NCBI GenBank assembly: GCA_030614785.1 | Contig: JAUWTJ010000041.1 | Coordinates: 1 to 36,032, forward strand | Length of the DNA stretch: 36,032 nt | Direction of reading: 5' to 3' | From: Alphaproteobacteria bacterium | Lineage (GTDB): Bacteria > Pseudomonadota > Alphaproteobacteria > M2410 | Shown here: positions 1 through 36,032 of the stretch, piece after piece | Layout of the letters: every line of letters begins with the position of its first letter | Numbering within the stretch: the first letter of the stretch is position 1 | Notes under the pieces: model-generated | Seen by the model: only the letters and a program-made list of their open reading frames with translations | The model's database searches: none | Told to the model about the DNA's origin: nothing | Program-made: the position numbers and the translations under genes

Positions 1-46
1 CAATGCGTTCAAGTTGATCGGGCGTCAGATAGAACAGATCATTCAT
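1..46 (-). CDS. IS5-family transposase, N-terminus only (runs off left edge)
   Basis: On the minus strand an ATG at 46 opens a frame reading MNDLFYLTPDQLERI before the window ends. This is the typical start of IS5-family (IS427-like) DDE transposases. An AAGGA lies about 12 bases upstream of the ATG. The terminal repeat at 104-121 marks the outer end of the element, so this is the 5' end of an insertion sequence extending leftward. Whether the rest is intact cannot be seen. The family call rests on remembered similarity of 15 residues, supported by the matching IS end at the other edge of the window. Confidence 0.75.
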   Translation of the reverse strand, partial: MNDLFYLTPDQLERI

Positions 47-103
47 CAGAAAAGAATCCTTTTCCTCAATGAATCACAGCAAGAACCCCTTGGGAATCCC
101 AAA

Positions 104-121
104 ATTTAATAGGTCCTGAGC
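104..121 (-). repeat. Terminal inverted repeat of the left IS copy
   Basis: An 18-base IS end that matches the repeat at 35912-35929 at 15 of 18 positions. It borders the CTAG that contains the stop codon of the neighbouring protease gene. Confidence 0.7.
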
Positions 122-2470
122 CTAGGGCTGAACGGTAAACCCGCCAGGCAGAACATCATCGCCGCCGTCGGCATTCGTCACTCGCACGTCCCAGACCCGC
201 GCCCGTCTCGGCCCCTTGTAGGATACTGTGATCGTGGCCGTGATAGTCGTCGCATCGACCACGACAACGTTTGAGGCTACCGGTGATTTTCCCGAACCGT
301 TTTCCATACTCAGCGTTGCATCCGCGGCAAAGCCACCACCCCAAATCGTCACATCGACCGAGGTGGCCGGGCTGATAATGATACCTGGTTCTATCGAGCC
401 CACCAGCACGCCGACCGCCGGAGCCTCCACAGTCGTGCTGGTCTCGCCGGTATTGTCGGCGGTATCGATTTCGTCGCCCACCGTCGCTGCCACCGCCCGC
501 AGGGTATGCGCCCCGAGAATGGTGGTATCATCCGTGACCCAACTAAACCCGAGCGCGGTCGATGAGCCGGATGTCAAGGTCGTGCTCTGAGTACCGATGG
601 TCGTCCCTCCGGTCAGATCCGACAGCGTCACGTCGAAGGTTTCCGCGAAAGTGCCCTGGTTGGCCACATCGACCGAGACCGTTACTGTGCTGCCCTGGGC
701 TACCGGGTCCGGAGCTGTTACGGACACCACCGCAACATCATTGGTCGGGTCCATCACATTAGAGGTCGCAATGCCGGAATTGTCGGCCAAATCCACTTCG
801 CCGGTGACAACGCTGGCGCTCGCGGTCAGCGTATGTGTTCCAGCCAAAACGGGATCCCAGGCAAAGGACACGGTTGTCCCCGATCCTGCCGCCAGATTAC
901 TGACCAGCTGCGATGCAGACGTGCCGTCCGGAGCGTCACTCATGGTGACAGTGAAGCTCTCACTTTCTGTCCCCTGGTTTTCGACCGCGACACTCACCGT
1001 GTTGGATGAGCCCGTCAAAACTGGTGACGGGGCGCTGACAGAAGCCACTGCCACATCATGGCTCGGCGCAGGTGGTCCAAAAGTAACGACCGTGTCAGCC
1101 CGCGCCATCGGTTCCGGAATTCCATCGGGGTCATTCGGCCAGATCTGGCCACATCCATTGCCGTCGTGGAACACAGCGCCGCTCATACCGTCGGCACATT
1201 CGCCGGTTTCGATCAGGGCTTGCCGGACCAGAGCCGGGCTCGGCCACGCCCCATTGGTATCGTTGTAGGCCTGTGCAAAAAGAGCTGCCATTCCGGCAAC
1301 ATGTGGAGACGCCATAGACGTGCCGGACATTTTCGTGGCGCCGCCGCCCAGTTTGACCGATTCGACATTGACCCCCGGCGCCGTTACATCCACATCTGCG
1401 CCGCGATTTGAAAATTTGGCGAAGCTGTCGTCATTGTACTTGCCCGACCCGGGAAAGACCAGAGCACCGCCCGTGCCGCCGGGTTGCCCGTCAATGTCGG
1501 TCAGCGCCGACACTGTTATCACTTCGTCAAAGGACGCTGGTGCGGCGAATTTTGCGTCGCCACTGTCGTTGCCGGCGGCAACCACCAATGTCGTTCCACT
1601 ATTGACCAATGCGATCACCGCATCGTGGAAAAACTGAATATCCGGATCTGCAGGATTGGCTGGATCGGTTCCGTCCGTACACACCGAACAATACGCCCCA
1701 AGGCTCATATTGGCCACTTGCACTGCCTCTGCGCTCCCGGCAAGACTGGTTAAATAATCGACGCCCGCCGTGATGTCGCCAAACGAACCTGAGCCATTTG
1801 AATCAAGCACTTTGATAGCGACCAAAGTGGCCTCGGGTGCAATGCCCAAGACGCTGGTGTTAACGTCGTCTGTTGCTGCGATGGTGCCACTGACATGGGA
1901 GCCGTGTCCTTCGTCATCCTGACCGCCCGGGGCGCAGCCCCCAACGCAGTTGCGGCTGCTTGCCTGATCGACGCGGCCTGAAAGATCGGGATGATTAAAG
2001 TCAATGCCAGTATCGATTACTGCGACCCGCACGTTACCTGCAGTATTGGATGCAATAGCAGGCCCGTTGAAGCCGTAGATACGATCCACGCCGCTCGGAA
2101 TGATTTGAGCAGAAGCCACTGCGTAGCGATCATTGCTGATCGAGAGGATGTTTGGATTGCGGGCCAGAGCGTCAAGAACGCGAAGCTGGTTTGCTGCCTT
2201 CAGGTCAATCGCCATACCGGACACGCCGTGGCGATAGATATGTCGCACTGAAAAGCCGTGCGCTGCAGCAAGCCGTGCCGCGACCTGGTCCGGTTGGTGT
2301 TCGTTGGCCTGGAAGCGCACCAGATAGCGTCCTGGCACAATAGTTCCAGCCTTTTTAACCGCTTCAGCCGTCTGCGCATGCGCTACAGTAATAGGAATTG
2401 CAATCATGGCAAGTGCCGCGAAAAGACCGCCCATAATGGCAAATTTCGTTCCCATACGTCCCACAATCAT
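122..2470 (-). CDS. Secreted subtilisin-like serine protease (S8) with CARDB-type domains
   Basis: This is a secreted endopeptidase of 782 residues. I chose the ATG at 2470 because AAAGGAG stands 6 bases upstream; a TTG at 2497 would add nine residues. From that start there is a signal peptide (hydrophobic core, probable cut after AHA near residue 32), an inhibitor-I9-like propeptide (about 45-115), then the catalytic domain: Asp153 in AVIDTGID, His189 in GHGSHVSGT, oxyanion Asn301 in VVAAGND, Ser385 in SGTSMASPHVAG. Two repeats beginning DVAVASVSAP and DVAVVSVTAP are CARDB-like Ig modules, and the last ~90 residues resemble an IPT/TIG fold ending GGFTVQP. I see no sortase, PEP-CTERM or autotransporter signal. 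It is oriented like the mccA operon but over 400 bases downstream of it. Its TAG stop lies in the CTAG at the IS junction, so the true C-terminus may be altered. Confidence 0.9.
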   Translation of the reverse strand: MIVGRMGTKFAIMGGLFAALAMIAIPITVAHAQTAEAVKKAGTIVPGRYLVRFQANEHQPDQVAARLAAAHGFSVRHIYRHGVSGMAIDLKAANQLRVLDALARNPNILSISNDRYAVASAQIIPSGVDRIYGFNGPAIASNTAGNVRVAVIDTGIDFNHPDLSGRVDQASSRNCVGGCAPGGQDDEGHGSHVSGTIAATDDVNTSVLGIAPEATLVAIKVLDSNGSGSFGDITAGVDYLTSLAGSAEAVQVANMSLGAYCSVCTDGTDPANPADPDIQFFHDAVIALVNSGTTLVVAAGNDSGDAKFAAPASFDEVITVSALTDIDGQPGGTGGALVFPGSGKYNDDSFAKFSNRGADVDVTAPGVNVESVKLGGGATKMSGTSMASPHVAGMAALFAQAYNDTNGAWPSPALVRQALIETGECADGMSGAVFHDGNGCGQIWPNDPDGIPEPMARADTVVTFGPPAPSHDVAVASVSAPSPVLTGSSNTVSVAVENQGTESESFTVTMSDAPDGTSASQLVSNLAAGSGTTVSFAWDPVLAGTHTLTASASVVTGEVDLADNSGIATSNVMDPTNDVAVVSVTAPDPVAQGSTVTVSVDVANQGTFAETFDVTLSDLTGGTTIGTQSTTLTSGSSTALGFSWVTDDTTILGAHTLRAVAATVGDEIDTADNTGETSTTVEAPAVGVLVGSIEPGIIISPATSVDVTIWGGGFAADATLSMENGSGKSPVASNVVVVDATTITATITVSYKGPRRARVWDVRVTNADGGDDVLPGGFTVQP

Positions 2471-2887
2471 CCCTGACTCCTTTAAGAAATGCTCCAAAAT
2501 GCGACCCTTCGCGTCAATTTACTCGCGAGGCTGCAGTTTACCGGTTTTTGTAGAGGGAATCCAAGCAAAACCCGCGCCAGGCCGCCAACCGGTGCTCGCG
2601 GAATTTGGCTGGCACGCCAAAAGCCCGGTCTGCCGCCTAAAAATCCGAATATTCTCCTCACGGACTGATTCCCTGCTGACGGTGCAAATCAACCAAACGA
2701 GGCACGTTCTGGAAAAACAGCGTTCCCGGCTGGAAGTATTTGCCGTACCTACAACTGGTTATGGATTTTATTACTGCGCGAAAAATTCCGGCATCGGAGT
2801 TTTTGCACAGTCAGTATCATTCACCGACTTTCAGGACTGCGTGTTTCGATCCTGCTATCGATGAGATACCGCACCAGGGGCGGAAGG
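2471..2887. other. Intergenic region without a recognised gene
   Basis: These 417 bases separate mccA (ends 2888) from the protease start. Apart from the protease ribosome-binding site next to 2470, I found no convincing terminator hairpin, promoter pair or RNA gene. Open frames here have no ribosome-binding site and no recognisable product. The protease promoter presumably lies here because the gap is too long for simple read-through. Confidence 0.5.
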
Positions 2888-4906
2888 TTACCCCTCGCCG
2901 TCTTCTTCCTTGTCAAACACCACAACCACGCTACCCTCATCGACCTGATCGCCCTCTTCGACAAGGACCTCAAACACCGTCTGGTCGGATGGTGCCACGA
3001 GGGTGTGTTCCATTTTCATGGCTTCGAGCACGACGAGGGCGTCGCCCTTGCGCACGCGGGCGCCGGCTTCGGTGTTGACGGCGGTGATCCGGCCCGTCAT
3101 GGGGGCGGTGAGATCGCCGGAGCCGGCCTCGTCCTCGCCTGTCACATCAACCGGATCGATACGCTCGAGCTCATAAAGACGCCCGTCGCGGAAGAGATGG
3201 ATCGCCGGTCCGAAAGTTCGCACAGCAACATCGAGACGCTTGTCGCCGATCAGCGCCGACAGCGTGTTACCGCCATCCAGTAGCTGTCCGCTCAGGCTCA
3301 TGGTTTCGCCTTCTGCCTCGACAACAATGCCGCCTTTCGAGAAGCCGACAAGCACAGCGTGCCGCCCGTCCGGGCTTTCAAAGGCCATGGGATGGGTCAG
3401 GACCGGGTTTGGCGCATTGAGACGCCAGCCGTCGGTTGCTGCAAAGGGGTCGTGGCTTTCGCTGCGTGCCGCGTTCTCGACAAGCAACGTATAAAGAGCT
3501 GTCAGGACCAGTACTTCGGCGTCAATGGCTTCGACCTGAGGCACAAGGTCATCCTGATGCCGCTCGATAAAGGCGGTGTCGAGTTCACCGGCCCGAAATG
3601 CCGGGTGCCGGGCAACCTCGCCGAGGAAGGCGGCGTTGGTTTTAAGGCCAATGACTTCAATGTCCGTGATGGCGCGCGACAGGTGCCGAATGGCGTCCGC
3701 TCTGTCGCTGCCCCAGGCGATGACCTTGGCGATCATCGGGTCGTAGAACATGGTAACTTCGTCGCCGGAGCGCACACCGGTATCAACGCGGACATGACCG
3801 GAGGCGGCAGGCAGTCTCAAGTGGTGCAGCACGCCAGGGGACGGGAAGAAACCTTTCGCGGGATCTTCTGCATAGAGCCTGACTTCAAGCGCGTGGCCAT
3901 TAATGGCGAGCTCATCCTGCAGTTTCGGCAATGGCTCGCCTGATGCGACGCGGAATTGCCATTCGACCAGATCCTGACCGGTGATCATCTCGGTGACCGG
4001 ATGCTCGACCTGGAGACGGGTGTTCATCTCCATGAAATAGAAGCCGTCGGCATTCAGCCCGTTTGAGGCATCAACGATGAATTCGACAGTCCCCGCCCCC
4101 TCGTAGCCGATAGCTTTGGCGGCGTCGGTTGCGGCGCTGCCCATGGCGGCGCGCATCTCGTCGGTCATCCCCGGCGCGGGGGCTTCTTCGACGACTTTTT
4201 GATGCCGCCTTTGAATAGAGCAATCGCGCTCAAACAGGTGGACTGCATTGCCGTGGGCGTCGGCGAAAACCTGAATTTCAATGTGGCGCGGCGAAGAGAC
4301 AAATTTCTCGACAAGAACATTGTCATCACCAAAGGCGGACTTGGCCTCGCGTCTTGCGGCTTTCAGCTCCTTGCCAAAGCGCGCCGGATCCTCGACCTTG
4401 CGCATGCCCTTGCCGCCGCCGCCAGCGACTGCCTTGATGAGAACCGGATAGCCGATTTCGCCGGCCTTTTTGGCGAGAAACTCGTCGTCCTGGTTGTCGC
4501 CGTGATAGCCTGGCACCACCGGGACACTGGCCTTTTCCATCAGCGCCTTGGCCGCGTCTTTCAGCCCCATGGCCTCGATGGCTGAAGGCGGCGGGCCGAT
4601 CCAGGTCAGTCCTGCCGCTTCAACTTGCGCGGCAAACTTTGCGTTTTCCGACAAAAATCCATAGCCCGGGTGAACCGCCTCCGCGCCGGATGCCTTTGCG
4701 ACCTCTAGCAGCTTGTCGGCATCAAGATAACTTTGCGCCGCCGGAGCCGCGCCGATGAGATATGCCTCATCAGCCAACTCAACATGGGCGGCATGAGGCT
4801 CAACCTCGGAATAAACCGCGATTGTGCGAATGCCCATGCGCCTCGCGGTGCGTATAATCCGGCAGGCGATTTCGCCGCGGTTGGCAATGAGGACAGATGA
4901 AATCAT
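2888..4906 (-). CDS. mccA: Methylcrotonyl-CoA carboxylase, biotin-containing alpha subunit
   Basis: Carboxylates its own biotin with ATP and bicarbonate, then hands CO2 to the beta subunit, which converts 3-methylcrotonyl-CoA to 3-methylglutaconyl-CoA in leucine breakdown. The 672 residues show, in order, the biotin carboxylase N-domain (SSVLIANRGEIACRII), the ATP-grasp domain with its glycine-rich GGGGKGMRK, the carboxylase C-domain with EMNTRLQVEHPVTE, a linker/BT region and a C-terminal biotinyl domain with the target lysine in EAMKMEH (about Lys631). Size and architecture also fit propionyl-CoA or acetyl-CoA carboxylase alpha subunits; the adjoining mccB and methylglutaconyl hydratase decide for MCC. 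The ATG at 4906 lies 10 bases after the double TAG that ends the hydratase gene, so it is the last gene of the operon. Confidence 0.9.
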   Translation of the reverse strand: MISSVLIANRGEIACRIIRTARRMGIRTIAVYSEVEPHAAHVELADEAYLIGAAPAAQSYLDADKLLEVAKASGAEAVHPGYGFLSENAKFAAQVEAAGLTWIGPPPSAIEAMGLKDAAKALMEKASVPVVPGYHGDNQDDEFLAKKAGEIGYPVLIKAVAGGGGKGMRKVEDPARFGKELKAARREAKSAFGDDNVLVEKFVSSPRHIEIQVFADAHGNAVHLFERDCSIQRRHQKVVEEAPAPGMTDEMRAAMGSAATDAAKAIGYEGAGTVEFIVDASNGLNADGFYFMEMNTRLQVEHPVTEMITGQDLVEWQFRVASGEPLPKLQDELAINGHALEVRLYAEDPAKGFFPSPGVLHHLRLPAASGHVRVDTGVRSGDEVTMFYDPMIAKVIAWGSDRADAIRHLSRAITDIEVIGLKTNAAFLGEVARHPAFRAGELDTAFIERHQDDLVPQVEAIDAEVLVLTALYTLLVENAARSESHDPFAATDGWRLNAPNPVLTHPMAFESPDGRHAVLVGFSKGGIVVEAEGETMSLSGQLLDGGNTLSALIGDKRLDVAVRTFGPAIHLFRDGRLYELERIDPVDVTGEDEAGSGDLTAPMTGRITAVNTEAGARVRKGDALVVLEAMKMEHTLVAPSDQTVFEVLVEEGDQVDEGSVVVVFDKEEDGEG

Positions 4907-4916
4907 AGGTCTTCTA

Positions 4917-5714
4917 CTACTCCGCCCATGTCGGTTTGCGTTTGTCGAGGAAGGCCTGCGTGCCCTCCTTGCCTTCGTCGGTGGCTCGAATATCGGCGAT
5001 GCGCTTTGCCGTATCTTGCCTCAAATGATGATCAATCTCGCGCCACATCACGTCATTGATCAGATCCTTGGCGGCATGGACGGCTTTCGGACCATTTTTC
5101 AAGATCTCGCTGGCGAGGCGCTCAGCCTCATTTTGCAGCGCGTCCTTGTCGTCGACCACGATGTGGACAAGGCCGATCCGCCTGGCTTCCTCGGCATCAA
5201 ACCGCTCGGCGGTGGTGAAATAGCGCTTCGCCTGTCTGGGACCTATCGCTTCGACCACATAGGGCGAAATCGTCGCCGGGATGAGCCCGAGACGCACTTC
5301 TGACAGGGAGAAGAAGGCCGCCTTCGAGGCCACTGCAATGTCGCAGGCTGCAACAAGTCCGACGCCGCCGCCCATGGCCGGGCCATTGACCAGCGCAATG
5401 GTTGGCATTGGCAAGGTCGCGATCCGGTGGAAGCATTCGGCAAAGCGCTCGGCATCCATCAGGTTGTCGGCGTGGGTCATGTCTGCCGCCTTGCGCATGG
5501 TTGCGAGGTCTGCCCCGGCCGAGAAGCTTTTGCCTGTTCCCTCAATGAAGACAACGCGTACACCGTCGGCGCCGCGCAGTTCATCCAGGATATCGTTCAT
5601 CCGTGCAAGAAGATCCGCGTTCAGCGCATTGTGCACTTCAGGACGATTGAGACGGATAAAGGCAACGCCTGCCTGGGTCGCGTCAAAAATTACTGATTGG
5701 TCATTTTCACTCAT
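4917..5714 (-). CDS. liuC: Enoyl-CoA hydratase, probable methylglutaconyl-CoA hydratase
   Basis: A crotonase-fold enzyme of 265 residues. The fold signatures are visible: oxyanion-hole segments GKSFSAGADL and NGPAMGGGVGLVAACD, followed by FSLSEVRLGLIPATISPYV, a pattern usual in AUH/LiuC-type methylglutaconyl-CoA hydratases. Standing between mccB and mccA, it would hydrate the carboxylase product 3-methylglutaconyl-CoA to HMG-CoA. I start it at the ATG at 5714 because GGAG lies upstream at a good distance; a GTG at 5732 overlapping the mccB stop codon would add six residues. The gene ends in two consecutive TAG codons just before mccA. Substrate is inferred from position; crotonases cannot be assigned by motif alone. 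Confidence 0.85.
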   Translation of the reverse strand: MSENDQSVIFDATQAGVAFIRLNRPEVHNALNADLLARMNDILDELRGADGVRVVFIEGTGKSFSAGADLATMRKAADMTHADNLMDAERFAECFHRIATLPMPTIALVNGPAMGGGVGLVAACDIAVASKAAFFSLSEVRLGLIPATISPYVVEAIGPRQAKRYFTTAERFDAEEARRIGLVHIVVDDKDALQNEAERLASEILKNGPKAVHAAKDLINDVMWREIDHHLRQDTAKRIADIRATDEGKEGTQAFLDKRKPTWAE

Positions 5715-5731
5715 AGTCTGTCTCCACTTCA

Positions 5732-7339
5732 CTACATACGGAACACGCCGAATTTTGTCTCACCAATGGGGGCATTAAGCGCGGCGGAAAAACTCAAGGC
5801 CAGAACGCGCCTTGTTTCGCGCGGGGTGATGATCCCGTCATCCCACAACCGGGCCGTGGCAAAATAAGGATGCCCCTCTTCCTCATAACGCTCGCGGATC
5901 GGCTGTTTAAACGCTTCGGCCTCTTCGTCGCTCCAGCTTTTGTCCTGCGAGGCCAGGCTGTCGCCGCGCACGGTCGCCAGCACAGAAGCGGCCTGCTCGC
6001 CGCCCATGACGGAGATACGCGCATTCGGCCATGTGTAGAGGAAGCGCGGTGAATAGGCCCGGCCGCACATGCCGTAGTTCCCTGCGCCATAGGAGCCACC
6101 AATGACCAGCGTGATCTTCGGCACCTGGGCACAGGCCACAGCGGTGACCATTTTGGCGCCGTCCTTGGCAATGCCGCCAGCCTCGTATTTTGAACCCACC
6201 ATGAAGCCGGTGATGTTTTGCAGGAAGAGCAGCGGGATCTTTCGCTGACAGCACAGCTCAATGAAGTGCGCCGCCTTTTGCGCTGACTCAGAAAACAGGA
6301 TGCCGTTGTTGGCGATAATACCGACCGGAATGCCCTCGATATGGGCGAAGCCGGTCACAATGGTGGTGCCGTAGAGCTTTTTGAATTCGTCGAACTCACT
6401 GCCATCGACAAGCCGCGCGATCACTTCACGAGCGTCATACTGCGTTGTGAGGGCTGCCGGAACGACGCCGTTGAGCTCCTCGGCGTCGAAGAGTGGTGCT
6501 TGCGGCGCTCGAAGTTCAACGGTTTGGGGCTTCGGCCTGTTTAGGCCTTTCACGATGTTGCGCACAATGGCGAGGGCGTGGGCGTCATCCTCGGCCATGT
6601 GATCAACGACACCGCTCTGGCGCGCGTGGACATCACCGCCGCCAAGATCCTCTGCCGTCACAATCTCGCCCGTTGCTGCTTTAACAAGCGGTGGGCCAGC
6701 GAGAAAAATTGTGCCCTGATTGCGCACAATAACCGTCTCGTCGCACATCGCCGGAACATAGGCCCCGCCTGCTGTACATGATCCCATCACAGCCGCGATT
6801 TGCGAAATGCCTTTTGCGGACAGGTTTGCCTGATTGAAAAATATACGGCCAAAATGCTCTTTATCCGGAAAGATCTCCGCCTGATTGGGAAGGTTCGCTC
6901 CGCCTGAGTCAACCAGGTAGATGCATGGCAGATTGTTCTCAAGTGCGATTTCCTGAGCTCGCAAATGTTTCTTCACGGTGACCGGATAATAGGTCCCGCC
7001 CTTGATGGTCGCATCATTGCAGACTATGACGCAGTCGCGGCCCGAGACCCGGCCAATACCTGTGATAATCGACGCGCCATTGATGTTGTCATCATACATG
7101 CCACCCGCAGCAAGCTGAGAGAATTCAAGGAACGGTGTCCCCGGATCGAGCAGATGATGCACCCGATCTCGCGGTAACAGCTTGCCGCGCGATATATGAC
7201 GCTCGCGTGATCGCTCATTGCCGCCAAGTGCGGCCGCCTCCACCTTTGCCTGGAGATCGCCCTCGAGAGCCGCCATAGCCTCGGTGTTTTCTTGCCAGCT
7301 CTCGGACCTGGGATTTACCAGCGATTTCAGGATCGCCAT
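5732..7339 (-). CDS. mccB: Methylcrotonyl-CoA carboxylase, carboxyltransferase beta subunit
   Basis: Transfers the carboxyl group from biotin to 3-methylcrotonyl-CoA. The 535-residue length and the text [48 protein letters not shown] and [20 protein letters not shown] are characteristic of the MCC beta family rather than the shorter propionyl-CoA carboxylase beta. Both crotonase-like halves are complete. It follows the DUF2817 gene by 33 bases and its stop sits 17 bases before the liuC ATG, so the block is clearly an operon. The ribosome-binding site is weak (AGAGGCG). Confidence 0.95.
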
Positions 7340-7372
7340 AAGTCGCCTCTTCGTGATTTGATCAGACTGTTT

Positions 7373-8455
7373 CTATACCGTTTTCAGACCTTGATATGCA
7401 TGATCAAGCACCCAGTTCGCGCGTTCATGGACCAGGGCCTTCCATTCGTCATTATCACAATAGAGCGCATCGCGAATGGCCTTTTTGCCCTCGTTCCAGA
7501 GATCGCTGCCCGGAGTTTCATAAAGGTTGATCCAATTGTCGAAGCGCATGGCCGTCAGGACTGTGCCCACATCATAGGTACCATATTCAACCGCAATCCC
7601 GGTGAGCTGTTCAGGCGCAAAGACATCCAGAAAAGCAAAACACATCATCCCGGTGAGTTTTGCCGATGTTGATGATCCATCTTCAAAACTCGTCACTTCA
7701 TTGTTGTACCAGCTCTGAGCGCGCTCACAGGATCCGCGGAAGTCACCATTAAGAATCAGCTCGCCGTGACCATTGGGCCCGAGACCGGTATGGAAATCGA
7801 TGAGAGCGACATGATCAACGTCGCTCATGTGATCTGAAATTATTGACCGCAGCATCGTGTTCGACCATGTCGGAGCCGTGCCCGCGAAGAAAACACCGTC
7901 CGGGTGGGTGTGTTGTCCGCCCGATACAGCACCTTGCAAGGCCATTGGGCCATTCTTTTCCGCATAGGCAGCGAGCCCCCGATTGGCCTCCTCTAGCCCA
8001 CCGCCGGCCCAGACCTTCGGAACGGCAAACCGGTGGATTTCTTCGTAAGCGGCATTCACAGGATAAGGTTTGCTGTGATCAACGAAGTTCCTGTTGAGGT
8101 CGACATTGTCTTCAGTCACACGGCGCACATTGGCGAAACCATAGGGGTTCATCGCATGAACGAAAATGAGCGCGGTCTCTTCGCTGCGGTTTTGATGCAG
8201 GCCTTCTTTCAGATATCCTATCTGACAACCCGAGCCACAAAATCCCTCATTGCCATGTGTCCCCGAAATGATCACCAGCGCCTTTTTTGCGTCGTCGGGA
8301 CCAAAACGGGCAACATCCGTGTAAAGCTCTTCGCCATTCGGTCCGCTCGCATTCGGGTTCAACCGGTTCTCGATACTTGCTCCGGCTGCCCGGGCAGCAC
8401 CAAGAAACTTGTCGCGTGCCTCGTTGTAATCTGACGAGAAATATTCAAATACCAT
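7373..8455 (-). CDS. DUF2817 family M14-like zinc hydrolase
   Basis: A 360-residue cytoplasmic protein (no signal peptide) of the DUF2817 family, related to M14 carboxypeptidases and the succinylglutamate desuccinylase/aspartoacylase group. The expected metal and catalytic residues are visible: His67 and Glu70 in GTHGNEG, the NRN pair at 121-123 in DNVDLNRNF, His222 in LIDFHTGLG and Glu290 in GIAVEYGTYD. It should therefore be an active zinc amidase, peptidase or deacylase; the substrate is unknown. A good AGGAAA ribosome-binding site precedes the ATG. It sits 9 bases after the thiolase stop and 33 before mccB, so it is co-transcribed with CoA-thioester catabolism genes, which is an unexpected neighbour. 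Confidence 0.85.
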   Translation of the reverse strand: MVFEYFSSDYNEARDKFLGAARAAGASIENRLNPNASGPNGEELYTDVARFGPDDAKKALVIISGTHGNEGFCGSGCQIGYLKEGLHQNRSEETALIFVHAMNPYGFANVRRVTEDNVDLNRNFVDHSKPYPVNAAYEEIHRFAVPKVWAGGGLEEANRGLAAYAEKNGPMALQGAVSGGQHTHPDGVFFAGTAPTWSNTMLRSIISDHMSDVDHVALIDFHTGLGPNGHGELILNGDFRGSCERAQSWYNNEVTSFEDGSSTSAKLTGMMCFAFLDVFAPEQLTGIAVEYGTYDVGTVLTAMRFDNWINLYETPGSDLWNEGKKAIRDALYCDNDEWKALVHERANWVLDHAYQGLKTV

Positions 8456-8464
8456 TGTATTTCC

Positions 8465-9649
8465 TCACATACGTTCGATCGCAACTGCCGTTGCCTCTCC
8501 GCCGCCGATGCACAGGCTGGCAACGCCCTTTTTCAGATTGCTTTTTTCCAGGGCCGCGAGAAGCGTCACAATGATGCGGGCGCCCGATGCGCCAATGGGA
8601 TGACCAAGGGCGCAGGCACCGCCGTGCACATTGACCTTTTCATGCGGCAAGCCAATTTCTTTCATGGCAGCCATCGCAACAACAGCGAAAGCTTCATTGA
8701 TCTCATAGAGATCAACCTCGTCCTTGTCCCAGCCGGTCCTGGCAAAGAGTGTCTCAAGGGCGCCAACCGGAGCCGTGGTAAACCATTGCGGCGCGCGGGC
8801 GTGGCTAGACTGGCCGACGATCCTGGCAAGCGGGGTCAGGCCGCGCTTTTCTGCCACTGAAAGCCGGGTCAGCACGAGCGCTGCCGCCCCGTCGGAAATG
8901 GAGCTGGAATTGGCGGCGGTGACCGTTCCGTCCTTGGCAAAGGCCGGGCGCAGGCCGGGGATCTTTGATGGATCGGCCGACATGGGCTGCTCGTCCTGCG
9001 TAACCGTGACCTCGCCCTTGCGAGTTTTGACTGTCACTGAGGTGATTTCCCCGGCGAACGATCCATCTTCGGTCGCAGCCCTGGCACGCCTCAGGGATTC
9101 AATGGCATAGGCATCCTGGGCATCGCGGGTGAACTGGAAGTGTTGCGCTGTGGCTTCAGCACAGACCCCCATCAGACTGCCTTCGTAGGCATCTTCCAGA
9201 CCATCAAGGAACATGTGGTCTTTCACCTCACCATGACCGAGACGCAATCCTTCGCGCACTTTTGGCAAAATGTAGGGGGCATTGGTCATGCTTTCCAGAC
9301 CGCCGGCGATCATGATATCGGCGTGCCCCAGCGCCAGAGTGTCGCCGGCGCTCATTACGGCGCGCATGCCCGAGCCGCACATCTTGTTGACAGTGGTACA
9401 CGGAATGTCCTGCGGAAGACCGGCTCTGAGGATTGCCTGACGGGCTGGTGCCTGACCAAGGCCGGCGGACAGGACGCAGCCCATAATGGCCTCGTCAATG
9501 TCCTCACCCTTAAGGCCGGCGCGCTTGAGCGAGGCCGCAACAGCCGCAGCACCGAGCTCCGGCCCGGTCTTGCCGGAGAGGGAGCCCTGGAAGCTGCCCA
9601 TGGGGGTTCGGGCCGCTCCGACGATGACGACAGGATCTTGTTCACTCAT
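8465..9649 (-). CDS. Acetyl-CoA C-acyltransferase (thiolase)
   Basis: Cleaves a 3-ketoacyl-CoA with CoA, or condenses two acetyl-CoA in reverse. The 394 residues are normal for the family. The acylated cysteine is Cys91 in NKMCGSGMRAV, the catalytic histidine His350 in GGACALGHPIGASG and the acid-base cysteine Cys380 in SLCIGGGEA. Size and motifs fit the biosynthetic-type acetoacetyl-CoA thiolase (AtoB/PhaA-like). As first gene of the operon containing mccB, liuC and mccA, it may process acetoacetyl-CoA formed from leucine carbon; chain-length specificity cannot be read from the sequence. About 160 bases separate it from der, enough for the operon promoter, though none is obvious. Confidence 0.9.
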   Translation of the reverse strand: MSEQDPVVIVGAARTPMGSFQGSLSGKTGPELGAAAVAASLKRAGLKGEDIDEAIMGCVLSAGLGQAPARQAILRAGLPQDIPCTTVNKMCGSGMRAVMSAGDTLALGHADIMIAGGLESMTNAPYILPKVREGLRLGHGEVKDHMFLDGLEDAYEGSLMGVCAEATAQHFQFTRDAQDAYAIESLRRARAATEDGSFAGEITSVTVKTRKGEVTVTQDEQPMSADPSKIPGLRPAFAKDGTVTAANSSSISDGAAALVLTRLSVAEKRGLTPLARIVGQSSHARAPQWFTTAPVGALETLFARTGWDKDEVDLYEINEAFAVVAMAAMKEIGLPHEKVNVHGGACALGHPIGASGARIIVTLLAALEKSNLKKGVASLCIGGGEATAVAIERM

Positions 9650-9810
9650 GATGAAAACTCCGCAGAAAGACAGGAAATTCAGGCCCCACCAGACACCTTC
9701 CCCCGATCAAAATCAAGCATGCCCTGTAACGGGTTGGACGCAGGATACCACGAAGATAGTACCATGTTTTCCGCGGTTGGTGTCTGACCCCATTTTGGGA
9801 ATACATGGTA

Positions 9811-11157
9811 TCAGCTTTTGGCGAAGGGGTTCTTGCGCTGGCGGGTGAAGAGGCGAATGGGGACTGCGGGGATATCGAATTGTTCGCGAATGGAGTTGAC
9901 CAGATAGCGCTGATAACTCTCGGGAAGCGCGTCAGCGCGCGAGGAAAACAGCGCGAAAGTCGGCGGACGCGATTTCACCTGGGTCATATAGCGAATGGAA
10001 ATCCGGCGACCGGAGACTGCCGGCGGCGGATGGCGCTCTGTAGCCCTGGCGAGCCACTTGTTGAGCGCAGCGGTCGAGACCCGTGCGTTCCACTTTTCAT
10101 GGATCTCGATGACCTTTGGCATAATCCGGTCAATTCCCCGACCGGTCAGGCTCGAGAACATCACCAATGGCAGGCCCTTCACTTGCGGCAACGCGATCTC
10201 CAGACGCTCGCGCATCAGGCGCAAAAGCGCGTCGCGGTCCTCGATCAGATCCCACTTGTTGACGCCAATGATGAGCCCACGCCCTTCTCTGACGACAAGA
10301 TCCGCAATCTGAATATCCTGCTTTTCAAGCGGCGAGGTCGCGTCCACCATCAAGACAACGACTTCTGCAAACCTGATGGCACGAAGGCTGTCGGCGACAG
10401 AAAGGCGTTCAAGCTTTTCGTTCACTTTGGCGCGTTTGCGCATGCCTGCGGTGTCAAACAGTTTGATCTTTTTTCCCTGCCACTCGAGCTCAACAGAAAT
10501 GGCATCCCGCGTTATGCCAGCCTCCGGCCCGGTCAACATCCGGTCCTCACCCAGCAGCGCATTGACAAGGGTCGACTTGCCGACGTTGGGGCGGCCGACG
10601 ATGGCCATGCGGAGCGGCTTTTCAGGGTCGTACTCCTCATCCTCCTCGCTCAGTTCGTCGAACGCATCGGAAAACGGCCGTATCGCTTCATAGATATCGC
10701 TCATGCCCTCGCCGTGTTCGGCAGAGATCCCGATCGGCTCACCAAGACCGAGGCCGAAAGCATCATAGAAACCATCATCGCCCTGCTTGCCTTCACATTT
10801 GTTGACAAGGAGAACGACCGGCTTGTTCTGAGCCCGCATAACGTCGGCGAAATGTTGATCCAGCGGCACAATTCCAGCCCGCCCGTCGACCATCAACAGG
10901 CAAAGGTCTGCCTCCTCAATTGCCAAATCTGTCTGCGCCCGCATGCGCGCCTCGAGCTTGTCACCCTTGGCTTCCTCAAGTCCGGCTGTGTCGATCACTA
11001 TGAATTTGATATCACCGATCCTCGCTTCGCCGTCGCGGCGATCACGGGTCACGCCGGGCAAATCATCCACAAGGGCAAGCCGCTTGCCAACCAGGCGGTT
11101 GAAAAGCGTCGACTTGCCGACATTGGGTCGGCCTACGATGGCGACTTTGAATTTCAT
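9811..11157 (-). CDS. der: Ribosome biogenesis GTPase Der (EngA)
   Basis: An essential tandem GTPase that acts in assembly of the 50S ribosomal subunit. The 448 residues hold two complete G domains, each opening with the P-loop [10 protein letters not shown] (near residues 8 and 188), each with DTAG switch motifs and NKXD base motifs (NKCE in the first, NKWD in the second). A KH-like C-terminal domain follows, ending in basic [10 protein letters not shown]. It lies 57 bases downstream of bamB, the conserved TPR-bamB-der order of many proteobacteria. Confidence 0.97.
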
Positions 11158-11214
11158 GGTTCAGCTCTATTGGCTACAGCAAAATCAGTTTTACCAGATC
11201 GGTTATTGGCGAAA

Positions 11215-12705
11215 TCAGTTTCCAAACCAGGGGAAACTCCCGCCTGAATTACCAGAGGCATCAATCACACCATTGGCATCTACCCGCTTTGGCGGTATGG
11301 CAGAATCCTGTGGTGACAGATCCCGGGTCCCTTCGAACGCGACGATTTCTGCATCTTCATTCAGAACGTAGAATATCCCGTCAGCAACCACCGGCGCCGT
11401 GTTGACACCGCCACCTGACTTTCCTGTCTGAAGGACGGCGCCCGTGTAGGGAGAGAGCACAGTGAACCGTCCGTAGGAAGAGAACAAGACCAGCTGGTTA
11501 CCAGCCATGACAGGACCGTTCCACTGGATACGCTTTTTTTCGCCGCGATCATCAAACTGTTGCAGTTTGGCCATCCAGCGAACGCGCCCGTCGCGGCGTG
11601 TCATGCACAAGACCTCGGCATCGGAGTTGACGACATAGACGTATTCTCCGGAGATCCACGGCGTTTGCGTTCCGCCGATATTACGCGTCCAGATCCGTTC
11701 GCCGGATCGAAGATCAATCGCGACCATGCGCCCGCTGTGGGAAACCACAATGATTTGCCCTCCACTGACCGCTGGCCGCCCGGCAATCGACGAAATATTG
11801 GAGATCGCAGTCTGGCGACCTGATTTTGTCAGTTGATCTGACCATGCCTGTTGGCCATTTTGGACGCGAAGGGCCGCAATCTCGCCCGAGGAAAACGGAG
11901 CGATGACCATATCGTTCAGCACGGCAGGATTGGTATCAGACAGAATGCCTGCCGCCTCGGAAATCCCTCTATAGGACCACAGCAGGGCGCCATCAAAACT
12001 TGAGACAGCGTGCAACTGGCTGTCTACCGTGGTGACAAAGACGCGGCCTGATGAGACCGTCGGGGCAAAATGAAACGGAACACCAAACTCGCGCTTCCAG
12101 ATCTGCGCGCCCGTATCGGGGTCAAGCGCAAGAACGTGACCAAAGCCGTTGGCTACAAAGAGCCGCTCCATATCGTAGCTGAGACCGCCGCCAAACCCGG
12201 CAGCACCCTTTTCCCCCTTTGGCGCAAGAGAGACACGCCAGAGGCGTTTACCGGTCTTCGCATCAATTGCACTGACTTGAGCTTTTGCGTCCATGGCGAA
12301 GACTTTTCCATCCGCGACTATCGGGCTTGCTGTTACCCGTGCGCTGGCAGAACCGCCCTTGCCAATCGATGTTTTCCAGATCTTTTTGAGATCGGCTTTC
12401 GCCATAACATGATGCAGCACATTGTTGGCATTGCCGCCTGGCTGCGGCCACTCCTGAACAGCCTGTGCTTCAGGCAATCGAACGGTTGTCGATGCCAGTT
12501 CGGGGTCCGGCCTGAGGCTCTCCCCTGCGGTCATGATGGAAATGCGCTCGCCGGTGACAAATTCCTTGGGAATCTTGCTTTTCTTGTCGCCGGCACACCC
12601 GGCAATCAAGAAGGTTGTCACCAGAAGGACAACTGATACCCGAAGAGCTGCTGGCAAGACTGCCGGCAAACCTGAATGTGTCAGAACACTTGTTACTCGC
12701 TTCAT
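11215..12705 (-). CDS. bamB: Outer-membrane assembly lipoprotein BamB (PQQ-like beta-propeller)
   Basis: Part of the BAM complex that inserts beta-barrel proteins into the outer membrane. The 496-residue protein has a lipoprotein signal: hydrophobic VVLLVTTFLIAG ending in the lipobox IAGC, with Cys37 as lipid anchor. The rest is a beta-propeller with repeated blade motifs such as VFAMDAKAQVSAIDAKTG, HVLALDPDTGAQIWKR, LHAVSSFDGALLWSYRG and MVAIDLRSGERIWTRN. It is about 100 residues longer than E. coli BamB, mostly in an N-terminal linker and at the C-terminus. It begins 13 bases after the TPR gene and precedes der, the order expected for BamB. Confidence 0.92.
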   Translation of the reverse strand: MKRVTSVLTHSGLPAVLPAALRVSVVLLVTTFLIAGCAGDKKSKIPKEFVTGERISIMTAGESLRPDPELASTTVRLPEAQAVQEWPQPGGNANNVLHHVMAKADLKKIWKTSIGKGGSASARVTASPIVADGKVFAMDAKAQVSAIDAKTGKRLWRVSLAPKGEKGAAGFGGGLSYDMERLFVANGFGHVLALDPDTGAQIWKREFGVPFHFAPTVSSGRVFVTTVDSQLHAVSSFDGALLWSYRGISEAAGILSDTNPAVLNDMVIAPFSSGEIAALRVQNGQQAWSDQLTKSGRQTAISNISSIAGRPAVSGGQIIVVSHSGRMVAIDLRSGERIWTRNIGGTQTPWISGEYVYVVNSDAEVLCMTRRDGRVRWMAKLQQFDDRGEKKRIQWNGPVMAGNQLVLFSSYGRFTVLSPYTGAVLQTGKSGGGVNTAPVVADGIFYVLNEDAEIVAFEGTRDLSPQDSAIPPKRVDANGVIDASGNSGGSFPWFGN

Positions 12706-12718
12706 ACCCGAAAGCTCC

Positions 12719-13528
12719 CTATTCGCCTTCAGGCGGTGTTGATGTGATGCTGCCCGAAATCTCGTCCGCTTTTACTTGATCATCTGGTGCAGCCGATCCG
12801 GTCTCAGATGCCGCTTCGGTCACCGGGTCTGCAGCAGGCTCAAGTTTCGGCTCTGTGACCAACGCTGGTCGCACGATTTGCGGCTCTATGATCGAGAGCA
12901 TTTCGGCACTGCGGCCCACAATACCCAGCGTCGCAGACTGCATGGAGCGGATCTTGAGATAGAGCATTTCGGCTTCTTCAAAATTTTTCGCACGCACGGC
13001 ACTATAGGCGAGGATCTCCGTCGCTCCTGCCGCCCAGGGGCCCTCGTCTTCAGCAAAGGCTATATCGCCAAGACGCGCTTTCATGGTGGCAAAGTCCTCT
13101 GTTTCAACAAGTAGCCAGCCAGCCTTTATCGCAGCAAGTTGACCCAGAACGTCGCCGGTCTTGTTAGAGGAACGGATCGTGTCGTAGGCGCGGATCGCAT
13201 CGTCCGTTTTGCCATCTGCGGCAAGCTTCGCCGCCTTTTGCATACTGGCCAGAACCACATAACCACCGGCGCGGTTAGCAATGATCTCTTCCAGTGCGGC
13301 CAGTCCAGCTTCTTCGTCGCCGGCAGCCAGAAGTTCATTTGCCGCCAAATACTCATCCGACAAAGCAGCATTACGGCGCTCTGTCGCCTCGCCCCACCAC
13401 AGATACCCCGCAACCCCGATCACGAAAGTACCCAGACCAATCATGATCCAGGACCCATAGTCCTTCCAGATCTGATCCCACTTTTCTCGCTGAAGGTCTT
13501 CTTCGATTTCGTGAAAGATATCAGACAA
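12719..13528 (-). CDS. Membrane-anchored TPR protein (YfgM-like), first gene of bamB-der operon
   Basis: A 269-residue inner-membrane protein with a short charged N-terminus, one transmembrane helix (about 30-46, IMIGLGTFVIGVAGYLWW) and a periplasmic helical domain with TPR-like repeats (SDEYLAANELLAAGDEEAGL, GKTDDAIRAYDTI, AKNFEEAEMLYLKI). It ends in an acidic, proline-rich tail. This matches the YfgM/'tetratricopeptide repeat-like domain' family, which precedes bamB and der in many proteobacteria; E. coli YfgM is linked to the Sec translocon and periplasmic chaperones. Start ATG 13528 has AGGAG 12 bases upstream. A promoter is visible at 13601-13629. Confidence 0.88.
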   Translation of the reverse strand: MSDIFHEIEEDLQREKWDQIWKDYGSWIMIGLGTFVIGVAGYLWWGEATERRNAALSDEYLAANELLAAGDEEAGLAALEEIIANRAGGYVVLASMQKAAKLAADGKTDDAIRAYDTIRSSNKTGDVLGQLAAIKAGWLLVETEDFATMKARLGDIAFAEDEGPWAAGATEILAYSAVRAKNFEEAEMLYLKIRSMQSATLGIVGRSAEMLSIIEPQIVRPALVTEPKLEPAADPVTEAASETGSAAPDDQVKADEISGSITSTPPEGE

Positions 13529-13600
13529 TTATAGTCTCCTGTGGAATACGCTGAACGGGCCGGATTTCATGGAAATGTCATCACCCCCAAATGCGCCGCG

Positions 13601-13629
13601 ACCATACAGGGGAGTGCCAAATTTGGCAA
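13601..13629 (-). promoter_or_regulatory. Sigma-70-like promoter with overlapping palindrome for the TPR-bamB-der operon
   Basis: On the minus strand TTGCCA (13624-13629) and TATGGT (13601-13606) are separated by 17 bases, a good sigma-70-like pair about 70 bases upstream of the TPR start codon. The 14-base perfect palindrome TGCCAAATTTGGCA at 13615-13628 covers the -35 box and could be an operator. This is a visual match; no start-site data are available. Confidence 0.5.
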
Positions 13630-13727
13630 ACAAATGAATAGCTTATAGTTTTCCAGCGCCGCGTCGGCCTCGAGACCTCCGCCAGAGGCATCATCTGGTC
13701 ATGATCACGGTTCTCGATCCGGGAGGC

Positions 13728-14552
13728 TTACTTTTCCTTTTTCATGGCATAGGTGTGCTCTGGCCCCGGAAAAGCGCGGGTGCGCACGTCGTTTGCATAG
13801 GCTTCGATGGCGCCGGAAATATCAACGGCGAGATGGCCATACTGCTTGACGAAACCTGGCGTGCGCTCGGACATGCCGAGCATATCGTCGATCACCAGAA
13901 TCTGGCCGTCACAGGCAGCCGAAGCCCCGATGCCAATGGTCGGGATCTTGAGCAATCCGGTAATTCGCTCCGCCAGCGGTTCGGCCATGCCCTCAAGAAC
14001 GACCGCGAAGGCTCCGGCTTCTTCCACCGCATGGGCATCTGCCTCAAGGCGGGCCCATTCATCCTTGTTGCGCCCCTGCGTCCGATATCCACCCATGGTC
14101 TGAACCGCCTGGGGCGTCAGACCGATATGCGCCATGACCGGGATCCCGCGGGCGGTCAAAAACGAGATGGTCTCGTTCATTGTGGTTCCGCCCTCAAGCT
14201 TGACCGCTGTGCAGCCGGTCTCCTGCATCACCCGGGCCGCGTTGCGATAGGCAACCTGCGGGCTTTCTTCATAGGTTCCGAATGGCATATCGACCACAAC
14301 AAGCGCCTTTTCGGACCCTCGCATCACGGCCTGACCGTGCATAATCATATGATCCAGCGTAATACCGATGGTATTGTCAAACCCGTGAATGACATTGGCG
14401 GCAGAATCGCCAACGAGAATGAGATCGGCATGGCTGTCCACCAGCTTCGCCATGGGCGCCGTATAGGCGGTCAGACACACAACGGGTGTCTTGCCCTTTT
14501 GACAACGGATCTTGGGGACAGTTAAACGGCGAATAACGACCGGTTTTGACAT
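13728..14552 (-). CDS. panB: 3-methyl-2-oxobutanoate hydroxymethyltransferase
   Basis: Adds a hydroxymethyl group from methylene-tetrahydrofolate to 2-oxoisovalerate, giving ketopantoate, the first committed step to pantothenate and CoA. The 274 residues form the expected TIM barrel. Metal-binding Asp49 ([11 protein letters not shown]) and Asp88 ([10 protein letters not shown]), the substrate-site glutamate in AVKLEGG and the catalytic glutamate in [11 protein letters not shown] are present. Start ATG 14552; only a weak AGAGAG precedes it. panC, the frequent partner, is not adjacent. Nearly 200 bases separate it from the downstream TPR gene, which has its own promoter. Confidence 0.95.
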
Positions 14553-14695
14553 TTTGTGCTCTCTGGCTCGCGGCCCATTTTCGGGCTTCTTGCGGTGCCT
14601 GCTTCCATTGAAGAGGCCGGGACATTAGCGAATTTGGGCTCCCGAATCAAATGATCTTCCTCTGATCCGATACTGGCGCAGCTAAAGGGTCTGGC

Positions 14696-14770
14696 TCAGT
14701 TTGCCGCATAGTCGTCGAGATCTTCCAGGCTCAAGGGCTCGATAATCAGACGGTCTGTCTCAACACGCAT
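14696..14770 (-). pseudogene. Truncated GNAT acetyltransferase remnant (24 codons) coupled to guaA
   Basis: The ATG at 14770 lies one base after the guaA stop (TGATATG), with GGGAG provided by the end of guaA. The frame reads MRVETDRLIIEPLSLEDL and six further residues before TGA at 14696. ETDRLIIEPLSLEDL is the classic first strand and helix of RimJ/RimL-type GNAT N-acetyltransferases, whose full length is 150-190 residues. I could not find a continuation in any frame between here and panB. It is most simply the 5' stub of a deleted gene that once followed guaA; a real 24-residue peptide is possible but less likely. Confidence 0.6.
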
Positions 14771-14771
14771 A

Positions 14772-16346
14772 TCACTCCCACTCAATCGTCCCGGGCGGCT
14801 TGGAGGTAATGTCGTAGACGACGCGGTTGATGCCGCGGACCGAGTTGATAATCCGGGTTGCGACGCGGCCAAGGAACTCATGCTCATAGGGGTAATAATC
14901 GGCGGTCATGCCGTCGGTCGAGGTTACCGCACGCAGGGCGCAGACGAATTCGTAGGTGCGCTCGTCGCCCATGACGCCGACCGTTTGAACCGGCAAAAGA
15001 ACCGCGAAGGCCTGCCAGATCTCGTCATAGAGCCCGGCCTTGCGAATTTCATCGAGATAGATGAGGTCTGCCTTTTGCAGAATATCGACCTTCTCACGGG
15101 TTACGGCACCCGGGATGCGGATGGCAAGGCCTGGCCCGGGGAACGGATGGCGTCCCACAAAGCTCTCGGGCAAGCCGAGCTCGCGGCCCAGCGCCCTCAC
15201 CTCATCCTTGAAAAGCTCGCGCAGCGGCTCGACAAGATCCATGTTCATTCGGTCCGGCAAACCGCCGACATTGTGGTGAGATTTGATGGTGACACTGGGG
15301 CCACCGGAAAAAGAGACGCTCTCGATAACATCGGGATAAAGCGTGCCCTGAGCGAGGAAATCGGCGCCGCCGACCTTCTTTGCCTCGGCCTCGAAGACGT
15401 CGATGAAGGTCGCGCCGATGATCTTGCGCTTTGTCTCCGGATCGGAGACACCTTCAAGCTTGTCCAGAAAAAGATCAGCTGCATCAACGTGTACCAGAGA
15501 TATGTTATAGTGATCCTGGAAGAGGGTTACGACCTCTTCGGCCTCACCCGCCCGCATGACGCCGGTGTCAACGAAGACGCAAGTGAGCTGATCACCGATA
15601 GCTTCATGGAGGAGCACCGCAACCACGGATGAATCGACACCGCCCGAAAGTCCGCAAATGACCCGGCCAGTGCCGACCTGTTCGCGAACCTTGGCTATCT
15701 CGGTTTCCCGGAAGGCGGCCATGGTCCAGTCGCCGCTGCAGCCGCAAATCTTGTGGGTGAAATTGCCGAGGAGTTCGGCCCCTCTAAGGGTGTGAACCAC
15801 TTCCGGGTGGAACTGAACCGCATAGAAGCGACGCGCCTCATCGACAATGGCTGCATAGGGCGCATTGTCGCTTGTGGCGACGGCCCTGAAGCCATCGGGG
15901 ATAGCGAAGACCGTGTCGCCGTGGCTCATCCAGACCTGCTCGCCCTTGTCGCCCTTTTTCCAGACGCCCTCAAAGAGCGGGCAGTCATCGATAATCTCAA
16001 TATGGGCGCGTCCAAATTCGCGGTGATCGGCATTTTCGACCTTGCCGCCGAGCTGGGCGACCATAGTCTGTTCGCCGTAGCAAATGCCCAGGACCGGCAC
16101 GCCCATGGAGAAAACTGCCTCAGGGGCCTTGGGGGTGTCGGCGCCCATGACGCTGGCGGGACCGCCGGACAGGATGATGCCCGAAGGATCAAAGGCCTTC
16201 ATCATCTCCTCGGCCTTGTTAAACGGGACGACCTCGGAATAGACACCTGACTCGCGGACGCGGCGGGCGATGAGCTGGGTGACCTGAGAGCCGAAGTCGA
16301 TGATGAGGATATTTTCGGAGTTCTTTGCAGAGGTTTTGTCTGACAT
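14772..16346 (-). CDS. guaA: GMP synthase (glutamine-hydrolysing)
   Basis: Converts XMP to GMP with ATP and glutamine in the cytoplasm. The 524 residues show an N-terminal class-I glutamine amidotransferase domain with nucleophile Cys89 ([10 protein letters not shown]) and the His-Glu pair in QFHPEVVHT, an ATP pyrophosphatase domain with PP-loop [10 protein letters not shown], and a C-terminal dimerisation domain ending KPPGTIEWE, the near-invariant family terminus. guaB, the preceding enzyme of the pathway, lies about 3.2 kb away on the same strand but in a separate unit. A small GCGGC-ATG-GCCGC hairpin (16411-16423) lies in the upstream region. Confidence 0.97.
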
Positions 16347-16591
16347 GGGGATCCTTACAGGAGTGCGCCAACGTGCCCCGTGGTTGCGGAGCGACTGAAA
16401 AGCGTTCGTTGCGGCATGGCCGCCGTCTTACAATGAGATCGCATGGAAGGAAAGCTAAAGAGTCAGGTCAACACGTGTGTATGGTCACGGCGGACGATCT
16501 TTTGGCACCGGACAGGGCAATTCACCATGGTTAATGCCAACAAACCGGCTTATATTACCCTGGTAGCAGCACTTCCAATTGAGAGATTCCC

Positions 16592-17239
16592 ATGGCACTC
16601 CAACTTTACGGCGCACCGCTTTCCCCCTATGTCGCCAAAATCATGATCCAGATCGCCGCCAAGGGGCTGGATATCCCGATCGTGTCCCCTCCTGGCGGAA
16701 CCGGCTCTGACGAGTACAAGAAGCTCAATCCGACCGGTAAGGTCCCGGCGCTGGATGTAAACGGCACTATTCTTCCCGAATCAGCTGCAATCCAGGCTTA
16801 CCTGGAAAACACCCAGGCGGGCAAATCGCTGATGCCAAATGACTTTCTTGAATCGGCAGGTGTTATCGCCACAAGTCAGATCGCCGATCTTTATATCGGC
16901 GAGAATCTGGGGGCCCTGTTCGGGCAGATGAACCCGAAGACCCGCAGTGACGATATTGTAAAGTCGAGACTTGACGGTTTGATGAAGGGTATTGCCCGGC
17001 TCAACGCTGTGATAGCTCCCGGACCCTATGCCCAGGGCGGGACGATGACCCTCGCCGATTGCACGATTGCGCCATTGCTTTTCTACGTCACGCGGATCAT
17101 ACCGATGTTTGGCGGCGGCGATCCTCTGGCCGATGCCTCCAATGTTGCAGCCTATTGGGAAGCGATCCAGAGAGATAATCATGTCGCCGGCGTGCTGGAA
17201 GATATGGGCGTCGCGCTGGCGAAGATGCAAGCAGGCTAG
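16592..17239 (+). CDS. Glutathione S-transferase family protein
   Basis: A 215-residue soluble GST. The thioredoxin-like N-domain has LYGAPLSPYVAKIMI, with Ser11 at the usual catalytic position, the cis-proline in GKVPALDVNG and the glutathione-binding Glu-Ser pair in LPESAAIQAYLE. The helical C-domain carries the N-capping motif TLADCTIAPLLFY. Substrate is unknown. It is divergent from guaA and convergent with the haloalkane dehalogenase gene, with 6 bases between the stop codons. A GAGAGA precedes the ATG. The pairing with a dehalogenase suggests a detoxification role but is not proof. Confidence 0.9.
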   Translation: MALQLYGAPLSPYVAKIMIQIAAKGLDIPIVSPPGGTGSDEYKKLNPTGKVPALDVNGTILPESAAIQAYLENTQAGKSLMPNDFLESAGVIATSQIADLYIGENLGALFGQMNPKTRSDDIVKSRLDGLMKGIARLNAVIAPGPYAQGGTMTLADCTIAPLLFYVTRIIPMFGGGDPLADASNVAAYWEAIQRDNHVAGVLEDMGVALAKMQAG

Positions 17240-17245
17240 ACCATT

Positions 17246-18145
17246 TCAATCTCGAAAATAGTTTAACGCGGCTTCAGCAACAGGCGCGCCCCACTCCTGA
17301 ACAAAGTGACCCGCTTCGTCGATAATCATCAGATCGGACGATCCGCGAATGTCTGCCTTGAGAGCCTGCATGACCGGGACGCCGAGCACCGGGTCGGCAG
17401 CGCCGCAGGCAATAAAGCATTTTCCCATCCAGCCGTTGCGGAAGAAGTCCTGCGCTTTCTTCGAAATATCAATCCCTTCCATGCCGGGCTCGATCATCAC
17501 CATTTCCGGGAAACGGCGGACGCCTGCCTTTGACTTTTCGTCCGGGAACGGCGCGCCGTAGGCGGCGGCTTCTGCGTCAGACAGGATGCCGATACCGCGC
17601 CCCATAAGCGCACCCACGTCCAGGTCCGGATTGGCGGCGACGAAGGCTTTCCATTGGGCGAAACCTTCGCTCGGCAGTTCACCAACCGCCAGCGTGGTAT
17701 TCATGACGATCATACGGGTGAAGCGATCCGGGTATTCCACCGGCAGCGTCAGGCCGAGAAGCCCGCCCCAGTCCTGACAGACCAGGGTGATGTTTTTAAG
17801 ATCAAGACGCTCGATGAACGCTTTCAAATATTCGCGGTGGAAGTTGAACGTATAGACCGCATCCTCGACCGGCTTGTCTGATCTACCAAAGCCAAAGAAA
17901 TCAGGCGCCACCACACGGCCACCCGCCGCAAGAAATACCGGCGCCATCTTGCGATAGAGAAACGACCACGATGGCTCGCCGTGCAGGCACAGGAACGTAT
18001 GCTCCGCATCCTTCGGTCCCTCATCAATATAATGCGCCCGGAGGCCCTCGTAGCCAGGCAGATCCTCCAGATAATTCGGCGCGTAGTTGAAATCGGGAAG
18101 GTTGGCAAACGCTTCATCGGGGGTGCGAACACATTCAACGGTCAT
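17246..18145 (-). CDS. Haloalkane dehalogenase, subfamily I (DhlA-like)
   Basis: An alpha/beta hydrolase of 299 residues that hydrolyses carbon-halogen bonds, giving an alcohol and halide. The text closely follows Xanthobacter DhlA from its first residues (VRTPDEAFANL, APNYLEDLPGYEGLRAHYID). Visible active site: oxyanion loop His55-Gly-Glu, nucleophile Asp125 followed by halide-binding Trp126 in CQDWGG, Asp251 in CGAADPVLG and His280 in EAGHFVQEWG. The cap is shorter than in DhlA, lacking its VTQPAF-type direct repeat. The residue matching DhlA Trp175 is Gly184, but Trp165 in the cap may be the second halide ligand. Start ATG 18145 is chosen for its GAGGAG site and DhlA-like N-terminus; an upstream start at 18199 would add 18 residues. 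Confidence 0.85.
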   Translation of the reverse strand: MTVECVRTPDEAFANLPDFNYAPNYLEDLPGYEGLRAHYIDEGPKDAEHTFLCLHGEPSWSFLYRKMAPVFLAAGGRVVAPDFFGFGRSDKPVEDAVYTFNFHREYLKAFIERLDLKNITLVCQDWGGLLGLTLPVEYPDRFTRMIVMNTTLAVGELPSEGFAQWKAFVAANPDLDVGALMGRGIGILSDAEAAAYGAPFPDEKSKAGVRRFPEMVMIEPGMEGIDISKKAQDFFRNGWMGKCFIACGAADPVLGVPVMQALKADIRGSSDLMIIDEAGHFVQEWGAPVAEAALNYFRD

Positions 18146-18254
18146 GGGGGGTCTCCTCTGTTTGACAGGGAGTATAAGGCAGATTTGTGCAATTGCCACC
18201 GGGATTTACACCTTCGTCAACGGCGCAGGTTCCTGCCGCATCGCTCGGTCGGCC

Positions 18255-19550
18255 TTAATCTTGTTGCTTCTGCATCACCGCAACAAAAAACCCGTCCGTA
18301 CCCGTTATATGCGGCGCCATCTGGAGACTGCGCTTGATCCGGATGCCCGGCAGGGACAGGTCGATATCTTGCTGTTTGAAGTCAGAGTTACCGTTCAGGA
18401 ACCGCGTCACCTGTTCCTCGTTTTCGCGGGCGAGGATTGAGCAGGTGATATAGACCAGCCGGCCGCCGGGTTTGACGAGGTCGGCGCCGCGTTTGAGGAT
18501 CGAGGCCTGGGCGGCACAATAGGTGTCGAGGTCTTCCGGAGTGAGACGCCACCGCGCATCGGGATGGCGGCGCCAGGTGCCGGAACCGGAACAGGGCACA
18601 TCGAGGAGGACGAGGTCGGCACTGGCTGCCAGCTCATAGAGGTCCGGGTCGACATCGTCGGGGCCGGGCGTAAAGGGGCGGATCTTTCTGACCTGAACGT
18701 TTCTGACCCCGGCCCTGGCAAGGCGTGGCTTCAGATTTTTCAATTTCGCATCTTCAGTGTCACAGGCAAAGATCTGGCCGTGATTGCCCATGGCGGCGGC
18801 GAGCGCCAGAGTCTTGCCTCCTGCCCCGGCACACAGGTCGATGACCTGATCGCCAGGCTTGGCGCCTGCGATCATGGCCGCAAGCTGTGAGCCTTCATCC
18901 TGGATTTCAACGAGGCCTCTTTTGTAAGCGTCTGTCTGGTCAACGGTGGAGCGCGAACCGCCGCTTGCCTCCACAATGCGCAGTCCCAGGGGAGCCAGAG
19001 GCGTGCCGCCAGTCTCTATATTCTCACTCGCAAGGGCCTCATGGGCTTCCAGCCTTGTGGTTTTCAGGGCGTTGACCCGAAGGTCGATGGTGGCACGGCC
19101 TGCCATGGCGGCCATGGCCACTGTGGCGTCCGCACCGAAGGTCCGGGTCACATCATCAAGCAGCCAATCCTGGATATTGAGTCTGGCAGCAGGCGGCAGC
19201 TCGGTTTCGTCGGCGATGAGCTGCTGGACTTCCGACATGGCAAGAGGTTCAGGCGCATGTGTGCTACCGTCAAACCATGTCTTCCAACCGTCTTCCCCCG
19301 ATTGCAAGCTTTGGCGATGAAGTAATGCTATCATGAGAGCCCGCGGCTCTGTGCTCGCCATCTTGTGGGCAAGTTCACCGCGCATGCGCATCACCGAGTA
19401 GGCATATTCGCCGATGGCGCGTCGGTCCTTGGATCCGGCATAGCGGTTCGCGCGGCCCCAGTCCTTCAGCATACGTTCCAAAGGCTTTGGACGTGCTTCA
19501 AACGCGGTGAGAATATCTATAACCGCCTGAATGCGAGCGCCGGATTTCAT
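18255..19550 (-). CDS. RsmB-type 16S rRNA (cytosine-C5)-methyltransferase
   Basis: A SAM-dependent rRNA m5C methyltransferase of 431 residues. The N-terminal half resembles the NusB-like/RsmB helical region. The C-terminal Rossmann domain has the SAM loop DLCAGAGGKTLALAA, motif IV LDVPCSGSGTWRRHPDARW with Cys320 (product release) and motif VI LVYITCSILARENE with nucleophile Cys370. The two-cysteine arrangement is diagnostic of the RsmB/RsmF/NSUN family; RsmB is most likely given the N-terminal extension. It starts 6 bases after guaB ends, with no clear ribosome-binding site, so it is probably translationally coupled to guaB. Confidence 0.9.
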   Translation of the reverse strand: MKSGARIQAVIDILTAFEARPKPLERMLKDWGRANRYAGSKDRRAIGEYAYSVMRMRGELAHKMASTEPRALMIALLHRQSLQSGEDGWKTWFDGSTHAPEPLAMSEVQQLIADETELPPAARLNIQDWLLDDVTRTFGADATVAMAAMAGRATIDLRVNALKTTRLEAHEALASENIETGGTPLAPLGLRIVEASGGSRSTVDQTDAYKRGLVEIQDEGSQLAAMIAGAKPGDQVIDLCAGAGGKTLALAAAMGNHGQIFACDTEDAKLKNLKPRLARAGVRNVQVRKIRPFTPGPDDVDPDLYELAASADLVLLDVPCSGSGTWRRHPDARWRLTPEDLDTYCAAQASILKRGADLVKPGGRLVYITCSILARENEEQVTRFLNGNSDFKQQDIDLSLPGIRIKRSLQMAPHITGTDGFFVAVMQKQQD

Positions 19551-19556
19551 GAGGGG

Positions 19557-21158
<1,602 letters not shown>

Positions 21159-21169
21159 TCAGCCAATGA

Positions 21170-21382
21170 TCAATCCGGTGCATTGCGCACTTTCCAGGCC
21201 GCAACAAAGAGGGCGGTGGAAAACCCTGTTGTGAGCACGCTGGCAAACCCGATCACAAGGCGCAAGGTTGACGACAGATTTTCATTACCAAAGGCCCCGA
21301 CAAGCAGGATGAGGATGGCGATGGTCACACCAAACACGAGAGCTCCGAAAGCCATATAGATATGCATTCTTCGAATCATCAT
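21170..21382 (-). CDS. Small two-pass membrane protein of unknown function
   Basis: A 70-residue frame with a short basic N-terminus (MMIRRMH), a hydrophobic helix (about 9-30, AFGALVFGVTIAILILLVGAF), a loop and a second helix (about 40-63), ending KVRNAPD. The positive-inside pattern predicts both ends in the cytoplasm. I do not recognise a family. No good ribosome-binding site precedes the ATG, but composition and membrane topology look real. It is upstream of guaB on the same strand and divergent from the CoA-transferase gene. Confidence 0.5.
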   Translation of the reverse strand: MMIRRMHIYMAFGALVFGVTIAILILLVGAFGNENLSSTLRLVIGFASVLTTGFSTALFVAAWKVRNAPD

Positions 21383-21524
21383 GTTGCCAGTTTCACAGCT
21401 TCAGCCGAAAGACACAATGCGGCGGATTGCCGTTGCCCGGTCCTCCCGCCCGTTTATGGCACGCCTGTTGCTTTGACAATGACTTGAAGCATGTCATCCT
21501 TGCCAGAACAGGGAGACGTTCATC

Positions 21525-22901
21525 ATGTCAAATCACCTCGCGGCATTGTTAGCTTCGACAGGACTTGAAGTCGGGGCCACGGCAGCCTTGAACGGTCAGG
21601 ACCCGGTGCTGCCAAGCCGTTTTCGTATCGGCGAGGCGGCGGCAACGGCACTTGGAGCAGCGGGCCTGGCGGCCAACGAACTGTGGACCCTCTCCGGTGG
21701 CAGGGTGCAAGATATTTCAGTTGATGTGCGCGGGGCTACGGCATCCCTCATCGGCTTCCTTTTCCAACGCATGGAGGACGGTGATCAGCCCATCCGCGAG
21801 GACCGCGCCCTGGTCGACCTCTATCAGACAGGCGATGATCGCTGGGTGCATCTTCACGGCGCGTTTCCTAAACTGGCGGACGGCACATTGCGCGTGCTCG
21901 GCTGCGAACCAACCGCCGCATCTGTTGCCTCGGCAATGAGAAACTGGAAGGCGCAAGACCTGGAGGACACTCTGGCTGCCGAAGGTCTGTGCGGCGCCAT
22001 GGCGCGCACTCGCGAGGAATGGCTGGCCCATGATCAGGGCAAGGCGCTGGCAAATTGTCCACCCGTGGAAATTATCAAAATCGGCGAGAGCGATCCGGAG
22101 CCAATCAGAACAAGCACGCGCCCGCTTGGCGGGACACGCGTGCTTGATCTTACGCGCGTGCTGGCCGGGCCGACCTGTGCCCGGACCCTTGCCTCGCATG
22201 GGGCGGACGTTCTCAAGATCAACAGCCCTAACCTGCCGAGCGTTCCGCCTTTCGTCATCGATACCGGCCACGGCAAAAGGAGCGCCCTGCTCGACCTCGA
22301 CAATACAGATGACGTGCAGATCCTTCGCGAGCTCATAGCAACAACCGATGTCTTCAGCCAGGGCTATCGCAAGGGCGCACTTGAGCGCCACGGCTTTGGC
22401 GTTGAGGATCTTGCCGCCTTGAGGCCAGGGATCATTTATGTCTCGATCAACGCCTATGGACATGTTGGCCCCTGGGCTGGCAGGCCCGGCTGGGAACAAC
22501 TTGCGCAAACCGTTTCCGGCATTGCTACAGATGAAGGAACCTTTAAGAGCCCTCGGCTGATCGGAGCGGCCGCCACCGACTATACGACTGGCTATCTCGC
22601 GGCGCTGGGTGTCATGAGCGCACTGAAACGCCGCACTCTGGAAGGCGGCAGCTACCATGTGCGCGCCTCGCTGTGTCAAACCGCCAATTGGCTCTATAGT
22701 TTTGGCTTGTTTGACCGTGATGCGCCCTTGCCGGAAATGGATTTTGGTCTGGCCGAGCCCTGGATGACCCGATCCGAAAGCGGATTCGGCACGCTGCATC
22801 ATCTTGGACCCATTCTGCAAATGTCGGAAACGCCGCCGCGCTGGGACCAGCCGACGGTGCCACTGGGGACCCATGAGGCGAAGTGGGCGGCAGGGGTTTA
22901 G
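21525..22901 (+). CDS. CaiB/BaiF type III CoA-transferase with unusual domain order
   Basis: A 458-residue member of the family that moves CoA between carboxylic acids through aspartyl-CoA. The classic family opening, RPLGGTRVLDLTRVLAGPTC, appears at about residue 199 rather than near the N-terminus. It is followed by YVSINAYGHVGPWAGRPGW and the probable catalytic Asp352 in GAAATDYTTGYLAALG. The first ~190 residues instead read like the small and C-terminal parts of the family (DDRWVHLHGAFPKL, then EEWLAHDQGKALANCPPVEI). The end, LQMSETPPRWDQPTVPLG, is again C-terminal in character. It may be a permuted or fused two-part enzyme. GGGAG precedes the ATG; the gene stands alone. Substrate unknown. 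Confidence 0.82.
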   Translation: MSNHLAALLASTGLEVGATAALNGQDPVLPSRFRIGEAAATALGAAGLAANELWTLSGGRVQDISVDVRGATASLIGFLFQRMEDGDQPIREDRALVDLYQTGDDRWVHLHGAFPKLADGTLRVLGCEPTAASVASAMRNWKAQDLEDTLAAEGLCGAMARTREEWLAHDQGKALANCPPVEIIKIGESDPEPIRTSTRPLGGTRVLDLTRVLAGPTCARTLASHGADVLKINSPNLPSVPPFVIDTGHGKRSALLDLDNTDDVQILRELIATTDVFSQGYRKGALERHGFGVEDLAALRPGIIYVSINAYGHVGPWAGRPGWEQLAQTVSGIATDEGTFKSPRLIGAAATDYTTGYLAALGVMSALKRRTLEGGSYHVRASLCQTANWLYSFGLFDRDAPLPEMDFGLAEPWMTRSESGFGTLHHLGPILQMSETPPRWDQPTVPLGTHEAKWAAGV

Positions 22902-22936
22902 CCTGCCGCCCAAGTTTCATGCGTGAAGGACAGAAC

Positions 22937-22964
22937 CACCTGAGGTTAATCTGGACTTCAGGTG
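22937..22964 (+). terminator. Hairpin downstream of the CoA-transferase gene, possible terminator
   Basis: CACCTGAGGT and ACTTCAGGTG can form a 10-pair stem (one G-U) around an 8-base loop, 36 bases after the stop codon. No T tract follows, so termination would have to be Rho-assisted, or the hairpin may only stabilise the mRNA end. Confidence 0.3.
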
Positions 22965-23123
22965 CTGGCCGAATTTAACGAATGCCCTTTCCTGTCGCTA
23001 TGCCACCGTCTTGCGAGTAAGACGCAATCCCAATCAATCCGCCACTCTCACCACGAGGATTAACGAAATAACAGCCTTTTCCAAGTAGTAGTTCCCATTC
23101 ACAGATTACCTTGGAGGGGACAA

Positions 23124-25172
23124 ATGAATAATATCAGCATCAAGTTTCGTATCATGGCGGTCGCATGCGTTGCACTGACGGGCCTGATTATTTCATCCGG
23201 ATACGTTGTACTTGACAAGCGCTCGACGGTTTCCGACATGACAAAGCTGAGCGAAATGGCAACGCTGGCGCCGGTCGTTAGCGCCGTCGTGCACGAACTG
23301 CAAAAAGAACGCGGGTCGTCGGCAGTCTATATTGGCAGCAAGGGCAAAAAATTCTCGGATGTCCTGCCAAAGCAGACCCAGGACACAGATGGAAAATTCA
23401 ACGAGCTGGAAGCCCAGCTGGAAGATCTTGATGCTGCAAGGTTTGGCGGCCACCTTGAGGCCAAATTGACAAAGGCCCTGAAGGACCTCGAAGGCCTTAA
23501 AGCCGTACGAGGAAAAGTCCGGAGCCTTGAATATTCCACGCCGCAGATGGCAGGCTATTATACAGGCACCATCGCCAAGCTGCTCGCGATTGTCGAGGAA
23601 ACGGGACATCTGAGTGATGACGCCGATGTAACCCGCCAAATTATTGCTTATACAAACTTTCTTCAACTGAAGGAACGCGCTGGCATCGAACGGGCCGTTG
23701 GCGCCGGTGGCTTCGCTGCCAAGGGCTTCCCGCCTGCAAACTACCGGAAATTTGTTTCGCTTCTTGCAGAACAGGATACCCTGCGCAGGGCATTTGTTGA
23801 ATTCGCCGATGAAGATCAGGCGCAATTTCTCGAACAGACGGTTCGCGGTAGCGCGGTCGAAGAAGTGGCGCGCATGCGAAAAATTGTCCTCGACAGCGTT
23901 GAAACACGCATTACAGCCGGCATTGAGGGCGGCTACTGGTTTGGTCAAAAGACCAAGGAAATTGAATTGATGAAGACTGTTGAGGACCGAATCGCATCGG
24001 ATCTGCTGGCCCAAAGTGAATCTATTCGCGCTAGCGCTTCAGGCTTCCTGACCGTGACCGCCATTCTTTCGGTTCTTGCTTTTGTCATTTCAGCGGGCCT
24101 TTCCTTCATCATCATTCGGGGCATCGTGAACCCGGTCAACAACATGACACTTACGATGGGTCGATTGTCGCAAGGCGATTACTCGGTCGATGTTCCTGCA
24201 CAGGATCAGTCGGACGAAATTGGCGAGATGGCCAAGGCGGTCCAGGTTTTCAAGGACAATGGTCTCCAAATGCAAAAAATGCAGGAAGAGGCAAAAGAAG
24301 CCGAGGCGCGTGCCGAAGAGGAAAAGCGCAAGGCGATGAATGATCTGGCCGATGGCTTTGAGCGGGAAGTTCAATCTCTCGTCAAAACGGTTGGCGCGGC
24401 AGCCCAGCAAGTTGATGGTATCGCACAAAAGGTCGGCGGTCTGGCCGAAGACGCTTCAGGGCGCTCCAGCGAAGCCGATGCGGCAACTCAGGATGCGAGT
24501 AACAATGTTGGTGCCGTGGCAACGGCATCTGAAGAGCTGTCAGCCTCGATTGCCGAAATCAGTCAACAGGTGAGCGATTCAGCGACTACGGCGGCAGATG
24601 CGGCGCGCAAGGCGCAGGCCAGTAACGAACTGATGGTTACCCTGAGCGAGTCAGCCGAGAAAATCAGCGAAGTGGTTGATCTCATCAATGATATCGCCAG
24701 CCAGACCAATCTTCTGGCCCTGAATGCCACGATCGAGGCCGCACGGGCCGGCGAAGCCGGCAAAGGCTTTGCGGTTGTTGCCAGTGAGGTCAAGGCCCTT
24801 GCCACTCAGACCGCTCAGGCAACCGAGGCAATTGGTGGTCACATCACGGCTATGCAGGACAAGACGAAGTCTGCTGTGGAAGCCATTCGCGACATCGGAC
24901 ATTCGATCGAAAATGTCAGTGAGATCGCAACGGCCATATCCTCGGCTGTGGAAGAGCAAAATGCTGCCACTCAGGAAATCAGCTCATCGGCGCAGCTTGC
25001 AGCGCAAGGGACGAGTGAGGTCTCCAGAGGCATCAACCTCGTAGCCGAAGCGAACAGTCAAACCGGCAAATCGGCTGAAGAACTTCTTGGCGCCGCCAGG
25101 GAAATGATCAGCAATTCGTCGAGCCTTGAGACCCAGGTCGCAAGCTTCGTCAAGCAGGTCAGAGCCAGCTAA
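23124..25172 (+). CDS. Methyl-accepting chemotaxis protein with NIT sensor domain
   Basis: A 682-residue membrane chemoreceptor. TM1 spans about 10-30. The periplasmic all-helical region 40-300 has [10 protein letters not shown] near residue 58 and [10 protein letters not shown] near 182, signatures of the NIT (nitrate/nitrite-sensing) domain. TM2 is about 308-332, HAMP about 331-385, a charged coiled-coil ([20 protein letters not shown]) follows, then the signalling domain with the hairpin tip around [20 protein letters not shown]. No CheR/CheB pentapeptide ends the protein (QVRAS). GGAGGGG precedes the ATG. No che genes are nearby, so it feeds an array encoded elsewhere. Ligand specificity for nitrate or nitrite is inferred from the family and is not certain. 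Confidence 0.92.
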
Positions 25173-25210
25173 AGAGTACTGTTCTTCGCGGAACACCATG
25201 CCTCAAATCC

Positions 25211-25244
25211 GGAAGCGGGAGATTATGTCTCCCGCTTCCTTTTT
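25211..25244 (+). terminator. Rho-independent terminator after the chemoreceptor gene
   Basis: A perfect 12-pair stem, GGAAGCGGGAGA with TCTCCCGCTTCC around a TTATG loop, followed by TTTTT (25240-25244). It begins 38 bases after the stop codon. On the minus strand the hairpin is preceded by an A run and lacks a good T tract, so it acts mainly for the plus strand. Confidence 0.92.
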
Positions 25245-25274
25245 ATATTCTCGAATGGAGGCTCGCTGGAGCAC

Positions 25275-25991
25275 TCACCCCTTGAATCCAGTAGCGAGTA
25301 CATACATTTCAGACGAATCCTTGCGGCTGGCCTCCGGCTTCACATGGCGCACTGTTTCATAGTGCTTGCGCATTTCCTTCAACAGCGCCGTCTCGGTTCC
25401 GCCCTGCAAAACCTTGGCGCAAAAGGCACCACCTGGTTCTGTGATCTGACAGGCAAACTCAAGCGCTGCCTCGCACAGTGCCATAATTTTCATATGGTCT
25501 GTCTGCCGATGCCCGGAGGACGAGGCCGCCATATCGGAAAGCACAACATTCACCTTGCCGTCGAGGCGCTCAAGAATGCGCTCGATAGCATCGTCAGCCA
25601 GAAAATCAAGCAACATCAACTCAACGCCAGGAAGAGGATCAACCTCCTGCAAGTCCACGCCGAGCACGGTTCCCTTTGGTCCTGCCCTCTGCGCTGAAAC
25701 CTGACACCAGCCCCCCGGCGCGGCTCCAAGGTCGAGGACCTTGTGACCCTTTTTGATGAACTTGTAGCGATCATCTATCTCGATGAGTTTGAAGGCTGCG
25801 CGAGATCTCAAGCCGGCGTCTTTTGCCGCAATAACGTATGGATCATTGAGCTGGCGCTGGAGCCAAGCCTTGGAAGACGTTGTTCGTCCCTTGGCGGTCT
25901 TAACCCGCACGCTCATGTTGCGAGCCCCCTTGTTTCTTCCGGGAGAACCGCCGCCTTTTGGTGATTTTTTTCCAGATGGTTTGTTCGCCAC
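25275..25991 (-). CDS. rlmE: 23S rRNA (uridine-2'-O)-methyltransferase RlmE (FtsJ)
   Basis: Methylates the 2'-OH of the uridine equivalent to E. coli U2552 in 23S rRNA late in 50S assembly. The 238 residues contain SKAWLQRQLNDPYV, the SAM loop VLDLGAAPGGWCQVSA and the catalytic K-D-K-E set: Lys68, Asp153 (LSDMAASSSGH), Lys193 (CAKVLQGG) and Glu228 (SSEMYVLA), with spacing matching E. coli. A ~25-residue glycine/lysine-rich N-terminal tail is common in alphaproteobacterial members. The start is GTG at 25991, three bases after the ppx stop with AAGGA just upstream; an internal ATG at 25916 (MSVRVKTAKG) would drop the tail. Confidence 0.93.
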   Translation of the reverse strand: MANKPSGKKSPKGGGSPGRNKGARNMSVRVKTAKGRTTSSKAWLQRQLNDPYVIAAKDAGLRSRAAFKLIEIDDRYKFIKKGHKVLDLGAAPGGWCQVSAQRAGPKGTVLGVDLQEVDPLPGVELMLLDFLADDAIERILERLDGKVNVVLSDMAASSSGHRQTDHMKIMALCEAALEFACQITEPGGAFCAKVLQGGTETALLKEMRKHYETVRHVKPEASRKDSSEMYVLATGFKG

Positions 25992-25994
25992 ACC

Positions 25995-27416
25995 CTATTC
26001 CTTCGCTTCGGACTTGACCTCAGGGTCAAGGGTTTCACTGTTGTTTGTCGCTTGATCGCCTTGACTATCTTGACTGCGGCGACGACCCCTGCGGCCCCCG
26101 CGATTGCCTCGCCGGGCTTTGCGTTTTTTTCCACTCTCGCGATCTGCCTCCTCCATCAACCCGACGAGAATGCCTTCACGCAACCCCCTGTCCGCGACCC
26201 GGACACGATCCGATGGCCAGGTCTCCTGGATCGCTCGCAGGATCGCACATCCGGGGAAAAGAAGATCTGCACGATCCGTTCCGATGGAAGGAATTTCAGC
26301 CCTTCCCTTTGTGCCGAGACCTGCAAGACGCTCCACGAGATCATAGAGACTCTGACCGTCAATCCACAGTCCATCAACTTTACTTCTATCGTAGGCATGC
26401 AAGCCAAGGTGAACTGCAGCCAGCGTTGTTACCGTTCCGGAATTTCCTATGAGATGGGCCCGAGATGTATCATAGAGATCTCTTTGATGGTCCGCGCCCT
26501 TGAATTTTTCTATTTCTATTCGTACACGCAAGACCATCTCCTGGTAAAGCATGAGCTCTTCATCGCGTGTTTGCGGAGACCGATCAAGATAAGATTCTGC
26601 CAAAGTGACAACGCCGAAAGGCAAGCTTGTCCACGCGACAATTTTCGGTTCACCGCGCTGATCCTTCATCGGAGCCAGGTCAAGCCAGATGAGTTCGGTA
26701 CTGCCACCACCTATATCAAAGACCATTGCAGCTTCGCACTCTGTATCAAGGAGCGGTGTGCAGCCACTGACCGCGAGGGCGGCCTCCTTTTCCGTGGTAA
26801 TGATCTCAAAGCTAAGGCCGGTTTCTGCCTCGGCGCGTGCGATAAAGCTGGCCCCATTGGAGGCGGTTCGGCAGGCTTCCGTTGCAATGCACAGGGCCCG
26901 CGTCACGCCGCGGCGCTTCATTTTTTCAGAGCAGACTTTCAGCGCCTCAACCGCACGGTCCATGGCATCGTTGGTCAGGGCGCCGACGCCGTTTTCCTCG
27001 GTATTCAGACCTGCACCCAGCCGCACCGTTCTGGAGAAAGCATCAATGATCCGGAAGCCGTCGTTCTGCGGACGAGCCACCAACAAGCGACAATTGTTCG
27101 TTCCCAGGTCGAGGGCTGCAAAAGTGTGAGCAAAGCGTCCGTGTTTCGGAGCCGATCGTCCGCCGGCCCGTGCACCGGGACCACGGCGACGTCTGGCCGG
27201 CTGCGGGCTCTTTTTCCCGCCGCTTGTTTCAGATTCCCCAACATCAGGCGCGGCGGTACCGGGTGCGGGCTTGCTTGCAACATTCTTCGGGTTTTTGCGG
27301 CGTCCACGCCGACGGCGGCGCGGTCCCTGACCACGCGGTTTATCGGTGTTGTCTGCCTTTTCCGGCGAGCCGCCCCCGCTCGGGGCAGCCGATCCGCCGT
27401 CTTTTTCGTCCGGCAC
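25995..27416 (-). CDS. ppx: Ppx/GppA exopolyphosphatase with arginine-rich tails
   Basis: Member of the ASKHA-fold family that removes phosphate from polyphosphate ends or hydrolyses pppGpp. The conserved core begins at about residue 97 with the phosphate loop AALDLGTNNCRLLVARP and continues with the acidic CIATEACRTASNG segment, FDIGGGSTELIWLD and LIGNSGTVTTLAAVHLG. The protein has 473 residues, but the core is short: it corresponds to the two N-terminal actin-like domains only, as in GppA-like short forms. A ~95-residue low-complexity N-terminal extension (RRRRRGRRKN) and a basic tail (KKRKARRGNRGGRRGRRR) frame it. GTG start with GGAGA upstream; no other early in-frame start is visible. It is joined to rlmE with a 3-base gap. 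Confidence 0.88.
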   Translation of the reverse strand: MPDEKDGGSAAPSGGGSPEKADNTDKPRGQGPRRRRRGRRKNPKNVASKPAPGTAAPDVGESETSGGKKSPQPARRRRGPGARAGGRSAPKHGRFAHTFAALDLGTNNCRLLVARPQNDGFRIIDAFSRTVRLGAGLNTEENGVGALTNDAMDRAVEALKVCSEKMKRRGVTRALCIATEACRTASNGASFIARAEAETGLSFEIITTEKEAALAVSGCTPLLDTECEAAMVFDIGGGSTELIWLDLAPMKDQRGEPKIVAWTSLPFGVVTLAESYLDRSPQTRDEELMLYQEMVLRVRIEIEKFKGADHQRDLYDTSRAHLIGNSGTVTTLAAVHLGLHAYDRSKVDGLWIDGQSLYDLVERLAGLGTKGRAEIPSIGTDRADLLFPGCAILRAIQETWPSDRVRVADRGLREGILVGLMEEADRESGKKRKARRGNRGGRRGRRRSQDSQGDQATNNSETLDPEVKSEAKE

Positions 27417-27585
27417 GCTATCAGGTCTCCGAACCGTCTCGGCACCTTACAGCGACAAGCCCGATGACTAAAACGGGCGCGCTTGCAAGCAGCGTCGCGG
27501 TCCAGTTCGAAATTAAAGTTGACGTGATCCTAACAGCATTCAGAACAGGAGGGAATGATGATTGTCGTGAGATGTCGAAGACCCC

Positions 27586-28011
27586 CTAACGCTCGAACTT
27601 GGTCGAGAGTATGATAGAAGTCGTTGTCCGTTCGATCCCGGAAATCCGCCCGATCCGGTCGATTACATCGTCCATTTCAGATGTTGTCTCGACGGCAACG
27701 ATGGCAATCAGATCATTAACCCCTGAAATTGAGTAGAGCGATGTCACTTCGATCATCTTCTTGAGCTCGGCATCGACGCGCGGCGCCAGTTTGGGGGCGA
27801 CGGTGATCAGCACATGCGCGCGGATCTGCGCCCTGGCGTACTCGTCCGATAACCGCACCGTATAGCCACCGATGATACTGCGCTCTTCAAGCCGCGTGAT
27901 GCGGCTCTGGATCGTTGATCGCGAAACCCCCAGTTTCCGGGCGATTGATGAGGTTGGCTCCCGAGCATCTGCCTGAAGAAGCGAGAGGAGTTTTCTATCG
28001 GTTTCGTCCAT
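27586..28011 (-). CDS. Lrp/AsnC-family transcriptional regulator
   Basis: A 141-residue feast/famine regulator: N-terminal winged helix-turn-helix (MDETDRKLLSLLQADAREPT, then SIARKLGVSRSTIQSRITRL) and a C-terminal ligand-binding RAM domain (YSISGVNDLIAIVAVETTSE, ERTTTSIILSTKFER). These proteins bind amino acids and assemble as octamers. I start it at ATG 28011; a TTG at 28029 would add six residues. It is divergent from the lysine-degradation-like operon with about 180 bases between start codons, the usual layout for a local regulator that controls its neighbour. Lysine as effector is inferred from that position. Confidence 0.9.
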   Translation of the reverse strand: MDETDRKLLSLLQADAREPTSSIARKLGVSRSTIQSRITRLEERSIIGGYTVRLSDEYARAQIRAHVLITVAPKLAPRVDAELKKMIEVTSLYSISGVNDLIAIVAVETTSEMDDVIDRIGRISGIERTTTSIILSTKFER

Positions 28012-28046
28012 GACGGCCACTTTCGGCAAATTGCCTGGTAACTTCG

Positions 28047-28089
28047 TTAAAACGCCTAAAATTATACGCTATATTGACATATTGTCCCC
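28047..28089. promoter_or_regulatory. Overlapping divergent promoters and dyad between the Lrp gene and the lysine operon
   Basis: On the plus strand TTAAAA (28047-28052) and TATATT (28070-28075) are 17 bases apart and point to the lysine operon. On the minus strand a perfect TATAAT (28061-28066) has GGGACA 16 bases upstream and points to the Lrp gene. The dyad GACA-TAT-TGTC (28076-28086) lies beside both. Overlapping divergent promoters fit joint control by the regulator. Visual matches only. Confidence 0.4.
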
Positions 28090-28141
28090 TTCATATCGAC
28101 ATCTAAATTGGAGAAACTCTAATCAAACGACCTGAGATGAC

Positions 28142-28165
28142 TGATCCCGGGTCCGGATTTTTTTG
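28142..28165 (+). promoter_or_regulatory. Weak hairpin plus T tract in the leader of the lysine operon
   Basis: ATCCCGGGTCCGGAT can pair ATCC with GGAT and is followed by seven T residues, inside a nine-codon frame that opens with ATG at 28137. It resembles a minimal attenuator, but the stem is only four to five pairs and the tiny frame has no lysine codons. Low confidence. Confidence 0.2.
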
Positions 28166-28190
28166 ATTTCGGTTTCGGGAGTGCACTCAC

Positions 28191-29291
28191 ATGAAAGATC
28201 TTCTTCTCCTCGGCGCAGGCAACATCGGTGAAATGATCACCGAGTTTTTGTCGACCAGCGGCGACTACACGGTAACCGTGGCTGACCTGTGCGAGGAAAA
28301 CCTCGCGCGCATGCCCAAGCACGACACCGTCACGACCATGACTTTGGACGTCTCCGACGAGGCAGCCCTGGCCGCAGTTATGGAAGGGAAATATGCTGTC
28401 CTCACGGCGCTGCCCTACTCAATCACACCGCTGATCGCCAAAGCCGCCGTTAAGGCGAAGGTCCATTATTTTGATCTGACCGAGGATGTCGCCTGCACAC
28501 GGCTTGTAAAGGAACTGGCGGAAGGTGCGCAGACGGCTCTTATTCCCCAGTGCGGTCTTGCTCCCGGCTTTATTTCGATCATCGCCAATGACATTGCCAA
28601 AGGGTTTGACTCATTGAAGACGCTTCACCTTCGTGTCGGCGCGCTGCCGCAATATCCATCCAATGCGCTCTCCTACAATCTGACCTGGAGCACCGACGGC
28701 GTTATCAACGAGTATTGTGAGCCTTGCGAGGCCGTCGTTGATGGCAAGCTGACCGAAGTGCCTGCACTGTCTGGTCTTGAGACCTTCGGGCTGGACGGGA
28801 TCACCTATGAGGCTTTCAACACATCGGGCGGGCTCGGCACGCTTTGCGAAACCTATGCCGGCAGGGTCGATAATCTCAACTATCGGACCATTCGTTACCC
28901 CGGCCATTGTGACGCGATGAAAATGCTGGTTCATGATCTTCGCCTCGGCGAGCGCCGTGATGTCTTCAAGGACGTACTGGAGCATGCCATCCCGGCGACC
29001 ATGCAGGATGTGGTTCTGGTTTTCGTGACCGCATCGGGCAAGAAAGACGGCCGTTTGATGCAGGAAAGCTATGCTAACAAGACCTATGCTCGCGAGATCA
29101 ATGGCAAGGTCTGGAGCGCTATTCAGATCACGACTGCTGCCGGGATCTGCGCCATGGTCGATCTTCTTGCTGATGGCAAACTGCCGCAAAAGGGATTTGT
29201 GCGCCAGGAAGACGTGAAGCTTTCTGATTTTCTGGCCAATCGCTTTGGCAAGAACTACGCTCAGATAAAAGTCGATTCCCGGGCTGCCTGA
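28191..29291 (+). CDS. Saccharopine dehydrogenase-family protein, candidate L-lysine 6-dehydrogenase
   Basis: A 366-residue NAD(P)-dependent oxidoreductase. The Rossmann motif LLLGAGNIGEMI lies at residues 4-15, VTVADLCEENL ends strand 2, and QCGLAPGFISIIANDI is the family's central motif. Size and motifs fit both the Lys9-type saccharopine dehydrogenases and bacterial L-lysine 6-dehydrogenase, which oxidises lysine to 2-aminoadipate 6-semialdehyde/piperideine-6-carboxylate. Two downstream genes follow at 15 and 28 bases; the last encodes the dehydrogenase that would take this product. No lysine-ketoglutarate reductase domain is visible nearby, which favours the lysine dehydrogenase reading. 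GGGAG precedes the ATG. Confidence 0.85.
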   Translation: MKDLLLLGAGNIGEMITEFLSTSGDYTVTVADLCEENLARMPKHDTVTTMTLDVSDEAALAAVMEGKYAVLTALPYSITPLIAKAAVKAKVHYFDLTEDVACTRLVKELAEGAQTALIPQCGLAPGFISIIANDIAKGFDSLKTLHLRVGALPQYPSNALSYNLTWSTDGVINEYCEPCEAVVDGKLTEVPALSGLETFGLDGITYEAFNTSGGLGTLCETYAGRVDNLNYRTIRYPGHCDAMKMLVHDLRLGERRDVFKDVLEHAIPATMQDVVLVFVTASGKKDGRLMQESYANKTYAREINGKVWSAIQITTAAGICAMVDLLADGKLPQKGFVRQEDVKLSDFLANRFGKNYAQIKVDSRAA

Positions 29292-29306
29292 AGCTGGAGT
29301 TCACAC

Positions 29307-30989
29307 ATGTCTGCCACACAAAAGGCCCCCAAAAAGACCGGTGGCGAGATCCTCGTCGAGGCGCTGAAGACCCATGGGACAACCCATGCCTTTTGCGTCC
29401 CCGGCGAGAGCTATCTTGCGGTTCTCGACGCGCTCTATGACGCGCGCTCGTCGATCGAGCTTATCACCTGTCGTCAGGAAGGCGGCGCGGCCAATATGGC
29501 CGAAGCACACGGCAAGTTGACGGGGCGGCCTGGCATTTGTTTTGTCACCCGCGGGCCCGGCGCAACCAATGCCTCGATCGGGGTTCATACGGCGTTCCAG
29601 GATTCCACGCCGATGATCCTCTTTATCGGTCAGGTGGCGCGCGACCAGGCCGACCGTGAAGCCTTTCAGGAGATCGACTTTCGCCGCATGTTTGGCCAGA
29701 TGGCAAAGTGGGTTGCTGAAATCCAGGACCCGGCGCGGATCCCCGAATATGTCTCCCGCGCCTTTCATACCGCCGTCAACGGCAGGCCCGGACCGGTCGT
29801 CCTGGCACTGCCGGAAGATATATTGCGCGAGATGGTGGAGAGCACCGGATCAAAACCATATCGCCGCGCTCTGTCCGGCCCGACGGGCTCTGACCTTGAA
29901 GAGATGGCCGACCGCCTCAACAAGGCGGAACGCCCGCTGGTCATTCTCGGCGGTGGCGGCTGGTCACAGGAGACGACGCAGAATATTGCAAAGTTCGTGC
30001 GCGACAACGGGCTGCCTGTCGGGGCCTCGTTCCGGTGCAAGGATCTTTTTGACAATCGCGACCCGCACTATTTCGGTGATGTCGGGATTGGCATCAATCC
30101 AAAACTGGCGGAGCGCGTCAGGCAAGCCGATGTCATCCTGGCCATTGGCCCCCGCCTTGGCGAAATGACAACAGGTGGCTATACGCTTTTCGAAGTCCCC
30201 GACACGAAACAGGATCTCATCCATGTTCACGCCGGCGCGGAGGAACTTGGACGGGTTTATAACGCCGACCTCAAGATCAATTCATCGATGGCCGGGTTTG
30301 TCGAGGCGGTGAAAGACCTTGAACTGGCACCGCAACATTCATGGGACGCCTGGCGCGAAGACGCGCGCAGCGACTTCGAAGCCTTCGTTGCACCGATTGA
30401 TGCACCGGGCGACGTCAATCTCTCACAGGTCTTTGCGCAAATGTCGAACCTGTTGCCACAGGACGCCATTGTCTGCAATGGCGCGGGCAACTATGCGGCC
30501 TGGCTGCACCGGTTCTATCAACACAAGGCATTCCGCACTCAGCTTGCACCAACCAGCGGAGCCATGGGATACGGCGTTCCGGCGGCCATCGGTGCCAAAG
30601 CCACGGAACGCTCGCGCACGGTCGTGGCGGTTTCGGGCGACGGCTGTTTCCTGATGACTGGCCAGGAACTGGCGACCGCGGTTCATCACAAGCTCGGCGT
30701 CCTCTTCATCGTCGTCAATAACGGCATTTACGGTACGATCCGGATGCATCAGGAACGCGACTATCCCGGCCGGGTGATCGGCACAGACCTCACCAATCCC
30801 GATTTTGTCGCCTATGCCGAGGCCTTTGGCGCCAGGGCGGCGCGGGTTGAGACCACCGCTGACTTTGCGCCCACACTCAAGGAAGCTCTTGCTCACATTG
30901 GTACTGGCAAGGGTCCGATGCTGATCGAAATCATGGCCAACCCGGACGCCATCTCACCTGGCAAGACCCTCCAGTCCCTGCGCGGCTAA
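29307..30989 (+). CDS. ThDP-dependent enzyme, acetolactate-synthase-like
   Basis: A 560-residue thiamine-diphosphate enzyme with three domains: the PYR domain with catalytic Glu58 (CRQEGGAANMAEAHG), a central domain with LVILGGGGWSQE, and the PP domain with the metal-ThDP motif GDGCFLMTG (GDG 444-446) closing at NN 471-472. It resembles acetolactate synthases and related decarboxylases/lyases, but no regulatory-subunit gene is adjacent and the operon is not for branched-chain synthesis. Position between a lysine dehydrogenase candidate and an aminoadipate-semialdehyde dehydrogenase suggests a 2-oxo acid such as 2-oxoadipate as substrate; this is inference. GGAG lies before the ATG. Confidence 0.9.
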   Translation: MSATQKAPKKTGGEILVEALKTHGTTHAFCVPGESYLAVLDALYDARSSIELITCRQEGGAANMAEAHGKLTGRPGICFVTRGPGATNASIGVHTAFQDSTPMILFIGQVARDQADREAFQEIDFRRMFGQMAKWVAEIQDPARIPEYVSRAFHTAVNGRPGPVVLALPEDILREMVESTGSKPYRRALSGPTGSDLEEMADRLNKAERPLVILGGGGWSQETTQNIAKFVRDNGLPVGASFRCKDLFDNRDPHYFGDVGIGINPKLAERVRQADVILAIGPRLGEMTTGGYTLFEVPDTKQDLIHVHAGAEELGRVYNADLKINSSMAGFVEAVKDLELAPQHSWDAWREDARSDFEAFVAPIDAPGDVNLSQVFAQMSNLLPQDAIVCNGAGNYAAWLHRFYQHKAFRTQLAPTSGAMGYGVPAAIGAKATERSRTVVAVSGDGCFLMTGQELATAVHHKLGVLFIVVNNGIYGTIRMHQERDYPGRVIGTDLTNPDFVAYAEAFGARAARVETTADFAPTLKEALAHIGTGKGPMLIEIMANPDAISPGKTLQSLRG

Positions 30990-31017
30990 ACCAACACCAA
31001 AGACACAGGACATACTC

Positions 31018-32520
31018 ATGACGTTTACTGATATTCTGAAATCTCTCGACCTTGACGAAGCCCACTTCCAGGGCGGCACGCTCGATGTGGCCTCGCCCAT
31101 CGACGGCAAGATCTTTGCAAACGTAAAGCTGGATGATGCAGCTTCCCTTGATCAAAAGATTTCGGATGCGACGGCGGCCTTCCAATCCTGGCGCACCCTG
31201 CCCGCACCTCGTCGCGGCGAGCTTGTTCGTCTTCTCGGCGAGGAACTGCGCGCCAACAAGGAAGCCCTCGGGGCGCTTGTGACCATGGATTGCGGCAAGA
31301 TCTATCAGGAAGGCCTCGGCGAGGTTCAGGAGATGATCGATATTTGCGACTATGCCGTCGGCCTGTCGCGCCAGCTCTTCGGCCTGATGATCGCCTCGGA
31401 ACGCCCTGGCCACCGCATGAGCGAGACCTGGCATCCGGCAGGTCCGGTCGGCATTATCTCCGCCTTCAATTTCCCGGTTGCGGTCTGGTCGTGGAATACG
31501 GCGCTGGCTCTGGTCTGCGGCGATCCTGTGATCTGGAAGCCATCGGAAAAAACGCCGGTAACGGCGCTGGCCTGTCAGGCGCTGCTTGAACGCGCCATCG
31601 CGCGGTTCGGCGATGACGCGCCAAAGGGTCTCTCAAGCGTTGTCATTGGCGGCGCAGACCTTGGTGAGCAACTGGTCAGTGACAAGCGCCTGCCGGTTAT
31701 TTCTGCAACAGGATCAACCGCCATGGGCCGCAAGGTCGGTCCGCGCGTTGCGGAACGCTTCGGCAAGTCCATTCTGGAACTGGGCGGCAACAACGCGATG
31801 ATCGTTGCGCCTTCAGCCGACCTCGACATGGCTGTGCGCGCCATTGTGTTCTCGGCGGTCGGCACCGCCGGGCAGCGCTGCACCTCACTGCGCCGCGTCA
31901 TTGTTCACGAAAGCCTGGTCGGCGATCTGCTGCCGAAACTTCAGGCGGCCTATAAAACCATTCCTGTCGGCGACCCGCTCAGCGAGGCCAATCTGGTCGG
32001 CCCGCTGATCGACAAGATGTCGTTCGACGCGATGCAAAAAAGCCTCGCGCAGGCGAAGGACGAAGGCGGCGAGATCACCGGCGGCATGCGTCTCGATGTC
32101 GATGGCGCGAACGATGCCTTTTATGTCAGACCCGCGATTGCGATTATGCCGGGCCAAAGCGACGTGGTGAAGACAGAGACCTTCGCGCCGATCGCCTACA
32201 TTATGACCTATACGGATCTTGATGACGCCATCGCCACCCAAAACGATGTGCCGCAGGGCCTGTCGTCGTGCATCTTTACCCGCGACCTGCTTGAGGCCGA
32301 GACGTTCCTCTCGGCAGCAGGCAGCGACTGCGGCATCGCCAACGTCAACATCGGCCCCTCGGGCGCTGAAATCGGCGGCGCCTTTGGCGGCGAAAAGGAA
32401 ACCGGCGGCGGGCGCGAAAGCGGGTCGGACGCCTGGCGCGGGTATATGCGGCGGCAGACCAATACGGTGAACTATTCCAAAGAGCTGCCGCTGGCGCAGG
32501 GGATCAAGTTTGAGGTTTGA
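31018..32520 (+). CDS. ALDH7-type aldehyde dehydrogenase, probable 2-aminoadipate semialdehyde dehydrogenase
   Basis: Oxidises 2-aminoadipate 6-semialdehyde (in equilibrium with piperideine-6-carboxylate) to 2-aminoadipate with NAD(P)+. The 500 residues follow the antiquitin/ALDH7 pattern: Asn151 in SAFNFPVAVWSWN, Glu254 in LELGGNNA, catalytic Cys288 in GTAGQRCTSLRR and the C-terminal stretch GPSGAEIGGAFGGEKETGGG that distinguishes ALDH7 from other aldehyde dehydrogenases. It is the third gene of the operon, 28 bases after the ThDP enzyme, with AGGA before its ATG. The stop lies within a TTTGAGG triple repeat. Confidence 0.92.
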   Translation: MTFTDILKSLDLDEAHFQGGTLDVASPIDGKIFANVKLDDAASLDQKISDATAAFQSWRTLPAPRRGELVRLLGEELRANKEALGALVTMDCGKIYQEGLGEVQEMIDICDYAVGLSRQLFGLMIASERPGHRMSETWHPAGPVGIISAFNFPVAVWSWNTALALVCGDPVIWKPSEKTPVTALACQALLERAIARFGDDAPKGLSSVVIGGADLGEQLVSDKRLPVISATGSTAMGRKVGPRVAERFGKSILELGGNNAMIVAPSADLDMAVRAIVFSAVGTAGQRCTSLRRVIVHESLVGDLLPKLQAAYKTIPVGDPLSEANLVGPLIDKMSFDAMQKSLAQAKDEGGEITGGMRLDVDGANDAFYVRPAIAIMPGQSDVVKTETFAPIAYIMTYTDLDDAIATQNDVPQGLSSCIFTRDLLEAETFLSAAGSDCGIANVNIGPSGAEIGGAFGGEKETGGGRESGSDAWRGYMRRQTNTVNYSKELPLAQGIKFEV

Positions 32521-32529
32521 GGTTTGAGG
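32509..32529 (+). repeat. Three tandem copies of TTTGAGG spanning the ALDH stop codon
   Basis: TTTGAGG occurs at 32509-32515, 32516-32522 and 32523-32529. The stop codon TGA is in the second copy. Because the first copy onward already gives the same last codons, gain or loss of one unit would not change the protein while two remain. It marks a small duplication at the edge of the AT-rich tail. Confidence 0.85.
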
Positions 32530-32932
32530 TATCAAATTCGATACAAAACTCTTGTCGACGGCTTTGTTGTTCAACACACAGTCTGCCTGAGAACCGTTGT
32601 AGATCGAGAATGAAGGGAGCAGGGGCATAGTACGTGCTTGTGCTCCAACGCGGCTTTCATCTGGATTGTGTTAGTGACCAACGATAAACTGGACGTTGGG
32701 TCTATTTGGAAAATCCGTAGATTATGACAGGGAGGGCCTGCTCGAGCTCGTTCTCCTATTCACCCATACAATTTAAAATTGCTTCCCAGTGTTACTATAA
32801 CACCACACAAGACATGATTACGAGGATACTCCCCCGAAATTATGAAAAATGCTTGCAGGGTTAAATTGTATTCTACATAGTTAACAAGCTGACCAAAATG
32901 GGGGTTTTGGAAAAAAGGGGGCTTGGGGAAAG
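32530..32932. other. AT-rich intergenic region at the start of the accessory tail
   Basis: About 400 bases with no convincing gene and visibly lower GC than the operon before it. It holds a small GTATC/GATAC dyad (32529-32544), the near-palindrome CAATTTAAAATTG (32769-32781), the dyad at 32789-32803 and a possible -35 TTGCAG (32853-32858) with a weak -10 before the small membrane protein gene. No clear terminator for the lysine operon was found. Confidence 0.5.
32789..32803. promoter_or_regulatory. Operator-like dyad GTGTTA-CTA-TAACAC
   Basis: Six-base perfect arms around three central bases, about 130 bases upstream of the membrane protein gene at 32933. Size and shape fit a helix-turn-helix dimer site; no regulator gene is nearby on this side, and chance is possible in AT-rich DNA. 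Confidence 0.3.
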
Positions 32933-33352
32933 ATGCTGAGAATAACGTGGAAATGGGTCCCGGCGTTGATAATTCCGGTAGCTTTCTACTATGTATTTGT
33001 CACGTTTCAAGACCCAGAGGCGGCGGCTGAACAAATGTCGTCAGTTGTTTTTTCATTTGGACTTTCCTCCGGTGAGTATCTAGCGGTCCGCATCGGAGAT
33101 TGTTTTGTACTGCTAGCCTTCATATTTCTTTTTTTGGAGATAATGCGGGCCGCTGTAAATGAGCAGTACACAAAGGTAAATAACATACTTTCAGGTTTGT
33201 TATGTCTGCTTTCCTTCGCTCTTTTCATTACCGAGAAGGGATTTGCCACTCCCACTTTTCTTGTGATTTTCCTATTCACGATTCTGGATACCGTCAATGG
33301 GTTGAATGTATGGTCAAAGCTCGGCGGTGACAGATCTGGCACGAAGAATTGA
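32933..33352 (+). CDS. Unknown small four-helix membrane protein
   Basis: A 139-residue protein with four predicted membrane helices (about 8-26, 52-72, 84-100, 107-125) and short polar loops; the C-terminus GGDRSGTKN is cytoplasmic by charge. GGGGAAAG stands just before the ATG, which supports expression. I recognise no family. Codon use is richer in A/T-ending codons than in the core genes. It is followed 145 bases later by another unknown membrane protein on the same strand; the two may form a unit. Confidence 0.65.
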   Translation: MLRITWKWVPALIIPVAFYYVFVTFQDPEAAAEQMSSVVFSFGLSSGEYLAVRIGDCFVLLAFIFLFLEIMRAAVNEQYTKVNNILSGLLCLLSFALFITEKGFATPTFLVIFLFTILDTVNGLNVWSKLGGDRSGTKN

Positions 33353-33497
33353 TACTTATACGACAGCTGCTGTTTTGGGCGAGGCATATGATGTTTGTAA
33401 TCTGTAAAAGGGATTTGAGTGAGTCCTGTTAAAAACAAGGCGGGGAAAGTTTCGCTGTCCCTTTGGCAGCCTATATCTACCATAATGAGGTCATTCG

Positions 33498-34052
33498 ATG
33501 AAATTTGAAAAAATAGGAACTGCATTGTTGGGCTATGTCTACTTGTGGCTTGGGATGTTCATAATGGCAATGATTACTGCACTGTCCGCCAACGGATTGT
33601 ATGACGTTCCTTTGTGGCAAGTCGCCAACGTCCAACTCGGGGGATTTCTGGGCCTTATTTTTCTCCTCGAGGCCCTTCTGGGTGTAGGTTTGGTGACGGC
33701 GCTGTTCACCGGAGAATGGAAACGGGCGTTGATCCTACCTTTAACAATGATTGGCTATGGGTTCTTGTGTTATGCTTCTCTTTTGGCTTTCGAGATATAT
33801 GGGTTACTTGGTGGGATTGAGTTCAAAACAGAATCCTTTGTAGTGCAAGATATGTACGGGTTCCTCGCTGCGATTATCGAACCTGTGTATACTTTTACAC
33901 TCGGTGAAGTGTCGACAGAAGGTGTGGATCGGTGGGTGAGAATCATAAGTATATTTCTCATGCTGATTACGAGTGTTCCAAAAGTCGTTACCTGGCTTAG
34001 CCAAAAACGAAAGACTACTGCCGAGGCCGGTGATGGCCTTCAACTAGCATAG
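33498..34052 (+). CDS. Unknown four-helix membrane protein
   Basis: A 184-residue protein with helices at about 8-30, 45-68, 75-100 and 146-165. Between the third and fourth is a loop of ~45 residues (GGIEFKTESFVVQDMYG onward) that would face the periplasm or be partly re-entrant. The tail WLSQKRKTTAEAGDGLQLA is cytoplasmic by charge. GAGG lies 7 bases before the ATG. No family recognised. The gene is AT-richer than the operon upstream and lies between another small membrane protein gene and a convergent DUF4239 gene. Confidence 0.7.
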   Translation: MKFEKIGTALLGYVYLWLGMFIMAMITALSANGLYDVPLWQVANVQLGGFLGLIFLLEALLGVGLVTALFTGEWKRALILPLTMIGYGFLCYASLLAFEIYGLLGGIEFKTESFVVQDMYGFLAAIIEPVYTFTLGEVSTEGVDRWVRIISIFLMLITSVPKVVTWLSQKRKTTAEAGDGLQLA

Positions 34053-34184
34053 ATAGAACATTCGAAGCTGGGTTTTCCGTAAAAAAGCCAAATGTAATGC
34101 GTGGCCAAGTGAAATCGAGATTGGCTGGCGCAGAATTTTATTTTGTAAACAACCCATACGAGATATGTAATCGAGCTCACCAAA

Positions 34185-34367
34185 ATGGTGAGGCTCGGGC
34201 CAATTCCCGATTATGCAAACATCTATACATTGAATGACAAAGAATTCTGCTTACATGTGCCGTGTAGAAGAAAACTTTTGGAGAATGCATTGACTGCTTT
34301 AGAAAACGTATTGGCCACTTTGATGGCGCTCGGACTTGTTTTGGGCACAGTTCTGGTTCTGTTGTAA
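34185..34367 (+). CDS. Doubtful 60-residue single-pass membrane peptide
   Basis: The frame reads MVRLGPIPDYANIYTLNDKE and ends in a hydrophobic helix (NVLATLMALGLVLGTVLVLL). No ribosome-binding site is visible before the ATG. A membrane helix and an apparent terminator 60-100 bases downstream are the only support. It may equally be chance in a non-coding gap. Confidence 0.3.
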   Translation: MVRLGPIPDYANIYTLNDKEFCLHVPCRRKLLENALTALENVLATLMALGLVLGTVLVLL

Positions 34368-34429
34368 CTTACCCCCCTGTCGCACGGATAGATGTTACAG
34401 CTGAATAGATGCCGTCTGTAAACGTTCGA

Positions 34430-34463
34430 CCAAGAATAACCCCACGCGGGGACTTTGGTTTTT
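34430..34463 (+). terminator. Intrinsic terminator candidate between convergent membrane-protein genes
   Basis: CCCC-ACGC-GGGG (34440-34451) forms the inner stem and CCAA (34430-34433) pairs with TTGG (34455-34458) as the outer stem across a small internal loop, followed directly by TTTTT (34459-34463). It would end plus-strand transcripts from the membrane-protein genes. On the minus strand the stem is followed by TTATTCTTGG, so it may work weakly both ways. Confidence 0.45.
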
Positions 34464-34527
34464 CCGGCAGAAGTCTCCAACCAGTGCCAGCCCTATGTTC
34501 CGTTTGATTGCCGGTCTGCTTAAAGAC

Positions 34528-35502
34528 CTAAATTTCCTTTGAAATTTCCACCTTCAGGCGTTCTATGCGCGCCAATATTTGGTTTCTGCTTTCTCGAAAC
34601 GGTTTTCTATCGACCTGCCAATACCCACTAAAGTGAGAGCTCATATCAACCATCATCAAGAACAGGAACGACAAGGCAAACCCCATGCAGGCCACAAAAA
34701 ATGGAGAAACAACTTCTCCATTTACTACTGGAAGATATAGAGGCCCAATTACAAACAAGGACAGTACGACTAACATCAACACCATAAAGGGAGATGGCTT
34801 GGACATCATGTAAGAAATACGATGAGATCGCAGCGCCATCAAATCATCCATTCGGGAGATTAGTTGATCAAATGCTACTCGGTCATTTTCATCGAGTATT
34901 TTGAGTTGGCCAAGACGCTCCGACAGTTCGTTCACAATATTCATATTTTCCAACATATGTCCTGATACACGGAATCTTTCCGACAGAACATTGTCCGCGT
35001 AACGCATTAGAAGTCCATGAATATAAAGAACTCGTTGAGAATTCGTCTGCCCTCCATCATCATGAAGATAGGGGAGAATTTGGGACATGGATTCCAATCG
35101 TAGAGCTTCGTCCCTAAGGGTAATATTTATACTATCGTGATCCTGCATACTCTTAAACACCAGAAATGCTACCAATAGAGCGTAGATATTGGACACCATC
35201 CCGCTAAAGATCTCGACCATAAGATCCAACTGTGAACCTTCAGCTGCGAATGCACTGCGCACTACTTCCATCTCCGGCAGCTTATGAATAGAATCATAAG
35301 CAAAAAAGAATATGAGGCCGACGGCTGTTGGTACAACAAACCGTAACGCAATGGTTCTTACAATAGGTTGATACAATAAAAGCAGTAGGCTGAACGTAAA
35401 TGTTGCAAACCCAATCCATCGAGGCACATCTGGCTCGAGGGAAAATAGAACAACAGAACCGATACCTCCCAATATGGCCAAGTGGACACCAGATACTTTC
35501 AT
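34528..35502 (-). CDS. DUF4239 (bestrophin-like) membrane protein
   Basis: A 324-residue inner-membrane protein. Hydrophobic segments lie at about 8-24, 30-45 and 55-72, then a further segment near 105-120 (IYALLVAFLVF). The long soluble helical stretch (about 125-230: NITLRDEALRLESMSQILPY, DRVAFDQLISRMDDLMALRS) is followed by two C-terminal helices (about 240-290) and VDMSSHFSGYWQVDRKPFRE. The arrangement R-DEA helix, 'R..R' before the last helix pair and 'D...G...V...P' after it is what I know from DUF4239, a family distantly related to bestrophin channels. I start it at 35502, where GGAG lies 6 bases upstream; an ATG at 35514 adds four residues. Convergent with the membrane genes to its left; function unknown. 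Confidence 0.7.
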   Translation of the reverse strand: MKVSGVHLAILGGIGSVVLFSLEPDVPRWIGFATFTFSLLLLLYQPIVRTIALRFVVPTAVGLIFFFAYDSIHKLPEMEVVRSAFAAEGSQLDLMVEIFSGMVSNIYALLVAFLVFKSMQDHDSINITLRDEALRLESMSQILPYLHDDGGQTNSQRVLYIHGLLMRYADNVLSERFRVSGHMLENMNIVNELSERLGQLKILDENDRVAFDQLISRMDDLMALRSHRISYMMSKPSPFMVLMLVVLSLFVIGPLYLPVVNGEVVSPFFVACMGFALSFLFLMMVDMSSHFSGYWQVDRKPFRESRNQILARIERLKVEISKEI

Positions 35503-35911
35503 CGATATCTCCATTCAGATTTCATCTCATGGCATGACTTGCGGCAAGACTAGTTGCCGAAAGTTGGTGTGGGGTTGGACAACGATGACCGAACTTCCAC
35601 CTGCAGTGGATGATCTCAAATACCAAGCGACCTCAAGAATCCACGTTTATGGACACTCATTGAGTAATACCCAGTACCTGCGCCGAGAATGATCTGATAG
35701 ATCCCCGCATGTCACTTACACCCCCGTGTTTTTCATGCACGACTATCTAAAACTGAACACTCTCCCCCGTCAACCATAAACCCGTTATAGTATATAAAGG
35801 TATTGTTTATCCCTACCTGTCGGCGCCTTCCAACTATGTCGCCGATTCTGAGATGTCGATGCTCACCAATTTGTACTCTCGCACGACCCACTCAAAATCT
35901 TGTCGGACTAG
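35503..35911. other. Intergenic DNA between the DUF4239 gene and the right IS
   Basis: About 400 bases. On the plus strand TTATAGTATATAAA (around 35785-35798) could hold a -10 element, but no gene follows it before the IS. Frames here are short, lack ribosome-binding sites and resemble nothing I know. CTAG at 35908-35911 is the IS junction. The region may contain fragments broken by the IS insertion. Confidence 0.45.
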
Positions 35912-35929
35912 GGTCAGGACTCATTAAAT
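35912..35929 (+). repeat. Terminal inverted repeat of the right IS copy
   Basis: Reads GGTCAGGACTCATTAAAT on the plus strand. It overlaps the transposase stop codon (35924-35926), as is common in compact IS5-family elements. Confidence 0.75.
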
Positions 35930-36032
35930 CCACCATATGACGATGGCGGCGATGCAGATTGCCGAGAAGAAGGTGTGAGAGCATCGGTCGTATCGGGTTG
36001 ATATGCGCCGCCAGTCCTTGAGGCGGCCGAAC
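35924..36032 (-). CDS. IS5-family transposase, C-terminus only (runs off right edge)
   Basis: The last 35 codons read FGRLKDWRRISTRYDR, then a cysteine, and end AAIVIWWI before TAA. The GRLKDWRR-TRYDR text, with the E-to-R/K helix of the DDE catalytic domain, followed by a short hydrophobic end, is the characteristic terminus of IS5-family IS427-group transposases. The catalytic residues lie outside the window. The stop codon sits inside the terminal repeat. Confidence 0.88.
   Translation of the reverse strand, partial: FGRLKDWRRISTRYDRCSHTFFSAICIAAIVIWWI

Follow-up and report, generated by a model that had tools for sequence, protein, structure and literature searches.

An AT-rich block with three divergent membrane-protein genes next to an insertion sequence in an alphaproteobacterium: possible part of an acquired island

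Bestrophins (PF01062), with KpBest and YneE as examples, are among the closest described systems with which the locus presented here can be compared. According to an excerpt of PMC8496536, the neck residues of KpBest are I62, I66 and F70. The members of the family PF14023 (DUF4239, Bestrophin-like) share a plan of two transmembrane (TM) segments, a loop and two further TM segments. A search of the literature, covering titles and the beginnings of abstracts, returned no paper on the function of PF14023/DUF4239, none linking bestrophins with anti-phage defence and none on the pairing of GT2 enzymes with 4-TM proteins. The matches to 'PF14023' itself were malaria or Plasmodium titles, presumably by way of gene numbers.

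We analysed a contig of 36,032 nucleotides from an alphaproteobacterium (JAUWTJ010000041.1, assembly GCA_030614785.1; 'the window' hereafter), which ends in an AT-rich block encoding membrane proteins of 139, 184 and 328 residues (p139, p184 and p328). Plus-strand ORFs converge on the gene of p328, the PF14023 protein, as the first-pass annotation had described. We interpret the block as the visible portion of a small accessory island gained by horizontal transfer, a reading that we hold, with the putative roles proposed below for p328 and p139, at a probability of about 0.6.

Features of the AT-rich block and of its right border in the window
Feature	Coordinates	Strand	Basis or remark
AT-rich accessory block	32521..35909	.	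GC 0.445; ALDH stop codon to IS end
p139, 4-TM membrane protein	32933..33352	+	sequence relatives, hydropathy, AlphaFold2 model
p184, membrane protein, four hydrophobic segments	33498..34052	+	hydropathy; one clear relative
60-residue ORF, one hydrophobic segment	34185..34367	+	gene status doubtful
Terminator-like hairpin between converging genes	34438..34454	-	terminator scan
p328, PF14023 (DUF4239, Bestrophin-like) protein	34528..35514	-	Pfam 77.3 bits
End of multicopy IS, cut by contig end	35910..36032	.	inserted next to CTA

The PF14023 model matches residues 75-306 of p328 far above its gathering cut-off (77.3 versus 32 bits), and p328 has the four-TM core and the large soluble loop of the family. 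Hydropathy analysis predicted two additional N-terminal TM segments, whereas the 14 further PF14023 ORFs that we read show four at most. Translation may start at Met5, upstream of which a GGAG motif is visible by eye. The conserved Glu, Tyr and Arg residues are present in p328 as E136, Y172, R229 and R232 (alignment A9), with E136, Y172 and R232 invariant across the aligned PF14023 members. Identity to the 12 other aligned members is 11-19%, and the Pro of the D-x-P-F motif of PF14023 is replaced by His in p328. The family is sporadic in the class, with 12 of 190 genomes encoding a member, this genome included.

When the profiles of 13 PF14023 proteins and of six bestrophins were compared, 186 columns aligned with helices in matching order (P 1.3e-4). 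Control comparisons of PF14023 with two other membrane-protein alignments gave P values of 0.29 and 0.30, and that of the bestrophins with the p139 family gave 0.49. With just five PF14023 sequences the P value was 0.048, and p328 alone yielded 0.015 with only its C-terminal half aligned. The PF01062 (Bestrophin) model did not match p328 at E ≤ 1, the PF14023 profile had no match in the PDB, and the structure model of p328 was unusable (pLDDT 45). PF01062 was found in 0 of 142 genomes of the class, yet the control genomes also went unmatched in that search, so this count does not demonstrate absence of the family from the class. These comparisons suggest a weak link between PF14023, including p328, and true bestrophins. 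If the excerpted neck positions of KpBest (PMC8496536) are carried over through the P 1.3e-4 alignment, which is the sole basis of the mapping, the putative neck of p328 would consist of Asn109, Leu113 and Phe117, its first position thus being Asn rather than the Ile of KpBest. p328 is a plausible candidate ion channel; the ion-conductance role first suggested for the block is thus plausible, but for this protein alone.

The first-pass annotation recognized no family for p139, which needs correcting: judging from its sequence, p139 belongs, as a very divergent member, to an alphaproteobacterial 4-TM family that has no name. It matches this family with a best E value of 5.1e-14, at no more than 38% identity to any relative (residues 7-126), and 16 columns are invariant throughout the 17-row alignment of the family (A7). 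Genes for GT2 and/or PMT glycosyltransferases lie near the family members in 20 of 25 distinct loci; in 19 of the 25 a GT2 gene lies upstream of the family gene in the same orientation, and in 16 a PMT-type transferase gene is nearby. The GT2 and PMT proteins of the genome under study score best with the ArnC- and ArnT-type models of NCBIfam, respectively, although far under the cut-offs. In contrast, family scans of the block ORFs revealed no GT2 or PMT gene beside p139, which differs from its family in this respect and by its very long branch. Members without GT2 neighbours do not form one group in the family tree, with five changes, a number equal to that in shuffles.

The AlphaFold2 model of p139 has a pLDDT of 83.4. 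A Foldseek search with this model gave nothing at E ≤ 0.001, and the best VIA-align match (Z 6.6 over 82 residues, rmsd 3.1) may reflect a mere common helical arrangement of the modelled structures. Profile matches of the p139 family in the PDB to the zinc transporter SLC30A1 and to an acetylcholine receptor (E 0.004-0.1) were judged to be chance.

p184 is nearly an orphan, with a single clear relative at 32% identity that stands alone at its locus. PHROG, NCBIfam and PADLOC have no family for it, and Pfam gives one sub-threshold match only. Five partial matches (E 0.0009-0.004), of which one target was scanned and is a DUF808 protein, were attributed to chance. The 60-residue ORF has only sub-threshold family matches and none in plasmid or phage records; the same region could equally harbour a 25-residue ORF starting at TTG 34292, or nothing. 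Of the four membrane-protein genes initially proposed, those for the 139-, 184- and 328-residue proteins are thus upheld by their TM segments and their relatives or family, and the fourth is unsupported. The terminator candidate proposed between the facing genes is one of the sites found in a terminator scan, but it is weak, and the number of such sites in the scan (four, versus 2.9 with a standard deviation of 1.7 in shuffles) is not above chance.

The composition of the DNA breaks sharply at the end of the ALDH gene. GC content falls from 0.576 in positions 1-32520, where the lowest-GC 3390-bp stretch is still at 0.544, to 0.445 in the block. The maximum-likelihood change point is at 32502, fewer than 20 bases from the end of the gene. 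Codon scores agree: those of the block ORFs lie between -0.17 and -0.22, and those of the 23 reference genes, all of them higher, between +0.03 and +0.25. The shift initially reported, for which GC and codon-usage profiles had been proposed as a check, is therefore confirmed, and the block has both the atypical composition and the atypical codon usage of a genomic island. In most cases, reading the block ORFs in another frame gives a similar or a higher value, so the codon score marks foreign composition and gives the ORFs themselves no support. We detected no RNA genes or tRNA sites in the window, and a 22-nt repeat (32880/34167, 82%) is comparable to other pairs of the region. We saw neither an integrase gene nor a tRNA nor any convincing attachment repeat that would reveal how the block entered, its far side being unassembled; this speaks against the acquired-island reading.

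The break would be explained by acquisition. Composition and codon usage favour the first-pass view of an acquired block, as does the fact that p184 and p328 went unmatched when 95 other genomes, three others of the order among them, were searched as relatives. In the relative G001, an ABC-transporter operon (opp-type, named by eye) follows the orthologous ALDH gene, and the block is absent there. An operon orthologous to it lies on contig C98 of the genome under study (first gene 77%) with other upstream neighbours, so synteny is broken after the ALDH gene anyway and we saw no clean empty site. The contig of G002 ends in the ALDH gene, and G003 has no ALDH match at E ≤ 1e-100. A plasmid origin was discarded, as p139, p184, p328 and the 60-residue ORF are unmatched in 72,556 plasmid records. 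Alternatively, the block might be a native, weakly selected low-GC region of the lineage, gene-poor and decaying. Such DNA could by itself produce a composition break, the p139, p184 and p328 genes fill no more than 0.58 of the block, and p139 has a distant relative encoded in the same genome, on contig C69. We nevertheless consider this unlikely, because the latter two proteins are just 25-28% identical, the branch of p139, whose place in the family tree is marked unsure, has a length of 6.96 changes per column, p184 and p328 are unmatched in the relatives, and the break coincides with both a gene end and a change in synteny. An IS does lie beside the block, as first annotated, with one of its ends at about 35910, and the contig ends inside it. 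That this IS carried the block in as a composite transposon would agree with its place at the right border, but is most improbable: no other part of the genome matches 32530-35911, and hence the left border has no IS copy. Among ten other IS ends inspected, one of them a short remnant, eight abut 1-kb flanks with GC contents of 0.517-0.572 and two abut lower-GC flanks (0.496 and 0.439). CTA precedes all 11 IS ends, that of the window included, which fits simple insertion. Multicopy and mostly located in normal-GC DNA, the IS is probably not the vehicle of the block. The island as such is best read as accessory DNA of an ordinary kind, loosely packed and cut by the contig end.

The three membrane-protein genes might also constitute one functional cassette, such as a module for membrane stress or phage defence, with p139 and p184 controlling an ion leak through p328. 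They are adjacent and equal in composition, all encode membrane proteins, and the p139 and p184 genes are co-oriented and 145 bp apart. On the other hand, the p328 gene is on the opposite strand, and in 25 distinct p139-family loci, one p184-family locus and 15 other PF14023 loci, the last with short flanks, no two of the families were found together. This also runs against the initial idea of a cassette moving as a unit, for which a search for the block at other sites had been suggested. Family scans of the four ORFs detected no domain for sensing, catalysis or nucleic-acid binding, and the ORFs have no matches in PADLOC-DB 2.0.0 at E ≤ 1 or in phage records. Viral contigs contain no match for p139, p184 or p328, for the PF14023 relatives or for the p184 relative. 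The phage-defence role once considered for the block finds no support, and a common cassette appears very unlikely. We regard as least credible its more specific form, in which p328 would be a six-TM bestrophin-type channel making up, with p139 and p184, a mobile ion-leak module that acts on envelope stress or phage infection.

In the preferred reading of an acquired accessory island, the latter would have been placed after the last gene of the operon ending in ALDH, with its far side hidden behind the IS copy, and would carry three membrane-protein genes from unrelated families. The p139 and p184 genes could share a transcript, while that of p328, being convergent, would be transcribed separately. 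By analogy with bestrophins, p328 may oligomerize and, by means of its second core TM helix, form a pore that conducts ions down their gradient, a channel activity predicted from sequence. As for p139, it would be a derived version of the small membrane protein that elsewhere accompanies an ArnC-type GT2, an enzyme from which it is separated here. As such a GT2 would attach a sugar to a polyprenyl carrier that serves to modify the envelope, p139 may have a role in the envelope.

If the weak link between PF14023 and bestrophins is true, it would extend the bestrophin channel family in bacteria. More generally than for this island, the p139 family may be a component, so far undescribed, of a pathway for envelope-sugar modification.

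The AT-rich block (32521-35909), lying between the stop codon of the ALDH gene and the IS end at ~35910, has a GC content of 0.445 vs 0.576 for positions 1-32520 of the 36032 bases of the window, which is an entire contig (C145) of a 3.86-Mb genome of 148 contigs. The first-pass annotation had noticed a change of composition after the ALDH gene, and this is borne out: a two-segment likelihood scan of the last 10 kb placed the break at 32502, 18 bases inside the end of that gene, and the minimum GC of any 3390-bp stretch within 1-32520 is 0.544. Codon usage in the block is atypical as well. A synonymous-codon score was trained on the other genes of the window, with 23 reference genes picked from ORF lists and scored by leave-one-out; values range from -0.17 to -0.22 for the block ORFs (n=5, two nested) vs +0.03 to +0.25 for the reference genes (n=23). 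Since other frames of the block ORFs mostly score equally or higher, and their reverse complements always higher, the score reflects a foreign habit and is not itself support for these ORFs. The three supported membrane-protein genes, named by residue count, occupy 58% of the block.

Predicted genes of the AT-rich block
Feature	Position	Strand	Remarks
p139	32933-33352	+	
p184	33498-34052	+	four hydrophobic segments
60-residue ORF (doubtful)	34185-34367	+	one hydrophobic segment
p328	34528-35514	-	PF14023, 77.3 bits (cut-off 32)

No clean empty site for the block was found in the relatives compared at this position (G001 to G003). In G001, an ABC-transporter operon (assigned by eye) follows the orthologues of the saccharopine-dehydrogenase-like and ALDH genes, and GC is 0.53-0.56 across the 5 kb past ALDH; the contig of G002, a genome of the window's family, ends within ALDH, and G003 has no ALDH match at 1e-100. 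The orthologous ABC-transporter operon of the window's genome sits on another contig (C98) with different upstream neighbours, so that synteny breaks where the ALDH operon ends. The window ALDH is an L-piperidine-6-carboxylate dehydrogenase (NF050084, 814 bits; cut-off 730). The region 28191-32520 also contains a gene for a TPP-dependent enzyme (29307-30989, PRK08199), placed between the saccharopine-dehydrogenase-like (by eye) and ALDH genes. As these outer genes are ~50-100 bases apart in G001 and G002, it looks like an insertion into a lysine-catabolic operon.

The right border of the block is the end of an IS that, from its transposase end, we take to be IS5-like. The same genome has 11 further matches to this end, among which those on C69 (22 bases) and C32 (79%) are short or weak. 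CTA precedes all 11 IS ends inspected, namely that of the window and 10 of the 11 further matches (all except that on C32). The 1-kb flanks of the 10 other ends have GC contents of 0.517-0.572 in eight cases; the remaining two have 0.496 and 0.439. As these flanks are mostly of normal GC, the IS inserts widely, and its position next to the block is probably incidental. A further low-GC stretch (~0.44) adjoins a copy of the same IS on C68 (L071:96-1000) and harbours a 157-residue ORF (249-722, minus strand) with a signal-peptide-like start. On C69 (L073:4471), an IS-end remnant of ~22 bases after the same CTA is apparently an old or deleted copy.

Scans against Pfam, PHROG, NCBIfam and PADLOC assign the p139 protein to no family. 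Relatives were detected by sequence search in 10 of 96 genomes, its own included, and at 16 loci in genome_contigs, 15 of them in records labelled as Alphaproteobacteria or groups within and one labelled as Pseudomonadota only. They form an unnamed alphaproteobacterial 4-TM family (L019:5890-6384 on C69 of the window's genome, and loci L082-L097), encoded 3' of a GT2 glycosyltransferase gene and often near PMT-type transferases. Pfam scans of 12 members gave no credible match, and NCBIfam scans of two gave none. Without the window gene, 27 loci were collected, 25 of them distinct, as two pairs are, judged by length, the same contigs. GT2 and/or PMT-type genes are present in the fetched flanks of 20 of these 25. 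GT2 occurs in 19, in every case upstream of the family gene and in the same orientation, and PMT in 16; the five loci with neither are L017, L022, L025, L084 and L085. The C69 member neighbours GT2 (PF00535), PMT, PAP2 and PMT_2 genes. The best NCBIfam equivalogs are of ArnC type for GT2 (83 bits, cut-off 529) and ArnT type for PMT (71 bits, cut-off 567), both far below cut-off. Homologues of rgtD, rgtF and rgtE are known from Caulobacter, and the reference genes specify GalA transferases that act in lipid A biosynthesis (PMC7663294); that the GT2/PMT genes are of the rgtE/rgtF type is a guess. p139 itself is divergent, with 25-28% identity to the family member of its own genome and at most 38% to any relative; in the family tree its placement is unsure and its branch measures 6.96 changes per column. 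Its AlphaFold2 model (17 sequences, pLDDT 83.4) comprises two short helices, a strand hairpin and three long helices, with no convincing match among solved structures.

The 95 other genomes that served as relatives in the search, three further members of the order among them, have no match for p184, and none was found in plasmids, phages or viral contigs. Among 398 Pseudomonadota genomes, seven have matches at E <= 0.01, its own included: one clear relative (G393, E 9.1e-12, 182 aa, 32% identity) and five weak, partial ones. The G393 gene is flanked by a translation-GTPase-like gene, presumably typA, and unrelated genes. The 60-residue ORF has sub-threshold family hits only (Pfam E 0.016, PHROG E 0.1), no match in plasmids or phages, and nothing of note among the fetched loci.

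A protein query with p328 retrieved no relative at E <= 0.001 from the 398 Pseudomonadota genomes (its own excepted); none was confirmed in genome_contigs (11 pattern matches), and none was found in plasmids, phages or viral contigs. PF14023 is present in 12 of 190 genomes of the class, its own counted, and is therefore sporadic. Identity of p328 to 12 aligned members is 11-19%; the invariant E136, Y172 and R232 are kept, as is R229, and hhalign of p328 alone against five members gave P 2.2e-6. Two hydrophobic segments (7-25, 34-52) precede its four-TM core, whereas two to four segments are found in 14 readable ORFs from 15 other PF14023 loci. By eye, the ribosome-binding context of Met5 (GGAG) is better than that of Met1. 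The single-sequence model is unusable (pLDDT 45).

Whether p328 and PF14023 proteins are bestrophins depends on the method: the PF01062 model gives no match to p328, but profile comparison suggests that they perhaps are. Thirteen PF14023 proteins aligned with six bestrophins, five from plasmids plus YneE of E. coli, over 186 columns by hhalign (P 1.3e-4, probability 53%). Comparison alignments gave P 0.29 and 0.30 for PF14023 vs p139-type and p184-type proteins, and 0.49 for bestrophins vs the p139 family. The link weakened with smaller sets, to P 0.048 in one case and to P 0.015 for p328 alone, which aligned in its C-terminal half only. Assuming that YneE and KpBest numbering coincide, N109, L113 and F117 of p328 would fall, in the 13-vs-6 alignment, on I62, I66 and F70, the KpBest neck positions according to PMC8496536. 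By eye, V/A/T, V/I/L and F predominate at these putative neck positions in the other PF14023 rows.

The block had been proposed to be an acquired cassette, possibly involved in phage defence. Searches at other loci yielded no second site joining two of its three families, be it among the 25 distinct p139-family loci, within 19 kb around the G393 relative of p184, or at the 15 other PF14023 loci, whose flanks are short (~1.5 kb or less). Since neighbourhoods were screened for PF14023 with four phmmer queries at E <= 1e-4, highly divergent members may have escaped. The cassette proposal thus found no backing, and a phage-defence role is not supported. The block is ordinary accessory DNA with three unrelated membrane-protein genes, of which p328 codes for an unusual PF14023 protein.
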